Origin: Streptomyces chrestomyceticus JCM 4735
Lineage (GTDB): Bacteria; Actinomycetota; Actinomycetes; Streptomycetales; Streptomycetaceae
DNA length: 64,000 bases
NCBI RefSeq assembly: GCF_003865135.1
Contig: NZ_BHZC01000001.1
Coordinates: 682,001-746,000, forward strand
Direction of reading: 5' to 3'
Shown here: positions 1 through 64,000 of the stretch, in pieces
Numbering within the stretch: the stretch's first letter is position 1
Layout: each line of letters opens with the position of its first letter
The notes under the pieces: generated by a model
What the model saw: only the letters and a program-made list of their open reading frames with translations
What the model was told of the DNA's origin: nothing
Databases searched by the model: none
Made by a program: the position numbers and the translations under genes

Positions 1-334
1 CCAGTTTCCGCAGCCGCCGGTGATCGTCGCCGCCGGCGTGCAGCATGCCGGCGCCGCGGATGACGGCGATCAGTTCCCAGTGGTCGGGGACGCGGCCGGA
101 GGCCAGGTCCGGCCAGTACGCGGCGTCCTTGGTCAGCTCCGGGTGACCGAGGACCAACTGGGCGGTGGTGTGGTCCACCGCCGCCCAGGCCGCCACGTCA
201 CCCGGAAGTCTCACCGGCACCAGGCCCCCTTCCGTATGGAGCTGTCTCGCCTCCTCCGCCGGATCGGCCTGCGGGACCAACGGGAACAGCGGACGGTGCG
301 TCAGCGACACGACAACTCCAGGAACAACCATCAT
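1..334 (-). CDS. Cytochrome P450, N-terminal part (3' end outside window)
   Basis: Reading the minus strand from the ATG pair at 334/331 gives an open frame that runs off the left edge. The translation has a proline-rich N-terminus (HRPLFPLVPQADP), then VRLPGDVAAWAAVDHTTAQLVLGHPELTKDA, and ends in a DDHRRLRKL segment. That last stretch matches the H-x-R-L-R-x-L of the actinobacterial P450 C-helix region (family knowledge), and the spacing from the start fits. The heme-binding Cys loop lies outside the window, so activity cannot be judged. It presumably acts as a soluble monooxygenase needing ferredoxin partners; substrate unknown. The choice between the two adjacent ATGs is not resolved. Confidence 0.8.
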   Translation of the reverse strand, partial: MMVVPGVVVSLTHRPLFPLVPQADPAEEARQLHTEGGLVPVRLPGDVAAWAAVDHTTAQLVLGHPELTKDAAYWPDLASGRVPDHWELIAVIRGAGMLHAGGDDHRRLRKL

Positions 335-820
335 TACGGACACATACGACGAGAGCCCACATCACGAGCCCCGCCCCACAATCTGCCCCGACCTTCACCT
401 GGATGAATCCACCGCGCCAGGTGCTGTCGCCCACACCTCTCCGCGCACGCCCGGACCGCCGGCCCCGCCCGCAAGGTGGCAGGTGCGCCAGGCCGGGCGT
501 CCGAAGACGGGAGTCGACTGGCTTGAGTACGGCCGTCCTGTGCGGTCCACGGGCATGCCGAGGCTCCGGCATGGGCGGTATCGCGCCAGAAAACCCGCCC
601 CTCCGGCGACGCTGCCGACCCAGCGGCCCCCGCCCCTCACCGGCGCACCTCCCGCACAAGGCGGCGCCGGGATGTGCCGTACACCGGCGGATGGCCGCAT
701 TCTTGGCCTGTGCGCCGAGCGAACCGGTCGGCGTCATTCACCCTGCGGATTCCGGCCTCCGCGGGGCTATCTTGGCTGGCGGCCCGGGGAGCGGCCCCGA
801 GCCGGAGCGAGGGGGAAGAC
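335..820. other. Intergenic region between P450 and lectin gene
   Basis: This stretch separates the divergent P450 and lectin genes. All six frames are open in places because of the GC content, but none has a convincing start, ribosome site and protein-like composition together. It probably contains both promoters; I could not single out either. Confidence 0.5.
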
Positions 821-1162
821 ATGGCCAACGCGGACTTCCGGGCCAGGACGTCGATCCGCCGGAACCAGGCCTGGACATCCGGTGACGGCAACACCCTTCT
901 GCGCCTGCAGGAAGACGGCAACTTCGTCGTCTACCGCCAGGGCAAGGCGGCCTGGCAGGCGGACAACGTGTACCCGAACGGTGACACGGCGGCCTTCGAA
1001 TTGAACGGCGACCTCGTCGTTTACGACTCCAACGGCCGGCAGATCTGGCACTCCGACACCGGCGGCAACCACGGAGCCCTGTTCTCCGTGCAGGACGACG
1101 GCAACATCGTCATCTACAACGCCGACGGCCGCCCGATCTGGCAGACCGACACCGCGGGCTGA
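821..1162 (+). CDS. Small B-lectin (bulb-lectin-like) domain protein
   Basis: 113 residues, starting at an ATG preceded by a GGGGGAA ribosome site. Three repeats carry the mannose-binding QxDxNxVxY signature or close variants: LQEDGNFVVY, LNGDLVVY and VQDDGNIVIY. Each is followed by a W-containing strand (AAWQADN, QIWHSDT, PIWQTDT). This is a complete beta-prism II (B_lectin) domain with no signal peptide visible, so it is likely cytoplasmic or exported by a non-classical route. Related small lectins in bacteria include the LlpA-type bacteriocins, but those are usually two-domain; function here is unknown. It stands alone and is followed by a hairpin. Confidence 0.85.
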   Translation: MANADFRARTSIRRNQAWTSGDGNTLLRLQEDGNFVVYRQGKAAWQADNVYPNGDTAAFELNGDLVVYDSNGRQIWHSDTGGNHGALFSVQDDGNIVIYNADGRPIWQTDTAG

Positions 1163-1187
1163 CACCGCGTACCGACACGGCGAGCCG

Positions 1188-1228
1188 AGCCCCTGCCGAC
1201 GTTCCGCGACACCGCGGCGGCAGGGGCT
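1188..1228. terminator. Stem-loop between convergent lectin and MarR genes
   Basis: Perfect 11-bp inverted repeat (AGCCCCTGCCG at 1188-1198 against CGGCAGGGGCT at 1218-1228). It sits just past the lectin stop and just past the 3' end of the MarR gene, so it could serve both directions. There is no T-run. Confidence 0.6.
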
Positions 1229-1248
1229 TGCGCCGTGTGGCGCCGCGG

Positions 1249-1782
1249 TCAGTCGCCGAGGGCCTCCGTCATGCGGTCGAGGTCGGCGAGGAGGGCGGTC
1301 AGGCGCTGCTGCGGGATGGCGGCGACCATCCGCCGCTCGATGGCGTAGACGGCGCCACGGGCCAGTTCGAGGCGGCCGCGGCCCGCGTCGGTGAGATGGG
1401 CGGGCAGGGCGCGGCCGTGGTCCGTGGTGCGCGGCCGGGAGACCAGCTCCGCGTCCTGCAGGCCGCGCAGTACGACGTTCATGGACTGCCGCGTGACGAA
1501 CGTGCCGCGGGCGAGTTCGGCGTTGGACAGACCGGGCTGGTGGTCGAGCAGTTCGAGGCAGGAGTACTGCGGCACCGTCAGGCCGTACTCGCGCAGGGCC
1601 TTGTCCATGGCGCCGCGCAGGGCGGCGGCGGAGCGTTTGAGGCGGTACCCCACGTGCTCGGTGATGTCCTGGACGGGGTGCGGCGGCTGCACGGGCGCAC
1701 GGTCCTCCGCGGCTCTCCGCTCCTCCGCGGGCTTCCGACGCTCCGTGGGCTTCCGGTGTTCTGCGGGCTTCCGGTCTTCCAT
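1249..1782 (-). CDS. MarR-family transcriptional regulator
   Basis: 177 residues. After a highly charged N-terminal tail with repeated (R)KP(A/T)E units (about residues 1-35) comes a MarR winged helix: LREYGLTVPQYSCLELLDHQPGLSNAELARGTFVTRQSMNVVLRGLQDAELVSRPRTTDHGRALPAHLT, with the typical recognition helix and the DxR wing (TTDHGR). A C-terminal dimerisation helix follows. It is divergent from the VOC-fold gene at 1887, and the shared intergenic region carries a long inverted repeat overlapping a promoter. It is therefore likely a repressor of that gene and of itself. The low-complexity tail could mean the true start is further inside, for example just before PVQDITEHV, but no better ribosome site decides it. 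Confidence 0.85.
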   Translation of the reverse strand: MEDRKPAEHRKPTERRKPAEERRAAEDRAPVQPPHPVQDITEHVGYRLKRSAAALRGAMDKALREYGLTVPQYSCLELLDHQPGLSNAELARGTFVTRQSMNVVLRGLQDAELVSRPRTTDHGRALPAHLTDAGRGRLELARGAVYAIERRMVAAIPQQRLTALLADLDRMTEALGD

Positions 1783-1841
1783 GTCAGGAGTTTGACACAG
1801 CTTCCCGCCGTCCGTACATTCCTCGATGTCAAAGTCCTGAC
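1783..1841. promoter_or_regulatory. MarR operator and VOC-gene promoter
   Basis: An inverted repeat with 15-bp arms and one mismatch: GTCAGGAGTTTGACA at 1783-1797 and TGTCAAAGTCCTGAC at 1827-1841. The left arm contains a perfect TTGACA -35 (1792-1797). A TACATT -10 follows at 1815-1820 with the ideal 17-bp spacing, pointing toward the VOC gene. A regulator bound to the arms would cover this promoter and the start of marR. Confidence 0.8.
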
Positions 1842-1886
1842 TTCACCGGTCCCGGCACGCCGGACACCACGGAATGGGGAAGCCCT

Positions 1887-2258
1887 ATGACCGCCACCCT
1901 CCTCGGCCCCGACTTCGTCGCTCTGCAGGTACGCGACGTCGAAGCGGCGGCCGCCTTCTGCGAGCAGCACCTCGGTCTGCGCCGGGCCCCCGCGTCACCC
2001 CCCGGCGCGGTGGTGTTCGCCACCGAGCCCGTCGCGTTCGCCGTCCGCGAGCCGCTGCCGGGCGTGGACCTCGACGGGGCCGACCGGCCCGGCCTCGGGG
2101 TGGCCCTGTGGTTCCGCACCACGGACGCCCAGGAACTCCACGACCAGCTCGTCGCCGCCGGGGTGACCGTCCTCAGCCCGCCGCGGACCACTCCGTTCGG
2201 CCTGGCCTTCACCTTCGCCGGTCCCGAGGGGTACGCCATCACGGCGCACGGAAACTGA
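1887..2258 (+). CDS. VOC-fold (glyoxalase/bleomycin-resistance type) protein
   Basis: 123 residues, start ATG in a GGGGAAGCCCT context. The paired beta-alpha-beta-beta-beta units of the vicinal-oxygen-chelate fold are visible: DFVALQVRDVEAAAAFCEQHLGLRR in the first half, and ALWFRTTDAQELHDQLVAAGVTVLSPP ... GLAFTFAGPEGYAITAH in the second. The family includes glyoxalase I, dioxygenases and antibiotic-binding proteins; substrate cannot be read from the sequence. Control by the divergent MarR protein suggests a response to a small aromatic or oxidising compound (inference). Its 3' end overlaps the end of the convergent WYL regulator gene by 20 bp. Confidence 0.85.
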   Translation: MTATLLGPDFVALQVRDVEAAAAFCEQHLGLRRAPASPPGAVVFATEPVAFAVREPLPGVDLDGADRPGLGVALWFRTTDAQELHDQLVAAGVTVLSPPRTTPFGLAFTFAGPEGYAITAHGN

Positions 2259-3312
2259 CCGACGGCGCCGGGCTCCCCGGAGCCTCCCCGCCGGCGGGCC
2301 GCCCGGCCTGGTGGCCCGCCGCCGCCTTCGCGTAACGGTGGGCCAGTTCCTCGCACGCCGCGGCCAGTTCCAGCGGGCCGATCACTTCGATGTCGCAGGC
2401 GAAGGTTCCGATCAGGGCCGCCAGCCCCGGCCACGACCAGGCGCCGAGGCCGAGCCGGCAGCGGCCCGGGCCGGCTTCCTCGACCACGGCACCGCCGGGC
2501 GCCCAGCGGGCGACGACCGCGGCGGGGGCGTCGAGGATCACCTCGCCGTGGCAGGCCCACTGGTCCGGAGCGTCGCCGCGGTCGAGCTGCCCGACGACGA
2601 ACGCCGTCACATCGGCGCCGGGCAGGTCCCGCGGCGCGAAGCGGAGCCCGGTGGGCGCGTGCGGGGCGATCCGGTCGACCCGGAAGGTACGCCAGTGGGA
2701 CCGCTCCACGTCCCATGCGACGAGGTACCAGCGGCCCGACCACATCACGAGGTGATGCGGCTCCACCCGGAACGGCCGCTCCGGTTCCTCGTCAGCAGCC
2801 CCCGCCGTACGGGCGGGCCCGCCGCTGCTCGCGTGGTCGAAGGTCAGCACCTCGCGGTGGCGGACGGCGGTGCCCACGGCGAGCAGCACCCGGGAGTCGA
2901 CCGGGGGCGCCGCGAGGTCCCAGGCGTTGTCGATCGACGTCACCCGCACCGCGTCGACCCGTTGCCGCAGCCGCTTCGGCATGACCTGGCGGACGGTGGC
3001 GAGTGCGCGGGCGGCCGCTTCTCCGAGGCCGGCCACCGTGGAGGGAGCGGTCTGCAGTGCGACGGCGACCGCGATGGCCTGCTCGTCGTCGAACAGCAGG
3101 GGCGGGATCTTCGCGCCCGCGTCCAGCCTGTACGCGCCTCCCGGCCCTTTGCTGACACGTACGGGATAGCCCAGTTCCCGAAGCCTGCCGATGTCCCGGC
3201 GCACCGTGCGCGGACTCACCTCCAGGCGTTCCGCCAGTACCGAAGCCGGCCAGTCGCGCCGGGACTGGAAGAGGGAGAGCAGGAGGAGAAGGCGCGCCGA
3301 TGTTTCTGCCAT
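2239..3312 (-). CDS. WYL-domain (YafY/DeoR-type) transcriptional regulator
   Basis: 357 residues from the ATG at 3312 (MAETSARLLLLLSLFQSRRDW). The N-terminal helix-turn-helix of the HTH_11 type reads LAERLEVSPRTVRRDIGRLRELGYPV, residues about 24-50, followed by the KGPGGAYRL wing. The WYL domain contains the name-giving residues in MWSGRWYLVAWDVERSHWRTFRVDRI. A C-terminal WCX-like region follows. The frame is open further upstream, but those codons lie in the divergent MFS promoter region. It is divergent from an MFS exporter gene, 62 bp apart, and is the likely regulator of it. Ligand unknown. Confidence 0.88.
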   Translation of the reverse strand: MAETSARLLLLLSLFQSRRDWPASVLAERLEVSPRTVRRDIGRLRELGYPVRVSKGPGGAYRLDAGAKIPPLLFDDEQAIAVAVALQTAPSTVAGLGEAAARALATVRQVMPKRLRQRVDAVRVTSIDNAWDLAAPPVDSRVLLAVGTAVRHREVLTFDHASSGGPARTAGAADEEPERPFRVEPHHLVMWSGRWYLVAWDVERSHWRTFRVDRIAPHAPTGLRFAPRDLPGADVTAFVVGQLDRGDAPDQWACHGEVILDAPAAVVARWAPGGAVVEEAGPGRCRLGLGAWSWPGLAALIGTFACDIEVIGPLELAAACEELAHRYAKAAAGHQAGRPAGGEAPGSPAPSVSFRAP

Positions 3313-3374
3313 GGCCCCAACGTGCCAGGAATAGCGGCCGTCAGGTGGCCGGTACTCCTGTGACGCTGGCCCGC

Positions 3375-4916
3375 ATGACCACTTCTTCCCACCTGGGCGG
3401 CGGCGCGGCGGCCGCCGTCCCCGCAGATCAGACGGCACCGGAGCCGGGAGCGCAGCTCGCTGCCGCTTCCGGCCCTTCCTCGGTGATCGCCCTCGTCGTG
3501 GTGCTCGTCGCCTCGTTCATGGAACTGCTGGACGCGACGATCGTCACGGTCGCCGCCCCGGCGATCGCCGACGGACTGGGGGCCGGTGAGGCCGCCCTCC
3601 AATGGACGGTCGCCGGGTACACCCTCGCGCTCGGCGCCGGGCTGATCACCGGTGGGCGCGTCGGCGACCAGTTCGGACGGCGGCGCGTCTTCCTGACCGG
3701 GCTGGCGGCGTTCGCGGTGGCCTCGGCGGCCTGCGCGCTCGCGCCGGACCCGGCGGTCCTCGTCGCCACCCGTGTCGGCCAGGGGCTGGCGGGCGGGCTG
3801 ATGGTGCCCCAGGTGTTCGGCATCATCCGGTCGTCCTTCGCGCCGGCCGCCCGGGCGAAGGCGTTCGGCGCGTACGGGGCGGTGCTCGGGCTCGCCTCGG
3901 TGGCGGGTCCGCTGCTCGGCGGTCTGCTCGTCGACGCGGACGTGTTCGGTCTGGGCTGGCGGACGATCTTCTGGGTGAACGTTCCGGTCGCGGCCGTCGG
4001 ACTCGTACTCGGCGTGCGGTTCCTGCCCGAGTCGAACGGGGCCGGGCGGGCCCCGCTGGACCTGCCCGGCGCGGCGCTCGCGGCGGCGGCCGCGGTGTGC
4101 GTCCTCCTGCCTCTGGTCCAGGGGCACGCCCAAGGCTGGCCCTGGTGGGGCTTCGTCCTCCTGGCCCTGTCGGTACCGGTCACGGCCCTGTTCCTCAGGA
4201 GGGAACGCCGCCTGGTCGCGTGCGGCGGTCAGCCGGTCCTCGATCCGGGGCTGTTGCGGGTACGGGCCTTCAGCAGCGGGCTGGCCGCCTCCGCGCTGTT
4301 CTTCGGCGCCATCGGATCGTTCTTCCTGCTGCTGTCGCTGTACCTCCAGTACGGCACCGGCCGCTCGGCCCTGGAAGCCGGGCTGGTGATCCTCCCGTAC
4401 GCGGTCGGCTCGATCCTCACGTCGGGAGCCGGTGTGCAACTGGCCGCCCGCGCGGGGCGTCTGCTGCTCGTCACCGGTTCGCTCGTCCTCGCCGTCTCGC
4501 AGCTCCTCCTGCTGCTCGTCGTACACGGCGGGGACGCCCCTTCGTACTGGGAGCTGGCGCTGCCGCTGTTCATCGGCGGGCTCGGGCTGGGGCTCACCTC
4601 GCCCTCGCTGGTCGACGTCGTCCTCACCGGGGTGCCCGCGCGGGACGCCGGCGCCGCCGGCGGCGTGCTCACCACCGTCGGCCAGATCGGGAACGCGATC
4701 GGCGTGGCCGCCTTGGGCGTGGGGTTCTTCACCGCACTGGACACGGCCTCCGCGGCGGGGTCTCCCCCGCTCACGGCCTATGGAGACGCGTTCTCCTCCG
4801 TCCTGCCGTGGCAGATCGCGTGCTACGTCGTGGCGGCGGCACTGATGCTGCTGCTCCCCAAGCACCCGGACGCTCCAGGAGGCGGTCCGGTGACGGCGAG
4901 TGATGCGGAGAGGTGA
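3375..4916 (+). CDS. MFS transporter, DHA2/EmrB-type drug efflux
   Basis: 513 residues from ATG 3375 (MTTSSHLGGG). Family hallmarks seen: MELLDATIVTVAAPAIADGL in TM1, the motif-A loop GGRVGDQFGRRRVFLTG between TM2 and TM3, and the motif-C-like GAYGAVLGLASVAGPLLGG in TM5. About 14 hydrophobic segments are present, fitting the DHA2 family. It is a proton-driven exporter in the cytoplasmic membrane; substrate not predictable. The divergent WYL regulator probably controls it. A strong hairpin lies 130 bp downstream. Confidence 0.9.
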   Translation: MTTSSHLGGGAAAAVPADQTAPEPGAQLAAASGPSSVIALVVVLVASFMELLDATIVTVAAPAIADGLGAGEAALQWTVAGYTLALGAGLITGGRVGDQFGRRRVFLTGLAAFAVASAACALAPDPAVLVATRVGQGLAGGLMVPQVFGIIRSSFAPAARAKAFGAYGAVLGLASVAGPLLGGLLVDADVFGLGWRTIFWVNVPVAAVGLVLGVRFLPESNGAGRAPLDLPGAALAAAAAVCVLLPLVQGHAQGWPWWGFVLLALSVPVTALFLRRERRLVACGGQPVLDPGLLRVRAFSSGLAASALFFGAIGSFFLLLSLYLQYGTGRSALEAGLVILPYAVGSILTSGAGVQLAARAGRLLLVTGSLVLAVSQLLLLLVVHGGDAPSYWELALPLFIGGLGLGLTSPSLVDVVLTGVPARDAGAAGGVLTTVGQIGNAIGVAALGVGFFTALDTASAAGSPPLTAYGDAFSSVLPWQIACYVVAAALMLLLPKHPDAPGGGPVTASDAER

Positions 4917-4985
4917 GAGGGCCGCGGGTGGCGTGCGGCTTCGCCGGGGCAGTGACGCGCTGGGAGCGGAGCGGCGTGCCGCGGA

Positions 4986-5033
4986 TGGAGCAGTGCTCCG
5001 TCGGTGGAGCAGCGCTCCCTGAGGGAGTGCTGC
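4986..5033. repeat. Tandem short palindromes (GGAGCAgYGCTCC type)
   Basis: Two near-identical 14-mers, TGGAGCAGTGCTCC (4986-4999) and TGGAGCAGCGCTCC (5005-5018), lie 19 bp apart. They are followed by the related GGGAGTGCTGCT. Each can form a small hairpin. They sit in the 390-bp region after the MFS gene, in which I see no gene. Confidence 0.5.
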
Positions 5034-5050
5034 TGCGCGGCGGAGTGGTG

Positions 5051-5089
5051 GGCCGGGTTCCGGGCGGGCGAGCCGTCCGGAACCCGGCC
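5051..5089. terminator. Stem-loop downstream of MFS gene
   Basis: Perfect 13-bp inverted repeat, GGCCGGGTTCCGG (5051-5063) and CCGGAACCCGGCC (5077-5089), with a 13-nt loop. A likely transcription end for the MFS gene. Confidence 0.65.
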
Positions 5090-5307
5090 GTGCGGCGGCC
5101 TCTGGGGCGGCTGATCAGTGGCGGGGTGCGCCGTGGATGATTTCTGCGCCCCCTGATGACGACCCGTGCTCCGGTATGCGCTTCGTGCGCCGGTGCCGCG
5201 CGTCCGTGGCCTCGACGTAACCGTTCCTAGGGGGTTTTGTGATGTTTTTGTAGGCGCACTCTGTGCTTGGGGGAGTCATGGACTTCGGGGGCCGGGGGGA
5301 GGGCATC

Positions 5308-5388
5308 ATGTGTGACAGCCAGTACGGCGCCCAGGTCATCCACGGGCCCGACGGCAGATCGTCATGCAACTGCGGAGCAGCCGGATGA
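5308..5388 (+). CDS. Tiny Cys-containing ORF (26 aa), coupled to next gene
   Basis: ATG TGT GAC... preceded by a strong GGGGGGAGGG ribosome site 4 nt upstream. It reads MCDSQYGAQVIHGPDG and ends RSSCNCGAAG; three of its 26 residues are Cys. Its TGA overlaps the ATG of the following ORF (ATGA), the usual sign of translational coupling. Not recognised as a known family. The ribosome site and the overlap support translation, but an ORF this short could also be a leader controlling the next gene. Confidence 0.5.
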   Translation: MCDSQYGAQVIHGPDGRSSCNCGAAG

Positions 5389-5561
5389 CAGAGAACCATG
5401 GTGTCCCGACGGAGGAAAGTGTGAGCGCCGGCGAACCACTGCCGGTGTACTTCACCTCCGCCACCTGCCCGGAGTGCCAGAGCGCGAACGACGGCCTCAA
5501 CGGCCGTTTCGCGTGCGGCGCTTGCGGCACCACGTACGCATTGGAGCCGCCCACACTCTGA
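5385..5561 (+). CDS. Small zinc-ribbon protein (58 aa)
   Basis: Starts at the ATG in the ATGA overlap with the tiny ORF before it. An alternative is GTG 5421, which has its own GGAGG site. The C-terminal half has two CxxC knuckles, CPEC and CGAC, 14 residues apart: a minimal zinc ribbon. The rest (FTSATCPECQSANDGLNGRF, TTYALEPP) is typical of tiny actinobacterial zinc-ribbon proteins of unknown role. Cytoplasmic; function not assignable. Confidence 0.6.
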   Translation: MTENHGVPTEESVSAGEPLPVYFTSATCPECQSANDGLNGRFACGACGTTYALEPPTL

Positions 5562-5576
5562 CTCCCGGGCAGCGCC

Positions 5577-6092
5577 TCACCCCTCGGCCCGCTGCTGCGT
5601 GGCGCTCCAGGCGTACTGCAGCCAGTCCGAGACCGTGACGGCACTCAGTCCGCAGGCGGCCAGCCGGGTGGCCCGCGGGGCGACGGCATAACCGCAGACC
5701 AGCGAGGTGCCGACCCAGGCGGCCAGGCAGAAGGGGCAGGCGAGCAGTTCGCCGGTGGCCAGGCGGAGCCCGTGGCCCCGGGGCTCGTCCATCACTTCAT
5801 TGGCGCCGGCGGTCCCCGTACGCCGGGTGAACGGCGCCCGCACCAGACCGGTGATCTTGTCCCTGGCCAGCAGCCGCGACACCTTGTACGTCGCCGTCCC
5901 CAGGAGCAGCACGTCCCACGGAGGCACCCGGGCGGGCAGGGTACGTCCGGACCTCCGGAAGCCCAGCGCGAACAGGGCCGTGGCCGTCAGATAGGTCCCG
6001 GCCAGCACGGCGTAGCCCCGCAGGGGCACCTCCTCCGCTTCCGCCTCCGGGCCGCCGGGCCCGCCTTCTTCCGGGAACCGGTTGACTGCCAT
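5577..6092 (-). CDS. DUF1360 membrane protein
   Basis: 171 residues from ATG 6092, chosen because GGAGG stands 4 nt upstream; the frame is open further up without a ribosome site. Seen: TM segment GYAVLAGTYLTATALFALGF, then PPWDVLLLGTATYKVSRLLARDKIT, an ELLACPFCLAAWVGT motif and a further hydrophobic stretch. The pattern VSRLxxRDxxT plus CPFCxxxW is diagnostic for DUF1360 (sporulation-associated YjcA-like family). Probably a small inner-membrane protein; biochemical role unknown. Confidence 0.85.
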   Translation of the reverse strand: MAVNRFPEEGGPGGPEAEAEEVPLRGYAVLAGTYLTATALFALGFRRSGRTLPARVPPWDVLLLGTATYKVSRLLARDKITGLVRAPFTRRTGTAGANEVMDEPRGHGLRLATGELLACPFCLAAWVGTSLVCGYAVAPRATRLAACGLSAVTVSDWLQYAWSATQQRAEG

Positions 6093-6307
6093 GCTGCCTC
6101 CTACGACGACGCCGAGGCTGGACCGGTACCCCCGGAACCGCCCGGTGCACGCCGACGAGACCGAGATGCGACCGAATGCGTCACCGATTTCTTCGGCTGG
6201 ACCGAATCGGCACATCCGCCCGGCCGTGCATCGGCCCACCGGGCCCACGCAGGCCGGGACGTGCCCCCCGGGAAGCGGCCCGCCTCCCGGCCCGGCGCAG
6301 CCACCTG

Positions 6308-7246
6308 TCAGGCGGCGCCGGCACCGCCCTTCGCCCGGGCCGCGAGGTCCTTGAGCATCTGTATCAGGTCGGCCGTCTCACCGGCGGGCGGCGCCTTCAC
6401 CGACGCCGTGGTGCCGTAGTCGGAGTAGGTCGAGGTGACGCGCATCGTGCCCTGCGGCGTCTTGATCTGCGAGTCCATCTTCACCGGGTACTGGTCACCG
6501 TCGACCCAGACGTCGTAGTCGTACCCCTTGATGCCGGTCTTCCCCATGTTCGCGACCAGCTTCTCGCGCTCGGCGGGCGTGAGCAGCTCCACGGTCTTGC
6601 GGCCCTTGATGGCCTCCTGGACCGTCAGCGAGCCCCGGTAGTGCCGCACCTTCCGGCCGTCCACCTCGGCGGGCCCGAGGTCCTTGATGTCCCGGGAGTT
6701 GAGCAGCATGGCGAGCTGCTGGGACGGGTCCTGCTGCATGTCCTGCAGACCGGCGGCCATCTGCTGGGCGGCCTTGCCGCCGGCCTCCGCCGCGGCCGCC
6801 TTCAGGTCGATCTTGGCCCACTTCTTGTCACCGTAACCGTCGATCTGCGCGCCCATGCCGGTGCGCAGGTCGGTGTAGATGGCGTCGTCGGCCCAGATCA
6901 CGTGGTTCTTCTCGGCGCCGCCGGCCGCCGCGCCGGGCTTGCTCTCGGTCACCGTCACGTCCATGGCCAGCGGGTGCCAGCCCATGACGCCGGCCACCCG
7001 CGTCTCGCCGCCGCCCTTCAGCGACGCGGGCAGCGTCATGGTCATCGAGACCTTCGCGGACTTCGCCGCCGCCGTCTTCTTGTACGCCGCCGTGAGCGCC
7101 TGCACCGACGCGCTCTGCCCCGCGCCCTGCTCGGCGCCCTCGGCCGCCTTGGTCTTGTCCCCGCCGTCCTGGCAGCTCGTCAGGCTCGCCGCCACGGCCA
7201 CGGCCGCCAGCGTCACTCCCACGCGCCGCGCGATGTGCTGGTGCAC
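6308..7246 (-). CDS. Secreted lipoprotein, LppX/LprG-like or related
   Basis: 312 residues from a GTG at 7246 with an AGGGGTGGG ribosome site. The N-terminus HIARRVGVTLAAVAVAASLTSC is a lipoprotein signal peptide with lipobox LTSC; a Gln/Asp/Gly-rich linker follows. The mature part has beta-rich repeats such as SMTMTLPASLKGGG, HVIWADDAIYTDLR, HYRGSLTV and YDYDVWVDGDQYPVKMDSQI ... GTMRVTSTYSDYG, as in LppX/LprAFG-fold lipoproteins of actinobacteria. It is anchored outside the membrane; a ligand-binding or envelope role is possible but unproven. Confidence 0.8.
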   Translation of the reverse strand: MHQHIARRVGVTLAAVAVAASLTSCQDGGDKTKAAEGAEQGAGQSASVQALTAAYKKTAAAKSAKVSMTMTLPASLKGGGETRVAGVMGWHPLAMDVTVTESKPGAAAGGAEKNHVIWADDAIYTDLRTGMGAQIDGYGDKKWAKIDLKAAAAEAGGKAAQQMAAGLQDMQQDPSQQLAMLLNSRDIKDLGPAEVDGRKVRHYRGSLTVQEAIKGRKTVELLTPAEREKLVANMGKTGIKGYDYDVWVDGDQYPVKMDSQIKTPQGTMRVTSTYSDYGTTASVKAPPAGETADLIQMLKDLAARAKGGAGAA

Positions 7247-7637
7247 GTCCCACCCCTGTTGCTCCACCCGTGGCGGTACCGCGTAGGCGCCACCTGGGTC
7301 AGTCCTGTTACCTACGCGACGCACAGTAATGCATAGGTCTGACATTCCGGTCCGACCAGGGCAGACCCCCGCCACTCCGGCCGGCCGGCACCTCCTGGAC
7401 CACGAGCTGGTCGCGTGCGACTTCGGCCGGTTGGGCGGGCTCCCACCTGGCCGAGGGGAGGGTGAAGACGTTTCATCTTCGCCATCTCCGTCCGCCGGAG
7501 GCACGTACACATGTGCGACCGCGCCATGGGAACTGATTTTCGCGTACGTCGGCGGAGGCGTAACCCACACGTCGCCGGAGAACCCGGACCTTCGCGCAGC
7601 GCGCTTCCCGAACCGCTCCGACGAAAGGTGGCCGGCC
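7247..7637. other. Divergent promoter region, lipoprotein / STAS gene
   Basis: 391 bp between two divergent genes. I see an imperfect palindrome, GAAGACGTTTCATCTTC, near 7466, but no clear -35/-10 pair and no convincing small gene. Confidence 0.4.
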
Positions 7638-8039
7638 ATGACCTCGCCTGCCGCGGGTTCCCGCTACCACTTGCTCACCCTCACCGGCCATCCCCCGACG
7701 GCCGCGGGACGCCTGGTCAGGGCTGTCCGGTCCGGGGCGACGACCCCGACGGTCCTGGTGGACGTGACCGCGGCCGGTGACCTGGACGTGGAGGCGCTGG
7801 GGGCGCTGGCCCGCCTGTCGATGCTGCTGCGTTCGACCGGGGGCGGAGTGGTGCTGGTCGGCGCCGGTCCCGTGGCACGCCAGTTGACCGCCCGTACCGG
7901 CACCGCCTGGCTGCTGCCCGCCCACCGCGACGTAGAGGCCGCAGTGGCCGCCCTGCCCGCCTCCGGGCGGCCGTGGACGGCCACCGAGCTGGCGCCGGGC
8001 CGCAGCAGCGCCTTACCCCGGCCCGCGGAGGGCAACTGA
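7638..8039 (+). CDS. STAS-domain protein (anti-sigma-factor antagonist-like)
   Basis: 133 residues from ATG 7638 (MTSPAAGSRYHLLTLTG), with AAAGGTGG upstream. The centre, TTPTVLVDVTAAGDLDVEALGALARLSMLLRSTGGGVVLVGAGP, has the beta-alpha-beta order of STAS domains. The usual D-S-S-G phospho-site is replaced by DLDVEALG, so it may not be phosphorylated by an RsbW-type kinase. Stands alone, 74 bp before the LysR gene. A role in partner switching is inferred. Confidence 0.7.
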   Translation: MTSPAAGSRYHLLTLTGHPPTAAGRLVRAVRSGATTPTVLVDVTAAGDLDVEALGALARLSMLLRSTGGGVVLVGAGPVARQLTARTGTAWLLPAHRDVEAAVAALPASGRPWTATELAPGRSSALPRPAEGN

Positions 8040-8112
8040 GCGGCGCGGAACGAGGGACAACGAGGGACAGGGGCCGCCCGGGCCCGGTGGCCGTACGGGT
8101 GAGAATCGGCGG

Positions 8113-8997
8113 ATGGACATCCGGCAGTTGGAGTACTTTCTCGCCATCGTCGACCAGGGCGGCTTCCACCGCGCCGCCACGGCCCTGTACGTCTCCCAGC
8201 CGTCGCTGTCGCAGTCGGTCCGGGCGCTCGAACGCGACCTGGGCACCGACCTCTTCCACCGCGTCGGCCGGCGGGCGGTGCTCACGGAGGCGGGGCAGGC
8301 CCTGATCGAACCGGCCCGGGCGGCGGTACGCAGCCTGGCCACCGCGCGGGCCAGTGTCGCGGCGGTGCACGAACTGCGTACCGGCCGGGTGGACGTGGCC
8401 GCCATGCCGTCCCAGGCCGTGGAGCCGCTGACCACGATGATCCGCGCCTTCAGCGGCCGCCACCCTGGGGTGTCCGTGGTCATCAAGGCCGCCTTCACCT
8501 CGCGGGACGTGGTCGAGATGGTCCGCACCGGCACGGTCGAGCTCGGACTGCTGGCCACCACGGGCCCGTTGCCGGACAAGGAAGTGGCGTCGCTGCCCGC
8601 CGGGGAACAGCGCTTCGTGCTCGTGGTGGCCCCTGACGGGCCGTTCGCCGGGCGGCACGAGGTGGCCTGCGAGGAACTGGCGGGACAGCGGCTGATCGTC
8701 GGCCAGCGGGGCACCGGGATGCGCGCCTACGTGGACGGCCTGCGCGAACGCGGTGTCACGTACACCGTCGCCGCCGAGACCGAGCACCGGGTCGCCCTGC
8801 TCCCCCTGGTCCTGGCGGGGGTGGGCTCGGCGGTGGTGACGGAGGCATGGCGGGCCGTGGCCGAACAGGCCGGCGCCCGGGTGCTGGACATCGCACCGCG
8901 GAGCACGCTGAACATCGGGCTGGTCAGCCGCCGTACGGGGCTGTCGCCCGCCGCAAGGGCCTTCGTGACGGCAGCGCTGCCCCGGGCCGGGCACTGA
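8113..8997 (+). CDS. LysR-family transcriptional regulator
   Basis: 294 residues. The N-terminal winged helix is canonical: MDIRQLEYFLAIVDQGGFHRAATALYVSQPSLSQSVRALERDLGTDLFHRVGRRAVLTEAG. The substrate-binding domain follows from about residue 90. It lies directly upstream, on the same strand, of the dehydrogenase and DctA genes. By analogy with DmlR/DmlA it probably activates them in response to the C4-dicarboxylate (inference). A palindrome in the intergenic region is a candidate site. Confidence 0.9.
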   Translation: MDIRQLEYFLAIVDQGGFHRAATALYVSQPSLSQSVRALERDLGTDLFHRVGRRAVLTEAGQALIEPARAAVRSLATARASVAAVHELRTGRVDVAAMPSQAVEPLTTMIRAFSGRHPGVSVVIKAAFTSRDVVEMVRTGTVELGLLATTGPLPDKEVASLPAGEQRFVLVVAPDGPFAGRHEVACEELAGQRLIVGQRGTGMRAYVDGLRERGVTYTVAAETEHRVALLPLVLAGVGSAVVTEAWRAVAEQAGARVLDIAPRSTLNIGLVSRRTGLSPAARAFVTAALPRAGH

Positions 8998-9097
8998 CGG
9001 CCGGGCGCGCGCGGACACTGACGGCAAGGCGCAGCCGGGCCGCACGGGCACTGACGGCCGGGCGTTCACGGGCCCCCACCCCCCGCTGATAACCCCC

Positions 9098-9107
9098 GCT
9101 GATCAGC
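9098..9107. promoter_or_regulatory. Candidate LysR binding site upstream of dehydrogenase
   Basis: Perfect 10-bp palindrome GCTGATCAGC, preceded by a direct copy of its left half (CCCGCTGATAACCC), 56 bp before the dehydrogenase start. The preceding 70 bp contain three imperfect direct repeats of CACTGACGGC. LysR proteins bind interrupted dyads at such positions; which element is used is not clear. Confidence 0.4.
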
Positions 9108-9162
9108 CAGATCGGAACTGCGTCTTGGACCGCCGACAGGCCCCGTTGCTGCAATCGGAGCC

Positions 9163-10221
9163 ATGACGAACCACCGCATCGCCCTGATCCCCGGCGACGG
9201 CATCGGCACCGAGGTCCTGCCCCCGGCGCAGCAGGTGCTCGACGCCGTCGGCCGCCGCCACGGCTTCACGTTCTCCTGCACCTCGTACGACGACTGGTCC
9301 TGCGAACGCTATCTGCGGGAGGGCGCGATGATGCCCCCGGACGGCCTGGACCGGTTGCGCGACAAGGACGCCGTCCTGCTCGGCGCGGTCGGCCGCCCGG
9401 ACGTACCGGACCATGTCTCGCTGTGGGGGCTGCTGATCCCCATCCGCCGCGGCTTCCGCCAGTACGTCAACCTGCGGCCGGTGCGCGTCTTCGAGGGCAT
9501 CGACAGCCCGGTCCGGGGCGCGACGGCCGGAGAGGTGGACTTCGTCGTCGTACGGGAGAACGTCGAAGGCGAGTACAGCGAGATCGGCGGACGGCTGCAC
9601 CGAGGGTTCCCCGAGGAGGCGGCCGTGCAGGAGTCGGTGTTCACCCGGGCCGGGGTGACCCGAGTGCTGGACTACGCCTTTGAGCTGGCGGCGAGCCGCG
9701 GGGGCAGACTGACCTCGGCCACCAAGTCGAACGGCATCGTGCACACCCTGCCCTTCTGGGACGAACTGGTGGCCGAGCGCGGCGCCGCGCACCCCGGAGT
9801 GGCCTGGGACCAGGAGCACATCGACGCGCTGGCCGCCAAGTTCGTGCTGGAACCGGCCCGGTTCGACGTGGTGGTGGGCTCCAACCTCTTCGGCGACATC
9901 CTCAGCGACCTGGCGGCCGCCGTGGCCGGCTCCATCGGCATCGCACCGGCCGCCAACCTCAACCCGGAACGCGAGTTCCCCTCGATGTTCGAGCCGGTGC
10001 ACGGTTCGGCGCCCGACATCGCGGGGCGCGGTGTCGCCAACCCCCTGGGGGCGATCTGGTCCGCCGCCCTGATGCTCGACCACCTCGGACACCCCGGGGC
10101 GGCCAAGGACGTCACCGACGCCATCGCGGCGGTCCTGGCCAAGACGGACATCCGCACGCCCGACCTGGGCGGCACCGCCACGACAGCGGAGTTCACCGAG
10201 GCCCTCCTCGAACTCCTCTGA
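9163..10221 (+). CDS. Tartrate/D-malate-type beta-decarboxylating dehydrogenase
   Basis: 352 residues. Member of the isocitrate/isopropylmalate dehydrogenase superfamily: N-terminal IALIPGDGIGTEV, substrate loop NLRPVRVF, VVRENVEGEYSEIGG, catalytic-Lys region TSATKSNGI, and the metal/cofactor site DVVVGSNLFGDILSDLAAA. Closest in pattern to TtuC/DmlA (NAD-dependent tartrate dehydrogenase/decarboxylase or D-malate dehydrogenase) rather than LeuB. The product would be pyruvate plus CO2 from D-malate, or oxidation/decarboxylation of tartrate. The LysR gene before it and the dicarboxylate symporter after it support this. Exact substrate is inferred. Confidence 0.85.
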   Translation: MTNHRIALIPGDGIGTEVLPPAQQVLDAVGRRHGFTFSCTSYDDWSCERYLREGAMMPPDGLDRLRDKDAVLLGAVGRPDVPDHVSLWGLLIPIRRGFRQYVNLRPVRVFEGIDSPVRGATAGEVDFVVVRENVEGEYSEIGGRLHRGFPEEAAVQESVFTRAGVTRVLDYAFELAASRGGRLTSATKSNGIVHTLPFWDELVAERGAAHPGVAWDQEHIDALAAKFVLEPARFDVVVGSNLFGDILSDLAAAVAGSIGIAPAANLNPEREFPSMFEPVHGSAPDIAGRGVANPLGAIWSAALMLDHLGHPGAAKDVTDAIAAVLAKTDIRTPDLGGTATTAEFTEALLELL

Positions 10222-10291
10222 ACCGGCCGCCCCTCCCCCGTCCCCCCACCCCGCGCCCGGCTGTGTCCGTCCCCCGACGAGGTGATACGCC

Positions 10292-11644
10292 ATGGCACCA
10301 CCCGAGTCCGCCGTGCCGGCCGGGCCACCGGCCAAACCCTGGTACCGGCAGCTCTACTTCTGGGTGCTGACCGCCATCGTCACCGGCATCGCGACCGGCT
10401 GGCTGTGGCCGGCGGCCGGGGCGGCGCTGGGGCCGGTCGGCACCACGTTCGTGGCCGCGATCAAGATGCTGATCGCGCCGATCGTCTTTCTGACGGTCGT
10501 GACCGGGATCGGCAGCGTCGACAGCCTCGGCCGGGTGGGCCGCGTCGGCCTGAAGTCGCTCGCCTACTTCCAGGCGGGCACCCTGCTCGCCCTCCTCCTG
10601 GGGCTGCTCGCCGTCAACGTCTTCCAGCCCGGGGTCGGTGTGCACGCCGACCCCGGCGGCCTGCGGCTGGAGGGCGACGCCGCCCGGTACGCGGACCGCG
10701 GGTCGGGCCAGAGCTGGTGGCACTTCCTCACCGACCTGGTGCCCAGCAGCGCGGTCGGTGCCTTCGCCGAGGGCAATGTCCTCCAGGTCATCTTCTTCTC
10801 GGTGCTCTTCGGGGTCGCCCTGAAGACCGTGGGCCCGGCCGGGCAGCCGATCGTGGACGGGGTGGCGCGGCTCGGCACCGTGGTGTTCAAGATCCTGCGC
10901 TACGTGATGCTGGCCGCCCCCGTCGGCGCGTTCGGCGCGATGGCGTACACCATCGGCACGTACGGCATCTCCACCCTCACCAGCCTCGGCCGGCTCATCG
11001 CCCTCTTCTACGGCACGTCGCTGGTCTTCGTCGTCGTGGTCCTGGGCGGTGTCACCGCGCTGCTGCGGATCAGCTTCTTCCGGCTGCTGCACTACCTGCG
11101 CGAGGAGTTCCTGCTGGTCCTGGGCACCTCGTCGTCCGAGAGCGCCCTCCCCCGGCTCATGATCAAACTGGAAGGGCTCGGCATCCGCCGCGACATCGTC
11201 GGCCTGACCGTGCCCACCGGCTACTCCTTCAACCTCGACGGCAGTTCGATCTATCTCTCGCTGGCCGCCGTCTACATCGCCCAGGCCACCGACACGCCGC
11301 TCGGCCTGGGCCAGCAACTCGGGCTGCTCGCCGTCATGCTGCTGACCTCGAAAGGCTCCGGCGGCGTGACGGGCGCGGGCTTCATCGCCCTGGCCGCCAC
11401 CCTCTCGACCGTGGGGACCGTGCCCGCCGCCGGCATCATGCTGATCTTCGGTGTCGACAAGTTCATGTCCGAGTGCCGCGCCCTGACGAACCTCGCCGGC
11501 AACAGCGTCGCCACCCTCGTCGTCGCCCGCTGGGAGCGCGTCCTCGACAGCGCGCGGGTCAACGAAATCCTGCGCGCCGAGAGGACCGCCCGGCCGCTCA
11601 CCCGAAGCCCAGACCCGGCTCCGAGCCGATCAGCGCACAACTGA
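10292..11644 (+). CDS. C4-dicarboxylate:cation symporter (DctA family)
   Basis: 450 residues, start ATG 10292 after ACGAGGTGATACGCC. Signatures of the dicarboxylate/amino acid:cation symporter family: AIKMLIAPIVFLTVVTGIG, the re-entrant loop LGTSSSESALPRLM and TGYSFNLDGSSIYLSLA. About eight transmembrane segments. It imports C4-dicarboxylates with protons or Na+. It follows the dehydrogenase by 70 bp and is probably co-transcribed with it. The last 47 bp overlap the convergent SDR gene end. Confidence 0.9.
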   Translation: MAPPESAVPAGPPAKPWYRQLYFWVLTAIVTGIATGWLWPAAGAALGPVGTTFVAAIKMLIAPIVFLTVVTGIGSVDSLGRVGRVGLKSLAYFQAGTLLALLLGLLAVNVFQPGVGVHADPGGLRLEGDAARYADRGSGQSWWHFLTDLVPSSAVGAFAEGNVLQVIFFSVLFGVALKTVGPAGQPIVDGVARLGTVVFKILRYVMLAAPVGAFGAMAYTIGTYGISTLTSLGRLIALFYGTSLVFVVVVLGGVTALLRISFFRLLHYLREEFLLVLGTSSSESALPRLMIKLEGLGIRRDIVGLTVPTGYSFNLDGSSIYLSLAAVYIAQATDTPLGLGQQLGLLAVMLLTSKGSGGVTGAGFIALAATLSTVGTVPAAGIMLIFGVDKFMSECRALTNLAGNSVATLVVARWERVLDSARVNEILRAERTARPLTRSPDPAPSRSAHN

Positions 11645-12599
11645 CGTCCCACAACCGCTCCGCGACGGCGGTGTCCTTCAGGTGGTCCCACACCGGCTCC
11701 CTACGGGGCTCCCCGCGCAGTCCGAAAACCCGCGGGCCCCACAGTTGGCCGCCGGTCGCCGACGGGTCGAGCACGGCCCGTACGACCGGCCAGGCACCGG
11801 CGTCCTTGCCCTGGACGAGGAGACCGGCGGGCAGCCCGCGCAGCCGCTCACCGGAGGTCCGTACGTGCACCGGCGGACGTGACGGCGTCAGGGAGTCCAG
11901 CGCGCCGCCGGGGTGGGCCACCAGGCTGCGTACGGGGCTGCCGGCCACGCGCAGGCGCCGGTCGAGGGTGAGACCGAAGTACATCTGCGCCAGCTTCGAC
12001 CGGCCGTAGGTCCGCTTCGGGCGGTAGTCGTCCCCGGCGGACTGCAGGTCGGCCAGGTCGAGCCGCTCGGTCTTCGCCGCGAAGCTGCCGACGGTCACGA
12101 CGCGGGCGGCCGGCGCGGCCGCGAGCAGCGGGGCGAGCCACCGGGTCAGGGCGACATGGCCGAGGTGGTTGGTCCCGAACATCAGCTCATGGCCGTCCTC
12201 GGTCACCCGCCGGGGCGGGTCGTCGAGGGCCACCCCGGCGTTGTGGACCACCGCGTCGAGGTGGTCGAGGGCGAGCGTGCCGGGCACGGCTTCGAGGGAC
12301 GGCAGGTCGGCCAGGTCCATCGGGACGTGGCGGACGCGGGCGCCGGGGACGCGGGCGCGGACGCAGTCCGCGGCGGCCGCCGCCTTCGTACGGTTCCGGC
12401 TGCCGAGGACGACGGTGGCCCCGGTTCCGGCGAGCTGTTCCGCCACGAAGTAGCCGATGCCCGCGTTGCCGCCGGTGATCAGGAAGGTCTTGCCCTCGGC
12501 GGACGGCAGCCGGTGCACGTCCCACGGCGGGGACGGGGACCGGCGCGGGGGCCGGGGCTCGGCGGTGGAACGGGCAGAAGGCTGGTCGCGGTCAGACAT
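11598..12599 (-). CDS. Short-chain dehydrogenase/reductase
   Basis: 333 residues from ATG 12599, with GAGGAG upstream. A disordered proline/arginine-rich head precedes the Rossmann fold: TFLITGGNAGIGYFVAEQL (TGxxxGIG), the NAG motif in DAVVHNAGVALDD, and YGRSK as the catalytic YxxxK. The rest resembles retinol dehydrogenase/WW-oxidoreductase-like SDRs (TNHLGHVALTRWL). NAD(P)-dependent; substrate unknown. Convergent with dctA, divergent from rsbQ. Confidence 0.87.
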   Translation of the reverse strand: MSDRDQPSARSTAEPRPPRRSPSPPWDVHRLPSAEGKTFLITGGNAGIGYFVAEQLAGTGATVVLGSRNRTKAAAAADCVRARVPGARVRHVPMDLADLPSLEAVPGTLALDHLDAVVHNAGVALDDPPRRVTEDGHELMFGTNHLGHVALTRWLAPLLAAAPAARVVTVGSFAAKTERLDLADLQSAGDDYRPKRTYGRSKLAQMYFGLTLDRRLRVAGSPVRSLVAHPGGALDSLTPSRPPVHVRTSGERLRGLPAGLLVQGKDAGAWPVVRAVLDPSATGGQLWGPRVFGLRGEPRREPVWDHLKDTAVAERLWDVSCALIGSEPGLGFG

Positions 12600-12804
12600 C
12601 GTGACTCCTCGATCGCGTGTGGCGGGCCGCCGTGGCGGCGGGTGCCCCGGCCGTCCGCTGCGGCGCCGGGCCATCCCGTACGCCAAGATCGCGGCGGCCT
12701 CCGACAGGTCACCGACACCCCGCCGACACGGCTCCCGTACGGCTCCGGCGCCCCGCCGCCGGGGGCGCTCCGGGCCGGTCGTGGGGAATGCGAGGATGGG
12801 CCGT

Positions 12805-13611
12805 ATGGACATCCTGCGCAGGAACAACGTCACCGTCACCGGTAACCCGGACGGGCCGGTGGTGATGCTGGCGCACGGCTTCGGCTGTGACCAGAACATG
12901 TGGCGTCTGACCGTGCCTGCCCTGACCGATGCCTACCGGGTGGTGCTGTTCGACTACGTCGGCTGCGGCCGCTCCGACCTGTCGGCGTTCCAGGAGAACC
13001 GTTACGCCTCCCTCGACGGCTACGCCCGGGACGTGCTGGAGGTGGCCGAGGCCCTCGACCTGCGCGACGCCGCCTTCGTCGGGCACTCGGTCAGCGCCAT
13101 GACCGGTGTGCTCGCCGCCCGGCGGGCCCCGGAGCGCATCGGCTCCCTGGTGATGATCGCGCCGTCCCCGCGCTACATCGACGACGAGGGCTACCGGGGC
13201 GGCTTCACCGCCGAGGACGTCGACGAGCTGCTGGCCTCGCTGGACGCCAACTATCTGGGCTGGTCGGCCGCCATGGCCCCGATGATCATGGGCAACGCGG
13301 ACCGCCCCGAGCTGGGCGACGAGCTGACCAACAGCTTCTGCGCGACCGACCCCGACATGGCCCGGGTCTTCGCCCGTACCACCTTCCTGTCCGACTCCCG
13401 CGACGACCTGAAGACGGTCGAGGTGCCCACCCTGGTGCTGGAGTGCGCCCAGGACGTGATCGCCCCGCGCGAGGTCGGCGCGTACGTGCACGCCCAGGTC
13501 CCCGGCTCGACGCTGGTCACCCTCGACGCCACCGGCCACTGCCCGCACCTGTCCGCGCCCCAGGCCACCACCGAGGCGATCACCGGCTTCCTGGCGGGGC
13601 TGCGGTCATGA
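12805..13611 (+). CDS. rsbQ: RsbQ-like alpha/beta hydrolase
   Basis: 268 residues from ATG 12805 (ATG 12796 is an alternative three codons earlier). Alpha/beta-hydrolase with nucleophile elbow GHSVSAM, acid region ECAQDVIAPREV and catalytic His in DATGHCPHLSAP. The oxyanion region is AHGFGCDQNMW, and the FDYVGCGRSDL strand is typical of RsbQ/KAI2-like proteins. In Bacillus, RsbQ is required for the RsbP phosphatase in energy-stress sensing. Here the next gene is an RsbP-like PAS-PP2C protein joined by an ATGA overlap, which strongly supports the assignment. Confidence 0.9.
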   Translation: MDILRRNNVTVTGNPDGPVVMLAHGFGCDQNMWRLTVPALTDAYRVVLFDYVGCGRSDLSAFQENRYASLDGYARDVLEVAEALDLRDAAFVGHSVSAMTGVLAARRAPERIGSLVMIAPSPRYIDDEGYRGGFTAEDVDELLASLDANYLGWSAAMAPMIMGNADRPELGDELTNSFCATDPDMARVFARTTFLSDSRDDLKTVEVPTLVLECAQDVIAPREVGAYVHAQVPGSTLVTLDATGHCPHLSAPQATTEAITGFLAGLRS

Positions 13612-14936
13612 GCCACGCCGGACAGGACGGGCCCGACCCGTACGGGACGGGCGGCGACAGCACCACGGACGCCGCGTTCGCGGCACTGCTGGAGGACAGC
13701 GCCGAGGAGCTCTACGACTCCGCCCCGTGCGGCTACGTCTCGACGCTGATGGACGGCACCGTCGCGAAGATCAACGCGACGCTCCTGGACTGGCTCGGCC
13801 TGGCCCGCGAGGCGGTGGTCGGGCGGATGCGGTTCACCGACCTGCTCACCGTGGGCGGCAAGCTCTACCACGAGACGCACTTCGCCCCGCTGCTGCGGAT
13901 GCAGGGCGAGATCAACGGCATCGCGCTGGAGCTCCGGCGCGCCGACGGCCCTCGGATACCGGTCCTGGTCTCCTCGACCGTCAAGTACGGCAGCGAGGGC
14001 GAGCCGCTGCTGATCCGTACCACCCTCTTCGACGCGCGGGACCGCCGTGCGTACGAGGAGGAGCTGCTGCGGCGGCAGCAGGAGGCGGAGGAGGCCCGCA
14101 AGCGGGCGGAGGCGGACCGCGCGCGGCTGCAGGAAGCGCTGGCCGTCCTCCAGCAGAGCCTGCTGCCCACGGTGCTGCCCGACATACCCGGCCTGGAAGT
14201 GGCCACGTACTACCACACCGCCTCCCCCGACCGGCTCGGCGGCGACTTCTACGACCTGTTCGCCCTGGACGGCAAGCGCTGGGCGTTCTTCCTCGGGGAC
14301 GTCAGCGGCAAGGGGCCCAGGGCCGCCGCCCTGACGTCGCTGACCCGCTACACCCTGCGTGCCGCCGCCCTGCACGATCCGGATCCGGTGGCGACCCTGG
14401 CCACCTTGAACACGGTCCTGCACGAGCGGTACAGCGGCGGCGACCCGCGCTACTGCACCGCCATATTCGGCGTGCTGGAGCCCGACTCGGACACCGGAGA
14501 GGTGGCCGTACGGATCGCCTCGGGCGGCCACCCTCCGGCGCTGGTCCTGCGCGCGGACGGTACATGCGACTTCCTGCCCACCCCGGGCGGGCTGCTCGTC
14601 GGCATCCTGCCCGACCCCCGGTTCGCCACCGCCACCACCACCCTCGCGCCGGGCGACAGCCTGCTGCTCTACACCGACGGCATCACCGAAGCCCGTACGG
14701 GCCCTGACCGCGCTCTGTACGGGGACGACGCCCTGCGCGCGTTCGCCGCCGGGCACAGCGGGTCGTCACCGCACACCGTGATCCAGGCGCTGACCGGACT
14801 GCTGGACAGCTTCGGTGACGGCTTGGACGACGACACCGCCCTGCTCGCCCTCGGCGTTCCGGCCGGCGCCAGCCCTGACGCCTCCGCCGCTGCGCCTGCA
14901 CCCGCCCCTGCCCCTTCGACCCCATTCCAGAGATGA
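13608..14936 (+). CDS. rsbP: RsbP-like PAS-PP2C serine phosphatase
   Basis: 442 residues. Starts in the ATGA overlap with rsbQ. Residues about 28-140 form a PAS domain (YDSAPCGYVSTLMDGTVAKINATLLDWLGL). Residues about 145-190 are a charged coiled coil (EEELLRRQQEAEEARKRAEA). From about 205 a SpoIIE-type PP2C domain follows, with metal ligands in GGDFYDLF, GDVSGKG, SGGHPPALVL and DDDTALLALG. It would dephosphorylate an RsbV-type antagonist to free a stress sigma factor. The Ala/Pro-rich tail is low-complexity. Its stop overlaps the next start. Confidence 0.92.
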   Translation: MSHAGQDGPDPYGTGGDSTTDAAFAALLEDSAEELYDSAPCGYVSTLMDGTVAKINATLLDWLGLAREAVVGRMRFTDLLTVGGKLYHETHFAPLLRMQGEINGIALELRRADGPRIPVLVSSTVKYGSEGEPLLIRTTLFDARDRRAYEEELLRRQQEAEEARKRAEADRARLQEALAVLQQSLLPTVLPDIPGLEVATYYHTASPDRLGGDFYDLFALDGKRWAFFLGDVSGKGPRAAALTSLTRYTLRAAALHDPDPVATLATLNTVLHERYSGGDPRYCTAIFGVLEPDSDTGEVAVRIASGGHPPALVLRADGTCDFLPTPGGLLVGILPDPRFATATTTLAPGDSLLLYTDGITEARTGPDRALYGDDALRAFAAGHSGSSPHTVIQALTGLLDSFGDGLDDDTALLALGVPAGASPDASAAAPAPAPAPSTPFQR

Positions 14937-15271
14937 GCCCACTGAAGATAACCCCCCGAGACGCCGCGACCGGTCCTGTACTGGAGATCGCCGGGGACCT
15001 CGACTACGACCACGCCGACGAGCTGCGCTCCGTCGTCTCCGGCCTCACGCTGGAGCCCGGCCAGCGCTTGGTGCTCGACCTGCGGGCGATGGAGTTCTGC
15101 GACTCCAGCGGCATCACCGCCCTCCTGGCGGCCCGGCACCACGCGATCGCCGCCGAGGCGGACGTCGCGCTGGCCGCCGTACCCGCCAACACGCTGCGGA
15201 TCCTGCGCTACGTCGGCCTCGACCAGGTCTTCACCTGCCACCCCGACAGCGAGGCGGCAACCGCGCCTTGA
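14933..15271 (+). CDS. rsbV: RsbV-like STAS anti-sigma-factor antagonist
   Basis: 112 residues. Starts in an ATGA overlap with the phosphatase gene. Classic STAS: PVLEIAGDLDYDHADELRSVV then RLVLDLRAMEFCDSSGITALLAARHHA, with the phospho-acceptor Ser in DSSG. The phosphatase upstream would act on this Ser, giving a Q-P-V cassette. No RsbW-type kinase or sigma factor is adjacent, so partners must be encoded elsewhere. Confidence 0.9.
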   Translation: MSPLKITPRDAATGPVLEIAGDLDYDHADELRSVVSGLTLEPGQRLVLDLRAMEFCDSSGITALLAARHHAIAAEADVALAAVPANTLRILRYVGLDQVFTCHPDSEAATAP

Positions 15272-15396
15272 TGGGGGGCTTTTCCGGTGTGTGACGGGCG
15301 TTCGCCTCGTTGTGGAGGGCTGGTGGGCCGGGTGCGGGCCGCTGGGCCGGGCGGGGTCGCCGCCGAGGCCGGCGAGCTGGCCGCGGACACGCTCGA

Positions 15397-15635
15397 CGGT
15401 TCGTACCGTTCCCGCAGAGCTCCCGCTGTCGCTCGCCGTGGCCGTACTCCTCGGCCTCCTCTCCACGCGGGTCGATCCGGTGGCGGCGTTCGGCTGCTTC
15501 ACGGAGCAGACCGTGTGGGACGTCGGCCGACGCGACATCACGGCGTTGCCCGTCGGCTAGGCACTGACCGGCTACGACGGGCGCGCCGACTTCAAGGGCT
15601 ACTACCAGGGACGCAAGGAGGCCGCCGGACATGCG
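15397..15635 (+). pseudogene. Remnant of GMC-oxidoreductase companion protein
   Basis: The translation AELPLSLAVAVLLGLLSTRVDP reads in phase up to PVG, hits TAG at 15558-15560, and continues in phase as ALTGYDGRADFKGYYQGRKEAA. The stop looks like a CAG-to-TAG change. The piece lacks a recognisable N-terminus and stands immediately before the FAD-oxidoreductase remnant, as the small partner protein does in intact actinobacterial pairs (family knowledge, from memory). Non-functional. Confidence 0.6.
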
Positions 15636-16095
15636 CGATGTCATCGTCGTCGGTGCGGACGGCGGCGGTCCGGGGGTCGCCAAGGAACTCGCCGAACGCG
15701 AACTGGAAATCCTGCTGTTGGAGGCCGGCCCCCGGCACGCCCACCCGCGCGAGGAATGGACGCATTCGTGCGTGCACTGCTCCATGCGTACGGGACTGGG
15801 CCCCCGCGACTCCGTGCCGGACGCCGACTGCCGCAGCCAGGCCGTCGACCGGCTGTACGTCGCCGACAACTCCGCCCTCGCCAACTCCCTTGGCAGCCCC
15901 AACCCGACCCCGACCACACAGGCCCTCGCGCCCCGCACCGCCAACCGCGTCTTCAGGCAGCTCTCCGGCGGGGACCCCTGGGTCCGTACCGGCTCCCGCG
16001 TGGAATCGACCGACGTACGCGTCAGCCACCGTCTCCCCGAACTGGGCCTGCAACCGCCCGACCTGCGCGGTGACCCCATCGGCGTTCACTCGTTT
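15631..16095 (+). pseudogene. GMC oxidoreductase remnant with large internal deletion
   Basis: The N-terminal FAD-binding strand is recognisable (MRDVIVVGADGGGPGVAKELAER then LEILLLEAGP), though the GxGxxG is damaged (GADGGG). About 50 residues later the frame jumps to the C-terminal GMC signature VDRLYVADNSALANSLGSPNPT ... TANRVF, which in an intact protein stands some 400 residues further on. The core is deleted. The frame happens to run on into the next gene without a stop, but that is coincidental. Confidence 0.75.
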
Positions 16096-16188
16096 GAAGG
16101 AGGTAGGTGCCCTGCTGCCCTCAGCCTTCGGGAGGCGCTCCGCCCCATGGTCACGTCGCAGCGCCGCTCTCCGGACGGCTGTGAACGG

Positions 16189-18156
16189 ATGACGCTCCAC
16201 GAAGCCGAGGCCGGCCTCGTCGAGCACTACACCGCTCTGGTCCGTCTCGCCTACCTCACGCTGCCGCCGTCGCTCAGCAGGCATCGCAGAGTGCTGACGG
16301 CCCACGGCCTGGTGCAGCGCGCGCTGCCCGGCTTCGAGCTCCGCAAGAGCGCCCCGCGGGTCCCGGCCCAGCGCCCGGGGCCGGCGCGGCCAGGACCCGA
16401 ACGGCTCGGGCCGGCGTGGGTACGGGAGCGGGTGCTGCGCGCGGCGCTGGCGTACGAGCGCCGGCCGCGCAGGTGGCCGAAGAGCCTGCCGCCGCCGCGC
16501 GCGTTGCGGCCCATGCTGCCGGTGGTGTGGGGTCTGCGGCTGTTCCCACGCGCGGGCGGGCGAGAGGAGATCGCCCTGGGGCAGGCGCTGTCCGGACTGT
16601 CCGCCGACGTCCGCGCGGCCTTCGTGCTCTCCCGGGCGGACGAGCTGCCCGACGCCCAGGTCCGGGCGCTGCTCGAAGCCGCCGGCGCCGGCCATCCGGA
16701 CCGGTCCCTGCGGGTCGCGCGACAGCTCGACGCCCCGGCCGTGGCCGCCGCCCAGACGCTGCTGCGGTCGGCGGAGTTCAACGCGTGCTCGGTGCAGACC
16801 CGGCCCACCGACCTGCTGCGCCGCAGGCAGCGGTACCGTCTCGCCGGGGCCGTGGCCGCGGTGGTGGCGGTCGGCGCCCTGGTCCTGACCGCCACCGGCT
16901 CGGCACCGGACCAGCGGCTCGTACGCCCGGCCGTCGGCCAGGTCACCGCCAAGGGTCTGGTACGGACTCCCCGCACAGAATGGGCCGACACCTCCCGGGT
17001 CGACTTCACCACCTGGCCGCCCCGCGGAGGACGGGCCGGGGACCGGGGCCTTCTCGACCGTGCCCTCGCGACCTGGTCACGGCCACCGCGCGGCACCCGC
17101 ATCAGCCGTACGCCCGGCACCTTCACGGGCCCGCCCCCGTACGGTACGCAACTGTTGTACGCGGGAGAGGTGGACGGCGCCGCCGTGGTACTGCTCCACG
17201 ACGGCCTCCGTACCGTCCGCTACAGCCAGCCCCTCTCCCCCGGCGGCCACGCCACCCTCGACTTCGCCCGTACGGACAGCAGCGACGTGACAACGGCCGC
17301 CGCACTCGTCGTCAGCCGGACGCACGGGGCCGCCCGCTACCTGACCGCCCCGTGGATCGCCGCTTCAGCAACACGCGATCTGCTGCGGCCCGAGGCGCCC
17401 GCACGACCGGTACGAGTCTCGGCCGAAGGCATCACCGAACCGCTGCCCAGCCCCGACACATCCGGCCCCTCCGCGTCCAGCCCCTCCGCGACCGGCCCCG
17501 CCCCATCCGGCCCGTGCGCTTCCTGGCCCGCGCTCCAACTGCGCTCCTCGGCCCGCATCGACGAGCAGGACACCTTCCTCGTCACCGACCTGGGCGGCCT
17601 CGTGCCCGCCCACCTGACCCACACTCCCCTGCCTGGCGGCGCCGGCCCGTCCCGGCAGCCCCACGAGGCCACCGGCACGGCCGCACTGGCGAGCTGGGCA
17701 CGCACGGCCTGCCACCTGGCCGGCCTGCCCGAGGGCGTACGCGCCATCGACGTATGGGACTTCGCCGGGCACCCCCTTCCCGAGCGAGCCGGCCGGGCCG
17801 TGTGGTCCTGCGTCCGGGCCGACACCTGGCACGGCCCGGGCGAGGTGACCGTACGGTTCACGGCCCCCGGCGCGGCACCACGGGTGGTGGCCCGGGAACG
17901 CGCGACCGCGGCGTGCAGCCGCTTCGGACCGCAGGTGCTCGCGAGCGCGGACTGGCGGGCGCGGTCCGGCCATACGTACCTGCTGGCCGCGGGCAGCCGG
18001 GCGGTCACGGGCATCGAGGTGGCGGGCGCGGTGCGGGCTTCGCAGAAGGGGCGGGTTCTCGCAGTGCGGGCCCCGGCGGGTGTACGGGCGCAGGCCAGCG
18101 CGCGCCTGGCCGGGGGCGGGACACTGGCCGAGGTCGGACGTTACGCGGAGGACTGA
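16189..18156 (+). CDS. Large membrane-anchored protein with sigma-factor-like N-terminus
   Basis: 655 residues from ATG 16189; ATG 16147 with an upstream GGGAGG is an alternative start. Residues 1-200 have the look of a degenerate sigma-70-type region (MTLHEAEAGLVEHYTALVRLAYLTLP ... ALSGLSADVRAAFVLSRADELPDAQVRALLEAAG). A single transmembrane helix follows at about 218-236 (LAGAVAAVVAVGALVLTATG). A long extracellular part of about 400 residues comes next, with a Ser/Pro-rich linker (PSASSPSATGPAPSG) and four or more Cys. This architecture recurs in Streptomyces proteins of unknown function (family knowledge). A membrane-tethered regulator or surface protein are both possible. Codon use looks normal. 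Confidence 0.75.
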   Translation: MTLHEAEAGLVEHYTALVRLAYLTLPPSLSRHRRVLTAHGLVQRALPGFELRKSAPRVPAQRPGPARPGPERLGPAWVRERVLRAALAYERRPRRWPKSLPPPRALRPMLPVVWGLRLFPRAGGREEIALGQALSGLSADVRAAFVLSRADELPDAQVRALLEAAGAGHPDRSLRVARQLDAPAVAAAQTLLRSAEFNACSVQTRPTDLLRRRQRYRLAGAVAAVVAVGALVLTATGSAPDQRLVRPAVGQVTAKGLVRTPRTEWADTSRVDFTTWPPRGGRAGDRGLLDRALATWSRPPRGTRISRTPGTFTGPPPYGTQLLYAGEVDGAAVVLLHDGLRTVRYSQPLSPGGHATLDFARTDSSDVTTAAALVVSRTHGAARYLTAPWIAASATRDLLRPEAPARPVRVSAEGITEPLPSPDTSGPSASSPSATGPAPSGPCASWPALQLRSSARIDEQDTFLVTDLGGLVPAHLTHTPLPGGAGPSRQPHEATGTAALASWARTACHLAGLPEGVRAIDVWDFAGHPLPERAGRAVWSCVRADTWHGPGEVTVRFTAPGAAPRVVARERATAACSRFGPQVLASADWRARSGHTYLLAAGSRAVTGIEVAGAVRASQKGRVLAVRAPAGVRAQASARLAGGGTLAEVGRYAED

Positions 18157-18679
18157 CGGGGCGTTGCGGGGCGGGGCGGCGCTGCTGCTGGAGCCGCCGG
18201 TGCCCCGCTCCCGGCCCCGCTCCGCCCGGGTGGCGGCCTCCGGGACGCGGTGCGGCGGCTCCGATGCGTGCGCCACCCCGCCGAGACCCGCACCGGCCAC
18301 ACCGCCGCCCACGCCTGTCCGTTTCCCGCAGTTTCCGGCACCTCGCGGCAGTTGCCCGCAGGCAACCGCCGCGCCGATTTCCCATCCGTCTCCCAGACGA
18401 TCACGCCGCACCGACACGAGACCGCCCACCACCGAGGCGCACCAGGCCCCCCGCACCGCCCCACACAGCGCGCCACGTCCCCGACGGAACCGCCCCTTCC
18501 CCGTCGCAGAGGCGCCGGGAAACCCACCTGCCGCGTCCCGGCCGCCCGCCGGCTCAGGGAAGGAACCCGCCACGACAGGGCCCGCACCCCCTGCACCGAC
18601 CGGACCGCAGCAGAACCGGACCGCCTTCACTCCCGACGCAGGGGTGTACCGAGAGAGCGGCGGCCCGACCTGCCGCCAG
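18157..18679. other. No gene recognised
   Basis: About 520 bp after the membrane protein gene. Frames on both strands are open but of Arg/Pro/Ala low complexity without ribosome sites. Probably decayed sequence. Confidence 0.45.
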
Positions 18680-18889
18680 CCGCGCCGAGTAGAACAGGCC
18701 CTGGTTGATCACGCCCGCATCCGTGCCGCGCCCGTGCTCCACGACCACCGGAGCATCGTTCTCATCCAGGCCCAGCGAGTCGATCCGCCCACCGTGCACC
18801 GGCCCGGTGCTGTACTCGCTCGCAAGGAACCAAACGCCCAGCATCGTCCCCATGTGCGCCTGCACCACGTCGAGTTCCCGCGCTGACAC
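18680..18889 (-). pseudogene. Fragment of NucS/DUF5655-type protein
   Basis: Residues LDVVQAHMGTMLGVWFLASEYSTGPVHGGRIDSLGLDENDAPVVVEHGRGTDAGVINQGLFYSARLAAG are read on the minus strand. GGRIDSLGLDENxxPVxVE followed by GTDAGVINQ is the nuclease-fold core of DUF91/NucS-like proteins that in Streptomyces carry a DUF5655 tail. In the family a Lys follows VE(Y); here it is VVEHGRG, so the catalytic Lys is lost. Both ends are missing. Confidence 0.7.
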
Positions 18890-19271
18890 CGCACGGAGGT
18901 GCCACGCCCCCGCGGCGCCCGGCGACGGAGGTGAAGCGAGGGCGGACTCGATGGACGCGGTCCGCGGCGCCGCCGGACCTGGGGAGGATGTCGGGCCACC
19001 CGACTCCTGGGGAACCGACCCAGTCGGAGCGGCTGAGGGCGTGGTCGCACACGGCCTGGTTCAGACCCCGTTTCGAGGGGTGCACGCGCCCGCGGGGAGC
19101 CCGCAGCTCAGGCGGTGCCTACGTCGCACCGCGGGGCAGCGGTGGGAGGCCGGAGCCGGTCCAGCGCGGAATGCTGCCCACCGCCCGGCCTCACGTCCGT
19201 CGTTCACCGGCGCGACGGCGCACAGCAAGGGCGTTCGTACGCGGAACGCCCCGGCGGCCGGCATCGGAGGG
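18890..19271. other. No gene recognised
   Basis: About 380 bp between two remnants. Nothing with a plausible start and family match on either strand. Confidence 0.4.
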
Positions 19272-19610
19272 TTACCCGGCTAGGGCTTCGGCCGGCGTGG
19301 CGACAGGGTGGGACAGACCACGGGTGCGGGTGGCCCTCATGAGGCTAGCGATGCGCCCGTCGCCGCACCCCACCTCCATCCGGCCCCGGCCCGGTACCGA
19401 CCGGTGGCGGGCATCCAGCAGGACTTCCGGCCCCGAGCAGTCGCAGAAGGGCACCGGGCACAAGTCGACGAGCAGGACGGCGCCGGGCTCGGCGAGGTGC
19501 TGCAGGTGGGCGCGGACGGCGGGAGCGGCCCACATGACGATCTCCCCGTGGAGTTCGATCACGCTGGCCTGCTGCAGCCGGTAGGTGCGGACCGACGGGC
19601 AGTCCTCAAG
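19272..19610 (-). pseudogene. STAS-domain remnant (anti-sigma-factor antagonist-like)
   Basis: Minus-strand translation EDCPSVRTYRLQQASVIELHGEIVMWAAPAVRAHLQHLAEPGAVLLVDLCPVPFCDCSGPEVLLDARHR has the STAS order, with the phospho-site region as CDCSG. There is no normal start codon and ribosome site before EDCPS; the frame only reaches a start near 19769 through unrelated low-complexity sequence. The second half (MEVGCGDGRIASLMRATRTRG) is shortened compared with family members. Probably decayed, although translation from the distant start cannot be excluded. Confidence 0.55.
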
Positions 19611-19897
19611 GCGGCCTGGCGGGTGTGAGACCGCGGCGAGCGGTCGGCTGGAGTCCGGGTCAGGTCGGCTTCGGCAATGGTGCGTCCGGTACGGGCCGCA
19701 TCCCGGGCGGGGCCCTCGCCGAGGCGTACTGCAGGTCATCCAGCGGCGGCCCGAGCAGGCCCGCCGCATCGTCGCTCAAGACGCGTTCCAAATGGCCGCG
19801 GCACCGGAGGCCGTCACTGTCGGCCAGCGCATACGCCCCTGCCGCCGGACGGGATCAAGCAGGCCCAGGCGGCCCCACGCTTGCCTACAATCCGCCC

Positions 19898-20365
19898 ATG
19901 TCCCTTTCGCGCCCGTTGCCCGTTCACCGCACCGCAGTTGACCCTGCCGGTGCCCACTATGCGTCGGCGTTCACGGCACCCGTTGCGGGCCTGCCGCCGC
20001 TGTCGCCCGACGCATGGGCCCGGATCGTCTTCGAAGAGGCCCCCGTCGCCCTGCAGCGATGCCTGTATGCCGCGTGGCGGGGCGGGCTCGGCCTGCGATT
20101 GGGCCCCCGCAGCGCACGCCGGCACGTGCTGGGCTGGCCCATCACGGCCACCGGCCCCGACTCGATCACGTTGGAGGCGCGTTCGCCGCTGCTGACCGCC
20201 CGCAACGTCCTCTGCGTCGGCGGCTCGTTCGTGACCTGGTCGACCTTCGTGCACGCCACCGGCCGCACCGGCCGAGGCGTGTGGGCCGTGGCCGCTCCTC
20301 TGCACCACCAGGCTGTTCCGCTTCTCCTGAAGCGTGCGACCCGCAAGGCAGCCGCGCGGGCTTGA
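19898..20365 (+). CDS. DUF2867-family protein
   Basis: 155 residues from ATG 19898. It contains PLSPDAWARIVFEEAPVALQRCLYAAWRGGLGLRLGP followed by VLGWPITATGPDSITLEARSPLLTARNVLCVGG and TWSTFVHATG, the pattern of DUF2867 proteins. These have a helix-grip-like fold of unknown function, often in Streptomyces. It appears complete, the only clearly intact ORF in this decayed stretch. Its stop is 50 bp before the zeta-toxin remnant begins. Confidence 0.7.
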   Translation: MSLSRPLPVHRTAVDPAGAHYASAFTAPVAGLPPLSPDAWARIVFEEAPVALQRCLYAAWRGGLGLRLGPRSARRHVLGWPITATGPDSITLEARSPLLTARNVLCVGGSFVTWSTFVHATGRTGRGVWAVAAPLHHQAVPLLLKRATRKAAARA

Positions 20366-20415
20366 CACGTTCACCGTGCGGGGTCGTTCCTGGCACTCCT
20401 GGTCGCCGGAGCTGG

Positions 20416-22030
20416 CTCCAGACCCCCTTGTCCGCCGACGACCGGCGGGCCGGGGTTGCGGTGCGTACGGACACCCGCCGCCGCCAGGAAGAGGTGGAGG
20501 CGTACGTTCGGCGCCACCGGCTGGACGCCGTGGTGGAAACCGCGCTGGCCGATCCGGACGCGTTCCGCACCGCGGCCGCGGCCTACCGGGCGGCCGGCCA
20601 CCGCATCGAGGTCGCCGTGCTGGCCGTGCCGGAGGCGGTCAGTCAGCTCAGCGTGCTGGAGGGTACGTGGGCCAGGCCGAAGCCGCCGGCGCGGGACGTT
20701 ACGTATCCGTCGCCTCCCACGACCTGTGCAGCCGCGCCCTGCTGGGCACCCTTCGCGTCATAGAGGCCGAGGGCCTGGCGGACCGCATCACCGTCTTTCG
20801 CCGCGACCGTGAAGTACTGGCCAGCACCGAGCCGAACGGCGTGGCCCGCGGCGGTGAAGGGGCCACGGCGGTGGTGGCCGCGGAGCGGTTACGGCCCTGG
20901 ACCGCGCGCGAGACCCAGACGTTCCGTCAGGCGATGTCCAGGGCCCAGCAGCGGGTGCACCCCGAGCGGATCTCCCGTGAGCGGCACCTGGCGGTGGCGC
21001 AGGGCGTCGAGCGGGCCTTCGCCCTGTCCGAGCCGGTGCGCCGGATCGCCCAGGTCTGCGAGGAGCCGCCGGGCGTCGACTACCACCGCCTGTCCCACGA
21101 CGAACACCACTGGATCTTCAACGAGCTGATCACCCCGGGCTATCTCGCGACATCGTCCCCCAGGAGCAGCCCGTCGCCGTGTACGTGATGGGCCGGCCGG
21201 GCGCGGGCAAGACCGGAGCGGCCACCCTCGTCCGGCACGCTCTGCGGGGTCGGCATCCGGTGCGGCTCTCCGGCGACGACTTCGTGGCGATGCACCCGGA
21301 CTACCACCAGCTGCTGAAGGACAGCCCGCGCGGCGCGGGCGCGGCGAGCCGCGCGGACTACCGGGCCTGGATGGCCGAGGCCGAGGCGTACGTACGCCGG
21401 CGCCGCGGTGACCTGGTCATCGAGATGGCACCGGGCAGTCCGGAGGATTTCCTGCGCAGCGCGATCCCGGCCGCGCAGACCGGCTACCGCGTCGAGGTCG
21501 TGCTGCTGGGGGTACGCGCGGCCGACAGCCGCCAGGGCACCGCCCACCGCTACCCCCAGACGCTCCGGCACGGCCTGCCGGGCCGCTTCATCTCCCGGCA
21601 CGGACACGACCGCTGCTTCACGGCCCTGGCCGACGTCGCCCGGACCGCCGAGACTCACCCGGCGGTGGACTCGGTCCTGGTCCTGCGGCGCGACCACACC
21701 GCGATCCACCGCAGCGATCACGCCCCGAGAGGGGCCTCGGCGGGCCCGGGGCGCGCGGCCGCGGCCCTGGCGGCGGAATGGCAGCGGCCCTACACCGTGC
21801 GGGAAACCGCCGGCTTGCTGTCCGCCCACCGCGTGCTGCGGGCCGCCTTGCCGCAGTACTTGCCGCAGTACCGGGACGAACTGGCCGACATCCTGGCCCT
21901 GGCCTGGCCGCTGATGCCCACGCACCTGCAGCCGCCCCGGCTGCCGTCCCCGGCCGGGCTCGTAGGGCTGACCCTGCCCGCACCGCGCGCCGAGCGGGCT
22001 GCGGATTACTCGGTGGTCAGCCGGGCGTGA
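20416..22030 (+). pseudogene. Two-domain zeta toxin (UDP-GlcNAc kinase family), frameshifted and 5'-truncated
   Basis: Three consecutive frames make up one protein. (1) LSADDRRAGVAVRTDTRRRQEEVEAYVRRHRLDAVVETALADPDAFR, the C-terminal half of a zeta domain whose Walker-A half is missing. (2) After a 1-bp loss near 20661: YVGQAEAAGAGRYVSVASHD to YHRLSHDEHHWIFNELITPGYL. (3) After a second shift near 21146: a full zeta domain with Walker A GRPGAGKTGAA (about 21191), RLSGDDFVAMHPDY and VIEMAPGSPEDF. The second domain has its own GTG (21179), so a partial toxin could still be made. Family proteins phosphorylate UDP-GlcNAc. Confidence 0.75.
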
Positions 22031-22296
22031 AGTGCCGCACAGCGCGCCGCGCTCTGCTCCACCTCGGCCGGGCCGAGCTCTGCTGACCGCAGCCGCTGCT
22101 GGTCGGCGATGCAGGCCCGCTGGCCTTCCATCAGTTGCGCAAGCCGTGCTTCGTCCGGGGCCGTGGCCCGGCGCCCGGCCAGGATCCGTTCGGTGTACAG
22201 GGCGATCACCTGGCGCACGAGAGCGTGCACCGCACCGGCATCGGCTGGCTGGCGCCCGCCCCCGGCCGGGGAGGGGCTGGCGGGTTCGTCGGGCAC
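22006..22296 (-). CDS. Small acidic/helical protein convergent to zeta toxin, candidate antitoxin
   Basis: 96 residues from GTG 22296, with AAGGTGG upstream. It reads VHALVRQVIALYTERILAGRRATAPDEARLAQLMEGQRACIADQQRLRSAELGPAEVEQSAARCAALHARLTTE, entirely helical and rich in Ala/Glu/Arg, similar in style to epsilon-type antitoxins and to small proteins coded next to Streptomyces zeta toxins. Its last 25 bp overlap the 3' end of the zeta gene. Antitoxin function is inferred from position only. Confidence 0.6.
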   Translation of the reverse strand: MPDEPASPSPAGGGRQPADAGAVHALVRQVIALYTERILAGRRATAPDEARLAQLMEGQRACIADQQRLRSAELGPAEVEQSAARCAALHARLTTE

Positions 22297-22407
22297 AGGA
22301 CCACCTTCACATGCGGGAATGACTCCGCCATTGCCCAAGGAGAGACTGTTCTTGAGTCAGCTCGGGAGTGGTCCACGAGATCCTGTTTGCCGGTGGCGGC
22401 AGCCCCG

Positions 22408-23061
22408 TCAGCTCCCCTCAGGAGCAGGCTGGTCCGGATGAGCGCTGAGCCACTGCTGGAGTTCGCGATGGCGGAACTGGTAAGCGGTGCCTGACAGGCG
22501 CATCAGCCCGGCGGCACAGCACCAGTCGAGGAAAGCACCCAGGCGCCACGGCAGTTTCCCCCGGGCGCAGATCAGGAAGACCGCATAGCGGCGGAGGGGG
22601 GCAGCCCTGACCAGTGTGAAAGCCAGCCCGATGGCCAGTCCGACGGCCACCCCGCTGAAGGGGGCCAGGCTGACGGGGACCAGGTCGAATGCAGCTTCCT
22701 TGAGCCCTCCGAAAAGGGCGGTGTCTTCGGGCCACCAACGGGGGAGAATCCGGCTCGCGTACCGACCGGGCGTCGCGGTGCCCTTGTGCCCTACACCAGG
22801 GATGAACAGTAAGAGAGTCCCGACCAGAGCGCCCGAGAAACCGCTCGCGATCCCGGCCATGGCGGCGTGCGGCAGGACCTTTCGCATGACGCTGCGCGGT
22901 GTGGCCGTCGCGGCGGGTTCACCGGACGCCCCGTCCACGAGTCCGCCGAGGACGCCGCCCACTATCCCGCCCATGCAGCCGAGCACGAGTCCGACCAGCG
23001 GCATGACCAGCGGGCCCGGGACTTTGCCCATGCCGAGAAAGCCCAGCTTCAGTGTCACCAT
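22408..23061 (-). pseudogene. Membrane C-terminus of a NACHT NTPase (N-terminus lost)
   Basis: 217 codons: a Gly-rich multi-pass membrane region (LVMPLVGLVLGCMGGIVGGVLGG, GIASGFSGALVGTLLLFIP, VAVGLAIGLAFTLV) and a C-terminal cytoplasmic part, RYAVFLICARGKLPWRLGAFLDWCCAAGLMRLSGTAYQFRHRELQQWLSAHP. The order and the tail closely parallel the intact NACHT protein at 56251-58587 (RYTVARTWLALRGDRLPRRLMSFLDEAHHRGVLRQNGAHYEFAHQDVQERLARHP). No P-loop or NACHT domain remains upstream, where another truncated gene on the opposite strand begins. Confidence 0.7.
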
Positions 23062-23079
23062 GCTGTCGAGAGGGCCATT

Positions 23080-23934
23080 CCCTATCGCCAGAGCCCGGCG
23101 GCCTGGCCGGCCGGTTCGGCAAGGCGCTGCCGCAGCAGATGCAGTCCGCGCTCGGCGACGCGGCGGCCGCCCTGGCGCTGCCGGGCTCCGTGGCCACCGC
23201 GATCGGGCAGGTGACCGGTGCGCTGGTGCGGGCCTTGCGCGAGCGCCGCCAGACCGTACGGGCGCTGGCCGGCTGCGCGCGCCTGGCCGACCTGCTGGAG
23301 ACGGAGCCGGACCTGGAGGCGCTGTCGCACTACCCGCACTTGCTGACCTACGAGTTCGCCCGGCTGCCCGTGGACAAGGCCGTGGTCCCGGTCGTGCTGC
23401 TGGACACCTTCGAGGACACCGGGGACCGTACGCACCGGGACCTGGAGCGGCTGATCCAACGGGTGGTGTGGCTGATGCCCAACGCCTTCTTCGTGATCGC
23501 CGGGCTCAGCCGGCTGCAGTGGGCCGATGCGGCCCTGGAGGGCCAGCTCGACTGGACCGGCCCGCAGGCGTGGCCCGGCCTGGACGCCCCGGCCGTCCCG
23601 CATGCCCGCACCGCTCCCGGTGGCGTCGGCCGTACTGCGCGGCAGTTGCTGATCGGCGACTTCTCGCCCGAGGACTGCGACGACTACCTCGCCCGCCGCC
23701 TCACCCGCGACAACGAGCCGCTGATCGGCGCCGGACTGCGGCAGGTCAGCACCCGCCGCTCCCACGGCCTGCCCCTGTACCTGGACCTCGCGGGGCTGCG
23801 GTTCCTGGAGTTCCGCCGCGGCGGCCGCACCCCTGAGCCGGCCGACTTCGAGTACGACTTCCCCGCCCTGATCGCCCGCACCATCCGCGACCTACTCCCC
23901 GACGAGCGCCACGTCCTGCGCTCGGTAGTGCCTT
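23080..23934 (+). pseudogene. Internal fragment of a STAND/AAA-type ATP-binding protein
   Basis: The frame contains VVPVVLLDTFEDTGDRTHRDLERLIQRVVWLMPNAFFVIAGLSRLQWAD (Walker B strand LLDTFED and sensor strand), LLIGDFSPEDCDDYLARRL and SHGLPLYLDLAGLRFLEFRRGGRTPEPADFEYDFPALIARTIRDLLPDERHVLRS. This is the pattern of large Streptomyces ATP-binding signalling NTPases. The P-loop end is missing on the left, and the sequence breaks off at about 23930 into unrelated DNA. Confidence 0.7.
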
Positions 23935-24321
23935 GTCCTCGCCGCCGGCCTTTCCGGCGATGCTCGCACGGCGTTGCTGGGGCTGATGGCCGGTCCGGAC
24001 GCGGTGGTACGGAAGACCGTCTGCCGCGTGGTTGCCGAGGGCAGGGACCGCGATCCCGTGTTCGCGGGCGCCATGGCAGCTGTGCTGGACGACACGGATC
24101 GTCTGGTCCGGCTGACTGCCGTCTACGGACTTGCCCTCCACAACAACGAACGGTGCGTGGAAGCAGCACGCTTTCTCGGCCCGCCGCAGCGCGGTTCCCT
24201 GGAAGAGGAGGGCTACCTCGACGCGGTGTGGCGTGACGAATGGCGCCGCGACGGCCGCTGGACGTCCCCGCCTGTGCCTGTCAGCTGCTCCGGAGCCGGG
24301 AATACCGCACAGTTCGAATGA
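23935..24321 (+). pseudogene. Fragment of a HEAT-repeat-like protein
   Basis: LVLAAGLSGDARTALLGLMAGPDAVVRKTVCRVVAEGRDRDPVFAGAMAAVLDDTDRLVRLTAVYGLALHNNERCVEAARFLGPPQ has the helical A-x-x-D-x-V-R-x-x-A rhythm of HEAT repeats. It is directly fused to the preceding fragment in another frame and has no start or known partner. Family assignment is tentative. Confidence 0.45.
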
Positions 24322-24354
24322 CGCTCCCCGCCGGCTGGAGCCTCGCAGTGGACT

Positions 24355-24618
24355 GCGGCACGCCGCGAGGCATACGCCAACGACCTGGGCACCGACCGGT
24401 CGCTGGTGGCGGTCACTGCGAAGACCAACCGGTCCAAGGCCGGCCAGGGTCCGGCGAGCTGGCTGCCGCCGCTGGCCGATGCGCACTGTACGTACGCCGC
24501 CGACTGGGTCAGCACCAAACTCCGCTGGTCGCTGACCGTCGACCGCGCCGAGCGGGACGCCCTGCGCCGCCTGGCCGCGGGCTGCGGCCACACCCCCGTC
24601 GAAGACCAGCCCATCTAG
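24355..24618 (+). pseudogene. C-terminal fragment of a DUF1524 (HNH-type) secreted nuclease-like protein
   Basis: REAYANDLGTDRSLVAVTAKTNRSKAGQGPASWLPPLADAHCTYAADWVSTKLRWSLTVDRAERDALRRLAAGC is the C-terminus of actinobacterial DUF1524 proteins, with the N-R-S-K and D-P-x-x-W-x-P motif (here GPASWLPP) and paired Cys. The signal peptide and the first half, including the catalytic His, are missing. Confidence 0.7.
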
Positions 24619-24622
24619 GCCC

Positions 24623-24655
24623 CGCGCCCCGCCGCTACGGCAGCGGCGGGGCGCG
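24623..24655. terminator. GC-rich stem-loop after DUF1524 fragment
   Basis: Perfect 14-bp stem CGCGCCCCGCCGCT / AGCGGCGGGGCGCG with a 5-nt loop, immediately after the TAG of the nuclease fragment. The strongest hairpin of the region; no T-run. Confidence 0.7.
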
Positions 24656-24702
24656 GCCAGCGTCTGTCCGTACGCCGGCAGTGTGGGACTACGGCATGGC
24701 GA

Positions 24703-24736
24703 AGCCCCACCAACTTGGCGGGTTGGTGGGGCTTTT
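24703..24736 (+). terminator. Rho-independent terminator
   Basis: AGCCCCACCAAC (24703-24714) pairs perfectly with GTTGGTGGGGCT (24722-24733) and is followed by a short T-run (GCTTTTGC). A classic intrinsic terminator, reading rightward. No intact rightward gene precedes it, so it probably belonged to a lost transcript. Confidence 0.75.
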
Positions 24737-24893
24737 GCATCTGTCCTCGTCGCGGGACTTTCGTATCGCCTGCGCGGCGCGATGCCCGGTGACAAGCTCT
24801 GCGTTACTGCGGGACCTCTACGCTGGCCGGCCCTGTCGCCACGGGTGCGTGGGCTTCAGGACGCTACCGAATGAGATGACCTCTTCGGTCTGT

Positions 24894-25385
24894 CTACTGG
24901 ATCCACCACCGCATGTACGGGTTGCCCGTGCCCCAGGGGCTCGTGTAGGCCTGGCCCTTGGCATTTGAATCCAGCGCCCTGCCATTGTAGACGCTTTTAA
25001 TGATCCACGCCCCGTTGTAAGCACTTTCGGTCCACTTTTGGATATTATGGTCCGAGCATGGAGCAGTTATAACGCCATCACCGCTGTTGGCTTCGAGGCA
25101 CCTGTTGGTCTGTACGTTCCTCAGCCGGAACTCATCTCTCGAAGCGTCGTAGAGGTAGCTCCACTGCTGGTAGGCGTTGTGCTTGTCCCAGGCGCAGTCT
25201 TTCGTGTAGACGTTGCCCTTGGCGTCGGAGTCCAGGCAAAGCCCCGTCTGCTCGTTCCTGAGCTGGTTTCCCACCGCCTGGATTCCGGCTTCGGCGGCGC
25301 TCGCGCTGCTGGGCATGCCGGCCAGCAGCATGGCGCTCGCTCCCAGGGCTGCTGCCAGTCCTGAAAGAACGGTTCGCTTGTTCAT
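24894..25385 (-). CDS. Secreted ricin-type beta-trefoil lectin (copy 1)
   Basis: 163 residues. Signal peptide MNKRTVLSGLAAALGASAML then LAGMPSSASA, cleavage near AEA. Mature part has three beta-trefoil repeats: LRNEQTGLCLDSDAKGNVYTKDC...YQQWSY, FRLRNVQTNRCLEANSGDGVITAPC...IQKWTE and ALDSNAKGQAYTSPW...YMRWW. The QxW motif is partly kept (QQW, QKW). A small extracellular carbohydrate-binding protein. It is a tandem paralogue of the next gene; the leader region is shared nearly word for word, so this is a recent duplication. Confidence 0.85.
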   Translation of the reverse strand: MNKRTVLSGLAAALGASAMLLAGMPSSASAAEAGIQAVGNQLRNEQTGLCLDSDAKGNVYTKDCAWDKHNAYQQWSYLYDASRDEFRLRNVQTNRCLEANSGDGVITAPCSDHNIQKWTESAYNGAWIIKSVYNGRALDSNAKGQAYTSPWGTGNPYMRWWIQ

Positions 25386-25728
25386 GACGTAACCTTTCGT
25401 GAATTCACTGAAGAACTGTTTCCGTATCGATTTTTTCGCCGGTCACCCGGCCGGGCGATCTAGGTGGGCGAGCTGAAATACGGGTGAGCTGTCTCCGGTA
25501 CCGAGGTGGGTCCGTCCGAGCCGCTGCGGACCACATTCGGAATCGGCGCGGCTGATTTCCGGCAGTCCGGTCCGGCCGAGACCCGGACCGGTCACACGCC
25601 ACCCCTTGGTCGGAACTCACCCCTGACGCCGACCGTGAGAATGGTGAGAGGCGGACCGAAGTTCCGGGGGGGAGCTCACGAACCGGGCTCAGACTGCGGA
25701 GACGTGCCTGGCAGGTGCATGGGCCTGC
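25386..25728. promoter_or_regulatory. Spacer with duplicated leader upstream of lectin copy 1
   Basis: The 55 bp next to the start (ACCTTTCGTGAATTCACTGAAGAACTGTTTCCG in plus orientation, interrupted here for length) are repeated almost exactly upstream of copy 2 (26218-26270), so the duplication included the 5' UTR. A GAAAGG ribosome site lies about 9 nt before each start. Nothing else is recognised in the remaining 290 bp. Confidence 0.5.
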
Positions 25729-26217
25729 CTACCACTGCCACCACTGCATGTACAGGTTGCCCGTGCCATAGGGACTCGTGTAGAGCTGGCCCTCGTGATT
25801 TGAATCCAGCGCCCTGCCGTTGGCGGCGCTCTTGAGAATCAGCCTCTCGCCGTCGAGGTGCTCCCAGGTCCACTGATGGGACGACGGCGGATAATTCGAG
25901 CACTGCTCGGTACTGACAGCGTCGCCGCCGCCGACTCCCAGGCACCTGAGAGTTTTCTCGTTCCTCAGCACGTAGCCGTCAGACTTCCAGACCAGGCTCC
26001 ACCTCTGGTACGGGTTGTCGTTTCCACAGGATTTCGTGTAGGCGTTGCCCTTGGCGTCGGAATCCAGGCAAAGCCCCGTCTGCACGTTCTTGAACTGGCG
26101 TCCCGCCGCCTGGGTTCCGGCTTCGGCGGCGCTCGCGCTGCTGGGCATGCCGGCCAGCAAAATGGCGCTCGCTCCCAGGGCTGCTACCAGCCCTGAAAGA
26201 ACGGTTCGCTTGTTCAT
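25729..26217 (-). CDS. Secreted ricin-type beta-trefoil lectin (copy 2)
   Basis: 162 residues from ATG 26217. The signal peptide is nearly identical to copy 1 (MNKRTVLSGLVAALGASAIL). Trefoil repeats: FKNVQTGLCLDSDAKGNAYTKSC...YQRWSL, YVLRNEKTLRCLGVGGGDAVSTEQC...HQWTW and ALDSNHEGQLYTSPY...YMQWW. The middle repeat has diverged from copy 1 much more than the first and last, consistent with changing ligand preference after duplication (inference). Confidence 0.85.
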   Translation of the reverse strand: MNKRTVLSGLVAALGASAILLAGMPSSASAAEAGTQAAGRQFKNVQTGLCLDSDAKGNAYTKSCGNDNPYQRWSLVWKSDGYVLRNEKTLRCLGVGGGDAVSTEQCSNYPPSSHQWTWEHLDGERLILKSAANGRALDSNHEGQLYTSPYGTGNLYMQWWQW

Positions 26218-26639
26218 GAGGAAACCTTTCGTAAATTCACTGAAGAATTTTTTCCGTGCCGGTTTTTCCCGTCGGTGCCGACCGTGTGAGTGCATCGGGC
26301 AGCCGGCACCAGCCGCCTAAGCGTGTGGCACATCACGCCACTGCCACAGCGGGCGCCCCTCACCCTGTTGTGCGGACCTAACGGTTATCTAACGTCGATC
26401 CAACGTCGGCACCCAGGCGCCCCTCTCGCTCCGCCCGGCTGCACGGCCCACCGGCAGGTGAGTTTCCCGCGCGCTAAAACCGAAGACGGGCCCCGGGCCC
26501 ACCCCCTCGGCGGAGAACAACCGCCGCAGACCCGGACCGAAAGGCACGCGATGTTCGCGCGGACCCTCCCCGGAGCTGGCCTCCCGCCTCCTGCGGATAG
26601 CCATCAGCGGAGTGGAACCACGGACGTAGTCCCGGCTTC
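26218..26639. other. Upstream region of lectin copy 2
   Basis: About 420 bp. The first 55 bp are the duplicated leader. The rest shows no gene; a T/A-rich stretch near 26380-26400 (GGTTATCTAACG) is a possible promoter site but unproven. Confidence 0.35.
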
Positions 26640-26899
26640 GCTGGCACCTGCCCGTCATGGCGATGACGGCAAGCCGCCAGGTCCACAGCCGACCGACTTC
26701 GAGTTCCATGCCGTGTTCGGTCATCATCATGCCGATCGCCGCACCGAGCCCGAGCGGCTCGCGGCCGTCATCGGCGTACGGCGGTGCCGGTGCGCCGCTT
26801 CGGCTTCTTCGTCTGGGCGACGCTGTTCTTCTTCGCTGTTTCCCGGGCCGCGACCAGGGCCTGGCGGGCGAGGCCGACGCCGCTCAGCTCGCCGGTCAT
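26640..26899 (-). pseudogene. DUF721-family gene relic
   Basis: From ATG 26899: MTGELSGVGLARQALVAARE then TAKKNSVAQTKKPKRRTGTAVRR and TGA. One extra base (CGC CGA T GAC GGC) separates this from DGREPLGLGAAIGMMMTEHGMELEV in the next frame. Together these are the conserved N-terminus of Streptomyces DUF721 proteins of the plasmid/arm type. After GRLW the similarity ends. So a frameshift and a 3' truncation. Confidence 0.65.
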
Positions 26900-26904
26900 T
26901 CGCT

Positions 26905-27800
26905 CACCGCCCCGCCGGGGGCGCCGTCCAGCGGGCGCGCGGCGAGGCCGGGCGGCCGCTCCGTCCCCGACGCGGCCCCCCCGGGCCGGGCCGGCGGACC
27001 GCTCGTGCAGCTGCTCCAGCCGCGTCGCCAGCAGGTACTCGGCTACGCACTCCCTCGCCGTGCCGGCGGCCGTCGTCGCGGCGGCGACGGCGTCCGCGCG
27101 GTCGGGTTGTGCCGGAACCAGGGGCGCCCCTGCTCGGACCGGAACGCTCGCCGGGCCTCGGCTTCGGCCTCCTGCGTACGGCCCAGCACCGCCAGGGCGT
27201 CGGCCTGGTACTCGCCGACGGCCTGCTGCGCGGCCTGCAACGCGGTGAACGCGGACGCGTCCGCAGCAGCCTGCGGAATCGGCCTCCAGGGCGGCTACCC
27301 CGGTGATCGCCAGCAACTCCTGCCACGCGGTGACGCTGTCACCGATAGCCGTGCGGGCCCCGGCGACGCAGGCCGCGATGCTGCCCGCATCGCTCAGATC
27401 GGCGGACCCGGACGCCGCCAGAAGACCGGCCTCACCGATCAATGCCTCAGTCTGACGGCGGTGGTCGCACGCCTCGCACAGCCCGGCCGCCCGACCGCGC
27501 CCGCAGTCCTCGCACGCCAGCGCCTGGCGGACCACGTCGGCGGCCGCGGCCTGACACTCGCGGTCCGCCTGCTCGGCTGCTGCCACACGGACCGCATCGC
27601 ACCGGGCCCGCTCCGCGCGGGCCTGCTCCGCGCGGGCCTGCTCCTGACGCCACGCGAGGCCCTCCGCCTAGATGGCCGCGTGCTCGCGCAGCCGCTGCTG
27701 CGAGGACGCGGCGGCGCTCGCCGTCAGTCAGGCCGGGCAGCTCCCGGTCGATGTCCGCGCCGATCCGGGCGCGGCGGGCCCGCCGCCTCAGCGCTGCCAT
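26905..27800 (-). pseudogene. Plasmid-type hypothetical gene, multiply frameshifted
   Basis: Segments in different frames line up in order: MAALRRRARRARIGADIDRE and LPGLTDGERRRVLAAAAARAR; then AEGLAWRQEQARAEQARAERARCDA and CEDCGRGRAAGLCEACDHRRQTEALIGEAG; then a piece around FTALQAAQQAVGEYQADALAVLGRTQEAEAEARRAFRSEQGRPW; then ARECVAEYLLATRLEQLHE. At least three frameshifts and an internal TAG are present. Two CxxC knuckles (CEDC, CEAC) are seen. The AEAEARRA...E.GR.W segment recurs in the gene at 38539-38946. It immediately precedes the DUF721 relic, as in plasmid-like gene strings. Confidence 0.6.
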
Positions 27801-27866
27801 GCAGGTTTCCGAGCCGCCCGCGGCGTACTCAAGGCGGCTCGCTCTCGTGTGCTCTTGCCTGCTCTT

Positions 27867-28931
27867 TCAGTCCTTCAGGAGGCCACGCTCACTGACGAGG
27901 TAACCCGCGTGCATGCGGGTCTTCGCGCCCAGCCGCCGCATGATGACTTCTATGTGGCGCTGGCAGGACCGCAGGGACATGTTCAGTCGTCGCGCGATCA
28001 CCCGGTCCTCGACACCTTGCACCATGAGACGCAAGATGGTGCGCTTGGTGCTTTCGGAAATCTCGTCCACCACCTGGCGCTCGCAGGAGGTGCTGAAGGT
28101 GATGCCCCGGGTCCACGCCCGCTCGAAGGCGGCGACCGCGAAAGAAACCACGGCGGAGTCCCTCACCAGCACGATCCCGTCTGAACGCGTGTGATCGGGA
28201 AACACCGCCACTTGCCCGTCGAAAACGATCAGTGGCATGAAGCTGTCACTCCGGGTGCGGTACGACGTGTTGCGCTGCGCCTGGTCCTGCATGCGCTCGG
28301 TGAGGTCCCGCCGGAAGCGCGCCGTGTGCGGGAACAGGGTGCGGACCACGACATCCGCACTGAGCACGGACTTGCCGCCTGAATGGAAATATGGCATGGC
28401 CGCGACAGCGGCGGACACGTCCGGCTCGGAGAGCAGGATCTCCGAGCGGCAAGATGCGGCCAACTGCAAGGTCAGCTCGGCTGCTTGGGACGGCGAGGTG
28501 ATGACCTCCACGGTTGCGGGTCCCGCGCAGCACGCGGTTCTTTCCCGGTAGACGCTCGTGAGCTCGTGGAGCACCGCACTGATGCGGTCGACCTCGTGGT
28601 GCCGGCGCTCGATATCGCGCCGCAGCGGTCCGACGAGTTCGACTCGCGCCGTCTCAGGTGACACTGCGCAGTAGTGCGCGGGCGACGTGGAGTCGGCACG
28701 AACCAGATGCAGCCGAAGCAACCTGACAATCGACGTCTCAATCTCCTGCTGCTGCCGTCCGGTCCCTGATGCGATTTCCCTGATGGAGCATTGAGCGACC
28801 CCGGCCATCCAGCTATAGATCTCGCGGTCCTCACTGCGGAGAAGAGCCGTCTCGGGCTCCGTGGACCGCGATCTGAGTGAACCCTCGTCATGTATGACGC
28901 GCGACGCAGTAGGCACGGTGGAATCCCTCAT
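27867..28931 (-). CDS. LuxR-type HTH regulator
   Basis: 354 residues from ATG 28931 (GTG 28958 is an alternative nine codons earlier). The N-terminal third resembles a TrmB-like winged helix (EIYSWMAGVAQCSIREIASGTGRQQQEIETSIVRLLRLHLV). The middle is a PLD-like/ligand domain (VEVITSPSQAAELTLQLAASCRSEILLSEPDVS). The C-terminus is a GerE/LuxR helix-turn-helix (ILRLMVQGVEDRVIARRLNMSLRSCQRHIEVIMRRLGAKTRMHAGYL). Such TrmB-LuxR hybrids often stand beside antibiotic or lanthipeptide genes in Streptomyces. Divergent from the ArsR-like gene and likely cluster-linked (inference). Confidence 0.8.
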   Translation of the reverse strand: MRDSTVPTASRVIHDEGSLRSRSTEPETALLRSEDREIYSWMAGVAQCSIREIASGTGRQQQEIETSIVRLLRLHLVRADSTSPAHYCAVSPETARVELVGPLRRDIERRHHEVDRISAVLHELTSVYRERTACCAGPATVEVITSPSQAAELTLQLAASCRSEILLSEPDVSAAVAAMPYFHSGGKSVLSADVVVRTLFPHTARFRRDLTERMQDQAQRNTSYRTRSDSFMPLIVFDGQVAVFPDHTRSDGIVLVRDSAVVSFAVAAFERAWTRGITFSTSCERQVVDEISESTKRTILRLMVQGVEDRVIARRLNMSLRSCQRHIEVIMRRLGAKTRMHAGYLVSERGLLKD

Positions 28932-29161
28932 TCTACCGCCGGGCGGAAATACGACCACCTGGCTGGCGTTCTCTTGACGGGCCGGAAGCTTAACCTATCC
29001 GTGTCACCGGAACCGGGATACGCCTCGCCCCGGCACCTATGCCTCCTCATGACCGCAGCGTGCCCGGTAGCCGCCCTTACCTTCGATGCCGCGGCGCGTG
29101 GCTCGCTCACCTCCGGCGGACGTGCAAAACCTTCGCACCAAGAAATGGAACTGTCACACTC

Positions 29162-30117
29162 GTGCAACGCGTAACTCTTTGTGTCGACGACTTGGCGCGC
29201 ACCAGAATCATCGGCACACTTGGCCGACACGTCGAGGCGATATTCGCAGTGGATGCCCTGCGTAACACGAAGAGCGACTTCCTGCGGGCTTGGCGCCGCG
29301 AAGTGCTCGTGAAACTAGCGCAACCAGGAAAGGAGATTGCACAGGCCCGGCGGCTGGCACGAGTGAGTGGCGGCTCCCGGGAGGTCCTGTCCGCCTGGTC
29401 GAGCGTCGCAACGGCGCCGGGTACGGCCCACTCCGGCACCCCGGGTCTGCAGAGAGCACATTTAACAGCAGCCATTGAAGAGATGTGCCAGGTGGCCGTG
29501 CGGCCCCACTGGAGGCGCGTTCATGCCCACCTCGCCTCGGCCCAGGACTTCCGCCGGGACGCCATGTGCCGTGACGGAATCGAGGCCCTGCTGAACGGCC
29601 TGGGCCCGGACATACGTTGGAACGCGCCCGTGCTGGAAATCCACTCCGCGGGCATGAAACATGTGAAGCCGAACGGGCGTGGACTGCTGCTGTCCCCCTC
29701 GCTCTTCCTTCAGGGGGGCGCCGCGGTGCTTCCGTCGCTCCCGGGCCGGGCGGGGAGCAGCCCGGTCTTGATCTTCCCTGACCGCCCAAGTGGCCATCAC
29801 TGCTCACTTCTGGACGAAGGGCGCTCATCCTTGGCCGCCACAAGCCGCCTGCCGCAAGAGAGCCTGGCGGCCCTGCTGGGCAGGACTCGGGCCGCCATTC
29901 TTCATGCATTGCGTGACGGCTGCACCAACAGTGAACTCGCCGAGAAACTGGGGTCACCCCGGGTGCGGTGAGCCAGCACACCGGCACGCTGCGAGCTGCC
30001 GGACTGATCTCGACCCGCCGCAGCGGCGGCGGTCGTGTCGTGCACACCGTCACCACGCTCGGTCGCCACCTTCTGCACGCCGGTCCGGAGCCTGCCGAAC
30101 TGTGTGATGTCACGTGA
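29162..30117 (+). pseudogene. ArsR-family-like regulator with single frameshift near 3' end
   Basis: From GTG 29162 the protein reads VQRVTLCVDDLARTRIIGTLGRHVEAIFAVDALR, then EEMCQVAVRPHWRRVHAHLASA and EIHSAGMKHVKPNGRGLLLSPSLF, ending at TGA 29971 just inside the C-terminal helix-turn-helix (ILHALRDGCTNSELAEKLG). One base later the domain continues: VTPGAVSQHTGTLRAAGLIS then VVHTVTTLGRHLLHAG, to TGA 30117. The break is at CTGGGGTCACC; one G in this run would restore the frame. So either a recent knock-out or a sequencing error. Intact homologues are about 320 residues with a C-terminal ArsR-type winged helix. Confidence 0.75.
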
Positions 30118-30229
30118 CAGACGGCTCGTCGACCGATTCTCCCATGACACCCGTCTGGTTCCGCCAACGGATTCCTGCACTTTCCTTGCGCCTGCCTGCG
30201 CCGTCAGCCGCTGTGCGCCTCCTATTTAG

Positions 30230-30260
30230 CTGACACTAAAAAGGTTGCACGTTGTACGAT
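30230..30260 (+). promoter_or_regulatory. Candidate promoter of the lanthipeptide operon
   Basis: CTGACA (30230-30235) and TACGAT (30255-30260), 19 bp apart, in an AT-richer patch (CTATTTAGCTGACACTAAAA) 110 bp upstream of the lanKC start. The base composition stands out from its surroundings. Spacing is slightly long, so this is tentative. Confidence 0.4.
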
Positions 30261-30370
30261 TTTCTCGGATCGTGATCTTCATCAACACGAGGCGGAAAAG
30301 CTGGCCTTTCCTTGATGTCCGGCACGCCGCTTGGCGGTTTCCCTGCGCATAGGGGCGATGGAGGAACGAA

Positions 30371-33046
30371 GTGGACCCAAATTATGGGGTGTATACCGTC
30401 GCAGATTCCCCTTGGTATGAGCCGCTGGAACGCTGTGACGATGTCGCCTCGCGGTTCTCTTTGGCCGGGCGCGAATTGCCTGACGGGTGGAAACGGAGCC
30501 AGCATGGCGTCTGGGAAGTTCTCACCCCCACCGGGGGGCCGCAGATGCCAGGTCAAGGCTGGAAGATTCACGTCACTGCGACGCCCGATACTGCCGAGGA
30601 AACCGTCGAGCGGACCTGGGCGGTGTGCCGGCGGCTGAACCTTTCCTGGAAGTTCCTGCGAAGCCGCCGCGTCACTCACGTGCTCAACAGCAAGTACGCC
30701 AGCCGCGCCGCCAGCGGCAAGGTCGTCACCGTCTATCCGCGTAACTCGGAAGAATTGCGCATAGCCCTTACTGAACTTGATACGGTACTTGGCGGCCGCC
30801 CAGGTCCGTACATCCTCTCCGACCACCGGTGGAACACGGGGCCGGTGTCGGTCCGGTACGGGGCGTTCACGCTCATGTGGTGTGAACTGCCCGACGGCGC
30901 CCGGGTGCCGGCACTGCGCGATCCGCAGGGCAACGCCGTCCCCGACCGGCGTCGGCCGGTCTTCACCGTTCCCGAGTGGATCGACATCCCGGATTTCCTC
31001 GCCGCCAGCCTTGCTGCGGCGCCCGGGGGCGCTGACGACACGCTCAACGGGTACAAGGTGCTCAAGGCCCTGCACTTCTCCAACGGCGGTGGCGTGTACC
31101 TGGCCGAGGCCCCCGACGGCACCCAGGTCGTCTTGAAGGAGGCGCGGCCGCATGCGGGCCTGGACGCCTCCGGCGCCGACGCGGTGGAACGGCTGAGCAA
31201 CGAATGGTCGGCCCTGGAAGCCGTCGGCCACCTGCCGTTCGTCCCGCGTCCCATCGAGTACTTCACCGTGTGGGAGCACCACTACCTGGCCATGGAGCGT
31301 ATCCGGGGAGAATCGCTCAGCACGTGGATGGGCCGCGACTACCCACTCACCCGGCACGACCCCGATGAGGGGATACGCGCCGCCTACACCACGCTGGTCC
31401 TCGACTACTTGGGCCAGGTGGAGGCCGCCGTCGAGTCCCTGCACAAGGCGGGGCTGGCCTTCGGCGACCTCCATCCGCACAACATCCTCATCCGTGACAA
31501 CGGCACCATCGCCCTGGTGGACTTCGAGATCGCCACGGCTGTCGACACCGAACGCACCGCCGTGCTCGGCGCCCCCGGCTTCATGGATCTGTCACTCACC
31601 AGCGCCCGCGACTGTGACCTCTACGCCCTGGGCTGCTGCCAGCTTTCCGCAGTCATGCCGCTCACCGGCCTGGTACAGCGCACTCCAGCGGTCGTCGGCC
31701 ACCTGATCGAGATGGCCACCACCGCCTTCCCGACACTGCCGGCCACATACGTCGAGCGGACGGCGGAACGCCTGGCCCTGTCCCCAACCGTGCGCCCCCA
31801 CCTTCCCAGCCACCGGATCGGCGCGGTGCCCGCGCTCGCCCCACCGCGCGCCCCCTCTCTGCTGCGCGGCATCGACCGAGCCGCTGACACCACCCGCACC
31901 GATCGTCTCTTCCCCGGCGATATCGCCGGGCACCGGGACGGCGCACAGCTCGGCCTCGCCCACGGCACCCCCGGTGTCCTCCTCGCCCAGCTGAGCACCG
32001 GCTCCTGCGTAGACCCCGAGCACCTCGCGTGTCTGGAACGCGCGGCCCGGCGGGCCCCGGCCGGCACCCCGCTCGGCCTGTACGACGGTCTGGCCGGCAC
32101 GGCATGGCTGCTGCACCTGCTCGGCAGCCCACTGGGCGAAAAGCTGATCGACCGCATCCTCTCCAGCCAGCTACCCACCTCGCCGGGACTGTTCAGCGGA
32201 CTGACCGGCATCGCCCACCTTCTGTTGGACGTCGGCTTGTCGGACGCCGGCGTGCGCGGCGAAGCACTCAAACTGGCAGCGGCCGTTCGGGACCGCATCG
32301 GCGAGGACGGCCTGCTGGACCGCCCCGGCCTGATGTACGGCTGGTCGGGACCAGCCGTACTGCTCGCCCGCTGCGCCCGGCTGACCGGCGACGAAGAGTG
32401 GGCCGAGGCCGCCGCGGCTGCTGTCCGCGCCGACCTCAAGCATGCGCGGGAGCTGGACGGAACCCTCCAGATGAGCAGTTCCCGGCGACTGCTGCCCTAC
32501 CTCGCCGAGGGCTCGGCCGGAGTCGCCCTGGCAGCCATCGCACTGCCCGGCACGCAAGCCGCCGAGGTGGCCGTCGACGCCATTGTTACGGGAGCAGCAC
32601 GCGCCGCAGCGGTCCACACCGTGGTCCAGGGCGGCCTGTTCAACGGCCGGGCCGGTCTTGCCTACTTCCTGTCCCACGCCGCTGCTCATGTACCGCAAGC
32701 GCGCAGGTGGGCCGAGCGCCAGCTATGCCTGCTGTCCCTGCATGTGGCTGACCACGACGGCGGCCAGGTCCTCTACGGTGACCAGCTGCTGCGCCTGTCC
32801 ACCGACCTGGCCACCGGCGCCGCCGGCGCCCTGCTGGCGATGCAAGCAGCCAAGACTTCCGGCGCGCCCCTGCTTCCTGGTGCTCACCCGACCAGGGTTG
32901 ATCACCGGCCGCAGCGGACCGCCGGATCCTGTGCGTCCGCACGCGGAGAGGAGGTGACTGATCATGACGAACGTTCTCGCACTGCAGGAACTCGCCGAGG
33001 AGACCCGCCTGGAGGGGATGAGCACCCTCAGCGTCTGGGGCTGTGA
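30371..33046 (+). CDS. lanKC: Class III lanthipeptide synthetase LanKC (lyase-kinase-cyclase)
   Basis: 891 residues from GTG 30371, with GGAGGA 5 nt upstream. Residues about 1-215: lyase domain. About 225-500: Ser/Thr-kinase-like, with glycine loop FSNGGGVYLAEAPDGTQVVLKE (Lys), catalytic loop FGDLHPHNILI at about 363 and DFE at about 384. About 525-830: LanC-like alpha-toroid with GLAHGTPG, GLYDGLAG, GLFSGLTG, GLMYGWSGPA and GLFNGRAG. The zinc ligands of LanC/LanL (Cys in the W-C-x-G motif and C-H in CHG) are absent, which puts it in class III rather than IV. It phosphorylates core Ser/Thr, eliminates to Dha/Dhb and forms labionin/lanthionine. The unusual Arg-rich end overlaps the first precursor gene by 83 bp. 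Confidence 0.93.
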   Translation: MDPNYGVYTVADSPWYEPLERCDDVASRFSLAGRELPDGWKRSQHGVWEVLTPTGGPQMPGQGWKIHVTATPDTAEETVERTWAVCRRLNLSWKFLRSRRVTHVLNSKYASRAASGKVVTVYPRNSEELRIALTELDTVLGGRPGPYILSDHRWNTGPVSVRYGAFTLMWCELPDGARVPALRDPQGNAVPDRRRPVFTVPEWIDIPDFLAASLAAAPGGADDTLNGYKVLKALHFSNGGGVYLAEAPDGTQVVLKEARPHAGLDASGADAVERLSNEWSALEAVGHLPFVPRPIEYFTVWEHHYLAMERIRGESLSTWMGRDYPLTRHDPDEGIRAAYTTLVLDYLGQVEAAVESLHKAGLAFGDLHPHNILIRDNGTIALVDFEIATAVDTERTAVLGAPGFMDLSLTSARDCDLYALGCCQLSAVMPLTGLVQRTPAVVGHLIEMATTAFPTLPATYVERTAERLALSPTVRPHLPSHRIGAVPALAPPRAPSLLRGIDRAADTTRTDRLFPGDIAGHRDGAQLGLAHGTPGVLLAQLSTGSCVDPEHLACLERAARRAPAGTPLGLYDGLAGTAWLLHLLGSPLGEKLIDRILSSQLPTSPGLFSGLTGIAHLLLDVGLSDAGVRGEALKLAAAVRDRIGEDGLLDRPGLMYGWSGPAVLLARCARLTGDEEWAEAAAAAVRADLKHARELDGTLQMSSSRRLLPYLAEGSAGVALAAIALPGTQAAEVAVDAIVTGAARAAAVHTVVQGGLFNGRAGLAYFLSHAAAHVPQARRWAERQLCLLSLHVADHDGGQVLYGDQLLRLSTDLATGAAGALLAMQAAKTSGAPLLPGAHPTRVDHRPQRTAGSCASARGEEVTDHDERSRTAGTRRGDPPGGDEHPQRLGL

Positions 33047-33053
33047 CACCTGA
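32964..33053 (+). CDS. lanA1: Class III lanthipeptide precursor A1
   Basis: 29 residues, ATG 32964, preceded by GAGGAGGTGACTGATC. Leader MTNVLALQELAEETRLEG contains the L-x-L-Q motif that class III synthetases recognise. The core STLSVWGCDT has one S-x2-S-x3-C unit (Ser20, Ser23, Cys27), the exact labionin signature. S-x-x-S-[LV]-W-x-C is the same ring sequence as in labyrinthopeptins, but those carry two such units and this has one. Starts inside the end of lanKC in another frame. No protease gene is nearby; class III leaders are usually trimmed by housekeeping peptidases (family knowledge). Confidence 0.9.
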   Translation: MTNVLALQELAEETRLEGMSTLSVWGCDT

Positions 33054-33099
33054 TCGTCTGCCGAAGGATACGCCTATGCCTGACAGGAGGTGACTGATC

Positions 33100-33189
33100 A
33101 TGATGAACGTTCTCGCACTGCAGGAACTCGCCGAGGAGATCCGCCTCGAGGGATGGAGCACCCTCAGCGCCGTCAACTGTGACACCTGA
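33100..33189 (+). CDS. lanA2: Class III lanthipeptide precursor A2
   Basis: 29 residues, ATG 33100, behind the same AGGAGGTGACTGATC leader as A1. The leader differs at only two places (M for T at 2, I for T at 14). The core STLSAVNCDT again has S-x2-S-x3-C, with AVN in place of VWG inside the ring, and W for M at residue 19 just before the core. A tandem duplicate of A1 whose leader was kept while the ring interior changed. A hairpin follows 25 bp after its stop. Confidence 0.9.
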   Translation: MMNVLALQELAEEIRLEGWSTLSAVNCDT

Positions 33190-33213
33190 TAGCTCTCAGT
33201 CATGTGAGAGAAG

Positions 33214-33252
33214 GGTGCGGGGAGGCCATGTCGAGTGCTGCCTCCCCGCACC
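33214..33252 (+). terminator. Stem-loop between precursor genes and transporter genes
   Basis: Perfect 13-bp stem GGTGCGGGGAGGC (33214-33226) / GCCTCCCCGCACC (33240-33252), with a 13-nt loop and no T-run. The permease start lies 36 bp beyond. Such a hairpin after lanthipeptide precursor genes usually causes partial termination, so that precursor exceeds transporter message (inference). Confidence 0.7.
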
Positions 33253-33287
33253 ATCTCCAGCGGACCGCTCTATGAAGGACAGCAACC

Positions 33288-35240
33288 GTGTCTGCCATGT
33301 CCCCCACCTCGCCCCCTCTGGCCGCCCCGCGCATCTCCCCCACCCGTCTCCTCTGGTCGGAAGTACGCGCGTATCCCGGGCGGGTGATCGGTGCTGCGGC
33401 AGCGTGCTGCGCCACGGCGGCGGGTGTCGGGGCATGCCTGTTGCTGCTGCTGGGCGCGGGCCTTGACAATCACCCGGCGGACTCGCCCGAAGCGGCTGCC
33501 GCCCAAGGCGCTCAGCAGATCATGGGACTGCTGATGTCCATGCTGCTGCTGTGTGCAGTCCTGGTCACCGGCTCCACCCTCTCACTGTGGACGGGACAGC
33601 GGCTACGGCAGTTCGCCGTCCTCCGGGCCCTGGGGACCACCGCCGCCCGGCTGCGGCTGATGGTGGCCGCGGACGTGGCACGCCTGGCCCTGGTCTCGGC
33701 GGCCGCCGGTGCCGCGACCGGAGCCCTGCCGCTGGCAGCGCTCGGCCGTCGCCTGCTCATCGAGCAGCAACTGTGGCCCGCCGGCACCTCGCTGCCGCCG
33801 CCCGCCCAGACATGGGGCGCCTGCGCCGCCGTGTGCCTGGGAACCGGCGCCATCGGCGTACTCGCCGCGCTGCTGAGCGTGCGGGCCGCCGGACGGGTCA
33901 ACGCAATCGACCTCCTGAAGGACCACGAGAGCGCGCCCGGACTCCAGCGCAGCCGCGCCCGGCTGATCACCGGTCTGTCCGTAGCGTTGCTGTTCTGTGC
34001 GCCCTTGCTGCCCTACATGGCCCTCGCCCCGCTTTCGACAAGGGAACGCGCCGCTGCCCCCACAGTGCTGGCCGTGCTCGTCATCCCCACTCTGGCCGTG
34101 CTGGCCCCGTGGATCATCCCGCCGCTGACCCGACCGCTGTGCGCGGTCCTGCGCGTGCTGGACCGGCGCGTGGGCGCCCTCGCTGCCGCCGGGCTGCGGG
34201 CCACGCCCGCCCGCACCGCGGCCCTGGCCGTTCCCGTCCTGCTGGCCGTGGGGATCACCGCCTGCCTGCTCGGCGCCGGCGCCACCATGGGTCGCGCGAC
34301 CCAGCAGGAGGTCACATCGGCGCTCCGGGCCGACGCGGTGATCAGCGCGGAACCGGGAGTCCGGCTCCCGGCCAGTCCCGGCCCGCTCCCCGGAGCCACC
34401 GCCACCCCCGTGGTGGCCACCCAGGTCACCGTGCCCGGCCGCAAACGCCGCTCAGCGCCCAAGCCCATCCGTGCCTGGGGCGTGGACGGACGCGTGCTGA
34501 CACGCGTGCTGGACCTTTCCGCGCGCGAGGGGGACCTCACGAAGGTCGCCGAGGGCACCTTCGCCGCAGGCGCCACCTTCGCCGACGAGGCGAAGTGGAA
34601 GATCGGCCAGTCTGTCGACCTGACGCTGGCGGACGGGACGACACAGCGATCCACCCTCGTCGCGACCTACACGCGCGACCTGGCGTTTCCCCGCATGATT
34701 CTCCCGCGCGCCACCGCCCTCGCCCACACCGCCTCCCCCGCCGCCGACCGTATCTTTTTGACGGGGCCGAGCAGCGCCTGGCCCGCGGCGAAGGGCCAGA
34801 CCGTCGCCTCACGCGAGGACTATGCGCGGACCTTCACCCGCAACCCCGGCGACGACCTGGCCACCCGCCTGATCGTGGCGGTGGTCGCGGCGTACGCACT
34901 GCTGGCGGCGGCCAACACCAGTTCGCTGGCGCAGCGTGACCGGGTGGCGCAGCGCGCCCACCTGCGGGCCCTGGGCCTCAGCCGGCTCCAGATGGTGCGC
35001 TGTGTGCTGTATGAGGCCCTGGGCGGAGGGGCGGTCGGGGCGGTGCTCTCCGGCCTGGTAGCCGTGGTGTGCCTGGTGCCGCTGTCGGTGGCCCTCGGCC
35101 TCGGTCCGCTGCCGGCGGTCGACGTGCCGTGGACCGCGGGTGTGCTGGCGCTGGCCGCTGTGGCGCTCGGTGTCCCCGCCCTCATGACGGCCCATCCTCT
35201 GCTGGCCGTCCAGCGACAGTTCGCCCGGAGAGGGCAGTGA
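33288..35240 (+). CDS. ABC transporter permease, FtsX-domain type
   Basis: 650 residues from GTG 33288 (GAAGGACAGCAACC upstream). N-terminal TM near residue 30 (VIGAAAACCATAAGVGACLLLLLGAG) and two FtsX blocks. The first is WTGQRLRQFAVLRALGTTAARLRLMVAADVARLALVSAAAGAATG. The second, near the C-terminus, is NTSSLAQRDRVAQRAHLRALGLSRLQMVRCVLYEALGGGAVGAVLSG. A large extracellular segment lies between. Works with the separate ATPase at 36525. Exports or extracts peptides from the membrane; here the lanthipeptide or immunity to it is the likely job. Confidence 0.88.
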   Translation: MSAMSPTSPPLAAPRISPTRLLWSEVRAYPGRVIGAAAACCATAAGVGACLLLLLGAGLDNHPADSPEAAAAQGAQQIMGLLMSMLLLCAVLVTGSTLSLWTGQRLRQFAVLRALGTTAARLRLMVAADVARLALVSAAAGAATGALPLAALGRRLLIEQQLWPAGTSLPPPAQTWGACAAVCLGTGAIGVLAALLSVRAAGRVNAIDLLKDHESAPGLQRSRARLITGLSVALLFCAPLLPYMALAPLSTRERAAAPTVLAVLVIPTLAVLAPWIIPPLTRPLCAVLRVLDRRVGALAAAGLRATPARTAALAVPVLLAVGITACLLGAGATMGRATQQEVTSALRADAVISAEPGVRLPASPGPLPGATATPVVATQVTVPGRKRRSAPKPIRAWGVDGRVLTRVLDLSAREGDLTKVAEGTFAAGATFADEAKWKIGQSVDLTLADGTTQRSTLVATYTRDLAFPRMILPRATALAHTASPAADRIFLTGPSSAWPAAKGQTVASREDYARTFTRNPGDDLATRLIVAVVAAYALLAAANTSSLAQRDRVAQRAHLRALGLSRLQMVRCVLYEALGGGAVGAVLSGLVAVVCLVPLSVALGLGPLPAVDVPWTAGVLALAAVALGVPALMTAHPLLAVQRQFARRGQ

Positions 35241-36508
35241 CCGCAGTGCTGTCGATACCGGCACTGGGCAGACCGTTCTGGCTGTTGTTCGGCGGGGAGG
35301 CCGCGTCAGCGTTCGGAACAAGCGCCTCGGTCATCGCGCTGCCGGTGGTCGCGATGCAGGCCTCCGGGGATGTCCGGCAAGCCGGGCTGGCAAGCACAGC
35401 GTTGTCCGCAGGTATTCTCCTGGCCCGCCTGCCTGCCGGAGTGTTCGCGGATCGTTTCGACCGCCGGACGCTGCTGCTCTGCGGCAACCTGCTCGGCGCA
35501 GCGATCCTGGGGATTCTGGCGCTACTTCAGTCGAGCAGCGCCCTTGACCTGCCTGTGCTGACGTCTGCCGCGCTCCTTTTGGGCATGGCGGGCAGTACCT
35601 TGACGCCGGCCGAGAATGTCGCCGTCCGCAATCTCGTGCACCCCGACCTTCTTCCGAGGGCGTTGTCGTTGATGCAGGCACGCACGGCGGTGTCCCTGAT
35701 CGCCGGGCCAGTGGCCGGCGGCGCGCTGCTCACAGCGGAACCGGCGTGGGTCTTCACCTTCGATGCCGTCACCTATCTCCTCGCGACAGCCTGTATGGCG
35801 GCCCTGCCGTCGGGGGCGGGGCCTGTCGGCCCTGGGCAACCCACGCTGAAAGCCGCCTGTGAAGGCGTCCGTTTCCTGTGGCGCTCGCCGTTTCTGCGCT
35901 ATGCGGCGATCAATGCCGCCGTTCTCAACCTGATCTTCAACGGCCTTCTGATCGTCATCGTCACCTCGGCCGACGGGGAGAGGGCCGGCCTGAGCATCGG
36001 TGTGCAGACCGCGGCGATCGGGGCCGGGGTTCTGGTGGGCTCCCTGATCGCCCCGGCGGTAGCGCGTCGTTGGCCGGCGGCGCGAGGGATCGCGCTGTCC
36101 ACCGGCGCGATCGCCGTGGCACTGACGGGCTTCGCGCTCGTCCACGGCAGTGGGGCTGCGGCGTTCCTGCTCGCTGTCGCCTCCGTGTTCGGACCAATGG
36201 TCACCGTCTTGCTGACCACCGCGCAGATGCGGGTGACCCCATCCGGGCTTCAGGGCCGAGTGCACAGCGGGATCGGCTTCCTTGCCCAGGCCGCCTCGCC
36301 GCTGGCTCCCACGCTCGTTGCCGTGTCCACCCACGCCTTCGGCCTCTTTCCTACCGTACTGGGGGCAGCACTGCTGGTGGTCCTCCTCGCCCTCGTCGGC
36401 AACGTCGTCACTGCCCGCCACCTCCGCGCCACACCCCCGGCCACGGCCACGACCGGATGCCCGCCGGAGGCGGCGATCACAAACCGACGGCCAGAAGCCG
36501 GAACCTAG
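35237..36508 (+). CDS. MFS transporter within the lanthipeptide operon
   Basis: 423 residues from GTG 35237, overlapping the permease stop (GTGA), so translationally coupled. About 12 TM segments. It has LPAGVFADRFDRRTLLLCGNLLGA (motif A loop) and NVAVRNLVHPDLLPRALSLMQARTAVSLIAGPVAGGALL, the pattern of enterobactin-exporter/MFS_3-like drug exporters. It sits between permease and ATPase of one ABC system, an unusual order. Probably a second export or self-protection route for the peptide. Confidence 0.87.
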   Translation: MTAVLSIPALGRPFWLLFGGEAASAFGTSASVIALPVVAMQASGDVRQAGLASTALSAGILLARLPAGVFADRFDRRTLLLCGNLLGAAILGILALLQSSSALDLPVLTSAALLLGMAGSTLTPAENVAVRNLVHPDLLPRALSLMQARTAVSLIAGPVAGGALLTAEPAWVFTFDAVTYLLATACMAALPSGAGPVGPGQPTLKAACEGVRFLWRSPFLRYAAINAAVLNLIFNGLLIVIVTSADGERAGLSIGVQTAAIGAGVLVGSLIAPAVARRWPAARGIALSTGAIAVALTGFALVHGSGAAAFLLAVASVFGPMVTVLLTTAQMRVTPSGLQGRVHSGIGFLAQAASPLAPTLVAVSTHAFGLFPTVLGAALLVVLLALVGNVVTARHLRATPPATATTGCPPEAAITNRRPEAGT

Positions 36509-36524
36509 GAATGAGGATCAGCAC

Positions 36525-37298
36525 ATGCGATCGGCACACCCCCCGCTGAGCCGCCCGGGCCCCCACCCGGCAGCCGTTGCCCGTGACCTGACCAAGGTTT
36601 ACGACATCGAGGGCCGTCGGGTCACAGCACTGGACCGGGTGTCCCTGGACATCCGCCGAGGACACTTCACCGCCATCATGGGCCCCTCCGGCTCCGGCAA
36701 ATCCACCCTGATGCACTGCCTGGCCGGACTCGATTCCCCGTCCTCCGGCGCGGCCTGGATCGGCACAGTGAATCTCACCGAACTGTCCGACCGGAAGCTG
36801 CCCCTGATGCGCCGGGACCGGATCGGTTTCATCTTCCAGGCGTTCCACCTGCTGCCGGCCCTGACCGTCATGGAGAACATCACCCTGCCGATGGCTCTCG
36901 CCGGTAAGCGCCCGGACCCGCAATGGCTCACCGAAGTGATCACCGCGTTGGGCTTGCGCGACCGGCTGACCCACCGGCCGCCGCAACTGTCCGGCGGCCA
37001 GCAGCAACGAGTGGCCTGTGCCCGCGCGCTGCTGAACCAGCCGGAAATCATTTTCGCGGACGAACCCACCGGAAATCTCGATTCCCGGGCGGCGGCAGAG
37101 GTACTGCGGCTGCTTCAGCATGCGGTCCACCAGCTCGACCAGACCATCGTCATGGTCACACATGACCCGGTGGCCGCCTCGTGCACCGACCACGCGGTAT
37201 TTCTCGCCGACGGCACGGTTGTCGACGAGCTGCAGCAGCCGACAAGAGACCAGGTGCTCGACCGTATGCGGCTGTTCGACGCCACGGACAGCGACTGA
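36525..37298 (+). CDS. ABC transporter ATP-binding protein (MacB/LolD-type)
   Basis: 257 residues, ATG 36525, GAGGA upstream, 16 bp after the MFS stop. Complete ATPase: Walker A MGPSGSGKSTLMHCLAGLDSP, Q-loop IGFIFQAFHLLPALTVMENI, signature LSGGQQQRVACARALL, Walker B IIFADEPTGNLDS, H-loop VMVTHDP. The LDxPxxG insert and FQxFxLLPxLTVxEN motif mark the MacB/LolD group, the usual partner of FtsX permeases. Energises the permease at 33288. Confidence 0.92.
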   Translation: MRSAHPPLSRPGPHPAAVARDLTKVYDIEGRRVTALDRVSLDIRRGHFTAIMGPSGSGKSTLMHCLAGLDSPSSGAAWIGTVNLTELSDRKLPLMRRDRIGFIFQAFHLLPALTVMENITLPMALAGKRPDPQWLTEVITALGLRDRLTHRPPQLSGGQQQRVACARALLNQPEIIFADEPTGNLDSRAAAEVLRLLQHAVHQLDQTIVMVTHDPVAASCTDHAVFLADGTVVDELQQPTRDQVLDRMRLFDATDSD

Positions 37299-37407
37299 AG
37301 TGGGCACGAGCACGGTGCAGCGTGACGTCTCGGCCGCCGCCCGGCCGCGAACTCATCTCGATGCATCGCGGCTGGCTGGTCCCGCGGGGCCCCAGCCCGG
37401 ATCACCT

Positions 37408-37436
37408 ATAACACGGGACGTCTCGCATCGCGAGAC
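37408..37436. promoter_or_regulatory. -10-like box and operator upstream of 31-codon ORF
   Basis: TATAAC (37408-37413) is followed by a perfect short inverted repeat GTCTCGC-ATC-GCGAGAC (37420-37436). It stands 37 bp before the small ORF. The position just after a -10 box is where a repressor would act. Confidence 0.45.
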
Positions 37437-37472
37437 AAGAATCGGCCGATCTCGTTCCCGAAAGGAGATCCA

Positions 37473-37568
37473 ATGGAACTCAGGCGGGTCGGGTCTGCGG
37501 CGGCCATGTGCAGGCGAGGCTTTGGCCAATCCGCTTTATGGCCCTACGCCTTTGGCGGCGAATCCTGA
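37473..37568 (+). CDS. 31-residue ORF of unknown function with strong ribosome site
   Basis: ATG 37473 preceded by AAAGGAGATCCA, close to the ideal Streptomyces ribosome site. It encodes a basic first half (MELRRVGSAAAMCRRG) and an aromatic/glycine second half (FGQSALWPYAFGGES). Not recognised. It lies downstream of the lanthipeptide ATPase behind its own promoter-like sequence. It could be a small secreted or regulatory peptide, a further RiPP-like precursor, or a leader peptide. Confidence 0.45.
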   Translation: MELRRVGSAAAMCRRGFGQSALWPYAFGGES

Positions 37569-37751
37569 CCCGGAAAGAAACTGTGTGAAAGCATTGCGCA
37601 CCCAGGAAGTAGTGCTGTCACCCTCCGGAATATCCTTCGCTCTGTGTTCTCATTCTCACTCAGTTTTGCGGAAGTTGTTGCCGCACCTGATTCCCTGCCC
37701 GCTACGGGGGCAGATGCGCATATACCCGACAACCTGCTCAAGGAGGGCGTC

Positions 37752-37925
37752 ATGAGCGCAACCGAGAAGGTCAAGGCCAAAGTCGAGCAGCTCGCAGGCA
37801 CCGTCAAGAAGGAGACCGGCCGCGCAGTGGGAAACGATCAGACGGCAGCCGAGGGTACGGCCGACAAGGTAAAGGGAAATCTCCGGGAGGCCAAGGAAAA
37901 GGTCAGGGGCGCCTTCCGGGACTGA
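37752..37925 (+). CDS. CsbD-family small stress protein
   Basis: 57 residues, ATG 37752 behind AAGGAGGGCGTC. The sequence EKVKAKVEQLAGTVKKETG then KVKGNLREAKEKVRGAF shows the amphipathic KVKGxxxxxxG repeats of CsbD, a general-stress protein under SigB in Bacillus. Cytoplasmic, very hydrophilic. Function in the family is unknown. Followed by a hairpin. Confidence 0.9.
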   Translation: MSATEKVKAKVEQLAGTVKKETGRAVGNDQTAAEGTADKVKGNLREAKEKVRGAFRD

Positions 37926-37947
37926 GTTTCCGGACGGCATGACACCG

Positions 37948-37982
37948 CCGGGGCAACAGCCCTGCCGAGGCTGCTGCCCCGG
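37948..37982 (+). terminator. Stem-loop after csbD
   Basis: CCGGGGCAACAGCC (37948-37961) pairs with GGCTGCTGCCCCGG (37969-37982), one mismatch in 14, 7-nt loop, 23 bp past the stop. Confidence 0.65.
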
Positions 37983-38127
37983 CCTCATGTGATCCTGCAT
38001 TCTTCAGAGCTTCGCTGCATACGCCCGGACAAGCGGCCCACCTTGCCAGCCCCTGCGATCTGCTTGCTTGTTCGGAATACACGGATCGGAGCGCAGGAAG
38101 TCCGAGCAGAATCCCAGTTCCAAAGGT

Positions 38128-38154
38128 CATTGCGCGCCGTGACGGCGGGCAATG
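38128..38154. promoter_or_regulatory. Inverted repeat upstream of small HTH gene
   Basis: CATTGCGCGCCG-TGA-CGGCGGGCAATG: 12-bp arms with one mismatch around a 3-nt centre. It lies 90 bp before the HTH gene and could be the site of that protein itself. The rest of the 317-bp gap before the gene shows nothing recognisable. Confidence 0.45.
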
Positions 38155-38242
38155 TGCAACAAACCCTGCTGAATGGATGGCCAGGAATACCGCAAAGGGA
38201 GATCTTGGCCGTCCAGAGCGCAATTTTCACGAGGAGACACGG

Positions 38243-38464
38243 GTGACCAATACTCTGAAGAAGAGGAGCTGGGTGACCGGCGCCGCGCGTGAGAAGCTCG
38301 CGGCAGTCCTGAAGAAGAAGTACGACTCCGGAGCAAGTATCCGGGCACTGGCCGAAGAAACCGGGCGCTCCTACGGGTTCGTGCACCGGGTGCTCAGCGA
38401 ATCCGGAGTGGCCCTGCGTGGTCGTGGCGGAGACACCAGAAGCAAGAAGGTCACCTCAGCCTGA
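38243..38464 (+). CDS. Small helix-turn-helix DNA-binding protein
   Basis: 73 residues from GTG 38243, chosen for GAGGAGACACGG just upstream; an in-frame ATG at 38177 lacks a site. Content: LKKRSWVTGAAREKLAAVLKKKYDSGASIRALAEETGRSYGFVHRVLSESGVALRGRGGDTRSKK. The central SIRALAEETGRSYGFVHRVL is a helix-turn-helix of the resolvase/Lsr2-tail kind with basic flanks. This family is common in Streptomyces as a single-domain nucleoid or regulatory protein. Targets unknown. Confidence 0.85.
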   Translation: MTNTLKKRSWVTGAAREKLAAVLKKKYDSGASIRALAEETGRSYGFVHRVLSESGVALRGRGGDTRSKKVTSA

Positions 38465-38538
38465 GCGACGGTGCCACTCGCCTTGACCCTGGGGCCCGCC
38501 AAAGCAGTGGGGTGTGGATCTTTGAAGGACGGTCGGCA

Positions 38539-38946
38539 TCAAGCGGTGAGGCTGTAGTCCTGCTGGTCAGGGCTGGTGCACAGGCGTTGGTGTTCGCGGG
38601 CCGCGTGGAAGACCCAGTAGTCCTCGGAGCCGGTGTTCGTGATCAACCAGCGCCGTCCCCGCTCGGTCTGGTACGCCCGGCGGGCCTCCGCTTCAGCTTC
38701 CTCGGCCCGCCCCGGCCGCCCCAGCACGCTGCTGCGGTACTCCGGCAGCGCCGCCTCCACCGCCTGGAGCGCTGCGAAGGCGAGCACGGATGTCGCACCG
38801 GCCGGGTCCGCGTCCAGCCCGCCCGGCTCCACCATCGCCATGAACTCGCCCCGAGCCTTCGCGATGCCGGCCGCCTGCGGCACCCGGACGTGGTCGGTGA
38901 CGGCGGCGGCGCCGACCGCGTCGTCCGGGTCGGCCGCCCAGGTCAC
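38539..38946 (-). CDS. Hypothetical protein, relative of the 27-kb relic
   Basis: 135 residues from GTG 38946, 24 bp after the Fic-like gene on the same strand. It contains TSVLAFAALQAVEAALPEYRSSVLGRPGRAEEAEAEARRAYQTERGRRWLITNTG. The FxALQAxxxAxxEYxxxxLxxxGRxxEAEAEARRAxxxExGRxW pattern is shared with the broken gene at 26905-27800. The N-terminal half seen there is missing here, so this may also be a truncated member. Function unknown. Confidence 0.55.
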   Translation of the reverse strand: MTWAADPDDAVGAAAVTDHVRVPQAAGIAKARGEFMAMVEPGGLDADPAGATSVLAFAALQAVEAALPEYRSSVLGRPGRAEEAEAEARRAYQTERGRRWLITNTGSEDYWVFHAAREHQRLCTSPDQQDYSLTA

Positions 38947-38970
38947 GGCGACCAGTCGCCGGGCCGGTGG

Positions 38971-39342
38971 TCAGAGGCGCCAGGTGCGGATGCGAGCGGC
39001 CGCGTCGTAGCCGTCGGCACGGCCGGCCTCGATGTCCCGGGCGAGGTCGATCAGCGCGCCGTACGGCGCATCAATGCCTTCGCCCGCGGCGTCCATGTAC
39101 GCCATGGCGACCGCGGCCCCGTACAGCGCGTTGCGGGCCGGCAGGGGGCGCAGCCGGATGATGGCGTGCATGAGGGTGGCCGCGCGCCAGGCGTTGTCGG
39201 CGACGGCACCGATCCGCGGGGTGTTGACGCGGTGGCGGGCGACCGCGGCCACCAAGGCGGAGAAGTCGTGGACCGCGGGGTGCTTGGGCAGCACCTCCGC
39301 CTGCCGCTCCAGCAGCCAGCGGATGTCGATGTGCAGTTCCAC
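38971..39342 (-). CDS. Fic/Doc-like toxin component (degenerate active site)
   Basis: 123 residues from GTG 39342, one base after the stop of the preceding ORF. Sequence VELHIDIRWLLERQAEVLPKHPAVHDFSALVAAVARHRVNTPRIGAVADNAWRAATLMHAIIRLRPLPARNALYGAAVAMAYMDAAGEGIDAPYGALIDLARDIEAG. The helical arrangement follows Doc. The Fic loop HxFxx(G/A)NxR is replaced by RPLPARNAL, so the catalytic His is missing. In Streptomyces this family is annotated as the toxin part of a toxin-antitoxin pair. Whether this variant is active is doubtful. Confidence 0.7.
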   Translation of the reverse strand: MELHIDIRWLLERQAEVLPKHPAVHDFSALVAAVARHRVNTPRIGAVADNAWRAATLMHAIIRLRPLPARNALYGAAVAMAYMDAAGEGIDAPYGALIDLARDIEAGRADGYDAAARIRTWRL

Positions 39343-39343
39343 C

Positions 39344-39754
39344 TCAGCGCGCCCGCCCCGGAACACTGGTGGCATCCAGGCAGGCGGGAGCCTCGCTGGG
39401 AAACGCGGCATCGAACGCGCCGGCGGCCCGGGCGACGAACTGCCGGAAGACCTGCGCGGCGTCACCCAGGCGAGGGTCACGGACCACGTCGCGCACAGCT
39501 TCGGCAGTCGGCGCGGTCACCGTGATGCCCGAGGCGTCGGCCCGCTCCCACGACTGGACCTGAAGCCTCTCGGGCCACTGACAGATGCTGGTTTCGCCAC
39601 GCCCCGGCGCCTGGCTTGCGCGTGCGAACAACACGAAAGCCAGGAACGCTCGTTCTTCCGCCGACGGGCGGCCGTTGTCCCCGAAGATGGGGCCCGCCCG
39701 GAGGCACGACGCAAGCAACGCTGGGGGTACGCAGATGGCGGTGGAGACCGGCAC
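39344..39754 (-). CDS. Hypothetical ORF upstream of Fic-like gene
   Basis: Up to 136 residues; GTG 39754 overlaps the start of the divergent gene, so the true start may be further in. It includes AEERAFLAFVLFARASQAPGRGETSICQWPERLQVQSWE and ITVTAPTAEAVRDVVRDPRLGDAAQVFRQFVARAAGAFDAAFP. No family recognised. The stop-to-start contact with the Fic-like gene suggests one transcript, the position an antitoxin would take. The composition does not resemble a known antitoxin. Confidence 0.45.
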   Translation of the reverse strand: MPVSTAICVPPALLASCLRAGPIFGDNGRPSAEERAFLAFVLFARASQAPGRGETSICQWPERLQVQSWERADASGITVTAPTAEAVRDVVRDPRLGDAAQVFRQFVARAAGAFDAAFPSEAPACLDATSVPGRAR

Positions 39755-40291
39755 GCGGCAGGAGGAGCGTGTGGCAGGGCGGGTGTGGACGGTGCGCCTG
39801 GCCCCCTACGGCCGCCCCTCGGCCGGTGCGGCGCGGCTCTCCTGCTCCCGCCCGGCCTGCCCCGACCAGCGCTATCCCGACGGCGCGGCGGCCGGGCGCA
39901 AGGCCGCGGTCGCACACGTCAACGCACACCTGGCCCACATCCGGACGACCGGCGGGCCCCGCAGTGAGGCGTGGTGTGCCTGCCGCGCCGCCGACTGCGC
40001 CTGGCACACCTCCGATCCCGATGCCGGGCGCCGCGGCGGGCCGCGGCCGCCGGCGCAGCCGGCGCGGTGCGGCGGCCCGGTGGTCCTGGCGGTGTATGCC
40101 GACCGGGCCGAGCGGCTGTGGCGGATCGCCGAGATGTGCGCGCGCTGCGCGGCCGCCACGTCCGGCTGTCGCGTCCTGGATACCGCCTCACCCCCCGCCC
40201 GCACCGCCCCGGCCGGAACGGGCCAGGCGGCGGCTGAGACAGCCGCACATCAGGAACTTGCTGGCCAAACGGCAGGCGAGGGGCGAGCGCG
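39735..40291 (+). CDS. Cys-rich hypothetical protein (3' boundary uncertain)
   Basis: From ATG 39735: MAVETGTRQEERVAGRVWTV then SCSRPACPDQRYPDGAAAGRKAAVAHVNAHLAHI and EAWCACRAADCAWHTSDP, RLWRIAEMCARCAAATSGCRVL. Cys and His pairs (C-x5-C, CAC-x4-C-x2-H, C-x2-C) suggest a metal-binding fold. The frame has no stop before the next gene starts at 40292 and stays open to 40706 in what is clearly another gene's shadow. The original end is therefore probably lost by a small deletion. The end given here is approximate. Confidence 0.45.
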
Positions 40292-41387
40292 GTGTTCTCC
40301 GACCGCAGCCCCTCCCCCGTGGCCGAGGCTCCGTCTTCCCCGGCCGCCACCACGTCGGCGTCGGCCCCCCGGGCACGCGCCGCCGCACCGCGGACCAAGC
40401 GGTGGGGGAAGATCGCGCAGCGGACCGTGCCGCACGACCTGGAACTCAAGGTCCTGCGCACCGAGCTCATCGAGCTCGGAGACGCCTTCCGCGCCTACCA
40501 GCAGCGCGCCCAACCCGACCTCGTACTCCCCGAGCTCCACGAACGGAAGGCCCGCGCCTTCGCGCTGTGGGCCGACGTCAACGGCGACCGGGGTCTGCGC
40601 CGCGAGGCCCAGCGCGCCGAGCAGGCCGCGCAGACCACCCGCGAGATGCACCAGAACCGCGGCGGCAGCCCGGCAGACGGCAGGCCGGTGGTGGAGCGGC
40701 TGCTGACCCGCACAGGCCGCGCACGCCCGCACCGTGCTGGACTACACCGCCGCCCATGCCCCGTTCCCGCAGGCCGAGGTGCGCCTGGCGGTGCTCATGC
40801 TCGCCCTGCAAGCCGCGCGGGACGGCGCCGGCAACGTCACCGGCCAGGATCTGACCGGCTGGCTTCAGGGCGAGGCCGAGCCGGTGCTTGAGCAGTTGGT
40901 CGACGCCGGCTGGCTGCGCCTGCCGGGCACCATCGCCGAGGCCCTGGCCTCCCGGCCCGAGACCCCCACCGCCTTCACCATTCCCACGCTGCTGCCCGAA
41001 CAGCCCCGCCCGTTCCCCTTCCGCAAGACCACCTGCTCCCGGATCTCCGGCTGGGCCCAGAAGGCGCTGGGCGACCGCAAGCTCCGCAAGAAGAAACTGG
41101 GCGCCACCACCCGGCTCCTGGCCCTGTACACCGCCGCCCACACCCGCCCCGACGGCCACCTCGGACCCGCCAAGGACGACGGCCTGGACCTGGCCCGGAC
41201 CACCGCCTTCTGCTCCCTGTCCCCTGGCCAGGTCGCCGAACACGCCGAACTGCTGATCACCGCCGACTGGCTCAGCGAGGCCGGTGTCGTCGAAGGGCAC
41301 GTCAACCGCATCAAGGTGCTCACGCGCCAGATGTTCGGCCGAGCCGGATTCAGCCTGCTACGCAAGCGCGTATTGCTGGCCACCTGA
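40292..41387 (+). pseudogene. Plasmid-type hypothetical gene split by one frameshift
   Basis: First frame from GTG 40292: KIAQRTVPHDLELKVLRTELIELGDAFRAYQQRAQPDLVLPELHERKARAFALWADVNGDRG ... QNRGGSPADGRPVVERLL. Around 40715-40735 the reading moves to another frame: AQAAHARTVLDYTAAHAPFPQAEVRLAVLMLALQAARDGAGNVTGQDLTGWLQGEAEPVLEQLVDAGWLRLPG to FSLLRKRVLLAT. The two parts fit as one protein of about 360 residues, the second with a winged-helix flavour. GTG 40734 could restart the second part. Family known from Streptomyces arms and plasmids, function unknown. Confidence 0.6.
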
Positions 41388-41452
41388 TCAACTGCCTGGC
41401 TCTCGATGATGGGAATTCCTTCACGGACCGATGACGAGGGGCGAGGCACAGC

Positions 41453-41962
41453 ATGGACGCAGCAGTAGCGATCAGCCTCATTCGCATGGCCGGTGCAGAC
41501 CTGTCGATGGCGCCCTGGCAGCGTCCCTCGGACGCCTGTCTGGTCCAGCTGGGCCTGGACGCCCTGATGGCCGGCGTTGAGGCTCCCTCGCTTCCGCTGC
41601 TCGCTGGGCTCGCCCGCGGTGAGTACTCCCAGGCCCGCGAGCTGTTCGGCCTTGTGCTGGATGACTTGGGTCTACTGCCGCTGACCTCGGAAGATCTGGC
41701 CACGGCGCGATGGACCGCGGCCCGTTGGTGGGCGGCCCAGATCGTGGCGTGCCAGCTCGACCCCCTACGCGGAGCCAAGCTGATCTATGAGGAAGCTGCA
41801 GCCGAACTCGACTACCCCGACACGCTGCAACCCATCGTTGACCTGGCGAGAAGAATCGACCTGCTGAACGACCAGCCTCGGCGACAGCAGCACATCGACG
41901 AGGTCACCTCCGCAGCGCAAGTCTTTCTCGCCACAGACGCACCCCTAAACACGGGCGTTTGA
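41453..41962 (+). CDS. Hypothetical protein (169 aa)
   Basis: Starts at ATG 41453 after GAGGGGCGAGGCACAGC. Almost wholly helical: AGADLSMAPWQRPSDACLVQLGLDALMAGVEAPSLPLLAGLARGEYSQARELFGLVLDDLGLLP and TARWTAARWWAAQIVACQLDPLRGAKLIYEEAAAELDYPDTLQPIVDLAR. The WTAARWWAAQIVxxxLDPxxGAxxIYxxAxxELDYPxxLxPIV pattern recurs in small actinobacterial proteins of unknown function. Complete; 65 bp after the split gene and possibly co-transcribed. Confidence 0.65.
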   Translation: MDAAVAISLIRMAGADLSMAPWQRPSDACLVQLGLDALMAGVEAPSLPLLAGLARGEYSQARELFGLVLDDLGLLPLTSEDLATARWTAARWWAAQIVACQLDPLRGAKLIYEEAAAELDYPDTLQPIVDLARRIDLLNDQPRRQQHIDEVTSAAQVFLATDAPLNTGV

Positions 41963-42118
41963 CCGGCGTCGCGTGACCCACCGTGACCAGTTCACGGAAA
42001 ATGAGCCAGAACCCCCTGGTGCGCAGTGAGCGCACGGCGGTAACCGGCTGAGGTGTTCTCCGGGGTCCGTGCTGGAGCGGCGGGCACCGTGGCGGGCGGC
42101 GGGTCGGTCTCACACCTG

Positions 42119-42310
42119 ACGGCCTCATCGCTCACCACATCTCCACCCGCCCAGCACGCGCCACTTCTCTCATTGCTCTCGCCCAAGATCTGCCTCCCGC
42201 CGTTCTGGGCCCGATGCCCGGACTCCATCCCGTCACCGCAGCCCAGTGGCGCCGCCGCGCCGCCACCGACTGGACCGCCTACCTCCAAGCACGCCAGCGT
42301 GCCCTTAAGC
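42119..42310 (+). pseudogene. C-terminal tail of a tyrosine recombinase/integrase
   Basis: DGLIAHHISTRPARATSLIALAQDLPPAVLGPMPGLHPVTAAQWRRRAATDWTAYLQARQ. The LPPAVLxxxxGLHPxTAxxWxxxAxxDWTxYLxxR pattern is the extra C-terminal segment of actinobacterial phage-integrase-like recombinases. The catalytic domain with R-H-R-Y is not present upstream. Confidence 0.6.
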
Positions 42311-42374
42311 CCGCACCCTACGGCCAGCGACCGACAGGCACGGATTGCTCACAGCGAAGAGGCGACGTGGTTTC

Positions 42375-43229
42375 TCACGTAGCGATGTCGGCTGCGAGTC
42401 GGTCAGCAGCGCTGCGGGGCTCCCGGCCGAGGAGTTGGCCCAGCAAGGGGTCGGCTTCCGCGAAGTAGCCGGCGCGGCCGGCCTGGTACCAGGTGAGCAT
42501 GAACCGGGCCGCTTGCTCTGGGACACCGGACATGAGCTGCTCGGCGACCCACTGTTCGTCGTCCAGGACGGTGCGCTTGACGGTGCGGCCGGTGAGATCA
42601 GAGGCGATCGTGGCGAGATCGTCGAAGGTGACGGCGGTGGGCGCGGTGAGGTTGACGGGGCCGTCGAAGGAGCTGTCATCGGCGAGGATGACCGCGACGG
42701 CCTCGGCCACGTCACCGCGGTCGGTGTACGGGACCGGGCCGTCCGCCGGCTGGGCGATCTCGCCGGTGCGTTGCCACGGGCCAAGCACCTGGTCGAGCGG
42801 GCCGTAGGCGCCGTTGCGCAGTGCGGTCCAGGCAACGCCGCGGTCAGCGAGGAGGGTCTCGGTGGCGCGGTGGATGTCTGAGGCCGGGTACGGGTTGCCA
42901 GGGACGGCGCCGTGCTGGCTCGTGTAGAGGATTCGCCGGGCACCGGCCGCGACGGCGGCGTCGATGGCGTTGCGGTGCAGGTGGACCATGTCGGCGGTCG
43001 GATCGTTGCCGGACACCAGAAGCACCTGATCGGCGCCGGCGAAGGAGTCGCGCAGCGCGGCCGGTTCCTCGTACGAGCCCTGCCGTACGCGCACCCCCCG
43101 GTCGGCGAGGTGCTGCGCCTTGGCCACCTCGCGGACGCTGACGCCGATCTCGTCGGTGGGCATGCGCTTGAGGAGGTGCTCGACGGTGGCGCCGCCCAGC
43201 CCGCCGGTAGCGCCGGTGACAACGATCAC
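42375..43229 (-). CDS. NmrA-like NAD(P)-binding oxidoreductase
   Basis: 284 residues. N-terminal MIVVTGATGGLGGATVEHLLKR is the GxxGxxG nucleotide site of atypical SDRs. RVRQGSYEEPAALRDSFAGADQVLLVSG and ILYTSQHGA, WTALRNGAYG and YTDRGDVAEAVAVIL follow the NmrA/quinone-oxidoreductase-2 (QorB) pattern. NAD(P)H-dependent quinone reduction or a redox-sensing role are typical. Divergent from a TetR gene, with a palindromic operator between, so probably repressed by it. Confidence 0.87.
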   Translation of the reverse strand: MIVVTGATGGLGGATVEHLLKRMPTDEIGVSVREVAKAQHLADRGVRVRQGSYEEPAALRDSFAGADQVLLVSGNDPTADMVHLHRNAIDAAVAAGARRILYTSQHGAVPGNPYPASDIHRATETLLADRGVAWTALRNGAYGPLDQVLGPWQRTGEIAQPADGPVPYTDRGDVAEAVAVILADDSSFDGPVNLTAPTAVTFDDLATIASDLTGRTVKRTVLDDEQWVAEQLMSGVPEQAARFMLTWYQAGRAGYFAEADPLLGQLLGREPRSAADRLAADIAT

Positions 43230-43289
43230 GTTCCTGGCCTCTTCCTGATTACCCGCGGGGTCCGGCCCGGAGGACCGGAGAGCCTTAAG

Positions 43290-43319
43290 TTGACCATAGT
43301 GGTCAGTTTTCGTTACGAT
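43290..43319 (+). promoter_or_regulatory. TetR promoter with overlapping palindromic operator
   Basis: TGACCA-TAG-TGGTCA (43291-43305) is a perfect palindrome. It overlaps a TTGACC -35 (43290-43295); TACGAT at 43314-43319 would be the -10, 18 bp away. A protein bound here would block both divergent genes. Confidence 0.7.
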
Positions 43320-43342
43320 TGCACTGTAGGTAAACTGACCCC

Positions 43343-43972
43343 ATGGGTCAAATTAAGTCGGCGGAAGCCGGTGCCTCCGGCGGTGCCGTACCTTCTGCAT
43401 CCCGGCTACGCGCCGATGCCAGGCGCAACTCCGAGCAGATCCGCGCCGCCGCGATCGGCGCCTTCCAGGGGCGGGGCCTGACCGTGCCGCTGGAGGATGT
43501 CGCCAAAGCCGCAGGCGTCAGCAAGGCCACGATCTTCAACCGGTTCGGCGGGCGGATCGGCCTTATCGAGGCCGTCATCGAAGAAGTCGTCGCCACGGAA
43601 CTGTTCGCCGTCATCGACCACGCCCGGACCATCGCCGACGCCGGCGAGCGAACCGCGTACTACCTCACCGCGCTCCGCGACCTGCAGTACCGCCAGCCCG
43701 CCGTCAACGACGTCCTGCTGCAGACCTATCCGCACTCACAGCAACTCATGGAGATCTGCCGAGCGGGAAGCGAGGCCAACACCGAAATCGTCGCGGCCGC
43801 GCGGGCCAACGGTGCGCTGCGGCCGGAGTTCACGGCGGGCGACCTCCACGCGCTCGTCGTCGACACCGCCCTCGCCCTCAAGCACGGACCACGGCCTCCC
43901 CGGGATGAGTACGACCGCCGCACCACGTACCTCTTGGATGGGATTCGCGGGCCCCGGCCCACGCCTGGCTGA
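43343..43972 (+). CDS. TetR/AcrR-family regulator
   Basis: 209 residues, ATG 43343. Helix-turn-helix: ARRNSEQIRAAAIGAFQGRGLTVPLEDVAKAAGVSKATIFNRFGGRIGLIEAVIEEV (residues about 30-85). The C-terminal ligand domain (YYLTALRDLQYRQPAVNDVLLQTYPHSQQLMEI) is of the common actinobacterial TetR_C type. Probably controls the divergent NmrA-like gene and itself through the operator at 43291. Confidence 0.9.
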   Translation: MGQIKSAEAGASGGAVPSASRLRADARRNSEQIRAAAIGAFQGRGLTVPLEDVAKAAGVSKATIFNRFGGRIGLIEAVIEEVVATELFAVIDHARTIADAGERTAYYLTALRDLQYRQPAVNDVLLQTYPHSQQLMEICRAGSEANTEIVAAARANGALRPEFTAGDLHALVVDTALALKHGPRPPRDEYDRRTTYLLDGIRGPRPTPG

Positions 43973-44485
43973 CCGATGGACTGGCTGGTCCGCGCCCACC
44001 GTTCCTCCCGCGCCGCGCCCTTCGTCCCCACCGGGCGCCCGGCCCGCGCCTGACACCGAGGTTCTGCGTGCGCGATCCTCTGGTGGTCGCCGAACTACCG
44101 TGAACACGGCCGAGTTGGGCTACGGCCTCCTCCCGCCCCTTGCCTTCGCGAGTTCACGGGAGATGGCGCGCTCGTCCTGTGCCCGCACCGTCTCTCGTCG
44201 AACGGCACGGCCGCGCCCTCACCGAGGACGATCCACTGGCCGGCATCCCGGCGCAGGGCGAGGGCATAGGTGCGACCGGTCTCCAGCCGGGGAGCATCCG
44301 GGGCCGTGCGCTTGGTCTCCAATCAAGCCCATAGCGATGCCCGTGTGTCGCGCGCGCCTGCCCTGACCGGCAGTGTGTGCCTACGGGCCAGTCAAGCGAC
44401 CGGTTGCTCGCCGGCACGGCTCGGGCGGGGCGTCATCGCCGAGGCAGCGTCCACGCCGGGCAGCCCATGCTGGCGCTTCCCCGGA
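43973..44485. other. No intact gene recognised
   Basis: 513 bp between the TetR and MmyB-type genes. A minus-strand frame around 44230-44320 (APRLETGRTYALALRRDAGQWIVLGEGAAVPFDERR) looks protein-like but I cannot name it; it may be a fragment. Nothing else stands out. Confidence 0.4.
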
Positions 44486-45364
44486 TCAGTCGCGCGACCG
44501 GTCCGGGGAGGCCGGCGGCGCCGCCAGGGTCCATGACGCCAGCAGGCTCAGCGCCTGGGCGGATGCCGATTCGGGTTCGGTGGTGTAGAGGAACAGGGTG
44601 GTCTCACTGTCCCCGGGCAGTGCGAGAGTCTCGTACTCCACGGTGAGTTCGCCGACCAGGGGGTGCCGCAGCCGCTTGGAGCCGTGGGTGCGCTGGTGCA
44701 CGCGGTGCTGCTGCCACCAGCGGTCGAATTCGCCGCTCAGCTCCCGCAGTTCGGCGACGAGCGCCTCCGTGGGCTGCCGCTCCGATGCGCGGACCGCGTC
44801 CAGGCGCAGATTCTCCACAGCGGCGCGGGCCTGCACTTCCCAGTCGACGAACAGGTCGCGCGCGTCGTGGTCGAGGAAGAGCCAGCGGGTGTAGTTGCGT
44901 TCGGCGGCCGGCATGGCGTCGAAGTCGGCGAACAGGGCTCTGGCCATCCGGTTCGCCCCCAGGACGGCGGATCGACGTCCCAGGATGAGGGCGGGAACGG
45001 CGCTGTCCAGGGAGTCGAGGAGCCGGTGGAGCCCGGGGCGCAGGCGCTGGACGCCGGGCGTACGCGCCGGAGGGCGGGTGGCGGTGATGCCGACGAGGTT
45101 CTTGAGGTGGGCAAGGCCCGCCTCGTCCAGTCTCAGGGCGTGACCGATGGCTTCGACGACGGCAGGGGACGGGTTGATGGGACGACCCTGCTCAAGACGG
45201 GCGTAGTAGTCGGCGGAGACCCCGGCGAGGAGGGCGACCTCCTCGCGCCGCAGTCCCGGTACGCGCCGGACCCGTCCGTCCGGCGGCAGCCCCGCCTGTT
45301 CGGGGTCGCACTGGGCACGGGAGCGCTTGAGGAAATCGGCGATTTCACGGTTGACGGAAGCCAT
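44486..45364 (-). CDS. XRE-type regulator with MmyB-like (MLTR) ligand domain
   Basis: 292 residues from ATG 45364 (MASVNREIADFLKRSRAQCD). HTH: VRRVPGLRREEVALLAGVSADYYARLEQGRPINPSPAVVEAIGHAL, the exact LRREEVAxLAGVSxxYYxRLEQGR motif of this family. The C-terminal PAS-like domain follows (ALILGRRSAVLGANRMARALFADFDAMPAAERNYTRWLFLDHDARDLFVDWE). Such regulators are usually divergent from a short-chain dehydrogenase that they control, as here (196 bp apart). Confidence 0.92.
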   Translation of the reverse strand: MASVNREIADFLKRSRAQCDPEQAGLPPDGRVRRVPGLRREEVALLAGVSADYYARLEQGRPINPSPAVVEAIGHALRLDEAGLAHLKNLVGITATRPPARTPGVQRLRPGLHRLLDSLDSAVPALILGRRSAVLGANRMARALFADFDAMPAAERNYTRWLFLDHDARDLFVDWEVQARAAVENLRLDAVRASERQPTEALVAELRELSGEFDRWWQQHRVHQRTHGSKRLRHPLVGELTVEYETLALPGDSETTLFLYTTEPESASAQALSLLASWTLAAPPASPDRSRD

Positions 45365-45560
45365 AAGAACAAGTCTGTGGCACGAAAAGCGCCGGCGGCC
45401 GCCCAAGGTGGGTCTCTCAGTCCTAGTCAGCCGCGTCCTAGGGCGCGCAGGGCATGGCATGGCCCCGAAAGCCGCTCCCCCGCGGCTCAGGCTTGAGTCA
45501 GCGCCGGAACAGCAGCCCTGGTCCGGCTTCCCATCCAGCACGTACGAAAGAGGAACACTC

Positions 45561-46418
45561 ATGCCTGCCACCACCACCCCCGCCACCTGGTTCATCACCG
45601 GCGCCTCCCGCGGGATCGGCCTTGAGCTGGTCCGGCAGTTGCTCGCCCAGGGCGACAACGTGGCGGCCACCACCCGCTCCACCGAGCGCCTGTCGGCCGC
45701 GCTGGGCAGCGCGGCCGACACCAGCCGGCTCCTCGCGCTGACCGTGGACCTGACAGACGAGGCGCAGGTCAAGGACGCCGTAGGCGAGGCCACCGAGCGG
45801 TTCGGCCGCCTGGATGTCGTCGTGAACAACGCGGGTTACGGCTACCTCGCGGCCGTCGAGGAGACCAGCGCCAAGGACGTGCGGGACATGCTCGACGTCC
45901 AGGTCGTGGGGGTGTGGAACGTGCTGCGCGCGGCGCTGCCGGTCCTGCGTGAGCAGCGCGCGGGCCGCGTCATCAACATCTCCTCGATCCTGGGGTTGAC
46001 CACGATGCCCGGCTGGGCCCTGTACTGTGCGGGCAAGTTCGCACTCGAAGGACTGAGCGAGGCGCTCGCCGCCGAGGTCGCGGACTTCGGCATCAAGGTC
46101 ACCGTCGTGGAGCCCGGCTACTTCCGTACCTCCTTCCTCACCCCGGACTCGCTGGCCCTGCCCGCCGAGGTCTCGGAGCACTACCCGGCCGTACGGGCCA
46201 TGGTCGACGACCACCTCAAGCTCCAGGGACGTCAGCTCGGCGACCCGGTCAAGGGAGCCGCCGCCATCATCGAGCGCGCCGGTCTCGACGACAGCCCCCT
46301 GCGCCAGTTGCTGGGCTCCGACGCCCACGCCTACGCCACCGCGAAGGTCGACGCCCTGCGCGCCAACCTCGACGCCACTGCGGCCTCCGCCGCGACCACC
46401 GATTTCCCCGACGCCTGA
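45561..46418 (+). CDS. Short-chain dehydrogenase/reductase, divergent from MmyB-type regulator
   Basis: 285 residues, ATG 45561 behind GAAAGAGGAACACTC. Classical SDR: WFITGASRGIGLELVRQLL, NNAGYGYLAAVEE, and the catalytic S-YCAGK set in NISSILGLTTMPGWALYCAGKFAL; VVEPGYFRTSF follows. NADP(H) use is likely (TTRSTERL after strand 2). Substrate unknown; its partner regulator suggests inducible expression. Confidence 0.9.
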   Translation: MPATTTPATWFITGASRGIGLELVRQLLAQGDNVAATTRSTERLSAALGSAADTSRLLALTVDLTDEAQVKDAVGEATERFGRLDVVVNNAGYGYLAAVEETSAKDVRDMLDVQVVGVWNVLRAALPVLREQRAGRVINISSILGLTTMPGWALYCAGKFALEGLSEALAAEVADFGIKVTVVEPGYFRTSFLTPDSLALPAEVSEHYPAVRAMVDDHLKLQGRQLGDPVKGAAAIIERAGLDDSPLRQLLGSDAHAYATAKVDALRANLDATAASAATTDFPDA

Positions 46419-46450
46419 GCACGCGCCGCGACCAGTCGATCGCTATAGCT

Positions 46451-46485
46451 ACACGCGTTAGTTATAAGCTATAACTAACGCGTGT
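46451..46485. promoter_or_regulatory. Perfect 16-bp-arm palindrome
   Basis: ACACGCGTTAGTTATA-AGC-TATAACTAACGCGTGT. It is AT-rich against a 70% GC background and lies 49 bp upstream of the ATG of the broken gene at 46534. Its halves contain TATAACT, a plausible -10. Long symmetric arms of this kind are typical of TetR/MarR operators; the cognate regulator is not obvious. Confidence 0.65.
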
Positions 46486-46533
46486 GGCGATAACGCCGGA
46501 GGTCCTCGTCACCTCACCTGAAGGGATTTCGAC

Positions 46534-46978
46534 ATGACCGCAACACTGCGCGCACTCCACACCGCACTGCGAGCCGGCCCCGCGGACACCTCCGTCACCT
46601 TGGAACCGACGCGCCGCGGGGATGCGGTCCGGCTGGTCGACCGTTCCGGTTCCGGTGAGCCGCTGGACGGCGTCAGCGGCTCACCGGGGACGCTGTGCCC
46701 GTACGGGGAGACGCGCGGGGAGGTCGTGCGGAGGACACTCCGTGGCGGGCGGCCAAGGCCACGGGCAAGATGCGTGCCGCGCTGGGTGACCTGGTCGGCC
46801 ATCCGCTCCGGACCGTCACGACGGACGAGCCGCACCCCTTCGAACCGTTCGACGAGACGTTCATGAACTCCACTGCTTTCAGCGGAAGTTCGGCGTCGCA
46901 CCCACCCCGATCGAGACCACCCTGAGCCAGGCCCTGGAGTGGTGCCGGGGCTTCCTCGCCGCCCGAGCGAAGGACTGA
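46534..46978 (+). pseudogene. Broken NAD-dependent epimerase/NmrA-type gene
   Basis: A good start (GAAGGGATTTCGAC ATG) opens a frame MTATLRALHTALRAGPADTS ... DRSGSGEPLDG that soon becomes meaningless. In another frame comes PWRAAKATGKMRAALGDLVGHPLRTVTTDEPHPFEPFDETFMNSTAF, and after a further 1-bp loss RKFGVAPTPIETTLSQALEWCRGFLAARAKD and TGA 46978. The end resembles SDR epimerases. At least two frameshifts and probably a deletion. Confidence 0.55.
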
Positions 46979-47067
46979 AATCCCTTCCGGCCCGGCCTCG
47001 CCTGCACAACTCGGCCTACACAACTCGACCTGCACCACCCGAAAGAAACTGCGGAAGGAACATTCCC

Positions 47068-47484
47068 ATGATTCACCACTGCGTCCGCTTCACAATCAAG
47101 CCCGGCACGACACCGGAACAGCTCGAAGACGCCCTTGCCGGCCTGCGCCACCAGGGCGAGGTCATCCCCGCCGTGCAGTCCTTCCTCGTCGGCCGCGACC
47201 ACGGCGGCGCGTACGAGTGGGGTGCCACCTTTCAAATAGCGGACCTGGAGGGGTACTGGGAATACCTCATCCACCCCGCCCACCGTCGCACCGACGAGAT
47301 CGGGCTGCCTCTGGTCGACCAGTTCGCCTCGTTCGACATCACTGACGACCCCGACCCCGAGACGGGCAAGCGGATCGCCGCCCTCCACCAGCGCCGCTTC
47401 GACACCGACCCCGAGCTCACCGCTCTCGTCTCCAACATCAGCCAGTACGAAGGCAGCGCCGCCCCCGGCCCCCACGCGGCCTGA
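47068..47484 (+). CDS. Dabb-type stress-responsive alpha/beta-barrel protein
   Basis: 138 residues, ATG 47068 behind GGAAGGAACATTCCC. MIHHCVRFTIKPGTTPEQLEDALAGLRHQGEVIPAVQSFLVGRDHGGAYEWGATFQIADLEGYWEYLIHPAHRRTDEIGLPLVDQFASFDI follows the Dabb (A/B barrel) pattern of one ferredoxin-like repeat with the conserved H near the start. Family members are small dimers, some acting in polyketide cyclisation or stress; role here unknown. Confidence 0.85.
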   Translation: MIHHCVRFTIKPGTTPEQLEDALAGLRHQGEVIPAVQSFLVGRDHGGAYEWGATFQIADLEGYWEYLIHPAHRRTDEIGLPLVDQFASFDITDDPDPETGKRIAALHQRRFDTDPELTALVSNISQYEGSAAPGPHAA

Positions 47485-47559
47485 CACTCAGCCGAGTGGC
47501 GGGGCCGGCGAAGCAGCGCCGCCGCCCCTCCGCTCGGCGTCTGTCGACCCGGTCCGACT

Positions 47560-47760
47560 CCCCTGCCGCCGCTTCCGGCGTTCGCACGGCCTCGGAGCGC
47601 TGTCGCCGACCAGGAGGGTGGGTGTGCTGAGCGCGCCATAGGCGAGCAGGTAGAACACCGACACGGTCGCCCCGCGACGCCGCCGAGATCTGGATGATGC
47701 CGAGCGGCACTGCGAACAGGGCGAGATGCTGCACGACGGCCGCGCCGGCGCGGCGCTGAC
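47560..47760 (-). pseudogene. Possible MFS C-terminal remnant
   Basis: Two minus-strand frames in series read AAVVQHLALFAVPLGIIQISA and ATVSVFYLLAYGALSTPTLLVG, which together look like the last helices of an MFS protein broken by a frameshift. It occupies most of the 336-bp gap between the Dabb gene and the MFS gene at 47821. Weakly supported. Confidence 0.4.
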
Positions 47761-47820
47761 GCACACGCCGTTCGACGCACACGCCGGGTTCGACAGCGAG
47801 GCACTCGTGGCCGAGGGGCG

Positions 47821-49389
47821 TCACGCACCGTGCCCGACGCGTACCCGTTCTCGTACGGAGGCCGGCGGGAGGATGGTTCCGTTCCGGCGGGACGGGCGGA
47901 TGAGCAGCGTGGCGAGCAGGGCGATCCCACACACTCCGGCGGCGATGAGCGTCGTCGTGTGCATGGCGCCGAGGAACGTCGGTACGGCGGCCTTCGTCGC
48001 CGCGGCATCGCCTGTGCCCAGGGCCGAGGCGAGCGACTCCACCGCGGTCCGGCGGACGCCCGCCGGGCTGTCTGCGAGCCGCTCGGTCATCGTGCCCGAG
48101 TACCGGGACCACAGGACCGACCCGAGAACCGCCACCCCGAGCGCGCTGCCCAACTGGCGAAGCGTGTTCAGCAGTGCCGATCCCGCCCCCGCCCGTTCAA
48201 CGGGCACGGAGGACGAAGCCAAGGTCGTGCCGGGCGCCAGCACGAGTGCGAAGCCGAGCTGCAGGGCGAACGCGTCCACGACGAACCACGCGGGGCTGGT
48301 GTGAGCACCCAGCCCGGTCACGCCGGCGAACGCCACACCCATGAGCGCGATACCGGCAGCGATCGCCGTCCGGGCACCGAACCGTTGTGTTGCCCGCTGT
48401 GAGAGCGGGGCTCCGACCACCAGGCCCGCCGACAGCGGAATGAACAGCAGACCTGTCTGCAACGGCGAGTTGCCGCGCGCCAGTTGGAGATAAAAGGTCG
48501 TGAAGTACAGGTAGCCGAAGACGACGAAGGAGCCGAGTGTCAGGGCCACCGCGGCGGTGGTGAACGAGGCATGCTGGAAGAGGCGGACATCCAGGAGCGG
48601 CTCACGGTGCCGCACCTCGGCCAGGACGAGTCCGGCCAGTACAGCCGTGCCGACAGCCGCGGGCAGCCAGGTCCCCACGTAGGCCCAGCCGTCGTCGGTG
48701 GCGTGCACCACTCCGAACACGAGCAGGCCGATACCCGCCAAGGACGCGGCGACGGGCAGCATGCGCAGCCGTCCGCCGCCGCTCGCCGGCGTCTTCGGAA
48801 TCCAGGCCCGGGTCGCGGCGAGCCCAAGGAGGGCGAACAGTGCGACGAGTTCGAGGACGGAACCCCACCACATGCCCGCACTCAGCAGCGCGCCCCCGAG
48901 CAGCGGGCCGAGCGAGATGGACAGACCTGACGCCGCCGCCCACGAGGCGATGGCCCGAGCCCGGCGCTCGGGCGGGAAGATCCGCAGGATCACCGCGAGG
49001 GTGGCAGGCATGATGGTGGCCGCGGCCACGCCCATGAGCGCGCGGAGGACGATGATGCCCAGGGCCGAATCGAGGAACCCGGCCACTGCTGTCGTCAGGG
49101 CGAAGGCGGCCGTCCCCCAGGCCAGGAGGCGCTTCAGGCCGAACCTGTCGCCCACGCTTCCCGCCACCGGCAGGAAACCGGCGAAGGTCAGGGTGTAGGC
49201 GTTCAGGAACCATTGCTGTTCGGTGTTGCTCGCGCCGAGTTCGCTCTGCATCGTGGGCAGCGCCACGTTGAGGATGGTGCTGCCCAGGAGTACCGCCGAG
49301 ACCGTGAGCGTGAGCGCGAGCAGTGCGCGGAAGGGCCGGAAGGTGGTCTCCTCAGCGGTCTCTTCGGTGGTCTCTTCGGTGTTGCTCAT
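47821..49389 (-). CDS. MFS transporter, DHA2-type, in FAD-monooxygenase operon
   Basis: 522 residues from ATG 49389, which overlaps the RidA stop (ATGA). Hallmarks: STILNVALPTMQSELGASNTEQQWFLNAYTL, motif A GSVGDRFGLKRLLAWG, motif C SGLSISLGPLLGGALL; 14 hydrophobic segments. The acidic head has TEETTEETAEETT repeats. An exporter probably protecting against the compound processed by the monooxygenase upstream. Confidence 0.92.
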   Translation of the reverse strand: MSNTEETTEETAEETTFRPFRALLALTLTVSAVLLGSTILNVALPTMQSELGASNTEQQWFLNAYTLTFAGFLPVAGSVGDRFGLKRLLAWGTAAFALTTAVAGFLDSALGIIVLRALMGVAAATIMPATLAVILRIFPPERRARAIASWAAASGLSISLGPLLGGALLSAGMWWGSVLELVALFALLGLAATRAWIPKTPASGGGRLRMLPVAASLAGIGLLVFGVVHATDDGWAYVGTWLPAAVGTAVLAGLVLAEVRHREPLLDVRLFQHASFTTAAVALTLGSFVVFGYLYFTTFYLQLARGNSPLQTGLLFIPLSAGLVVGAPLSQRATQRFGARTAIAAGIALMGVAFAGVTGLGAHTSPAWFVVDAFALQLGFALVLAPGTTLASSSVPVERAGAGSALLNTLRQLGSALGVAVLGSVLWSRYSGTMTERLADSPAGVRRTAVESLASALGTGDAAATKAAVPTFLGAMHTTTLIAAGVCGIALLATLLIRPSRRNGTILPPASVRERVRVGHGA

Positions 49390-49808
49390 TGCGCGCATGC
49401 CCGCATTTCGTCGGGCTTTCCGTCCGGCAGGGCGACCACGCACTCGACCTCGATCAAGAACTCCGGGGCGAACAACTTCGTCACCCCCACCAGAGTCGAC
49501 GAGGGCGGTGGCGCACCGTGCAGGGCCGCCAGGATGCTCGGGGTCAGATGCGGCTCGTGGTCCACGACGTAGATCGTCTCCTTGACGATGTCCTGCCGCT
49601 GCGCGCCGAGGACGTCAAGAAGGCGGTCGATACGGAGGGCCACCTGCGCGGCCTGCGCCGCGTGATCGCCTTCCCCGACGACGCGGCCCTCCTCGCCCCA
49701 GGCCACCTGGCCGCTGAGGAACGCCAGTCGGCGGCCGTCAGGGACGGATATCTGGCTGACCAGGTCCGGAAGGCCGTAGACACCGTCCGGTTCGATGCGA
49801 TGGATCAT
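49386..49808 (-). CDS. RidA/YjgF-family protein
   Basis: 140 residues, ATG 49808 overlapping the end of the monooxygenase gene (ATGA). It contains DLVSQISVPDGRRLAFLSGQVAWGEEGRVVGEGDHAAQAAQVALRIDRLLDVLGAQRQDIVKETIYVVDHEP and LFAPEFLIEVECVVALP. This is the RidA fold with the conserved Gly-Q and I-x-V-E-C strands; the catalytic Arg of true RidA (IR) is not evident, so it belongs to a divergent subgroup. It may remove reactive imine/enamine by-products. Confidence 0.88.
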   Translation of the reverse strand: MIHRIEPDGVYGLPDLVSQISVPDGRRLAFLSGQVAWGEEGRVVGEGDHAAQAAQVALRIDRLLDVLGAQRQDIVKETIYVVDHEPHLTPSILAALHGAPPPSSTLVGVTKLFAPEFLIEVECVVALPDGKPDEMRACAQ

Positions 49809-51322
49809 GCGGGGTTCCCTTCGAGCTGTACGTGTGCGAGCCGCGGATCGTGGAGGGCGGCGACGGCGTTCGCGGCCCCGGCTGTCAGAGCGGCCGGGTC
49901 GGTGTCGTCCGAGGCCCACGCCACATAGCCGTCCGGCCTGATCAGGGCGGAGCTGACGTCGGCCCATGCCGCACGGGACTGTTCGACCGGCTGCGGACAG
50001 CGGTACCGGTCGTAAGGGGCAGCGGCGCGGTCGGAAGCGAAGCCGTCGACACGCCCGAAATCGATGAGCAGGGGGCGCCCGTCCCGCAAGAGATTGAACA
50101 GCTCCACCGAGTCCGAAAGCCTCAGGTTCGGCGCCCGGCAGCCCGCGAGCGGATGACGCTGACCGGGCAGCGCGTACGCCACCGACAACCCGGACAGACG
50201 CTGCGCCAGGGCGTCGTTGAACTGCGGCCGCTCCACGATCAGCTTCCCCAGGAGCGACCGCAGCGCGGCTCCCTGCGGCGAGAAGACCGACATGATCGCG
50301 GTCTGCGCCTGGGTGTGCTCGATCGTGTCCTGCCCCACCGGGTGCCGCTCGTGGTGGTAGGTGTCCAACAGCACGTCCGTCGCCTGCCCGCGCACGGTCG
50401 CCGCCAGCTTCCAGCCGAGGTTCATCGCGTCCTGCACGCCGACGTTCAGCCCCACGCCGCCCATCGGCATGTGCTGATGGGCGGCGTCACCCGCCAGCAG
50501 GATGCGGCCCTTGCGGTAGTGCCGGGCCACGCGGCTGGTGTTGCTGTAGCGGGACAGCCAGGAGGGGCTGTGCATCCCGTAGTCCGTGCCGGCGATGCGC
50601 TGGACCCGCTCCCGCAGTTCCTCCAGGGTCAGTTCGCCCGGCCAGTCGTCACGGAGGTCCTCGGGCGAGTGCGCCACGATCCGGTGCCTCCCCCCGGACA
50701 GCGGGACGAGCATGAATGTGCCCCGCGTCGTCCACCTGCTCGTGACCGGGCCGGGCGGCGGGTCGCTGAGCACCACATCGCCGAGCACCCCCAGCGCGGT
50801 GGACGGGGTCCCCTCGAACTCGATGCCCGCGCACCGGCGCACCTCGCTGCGTGTGCCGTCGCATCCGACGACGTACGCGGCGTCGAGCACATAGGCGCCC
50901 TCCGGGCCGTCGACCGACACGGTCACCGTGTCGCCGGTGTCCGCACAGCCGGTCACCTTGTGTCCGCGACGGACATCCGCGCCCATGGCCACGGCGCGCT
51001 GCTGGAGCAGTTCCGTCGTCCGCGCCTGCGGGATCGTGAGCGTGTACGGGAAGTCGGTGTCCAGCTCCGCGAAGTCCAGGCGGTCGTCGAGGACCGCGAA
51101 GTGCCCGCTGGGTATCCGGCCGCCTTCCGCCAACAGGTCCTGATGCGCGTTACGGAGCGCGAAGGTCTCGATCGTACGGGCGTGCACCGTCAGCGCCCGG
51201 GAATGCGGGTCGATCTCCGGGTCCCGCTCCAGGACCACCGTGCTGACCCCGGCCAGCCGCAGCTCGCAGGCCAGCCACATGCCCGTCGGTCCGCCGCCGA
51301 CGATGACGACACTCTCGCTCAT
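49805..51322 (-). CDS. Class A FAD-dependent monooxygenase
   Basis: 505 residues from ATG 51322 with AGAGG 8 nt upstream; a GTG two codons earlier is possible. Three signatures: GxGxxG in VVIVGGGPTGMWLACELRLAGVSTVVLERD, DG in VGCDGTRSEVRR, and GD in ILLAGDAAHQHMPMGGVGLNVGVQDAMNLGWKLA. The long thioredoxin-like C-terminus fits the PgaE/OxyS-type aromatic-polyketide hydroxylases, a group that also contains rifampicin- and tetracycline-inactivating enzymes. Leads the RidA-MFS operon, divergent from TetR. Degradative or biosynthetic role not decided. Confidence 0.92.
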   Translation of the reverse strand: MSESVVIVGGGPTGMWLACELRLAGVSTVVLERDPEIDPHSRALTVHARTIETFALRNAHQDLLAEGGRIPSGHFAVLDDRLDFAELDTDFPYTLTIPQARTTELLQQRAVAMGADVRRGHKVTGCADTGDTVTVSVDGPEGAYVLDAAYVVGCDGTRSEVRRCAGIEFEGTPSTALGVLGDVVLSDPPPGPVTSRWTTRGTFMLVPLSGGRHRIVAHSPEDLRDDWPGELTLEELRERVQRIAGTDYGMHSPSWLSRYSNTSRVARHYRKGRILLAGDAAHQHMPMGGVGLNVGVQDAMNLGWKLAATVRGQATDVLLDTYHHERHPVGQDTIEHTQAQTAIMSVFSPQGAALRSLLGKLIVERPQFNDALAQRLSGLSVAYALPGQRHPLAGCRAPNLRLSDSVELFNLLRDGRPLLIDFGRVDGFASDRAAAPYDRYRCPQPVEQSRAAWADVSSALIRPDGYVAWASDDTDPAALTAGAANAVAALHDPRLAHVQLEGNPA

Positions 51323-51379
51323 TGCCACACCTCTCTATCACTGACCAAGTGAAATGCCGGTACCAGGTATACTCGATCA
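51323..51379. promoter_or_regulatory. Divergent promoter/operator, monooxygenase / TetR
   Basis: 57 bp only. TATACT (51368-51373) ends 6 nt before the tetR GTG, so the tetR mRNA is probably leaderless. Two related elements, ATCACTGACCAAGTG (51337-51351) and ATCAGTGACCAAG (from 51376), are candidate half sites. The first contains CACT-GACCA-AGTG, a short palindrome. Confidence 0.6.
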
Positions 51380-52024
51380 GTGACCAAGAAACAACCTGCC
51401 GCCCGCACCAAGGTCGGGATCACCCTCGACCAGGTGGTCGGCGCGGCGTTCGACGTACTCGACCGGGGCGGTGTCGCCAAGCTCTCCACCCGGGCCATCG
51501 CGGCCGAACTCGGCGTCAGCATGAACACCGTCATGTGGCACATCCGCACCAAGGACCGGCTCCTGGACACCATGGCCGATGCCCTCTTCGGGGAGATCGA
51601 CCTGACAGACCTGCCCGAGAACTGGCACGATCAGGCGGCCGAACTGCTGGGGCGGCTGCGCCGGGCGATGCTCCGGCACCGGGACGGCGCCCTGCTCGTC
51701 GCAGGCACCTTCCCCGCCGAACCGCAGACCCTCGCCTTCACCGACCGCCTGCTGACCGCCCTGCTACGCGGCTGCCCCACCCGCAGAACGGCCGCATGGA
51801 CGGCCTGGAACCTCTTCTACTTCACCCTGGGTCTCGTCCAGGAGGAACAGGCGGCACCCGCCGACGACCGCGACCGGCTCCGTGCCCACGTGGCCGAACA
51901 CCACTTTCCCGGACTCAACTCGGCACTGGACGACTTCATGTCCGTCGACTTCGAGGCCCGCTTCCGGTTCGGCATCGGGCAGATCCTCCACTCCGCCTCG
52001 ACCGAAGCGGCACCTGAGCACTGA
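51380..52024 (+). CDS. TetR-family regulator (TetR_C, tetracycline-repressor-like)
   Basis: 214 residues from GTG 51380. HTH: GITLDQVVGAAFDVLDRGGVAKLSTRAIAAELGVSMNTVMWHIRTKDRLLDTMADALFGE, with the long MNTVMWHIRTKDRLLD recognition region seen in TetR-class repressors. The C-terminal part, FTDRLLTALLRGCPTRRTAAWTAWNLFYFTLGLVQEEQ, fits the TetR_C drug-binding domain. It likely represses the divergent monooxygenase-RidA-MFS operon until the drug binds. Confidence 0.9.
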   Translation: MTKKQPAARTKVGITLDQVVGAAFDVLDRGGVAKLSTRAIAAELGVSMNTVMWHIRTKDRLLDTMADALFGEIDLTDLPENWHDQAAELLGRLRRAMLRHRDGALLVAGTFPAEPQTLAFTDRLLTALLRGCPTRRTAAWTAWNLFYFTLGLVQEEQAAPADDRDRLRAHVAEHHFPGLNSALDDFMSVDFEARFRFGIGQILHSASTEAAPEH

Positions 52025-52139
52025 AAAGGGACCGGGCAGGCACTGGCACGAGACATTTGCGTCGACGGAGTGGCAGTGCCTGGGGCCCGTCGGCGGGCGC
52101 GTCGGCTCACCCGTCCGGAACGGTGTCCGCGTCGGCGAC

Positions 52140-52460
52140 GCCAGGCCTTGTGGCGGCCGGCCGGCACGTACGGAGGCAGCAACGTGTCGAGGGCGGCGGC
52201 GGCCCGCTGTGCCCGCGCCGGATCCGGCTGACCGCGGGTGCGGCGCAGCGCCTCGACCAGGTGTTCAGGGGGGGCGACCAGGACGTGGTCGGTGTTCGCC
52301 CGTCCGCGGTGCGCCTCTCTCCATCGGCACCGGCTTCCCAGCGGGCGGCCGCGGCGGCCGTCCAGGCGGCGGCCGGGGCCCGGAAGCCGAGGGCGTGGAG
52401 GGCTCGCTGCCACCGCTGGCCGCGCCTGGTCGCCTGGATGGCCGCGGCCTTGGCTGCCAC
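52140..52460 (-). pseudogene. NERD (nuclease-related) domain remnant
   Basis: Two minus-strand frames: VAAKAAAIQATRRGQRWQRALHALGF and AARWEAGADGERRTA, then, shifted, RGRANTDHVLVAPPEHLV. G-A-x-G-E-R-R-T-A followed by R-A-N-x-D-H-x-x-V is the core of NERD domains. The segment that normally joins them is shortened and the rest of the protein is gone. Confidence 0.5.
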
Positions 52461-53412
52461 TGATGCCTTGGCATTCACCACGGGAGGCCACCGTGACAGC
52501 GGTCGAGCGACCGGACAGGGCAGGTGGCGGGGGGAACCGACTCGTCGTGGCCCCACGCCGACGCCGCCCCAGGTTCTGCTGCCGGTCATCGGCAGCGCGC
52601 CCGCCCCTGTGGCGTATCAGCGAGCACGTCAGCCACCCGCACGGCAGCATCTTCGTCGGCACCCGGCACCCGGTGATCGCCGCGAGACTGCAGCTCTCCA
52701 TTGACGATCAGGTCCGCGCCATAGTCGGCGGCCAGACAGCAACCTGCGGCGAATTGCTGCTGCACGGCGACGCATTCAGCGGGTTGTCGCCGTCCGCGAC
52801 CGCGCTCGGCGCAGCGCGCATGGTGCGCCCCATCAGTGAGCAGCCGCGTCAGGAGGACTCGCGACGAGTCTGATGGGGTCGCCCCTGGCCCCTGCCTGGC
52901 GACATCACTCACGCGCGCACGGAGGTTCGGCCGGGACCGGTGAATCCAGCAGCGTGCCTGCCCCCTCCCCCAACATCTCAGCCACTGCGGCAACGAAGCG
53001 GCGAACACCACGTGGGACAACGATCCGCGCATACATCACCGTCATGGTGATCACCACGTCTCCCGTGCCACGCGGCCGACCGATCCGGCCAGGCCCCGGG
53101 CGGCACGGCGAGTTCGGTGTACCGGCGGCGCACCACGAACTCGTCCGTCGTGGGGCCGCTGGCGCCGTCGTCGCGCCGACGCCAGCCCCGTGCAGATGCA
53201 GGCGGGTGCCGGGGTGCAGGGCGTGCTGATAGGCGAGGGCGACGCCGATGTAGTCCCGGTGCCTGATAGCCGGCGTCGGCAATCGTCACCGTGTTCCCGA
53301 CGACGGCTGCCGCGACGACAGAATCAACACCACGCTGACTAAACTCGACACTGTGTAGACTTTCCGGGTGAGGGGGCAGCCCAGCTCCCCGTGCAGCCTT
53401 CCCGGAGGAACA
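52461..53412. other. Decayed region, no intact gene
   Basis: About 950 bp. On the minus strand near 53100-53290, frames in series read TIADAGY, HRDYIGVALAYQHALHPGTRLHLHGAGVG and TDEFVVRRRYTELAVPPGAW, which look like a frameshifted protein I cannot name. Just before the SDR start, TGACTAAACTCGACACTGTGTAGACT (53335-53361, broken here at 20 bases: TGACTAAACTCGACACTGTG) may be its promoter, with the palindrome ACACTGTGT inside it. Confidence 0.35.
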
Positions 53413-54261
53413 GTGCAGCAGCAGAAGTGGCTCATCACCGGCGTCAGCACGGGCCTGGGGCGCGCCTTCGCCCAGGCCGCCCTGGCCGCCGGGCACACCG
53501 TCATCGGCACCGTCCGCTCCGAGGCGGACCTGCGGGCCTTCGAAGAGCTCAGGCCCGGGCACGCTCACGGCCGGATCCTGGACGTGACCGACGATGACGC
53601 CGTATCCGGGGTGGTCGCGGAGGTCGAGAGCAGCGTCGGTGCGCTGGACGTGGTCATCGCCAACGCCGGTTACGGCCTGGAGGGCACCTTCGAGGAAACC
53701 CCGCTGGCCGAGGTGCGGCGGCAGTTCGAGGTCAACGTGTTCGGGGCGGTGGCCACCCTGCAGGCGGCGCTGCCCCACATGCGCCGGCGCCGCCGCGGGC
53801 ACCTGATGGCCGTCACCTCCATGGGTGGGCTGATGGCGGTGCCCGGCATGTCCGCCTACTGCGGCAGCAAGTTCGCCCTGGAGGGCATCCTGGAGGCGCT
53901 GGGCAAGGAGGTCGCGCAGTTCGGGATCCACGTGACGGCGATCGAGCCCGGCTCCTTCCGCACCGACTGGGCCGGACGGTCCATGACCCGCGCCGCACAG
54001 TCCCTCGACGACTACGACGAACTGTTCACCCCCATCCGCGAGGCGCGGCAGAAGGCCAGCGGGAACCAACTGGGCAACCCGGCCAAGGCCGGCGAGGCGG
54101 TCGTGCACATCACCTCGGTCGAGCAGCCGCCGGCCCACCTTCTCCTGGGCTCGGACGCACTGCGGCTGGTCACCGCCGCGCGCACGGCCGTGGACGAGGA
54201 CATCCGCGCATGGGAGCCCCTCTCCCGTACGACCGACTTCGCCGACGGCGCCCAGCTCTGA
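53413..54261 (+). CDS. Short-chain dehydrogenase/reductase (operon with TetR)
   Basis: 282 residues from GTG 53413, with GGAGGAACA directly upstream. WLITGVSTGLGRAFAQAAL, IANAGYGLEGTFEE, and SMGGLMAVPGMSAYCGSKFALEG give the full SDR set (TGxxxGLG, NAG, S/YCGSK). IEPGSFRTDWAG follows. Related in type to the SDR at 45561. Its TGA shares one base with the ATG of the TetR gene (TGATG). Confidence 0.9.
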   Translation: MQQQKWLITGVSTGLGRAFAQAALAAGHTVIGTVRSEADLRAFEELRPGHAHGRILDVTDDDAVSGVVAEVESSVGALDVVIANAGYGLEGTFEETPLAEVRRQFEVNVFGAVATLQAALPHMRRRRRGHLMAVTSMGGLMAVPGMSAYCGSKFALEGILEALGKEVAQFGIHVTAIEPGSFRTDWAGRSMTRAAQSLDDYDELFTPIREARQKASGNQLGNPAKAGEAVVHITSVEQPPAHLLLGSDALRLVTAARTAVDEDIRAWEPLSRTTDFADGAQL

Positions 54262-54875
54262 TGCCCGGCCACCACCCCGCGCGCAGCCGGCGCGCCACCG
54301 AACGCAAGGGCGATGTCCGGGAGCGGGCCATCCTGGACACCTGCGAGACCCTGCTGGCCAACAAGGGTTACGACGCCATGACCGTCGGCGACCTCGCCCA
54401 GGGCGCCGGCATCACCCGCGGCGCCCTGTACTTCTACTTCGGCTCCAAGCAGGAAGCGGTCACGGCCCTGGTGGCCCGCACCGTCGAGCACCTGTGGGAA
54501 CGCTCCCGGGCCACCGCGCAGACCGACGAACCGCGCCAGGCCATCGCAGCGGCCATGCAGCGCACGGTCGAACTGTGGAACGAGCACGGCCTGGTCATGC
54601 GCACCGCGATCGACCTCTCCCTGACCGTGCCGGAGATCGGCAAGCTGTGGAACCACACGGCCGACCTGTTCATCACGGCCATCACCGCCGTCCTGGAACG
54701 CGCCGGCATCCAGCCCGGCACCGCCCCGGACCAGGCCCCGGCAATGGCACGCGCCCTGTGCTGGATGATCGAGCGGACCTTCTACCACGCCTCACAGCAA
54801 TCCCGCGACGAGCTGCAAAAGGCATCCTCGACCTGCGAACACATCTGGCTGACCAGCGCCGGCCTGATCACCTGA
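54261..54875 (+). CDS. TetR-family regulator
   Basis: 204 residues, ATG overlapping the SDR stop. HTH: DVRERAILDTCETLLANKGYDAMTVGDLAQGAGITRGALYFYFGSKQEAVTALVARTVEHLWE. The ligand domain with AIDLSLTVPEIGKLWNHTADLFITAITAVLERAG and MIERTFYHAS fits the EthR-like group. Being in one transcript with the SDR, it is likely an autoregulator of this pair. Confidence 0.9.
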   Translation: MPGHHPARSRRATERKGDVRERAILDTCETLLANKGYDAMTVGDLAQGAGITRGALYFYFGSKQEAVTALVARTVEHLWERSRATAQTDEPRQAIAAAMQRTVELWNEHGLVMRTAIDLSLTVPEIGKLWNHTADLFITAITAVLERAGIQPGTAPDQAPAMARALCWMIERTFYHASQQSRDELQKASSTCEHIWLTSAGLIT

Positions 54876-55817
54876 CGCATCTGGTCCGGTGCGGACGATG
54901 AGGTACGGGACCGGACCCCGCCCGGTACACGGGAGCTGGCGTCCCCTCCCCTGTAAGTGACCTTCCAGATCAGGTTGCGAGACCTGGAAGGGCACGTACG
55001 GGACAGCCCTCAGTGATCAGGTATCGGATCGGGTCCGGGGGTGCTCTCCGCGCGTGCGGGGTGATTCGGTCACGGTCCTCCCTCCGGGCCCGGCGCGCGC
55101 CTTCCCTCCGGCCCGGCCGAGTGCGCGGGCTCGCAGCGGGCGAGAAGGGGGACGCCACTTGTGTCCTCAGAGATCCGAACGGGTTCCGGACGCAGGTGGA
55201 TCGTGGTGACCTCCCGCACCCGGCACGCCAGGCTATGCAGCGCCGAGACGCACGCGTCCGATGTCGCACCGGAGCGGGCAGTCAGAGTCAGCGCTCGCCC
55301 GGTGGAACACTGCACACGGGGGCAATCCGGCTGCCGAAATGGGGACCGGTCAGTTGGAGCAGCCATCCGGCGCTGGTACGCACAGTGCCGAAGTCATCGC
55401 GGCAGGCCGGTCCACCCGCCGTCCGGACGAGGGGCCTGGACGCGGGTGAGGGGCGGGTTGAGGAAGACCGAGCCGGCCTGCCGTGCGTCGGGCCCGCAGC
55501 GGCGACCGCGCCGGCATGCGCGGCTTGACCGCCGAAGCCGCCGCCCTCGCCGCCGAACTCGGCCCAGCGCCCCTGCCGCGCGACCGCCCTGCACAAGCGG
55601 GTCACGTCCCCGACGGAACCGCCGACACCAGCCGGCATCCAGGGCCCTGCGCGGCAGCCAACGATGACTCAACACCCCTGACAGCGAGGCCCGTTCGGGC
55701 GCCGTTCGATGTAATTCGAGGTATTGCCCGGAGCTCTGGGGTCCGCGACTCTGTTCCTCCGGGAGCTCCGGGAGGTGGCTGTGATCCACCGGCCGGTGAT
55801 GCGGAGAGGGGGGACGG
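54876..55817. other. Long gap without a recognised gene
   Basis: 942 bp. Open frames exist on both strands but none has a ribosome site with protein-like content. The plus-strand frame around 55516-55620 (MRGLTAEAAALAAELGPAPLPRDRP) is weakly protein-like. Composition suggests decayed coding sequence. Confidence 0.4.
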
Positions 55818-56243
55818 ATGGATCCCATCACTACGGCGGTGGCCACTGCGCTGGTGGGGGCGATGGCCACCGATGCCTGGCGGCGGGTCACGGATGCCGT
55901 GGTCGCGCTGTGGCGGCGGGCGCATCCGGAACGGGCGGACGGGGTCGGGGCCGAGCTCGCCGGGCTCCGCGATGATGTGCTCGCCGTCCGCGCACAGCCG
56001 ACGCCCGACCCGGAAGCGGAGCAGGCGCTGATCACCGTCTGGCAGGGGCGCCTGGCCCGCCTGGTCGACGGGAACGCGGAGTTGCGGGCGGAGCTCCAGC
56101 GGCTGCTGGCCGAGGACCTGACCCCGCTGCTCCCCCGGGCGGAGCAGGAACACGTGACGAGCATCCGGCAGATCGCACAGGCGGACCGGCGCAGCAAGGT
56201 CGTACAGGCCGGGGACAACGTCATCATCCACGGAGACCTCTAG
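55818..56243 (+). CDS. Small helical protein paired with NACHT NTPase
   Basis: 141 residues, ATG 55818 behind GGAGAGGGGGGACGG. Starts MDPITTAVATALVGAMATDAWRRVTDAVVALWRRAHPER and continues with long helices (AEQALITVWQGRLARLVDGNAELRAELQRLLAEDL). The end, SIRQIAQADRRSKVVQAGDNVIIHGDL, has the Q-A-G-D-x-x-I-x-G tail seen on small proteins coded with Streptomyces STAND/NACHT NTPases. Only 7 bp separate it from the NTPase gene. Likely a sensor or adaptor (inference). Confidence 0.75.
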   Translation: MDPITTAVATALVGAMATDAWRRVTDAVVALWRRAHPERADGVGAELAGLRDDVLAVRAQPTPDPEAEQALITVWQGRLARLVDGNAELRAELQRLLAEDLTPLLPRAEQEHVTSIRQIAQADRRSKVVQAGDNVIIHGDL

Positions 56244-56250
56244 GCAGGCG

Positions 56251-58587
56251 GTGGTGGCACCGGGGAGGCGGGACGACAGCGGAGCCGCCTCCCGCCATGT
56301 CGACCAGCGTGCCAGGGCCCGGTGGTTCAGCGGGATACTGCAGGCCGGCGGGGACATCTGGGTCAACGTCTTCGGATGGGACCGGCGGACTCCGGCGGCC
56401 TGGGCCGACGCTCTTGCCGCCGAGATCGCGAAGCACTGGCAGCGGGAGTACCGGCTGCGCCTCCTCGGCCACCCGCTGTCCGTGCGCTGGAGACCCGCTG
56501 ACCCGGAGCTGGTACAGCCATGGGACTCGCTCGCCGCGCTGGTCGGGACGTGGCCTGGCAGGCCGGACGACCTCGAGGGAAGGTGGGCCGCCGGTCCCGG
56601 GGAACTCGCGGGCGAGAAACGGCTGGTCGACGTTCTCCGGCGCATTCCGACCCGTCGTCTGATCGTCCTCGGCGAACCCGGTACGGGAAAGACGATCCTG
56701 CTGGTCCGCCTCGTCCTCGACCTGCTGTCGGACGCCGAGCGCACCGTCGGCGCACCCGTCCCCTTTCTCACCTCCCTTTCCTCGTGGGACCCGGTCCAGC
56801 AGGAGCTGGACGACTTGCTGGAGCAGCGGCTCATCGTCGATTTCAAGGGGCTGCACCGCCGGGTGGCCGGGGGCGTCCACGGGCGCCGCCGCCGGTGCAC
56901 TCTCGCCCGTGCCCTGCTGCAAGAGCACTTGGTGCTGCCCGTGCTGGACGGCCTCGACGAACTGCCGGAGCACTTGCGCGGCATGGCGGTCAACCGCATC
57001 AACGAGGCCCTCGGGGCGGGTGGACGGGGCCTCGTCCTGGCCTCGCGCAGTGCCGAGCTGCGCGCGGCGCTGCGTCCGCCCGACGGCATCGAGGCCGAGG
57101 TGGCGGGTGCGGCCGGCGTGGAGCTGCTGCCCGTACCCGCCGAGGAGGTGGTCGAGCATCTGCGGAATGGAGCCATGGGGCCGGCCGCTCGGGCCCGCTG
57201 GGAGGAGGTGTCGGCACGGATCAGGGCCGGCCCGGCCGTCCCGGCGGCCGTCACCCTGACCACCCCGCTCATGGCCCGGATGGCCGACGTCATCTACAAC
57301 CCACGGCACGGAGAACTTCTCTCCAGCGTCCGCCGCTCCCCGGCCGAGCTTCTCGACCGTAGGTTCGCTACAGCCGACCACGTACGGAACCACCTGCTCG
57401 ACGCCTTCGTGCCGGCCGCTTACCGCTACCTGGCCCCCGAGGACCTGCGGCGGAGACTGCGCTGGCTCCGCTTCCTCGCCCGGGACCTGCAGGTTCGCCG
57501 CAACGTCACCGAACTCGACTGGTGGCGCCTGGGCGACGCCGGGCCGGCGTTGCTTCCCGGGCTGCTCGTCGGTGGCCTGGCGGCCGTCCTGGGGGTCTAC
57601 GGCCTGCGGATTCCCGCCTCGGCCGGCATCGGGCTGATGGCCGCCGTCGGCGGCGGACTCCTGGGGCGGCGGCTGTTCGGTGCCGGATCGAGCATGGCAC
57701 GGGCGCTCGGCGGTGGCTTGATCGGCGGTGTGGCCGGCACCGTGGTGGCGATGCTGACGTTCGGCGCGGTCCAGGGTACGGGGCCTTCGCTCACGGGGGC
57801 GCTGGCGGCCTGCATCACGGTCGGGTCGATGGGCGGATTCCGGGCCGGACTGCTCGGAGCGTTCGCGGGCGGCTTCGCCGCGGTCCTCACCGGCCGGCCG
57901 GAGGTCACCGCCTTTGCTCCCTTCGTCAACGGCCTCGGTCTCGGCCTCGGCGCCGGATGCGCCGCGGTGCTCGCCCGGCGCGCCGAGCCCGCCCGCGGCT
58001 ACCACTGGTCGCTGACGGGCCTCCTCACCGGTCTGGCCGCGGGGCTCACCATGGGCCTGGCGGCCGGACTGCAGGCAGGGCCGGGCCGGGGGCTGCTCCT
58101 GGCCGTCGTCACTGCCGTTCTGGGCAGTGTCGCGGGGGGCCTGGAGGCGGCCCCGGCCGACACCGCGGCGCTCACCGGCCCGGCGCTCTCGCTGGCTGGA
58201 GACCGACGGACCTTCTGGGCCACCGGTCTGGCGGGCGGCCTCGCGGTAGGGGTGAGTACCGGTCTCGGGCCCCGGTTCCCACCGGGGCCCGGCAGCGACT
58301 TCTCCTTCGGGCTCCGGGTCGGGATCGCGAACGCGGTGGCGGTGGGCCTGGCCTTCGGCTTCCTGCGGGCCGCGTACGGGCGGTACACCGTCGCACGTAC
58401 TTGGCTGGCGCTGCGGGGCGACCGTCTGCCGAGGCGGCTGATGAGCTTCCTCGACGAGGCGCACCATCGCGGGGTGCTGCGGCAGAACGGTGCGCACTAC
58501 GAGTTCGCCCACCAGGACGTGCAGGAGAGGCTGGCCCGGCACCCTGCGGACTGCTCGGAGGGGCACAAGAGATCGCGCGGCGGGTAA
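56251..58587 (+). CDS. NACHT-domain NTPase with multi-pass membrane C-terminus
   Basis: 778 residues from GTG 56251. N-terminal about 125 residues of unknown fold. Walker A LIVLGEPGTGKTILLVRLVL at about 143. Walker B with the NACHT-type acidic run LVLPVLDGLDELPE at about 228. LVLASRSAELRAAL is the sensor strand. The NTPase helical part runs to about 420, followed by roughly ten Gly/Ala/Leu-rich membrane segments (430-710) and a cytoplasmic tail (RLPRRLMSFLDEAHHRG ... YEFAHQDVQERLARHP). Bacterial NACHT proteins are often antiphage defence switches; here membrane disruption or membrane signalling would be the output (inference). A relic of a second member lies at 22408. Confidence 0.88.
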   Translation: MVAPGRRDDSGAASRHVDQRARARWFSGILQAGGDIWVNVFGWDRRTPAAWADALAAEIAKHWQREYRLRLLGHPLSVRWRPADPELVQPWDSLAALVGTWPGRPDDLEGRWAAGPGELAGEKRLVDVLRRIPTRRLIVLGEPGTGKTILLVRLVLDLLSDAERTVGAPVPFLTSLSSWDPVQQELDDLLEQRLIVDFKGLHRRVAGGVHGRRRRCTLARALLQEHLVLPVLDGLDELPEHLRGMAVNRINEALGAGGRGLVLASRSAELRAALRPPDGIEAEVAGAAGVELLPVPAEEVVEHLRNGAMGPAARARWEEVSARIRAGPAVPAAVTLTTPLMARMADVIYNPRHGELLSSVRRSPAELLDRRFATADHVRNHLLDAFVPAAYRYLAPEDLRRRLRWLRFLARDLQVRRNVTELDWWRLGDAGPALLPGLLVGGLAAVLGVYGLRIPASAGIGLMAAVGGGLLGRRLFGAGSSMARALGGGLIGGVAGTVVAMLTFGAVQGTGPSLTGALAACITVGSMGGFRAGLLGAFAGGFAAVLTGRPEVTAFAPFVNGLGLGLGAGCAAVLARRAEPARGYHWSLTGLLTGLAAGLTMGLAAGLQAGPGRGLLLAVVTAVLGSVAGGLEAAPADTAALTGPALSLAGDRRTFWATGLAGGLAVGVSTGLGPRFPPGPGSDFSFGLRVGIANAVAVGLAFGFLRAAYGRYTVARTWLALRGDRLPRRLMSFLDEAHHRGVLRQNGAHYEFAHQDVQERLARHPADCSEGHKRSRGG

Positions 58588-58605
58588 GGGCGCGGTGGTG
58601 ATGGA

Positions 58606-58800
58606 CTACTCGGGTTTTCGTCGCAGCGGCGGCCGGTCGTCCATGTCCGTCTCGGTCAGGCTGCGCACGGTGACGAGGGGGTCGGCGAGGTCGAAGAAGA
58701 CTTCGACAGACCAAGGTCGTACGGGCCGGGTGGGCGTCTGCGGGGCGTTGCCGGGAAGGCAGCAGTTGTACGCGCCGATACGGGCGCGGTCACGCGGAGC
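58606..58800 (-). other. Protein-like small frame without clear start
   Basis: Minus strand, ending at TAG 58606-58608: ARIGAYNCCLPGNAPQTPTRPVRPWSVEVFFDLADPLVTVRSLTETDMDDRPPLRRKPE. This is far more protein-like than the other frames, but no ATG/GTG with a ribosome site precedes it; upstream it runs into the end of the SARP gene. It may be a small gene with an unrecognised start or the end of a lost one. Confidence 0.35.
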
Positions 58801-58828
58801 GCTGAGTCCTGCTGAGCACCGGCACCGT

Positions 58829-61744
58829 TCATCGGTGCGGGCCGGCCGCGCTGAGCAGTCTCCGTACGGCGGGTGCCTCCGGGGAGCCCAGCGTCTCGTA
58901 CGTCTCCAGGGCTTCCTGCCAGCAGGCCTGGGCCCGGTCGGCGTGCCCGGTCTGCCGGAGGGCGTGGCCGAGGACGGTGAGGGTGTTGGCGCGGGCCCAG
59001 CGGCCGTTGGGGCCGTGCAGGATGGCGAGGGCCTCCTCGGCCCGCCCCGCGGCCTGCGCCGGCCGGTCCGCGGCGAGATGGGCCTCTGCCATCCGCCAGT
59101 ACGTCATCGCCTCCCACAGGCACTGCCTGCTGTCCTGGTAGATGACCGCGGCATGTTCGAGTTGCCGCAGGGCGTCCTCCGGGCGCCCGGCCTGCATCAG
59201 GGCCACACCGAGTTCGTAGTGGCCGCCGGCCAGCTTCATCGTCGCGCCGATCTGCCGGTAGAGGGCCAGGCACTGCTCGGCCAGTTCCACTCCCTCGGCG
59301 ATGCGGCCGGTGTCCTGGTAGGTACGGGCGAGGTTGCCCAGCGCACTGGCCGCACTGTTGTGGTTCCCGTAGCTGCGATAGGCGGCGAGTGCCTGCTTCA
59401 GGAGTGACTCCGCGTCTTCGTGACGGCCCTGCAGGCTCGCGATGATGCCGCTTTCGTTGAGCGCGTTGGAGGACAGGACGGGATCTGCGCACCGGTGCCT
59501 GAGTGCCATCGCGGCCTGCGCCTGCGAGTCCGCCTCCGCGAGCCGGCCGGCCATGACGTCCATGTGGATCATGAGCAGGCGCAGCCGCCCCTCGGCGTGG
59601 GCGTCCTGCGCTTCCAGTGCGGCCGTCAGCAGGCAGACGATCGTCTGCTCGTACTGGCGGGCGCCCGTACCCGAATCGGCCAGGTCCCGGGTCACCAGCA
59701 AGAGATCCGCCGCGCGACGCAGCAGAGGTGTGCCGGTCGAGCCGCGGGCGCACGCCAGCAGGTTCCCGGCCTCCGTGTACAGCCACTCCAGGGCGCCTTT
59801 GCGGTCGTCGAAGACCGTGCCGGGGTACCGGGTGGGCTCAAGGTGGTCCAGAAGGGGGTCTCCGGGCCGGTTCATCGTGTACACGCGGGCGGCCGCGGCC
59901 AGGTAGTGGTCCAGCAGCCGTGAGCGCGCCGCTGCGTGCTGCTGCGGGGGTTCGTCACGGTCGGCGCGGGCGCGGGCGTAGAGGCGCAGGAGGTCGTGGT
60001 AGCGGTAGCGGTCCGGCGCGGGGGATTCCAGCAGCGAGGTGTCCACCAGGGATTCCAGCGTCTGCCTGGCCTCTTCGGTGCCCAGGCCGAGTACGGCCGC
60101 GGCGGCGCCCAGGCAGATGTCCGGCCCGCACGGCAGCGCCACCAGCCGGAAAGCACGGGCCTGCCGGGCGGAGAGCTGGCCGTAGCCCAGCTCGAAGGTG
60201 GCCGTGATGCCGAGATCCCCGGCCCGGAGTTCGTCCAGGCGGCGGTGTTCGTCGGCCAGTTTGCGCATCAGGTCGGCGGTGGTCCAGGCGCGGCGTGCCA
60301 CCAGGCGGGCGGCGGCGATCCGGACGGCCAGCGGCAGACAGTCGCACACCGCCACCACCTGCCGGGCGTCCGCGCCTGCTTCGCCGGTGATGCGGGTGAA
60401 CAGGGCAAGGGCCTCCGGGGGCCGCATGACGTCCAGGGCCACCACATGGGCGCCCGTCAGGTGGGTCAGCCGGTGGCGGCTGGTGACCAGCACAGCACAG
60501 CCGTCCGTGCCCGGCAGCAGGGGACGGACCTGGGCGGCGTCACGGGCGTTGTCCAGCAGGACCAGGACGCGGCGGCCGTCGAGTACGGACCGGTAGAGCG
60601 CGGAGCGCGCGCCCGCCCCCTCGGGAACGGCGCAGTCCGGTACCCCCAGCGCCCGCAGGAAAGCCCCCAGTACGGTCTCCGGCTCGACCGGGCACGGCCC
60701 GCAGCCTCGAAGGTCGACGTAGAGCTGCCCGTCCGGGAACAACGGCCGGACCGCGTGCGCGACATGCACCGCCAAGGCGGACTTTCCGACGCCGCCGATC
60801 CCCCCGACCGCGCACACGGCCGGGCCGCCGCCCTCGCCCGCGCCGAGGTGTGCGATCAGCTCTTCGACCAGCGCGGACCGCCCGGTGAAGTCCCGGGTGT
60901 CGCGGGGAAGCTGAGCCGGACGGCCCCGAGCCGCGCCACCACCGGCCTGGTCTCGGCGCCCCCCTTCGGGAGCGGGCGGGCGGGGGCCGGCCCGCGTGAT
61001 GCGTCGGCGCAGTTCGCTCAGTTCGAGGGAGGGGGCGACGCCCCGTTCCAGGGCGAGCAGACGCCGGGTGTCGGCGTAGGCGGCCAGAGCCTCGGCCTGC
61101 CGGTTTCCGCTGTGGAGCGCGAGCCTCAGGAGTTCCTGCACGCGCTCGCGCAACGGATGCCCGGCTGCCAGCGTCGTCAGTTCGGCCACCACCTCCGCGT
61201 GCCGTCCGGCCTCCAAATCGAGGGCGAGGCGGTCCTCCACCAGTCCGAGGTGGCGCTCTTCCAGACGGGCGCGCCAGGTCGCGGCGTACGGGCCCGGCAC
61301 ACCGGCCAGCGGCTCACCGGTCCACAACTCCAGGGCCTGAGCCAGCAGTTCGTGGGCGCGGTTCGGGTCACCGGAGTGGCGTGCCTGCCCGGCCTCGGCC
61401 GCGAGCTGTTCGGCACGTGCCAGGTCCAGCCCGCCCTCACCGACGCGCAACGCATAGCCGTCCGGCTCGCTCACCAGCATGCCGGCGTCCGGGCCCAGGG
61501 CCTCGCCCAGCCGGCGGACATATGCTCGCAGGGCGCCCGCCGCGTCCGGTGGCGGGTTCTTCCCCCACAGGGCATGGATCAGCTCCGCCACCGAAGTGCC
61601 ACGCCCGTCCCGTATCAGCAGAGCGGCGAGCAACGCCCGCTGCGGCGGCGAACCGGCATCGAGCCGCTGTTCCCCGCGCCGGATTCCCACCGGTCCCAGC
61701 ACCGTGAACCACACGTGCCGCCCGTCCCCCGCAGCGCCGGCCAT
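58829..61744 (-). CDS. SARP/AfsR-type transcriptional activator with NB-ARC and TPR
   Basis: 971 residues from ATG 61744. OmpR-like DNA-binding domain (VLGPVGIRRGEQRLDAGSPPQRALLAALLIRDGRGTSVAELIHALWG, residues about 12-95). Bacterial transcriptional activation domain to about 245 (GGLDLARAEQLAAEAGQARHSGDPNRAHELLAQALELWTGEPLAGVPG). NB-ARC with P-loop GGIGGVGKSALAVHVAH at about 315, VLVLLDNARDAAQVRPLLPG and CAVLVTSRHRL. From about 640 a set of TPR repeats (ALGNLARTYQDTGRIAEGVELAEQCLALY). This is AfsR architecture; AfsR is controlled by Ser/Thr kinases and activates secondary metabolism. A pathway target in this window is not evident. Confidence 0.93.
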   Translation of the reverse strand: MAGAAGDGRHVWFTVLGPVGIRRGEQRLDAGSPPQRALLAALLIRDGRGTSVAELIHALWGKNPPPDAAGALRAYVRRLGEALGPDAGMLVSEPDGYALRVGEGGLDLARAEQLAAEAGQARHSGDPNRAHELLAQALELWTGEPLAGVPGPYAATWRARLEERHLGLVEDRLALDLEAGRHAEVVAELTTLAAGHPLRERVQELLRLALHSGNRQAEALAAYADTRRLLALERGVAPSLELSELRRRITRAGPRPPAPEGGRRDQAGGGAARGRPAQLPRDTRDFTGRSALVEELIAHLGAGEGGGPAVCAVGGIGGVGKSALAVHVAHAVRPLFPDGQLYVDLRGCGPCPVEPETVLGAFLRALGVPDCAVPEGAGARSALYRSVLDGRRVLVLLDNARDAAQVRPLLPGTDGCAVLVTSRHRLTHLTGAHVVALDVMRPPEALALFTRITGEAGADARQVVAVCDCLPLAVRIAAARLVARRAWTTADLMRKLADEHRRLDELRAGDLGITATFELGYGQLSARQARAFRLVALPCGPDICLGAAAAVLGLGTEEARQTLESLVDTSLLESPAPDRYRYHDLLRLYARARADRDEPPQQHAAARSRLLDHYLAAAARVYTMNRPGDPLLDHLEPTRYPGTVFDDRKGALEWLYTEAGNLLACARGSTGTPLLRRAADLLLVTRDLADSGTGARQYEQTIVCLLTAALEAQDAHAEGRLRLLMIHMDVMAGRLAEADSQAQAAMALRHRCADPVLSSNALNESGIIASLQGRHEDAESLLKQALAAYRSYGNHNSAASALGNLARTYQDTGRIAEGVELAEQCLALYRQIGATMKLAGGHYELGVALMQAGRPEDALRQLEHAAVIYQDSRQCLWEAMTYWRMAEAHLAADRPAQAAGRAEEALAILHGPNGRWARANTLTVLGHALRQTGHADRAQACWQEALETYETLGSPEAPAVRRLLSAAGPHR

Positions 61745-62146
61745 GGACGTCTCACATCCCGCATTCGGTGCCTGACTTTGCAGTCTTCCACGTATACGAC
61801 CGGAAATCCACGGCAGGACAGTTGATGCATCCGGAGCGTGCGGAACGTGCCGAAGCTTTCGGGAAGGAATGCCACAAGGAATGCCACTGCACTGCGGTCG
61901 GACGCCGAATGCGGGGAGGAGCAGGAGAAGAATTGTTTCAGACGAGTCATCACCGCGAAACACCGCAAGTCGCCCTGCTCATGGGGCAACCGGCCTCCCG
62001 ATGGGGGTGCCCACTGCGGCTGTTGGGAACATTGAAGTGCCCTTCCCTATCCCTGCATTACCTTAATGCCCCTCCGCATCGACAAGGTATGACAGCGGAC
62101 GTGCTGACCCTGCACCCTTCAGCCGCCCCAGCGCCTGAACCATCGG
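61745..62146. other. Upstream region of SARP gene
   Basis: 402 bp, clearly lower in GC than the surroundings. It must hold the SARP promoter; no clean box pair could be assigned. The SARP frame stays open upstream into this region, but the composition argues against coding. Confidence 0.4.
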
Positions 62147-63298
62147 TCACTCGCAGAGGGCAGTGTGCAGCAACTGCGCGGCGTGGCGGCGCCCCTGCTC
62201 GGCGGGGCCCGGCTGGGCGGTGACGGCGATGGTTGCGGCGCGGCCGTCGTCGGTGGTGGCCGAGTCGGTCGCGTAGCCGAGGTAGTCGCCTTCGTGGCCC
62301 CACATCAGGCCGCCGCAGCTCAGCGGCTGGCTGGACAGGCCCAGCCCGAACCGCGTGCCTTCGGGGTATCCGGCGTCGGCCGGGATCGCCACGGTCGTAC
62401 GCATCTGGGCGAGCTGCGCGGGCTTGAGCAGCCTGCCGCCGAGCAGGGCCCGGAAGAAACGGTTCAGGTCGCTCGGGGTGCTGATCAGAGCGCCGCCGGC
62501 CCAGGCAGCCGACGGGTCCAGTTCGGTGACGTCCAGCAGCGCCACGCCGGGCTTCGGCGAGACGTAGCCGTGCGGGTGGGCGCCCCGGATGCCCTGCTCG
62601 CCCACGGCCGGGACGTACGTGTGCCGCAGCCCGACGCGGTCGATCACCCGGCGAGTGATCTCCTCGCCCAGCGGGCGGCCGGTGACCTGCTCGATGAGCA
62701 GTCCGGCCACCACGTAGTCGGTGTTGCAGTACCGCCAGCCCGTGCCGGGCGGGAACGCCGCCTTGTGCCGCAGTGCGAGGTCGAGCAGCGTGCGGGGCGC
62801 GTAGTAGCGATGACGGTTGGCGAGCAGGTCGCCCAGGTACTGGGTGTAGTCGGGCAGCCCGCTGGTGTGCTGCAGCAACTGGCGCACCGTGATCCGACGG
62901 CCGTCGATGCCGTCGCCGCGCAGCAGCCCCGGCAGGTAGGTCTCGACCGGCGCGTCCAGCGCGACCTTGCCCTCGCCGACGAGTTGCAGGACGACGGTGG
63001 CGGTGAAGGATTTGGCGACGCTCCCGGCCCGGACCTGCCCGTCGACCGGCGCCTTCGCCCCCGTATGCAGGTCCGCGACGCCTGCGGCGGCATCGCGGGT
63101 ACGCCCGTCACGGCCGGTGGCGGCGGCCAGCGCTGCCGGGTAGCCGTCCTCGTGCACCAGCCGGTCCAGCCCGCGCTGCACGGGGCCGGCGGCCCGGGGC
63201 TGCGCGGCGGAGGCGGGCAGGGGGCCTGCCAGGGGTACGGCGGTGGCGGCCAATACGGCCGCCACGATGATCCGACGACGGTGAGAACGCTTCGGCAT
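62147..63298 (-). CDS. Secreted serine hydrolase (beta-lactamase/D-Ala-D-Ala carboxypeptidase family)
   Basis: 383 residues from ATG 63298. Signal peptide MPKRSHRRRIIVAAVLAATA then VPLAGPLPASA with AxA cleavage. Catalytic S-x-x-K as SVAK in VRAGSVAKSFTATVVLQL at about residue 91, Y-x-N as YCN in WRYCNTDYVVAGLLIEQVTG, and the third motif as HEG in MWGHEGDYLGYAT (HxG in this class). IRVRQLLQHTSGLPDY is shared (here ITVRQLLQHTSGLPDY). Serine esterase, DD-carboxypeptidase or D-stereospecific peptidase activity outside the cell. Confidence 0.9.
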   Translation of the reverse strand: MPKRSHRRRIIVAAVLAATAVPLAGPLPASAAQPRAAGPVQRGLDRLVHEDGYPAALAAATGRDGRTRDAAAGVADLHTGAKAPVDGQVRAGSVAKSFTATVVLQLVGEGKVALDAPVETYLPGLLRGDGIDGRRITVRQLLQHTSGLPDYTQYLGDLLANRHRYYAPRTLLDLALRHKAAFPPGTGWRYCNTDYVVAGLLIEQVTGRPLGEEITRRVIDRVGLRHTYVPAVGEQGIRGAHPHGYVSPKPGVALLDVTELDPSAAWAGGALISTPSDLNRFFRALLGGRLLKPAQLAQMRTTVAIPADAGYPEGTRFGLGLSSQPLSCGGLMWGHEGDYLGYATDSATTDDGRAATIAVTAQPGPAEQGRRHAAQLLHTALCE

Positions 63299-63784
63299 GA
63301 TGAGCCTTCCTCGTGTACACGGCTGGGACAGCGGGGTCCAGCCTGCTGACGCGCGAGTCGGGGCACCATCCAGGCAGCCACAGGAGTTCAACTGGGGCTG
63401 GCCAGAGGGAAATCGGCTCACGAGCCGCGTCGCGCGCCCTCGCATGACATGCGGCCCGGCGAGACGTACGGTCTGCGTAAGATCCGCTCGGCATCCGCCT
63501 GGCCGACCTTTGACGGCCAGGCACACCGCGCTCGTGGAGTGGCGGGTGCGGTACGGGCCCCCACGGGTGCGCGGGGCCCGATCCGGGTCCGGGTGCGGCC
63601 CGTAAAGGATTACTCCGAGACGCCGACGCAGGTGTGCAGTCCGCGCCCATGTGCGGGCGCGCCTGCCGCGTCCGCACATGCGTATGCGTTACGAATGCGT
63701 ACGCAAAGTGATCACGCCTGCCCGGCGGTGAAGTCTGCCCTGTCGGCGTCAGGCGGGTTTCCCATGGATCGGGAGAGGTAGTCG
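63299..63784. other. Divergent promoter region, hydrolase / encapsulin
   Basis: 486 bp. Near 63675-63710 two copies of ATGCGTA stand 19 bp apart (CATGCGTATGCGTTACG and GAATGCGTACGCAAAG), the second inside the palindrome GCGTACGC. These are candidate regulatory sites for the encapsulin gene. No gene recognised. Confidence 0.45.
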
Positions 63785-64000
63785 ATGACGGTCGAGACGA
63801 GCCCATCAGCAGGCGCCGGGGCGCAGGACCCGGAGCAGGAGCAGCTCAGCCTCAGTACAGCGGCGGCGCGGAATCTCGCGACCACCACCAAGACCGAACC
63901 CCAGATGCAGGGGATCAGTTCGCGGTGGCTGCTGCGGAAGCTGCCGTGGGTCAATGTTCCCGGCGGTGCCTACCGGGTGAACCGGCGGCTGTCGTTCACC
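63785..64000 (+). CDS. Family 2B encapsulin shell protein, N-terminal part
   Basis: ATG 63785 behind GGGAGAGGTAGTCG; the frame runs off the right edge after 72 codons. [20 protein letters not shown] then [52 protein letters not shown]. The [16 protein letters not shown] ... [30 protein letters not shown] pattern is the N-terminal arm of Streptomyces family 2B encapsulins, which carry an inserted cyclic-nucleotide-binding domain. In that genus the cargo is often a terpene cyclase such as 2-methylisoborneol synthase coded next door, outside this window. Confidence 0.85.

Follow-up and report, generated by a model that had tools for sequence, protein, structure and literature searches.

A rare, conserved family of putative minimal class III lanthipeptide clusters encoding one-ring precursors in Streptomyces chrestomyceticus and relatives

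Introduction

Labyrinthopeptins carry two S-x-x-S-[LV]-W-x-C ring units per peptide. Cores with one motif are known from the bacinapeptins and paenithopeptins, as reported in PMC8960859. The lipolanthine nocaviogua A, the product of a class III type synthetase, is described as an acylated 8-residue peptide with one avionin (PMC10435860). Leader removal has been assigned in flavipeptin to the prolyl oligopeptidase FlaP, which cuts after Pro -12 (PMC10885120). What determines whether a labionin or a lanthionine is formed is counted an open question in the structural study of the synthetase ThurKC (PMC10604976).

Here we describe a locus in a 64,000-nucleotide stretch of the genome of Streptomyces chrestomyceticus JCM 4735 (hereafter the window). 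The explanation we favor, and consider probable from its gene content and relatives, is a class III lanthipeptide cluster whose two products are one-ring peptides closely related to each other.

Results

A sequence-only reading of the window had proposed a complete LanKC followed by two one-ring precursors, with permease, MFS and ATPase genes next. This layout was borne out, the synthetase and both precursors passing the cut-offs of their NCBIfam models (NF038151 and NF038154) and the three transport genes, recognized by Pfam models, following on the same strand (Table 1). The GTG start of the MFS gene was picked for its overlap with the stop of the FtsX gene, and the ABC ATPase scored 203.9 bits against TIGR02211, under the cut-off of that model. 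A scan of positions 29900-37800 gave no promoter-like sites (0.4 expected) and four terminator-like sites (2.6 expected).

Table 1. Predicted features of the cluster (positions within the window).
Feature	Position	Strand	Details	Model or basis
lanKC, class III lanthionine synthetase (lyase-kinase-cyclase)	30371..33046	+	891 aa, GTG start	NF038151; RamC_N, Pkinase, LANC_like
A1 ribosome-binding site	32950..32957	+	GGAGGTGA	sequence
Precursor gene A1	32964..33053	+	29 codons, MTNVLALQELAEETRLEGMSTLSVWGCDT, ring STLSVWGC, tail DT	
A2 ribosome-binding site	33086..33093	+	GGAGGTGA	sequence
Precursor gene A2	33100..33189	+	29 codons, MMNVLALQELAEEIRLEGWSTLSAVNCDT, ring STLSAVNC, tail DT	
FtsX-like ABC permease	33288..35240	+	650 aa, two FtsX domains	PF02687, 2 stretches
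MFS transporter	35237..36508	+	423 aa	PF07690
ABC ATPase, LolD/MacB type, FtsX permease partner	36525..37298	+		PF00005

The LanKC scored 868.4 bits against the model 'class III lanthionine synthetase LanKC', whose cut-off is 575; against the class IV model it reached 336.7 bits and missed the cut-off of 650. The domains found, a RamC-type lyase, a Ser/Thr kinase and a LanC-like domain, together with the missed class IV cut-off, place it in class III. Eight lyase residues reported to be important in ThurKC (PMC10604976) were found in all 11 LanKCs of the family described below. The Asp and Glu of the kinase DFE motif are likewise present in 11/11 and the Phe in 10/11 (alignment-mapped numbering in both cases), so that the catalytic lyase and kinase residues also agree with class III.

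In a direct hmmscan, A1 and A2 scored 26.1 and 23.3 bits against NF038154 ('class III lanthipeptide', curated cut-off 22); against Pfam RamS they reached 18.0 and 16.1 bits and missed the cut-off of 24.3. Despite the direct pass, the window's own genome was absent from the listing of a six-frame genome search with NF038154. Each precursor contains one S-x2-S-x3-C unit. The precursor genes adjoin lanKC and have strong ribosome-binding sites. Linkage to lanKC, an LxLQ leader of the type bound by ThurKC (PMC10604976) and a core within S-x2-S-x2-5-C assign both to class III. Further Ser/Thr residues, overlooked in the sequence-only reading, occur in both cores at ring position 2 and as a C-terminal Thr. 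Neither precursor contains His, so the core His placed for Dhb in noursin-type (LanKCHbt) peptides is missing, and neither has the two labionin units per peptide of the labyrinthopeptin type. A2 is a tandem copy of A1 plus part of the upstream sequence, with an 81% match to LanKC residues 858-889.

The locus belongs to a set of 11 distinct, related loci from Streptomyces, a sister genus and Frankia, all with the same gene order. Their LanKCs form a single clade (support 100/100) in a tree built without L026 (LanKC in two pieces) and L049 (contig without LanKC). The window falls in a sub-clade of four loci (100/100) nested within the peptidase-bearing loci at 97/96. L061 and L067 share contigs with L008 and L011, respectively, and were not counted separately; the L058 precursor, which is without a Cys ring motif of the family kind, was not used. 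All 27 precursors of the 11 loci are 28-30 residues long with an S-[ST]-x-S-x3-C ring, and GGAGGTG lies upstream of the first precursor's start in every locus; together, these features are more than chance would give. Ring position 2 is Thr in 19 precursors and Ser in 8, and the variable ring positions are mainly hydrophobic, with Trp at position 6 in 3/27. Eleven precursors end in His, eight of these with Thr at ring position 2, while seven end in Cys; the seven precursors of the window's sub-clade all end in C-D-T. The FtsX permease and the MFS gene are present in 11/11 loci and the ABC ATPase in nine; the remaining two loci are truncated at this gene or ahead of it. Two to four natural precursor variants stand beside one enzyme.

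Matches to the LanKC are scarce. At E <= 1e-200, they were found in at least 3 of the 392 genomes sampled from the genus, the window's own among them, and in at least 3 of 199 relatives, at the same three places as in the genus sample. With L013 as query, at least 3 of 394 family genomes had a match, and at 1e-180 at least 2 of 394 class genomes did, own included in both. Because two to four candidates were scored per genome, these counts are lower bounds, and the four genome samples overlap. Phage records held no LanKC match at E 1e-20; plasmid records held 12 LanKCs, each with <60% identity. No description of the one-ring family was found in a search of open-access full texts. Judged by sequence, this is a rare, conserved family of predicted minimal lanthipeptides. 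A LuxR gene (27867-28958, minus strand), 83-84% conserved in L008 and L060, was dropped as a dedicated regulator, because the stretch in which it lies (26706-30190) is 91.9% identical on the S. rimosus plasmid pPZG101, without an adjoining lanKC.

A1 is nested in the reading frame of lanKC but read in a different frame, and the tail of lanKC reaches 83 bases into it, a nesting that had been overlooked. The part of LanKC conserved among relatives stops at LLPGAHP near 32890, and a tail alignment shows a variable tail beyond. Among the relatives, L060 alone shares the far run into A1, and L065 overlaps by a few bases. We rejected a functional overlap on these grounds and read it as a probable drifted stop. 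Codon differences between the window and L060, its nearest relative, number 0 synonymous and 5 non-synonymous in the A1 frame and 0 and 6 in the LanKC frame. No purifying signal in A1 is readable from this pair and, as all differences are non-synonymous in both frames, they decide nothing on the overlap.

A prolyl oligopeptidase is linked to all seven sister loci, its frame open in each, with that of L012 running off the contig end. In a genome search covering the sister genomes other than that of L012, strong peptidase matches were obtained in 6/6 of these versus 0/4 of the window's sub-clade. A sole Pro lies at ring position -2 in all 20 precursors of peptidase loci, versus none at this position in the seven elsewhere; the latter, all from the window's sub-clade, have Pro at -1 (two), at -4 (one) or no Pro (four). 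This pattern counts as one evolutionary loss, with no independent repeats. In the sister clusters the linked enzyme would cut after the sole Pro two residues ahead of the ring, which predicts products of 9-10 residues. The pattern makes plausible the earlier proposal of a product of about ten residues at the window locus.

No protease was found in the window cluster or among 10 scanned neighbors, and neither the cluster nor its genome search yielded the S9 prolyl oligopeptidase of noursin and flavipeptin type. The window's own genome contains seven M1 peptidase matches. We suggest that the window lineage lost its dedicated peptidase and that an unlinked protease, most obviously an M1 AplP-like enzyme, trims the leader to give cores near STLSVWGCDT and STLSAVNCDT.

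The missing peptidase could also mean that the cluster is decayed or silent, the cleavage site having drifted and the lanKC stop having been lost with a tail across A1. Absence of the peptidase from all four searched sub-clade genomes, the long lanKC tail in the window and L060, and the single precursor that L060 retains would fit such decay. However, every gene is open and intact, the catalytic residues are retained, the ring motif persists in 7/7 sub-clade precursors and the full gene order is kept across four species. We regard decay as quite improbable.

Discussion

In the mechanism we propose for a working cluster, LanKC would bind the LALQEL leader helix and phosphorylate and eliminate ring Ser1 and Ser4, perhaps also Thr2. 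Ser1-x2-Ser4-x3-Cys8 would then be closed into one labionin. Product export or protection of the cell may fall to the FtsX permease together with its ATPase and to the MFS protein. A loss of two waters per core, as first proposed, is one expectation, but it does not stand as the sole one: with Ser/Thr at ring position 2 in 27/27 precursors, three dehydrations are possible as well.

The ring could instead be a simple lanthionine accompanied by Dha/Dhb, as in some class III peptides. S-x2-S-x3-C is reported to yield lanthionine in some members and labionin in others (PMC7268733), and NorKC variants at the residue adjoining the central Ser form Lan in place of Lab (PMC10206099). The cyclase offers a further point, since an Asp771Ala variant of ThurKC gave no protected labionin ring (PMC10604976) and this position is not conserved in the family, reading Asn in 8/11 and Ser in 3/11 LanKCs; according to the same study, loop variability blurs simple alignment there. 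Against this, both motif Ser residues are retained in 27/27 precursors, and a single lanthionine to one Ser needs no second. We consider the lanthionine somewhat unlikely and labionin the better prediction.

Very short one-ring precursors also recall lipolanthines, in which the Cys is decarboxylated and the peptide N-acylated. Seven of the 27 family precursors are Cys-terminal, and the other Streptomyces NF038154 members found end in S-x2-S-x2-C; at L056, the sole such locus with neighbors scanned, a ketosynthase and a GNAT acyltransferase adjoin lanKC. The window precursors, however, end in C-D-T, so that their Cys is not terminal as avionin requires, and their ring spacing is x3, not x2. No flavoprotein decarboxylase, ketosynthase or GNAT was found among the cluster genes and 10 scanned neighbors, and the LanKCs of S-x2-S-x2-C precursors fall outside the window's clade. 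A lipolanthine-like product is thus very improbable.

A bolder joint reading, speculative and in our judgment unlikely, is a self-standing, minimal non-lipidated one-labionin system in which ring position 2 is a third modification site. In the window peptides, Dhb would sit within the labionin ring; in the eight sister peptides that combine Thr2 with a terminal His, this Dhb could form a second crosslink to the His, giving noursin-like multi-ring products of nine or ten residues. If so, the window branch would show a RiPP system surviving peptidase loss, its cleavage site shifted to a host protease.

If modified as predicted, the one-labionin products would be very small labionin peptides that are gene-encoded and carry no fatty acid, and could serve as minimal substrates in studies of the choice between labionin and lanthionine. 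The natural variants beside each enzyme form ready-made variant sets, and the peptidase-bearing and peptidase-lacking branches offer a natural comparison of leader removal. A published mining rule (PMC7268733) discards precursors that have <30 residues or that lie within the frame of an annotated lanKC. Both A1 and A2 are below 30 residues and A1 is nested, so both would be dropped by this filter; the locus exposes a blind spot of published precursor mining.

Among known systems, the labyrinthopeptin S-x-x-S-[LV]-W-x-C unit resembles the A1 ring, although A1 has one unit where labyrinthopeptins have two. The earlier suggestion of a labyrinthopeptin-like ring thus holds for A1 but not as a family feature, given how few precursors have Trp at position 6. 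A1 and A2 pass NF038154, yet this model also spans S-x2-S-x2-C precursors beside distant LanKCs and leaves the sub-family unnamed. The bacinapeptins and paenithopeptins (Pre_24), as described, share with the window a LanKC, several short precursors, a single S-x2-S-x2-5-C motif and a protease often outside the cluster; unlike the window, they come from Firmicutes, with a cluster methyltransferase, an M16 protease pair and longer modified cores. FlaP resembles the enzyme proposed for the seven sister loci in removing a leader as a prolyl oligopeptidase, but its reported cut site is far from the core whereas the Pro of the sister loci stands at ring position -2; the window is without such an enzyme. 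Lipolanthines (microvionin, nocaviogua, goadvionin) are alike in relying on a class III type synthetase, in having a single bicyclic ring, as predicted here, and in a peptide of down to 8 residues. They differ, by published accounts, in a C-terminal Cys that becomes avionin, an N-terminal acyl chain and PKS/FAS genes, none of which were seen at the window cluster. Noursin, also from Streptomyces, has one labionin, a transporter and an S9 family cluster peptidase as in the sister loci (PMC10206099); unlike the window products, it has 16 residues, Lab at positions 3, 7 and 15 and a His-to-butyrine crosslink, and its LanKC belongs to a separate group. The proposal that the window products rank with the smallest in the class loses force in view of nocaviogua A, though that peptide is acylated, of the one-motif bacinapeptins and paenithopeptins and of noursin. 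With one-labionin class III peptides on record in noursin, the bacinapeptins and the lipolanthines, the window cluster is best viewed as a probable variation on an existing kind.

Organization of the locus

All the components proposed in the sequence-only reading, a LanKC (class III lanthionine synthetase) and two 29-residue precursors followed by permease, MFS and ATPase genes, were located in the window. In profile comparison the synthetase did not attain the class IV model cut-off. Both precursor genes, A1 and A2, exceed the curated cut-off of NF038154, the NCBIfam 'class III lanthipeptide' precursor model; neither reaches the Pfam RamS cut-off, and GGAGGTGA precedes the start of each.

Features of the lanthipeptide locus and its left flank (window positions)
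Feature	Position	Strand	Evidence
Zeta-toxin-like kinase	21179-22030		PF06414
Ricin-B-type lectin-domain protein	24894-25385	-	secreted-looking
Ricin-B-type lectin-domain protein	25729-26295	-	secreted-looking
pPZG101-like stretch	26706-30190		91.9% identity
lanKC	30371-33046	+	class III model 868.4 bits, cut-off 575
Precursor gene A1	32964-33053	+	29 codons; NF038154 26.1 bits, cut-off 22
Precursor gene A2	33100-33189	+	29 codons; NF038154 23.3 bits, cut-off 22
FtsX-like permease	33288-35240	+	
MFS transporter	35237-36508	+	
ABC ATPase	36525-37298	+	

In the window and the related locus L060, the lanKC frame crosses A1 to stop within it; the annotated LanKC of S. chrestomyceticus has 887 residues. 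A large RODEO survey is described as having dropped ORFs of fewer than 30 residues and ORFs wholly within an annotated gene (PMC7268733). Both rules would lose A1, and the length rule would lose A2. The newer NCBIfam model catches both.

Left of the cluster, a stretch containing LuxR-type and winged-helix genes matches the S. rimosus linear plasmid pPZG101. The match ends ~180 bases upstream of lanKC, and no lanKC adjoins it on the plasmid; another S. rimosus LanKC carries a plasmid-borne label. Together these observations indicate that the cluster occupies a site variable between close relatives, and the edge near 30190 may mark an insertion or a loss. Farther left lie two adjacent paralogous lectin-domain genes and a zeta-toxin-like kinase gene; a zeta toxin family gene likewise occurs on pPZG101, within a stretch sharing 68% identity with window 20485-22218.

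A family of one-ring loci

Searching 84,980 species genomes with the window LanKC returned 20 loci: seven at 60–81% LanKC identity (L007-L013) and 13 from Amycolatopsis at 38–44%, whose precursors are longer and mostly two-ring. Whole-genome searches added L060, L065 and L066 and met L008 and L011 again under other handles, giving 11 distinct loci, window included. About 41 proteins share at least 56% identity among the 120 LanKC protein matches listed, which indicates that the family extends beyond the 11 loci whose DNA was examined. It is rare in genome samples (at least 3 of 392 Streptomyces genomes, the window's own included).

All 11 loci have one to four short precursors immediately 3' of lanKC, then FtsX and MFS genes. 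The ATPase was detected by tblastn in nine; its first residues are visible at the cut end of L009, and L012 stops short of it. Measured from the start closest to the leader motif (some loci have further in-frame starts upstream), all 27 precursors are 28–30 residues long, and every one carries the leader L-[AV]-L-Q-E-L and the ring S-[ST]-x-S-x3-C, with Thr (19/27) or Ser (8/27) at ring position 2. Part of the A1 core is shared beyond the window genome: STLSVWGCDT is also encoded by S. rimosus WC-3904 (L008). The most varied precursor set belongs to L066, from a sister genus: four consecutive genes (L066:9413-9921) with Cys-terminal cores containing aromatic residues (SSYSAFNC and similar). 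Several precursor variants per locus, together with exporters, would fit a putative role as an antagonistic or signalling peptide.

In a maximum-likelihood tree of 34 LanKCs, the 11 family members form one group (support 100/100). The window, L060, L008 and L007 form another (100/100), nested within the remaining members (97/96), with L007 branching first. The tree program flags long branches (L058, L002, others), none directly touching the 11-locus or window-group nodes. L002 is a second LanKC of the window's own genome (G000:C1:6666022-6668646; 40% identity); a two-ring precursor resembling SapB/AmfS, MALLDLQAMDAPEHGGGGGGSEASLLLCWSEASIVLCL, comes after it.

Probable loss of a linked peptidase

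The seven sister loci (L009-L013, L065, L066) carry a prolyl oligopeptidase gene between MFS and ATPase, identified by PF00326 in the three loci scanned and by tblastn in all seven; the frame is open in each, the L012 copy running off its contig. None of the four window-group loci has the gene. Searched genome-wide at E 0.001, their four genomes gave no match, against strong matches in all six sister genomes tested (those of L009-L011, L013, L065 and L066); a Peptidase_S9_N family search agrees (0/3 window-group and 3/3 sister genomes, one of the latter under cut-off).

All 20 precursors of the peptidase loci contain a single Pro, at -2 before the ring, after which the sister-locus peptidase presumably cuts. 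The seven window-group precursors never show Pro at -2; in two, both from L007, it lies at -1, in L008 A1 at -4, and the remaining four contain no Pro. The simplest history suggested by this pattern is an ancestral peptidase, one loss and subsequent drift of the cleavage site. Since the loss is a single event, the peptidase-Pro association is suggestive rather than statistically proven. The unlinked leader protease AplP is described as an M1 peptidase (PMC10885120); the window's genome has seven M1 matches.

Predicted chemistry

The eight residues reported as required for elimination by the studied synthetase ThurKC (Lys65, His67, Lys94, Lys108, Lys117, Asp152, Arg163 and Arg191; PMC10604976) are kept in all 11 family LanKCs, as are the kinase Lys and catalytic Asp; of the kinase DFE, D and E are also kept throughout and F in 10/11. 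Cyclase Phe770 (ThurKC numbering) is likewise invariant, and the Asp771 position holds Asn in eight and Ser in three. A ThurKC Asp771 variant is reported to give no protected ring, with the authors calling sequence alignment there unreliable (PMC10604976); replacement in the family thus counts against simple transfer of ThurKC chemistry.

Because both ring Ser are invariant, labionin is the favoured predicted outcome. The loss of two waters per peptide, as first proposed, is possible, but ring position 2 offers a third, likewise invariant hydroxyl and the C-terminal Thr a further one, so the products to consider range from two to four dehydrations.

Comparison with known one-ring peptides

The leader protease FlaP is described as cutting after a Pro much farther from the core (PMC10885120), in contrast to the -2 position in the sister loci. 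One-ring members of class III have precedents: 179 single-cysteine peptides were predicted (PMC11251773), and bacinapeptins and paenithopeptins (PMC8960859), noursin (PMC10206099) and lipolanthines (PMC10435860) have been made. A product of about ten residues had been placed among the smallest of its class, but size alone sets no record, as one lipolanthine is reported with an 8-residue peptide part (PMC10435860). No acylation or decarboxylation genes were found among the genes scanned. Other NF038154 precursors lie beside distant LanKCs in L050-L059 (not L058; e.g. L056:9017-12920); they have 27-33 residues, or more from an upstream start, and termini S-x2-S-x2-C or S-x2-S-x1-3-C. L056, the only one of these scanned, has lipolanthine-like ketosynthase and GNAT neighbours. 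What is distinct in the present family is its conserved operon, with an invariant S-[ST]-x-S-x3-C core, a terminal or non-terminal Cys, and linked FtsX, MFS and ATPase genes.
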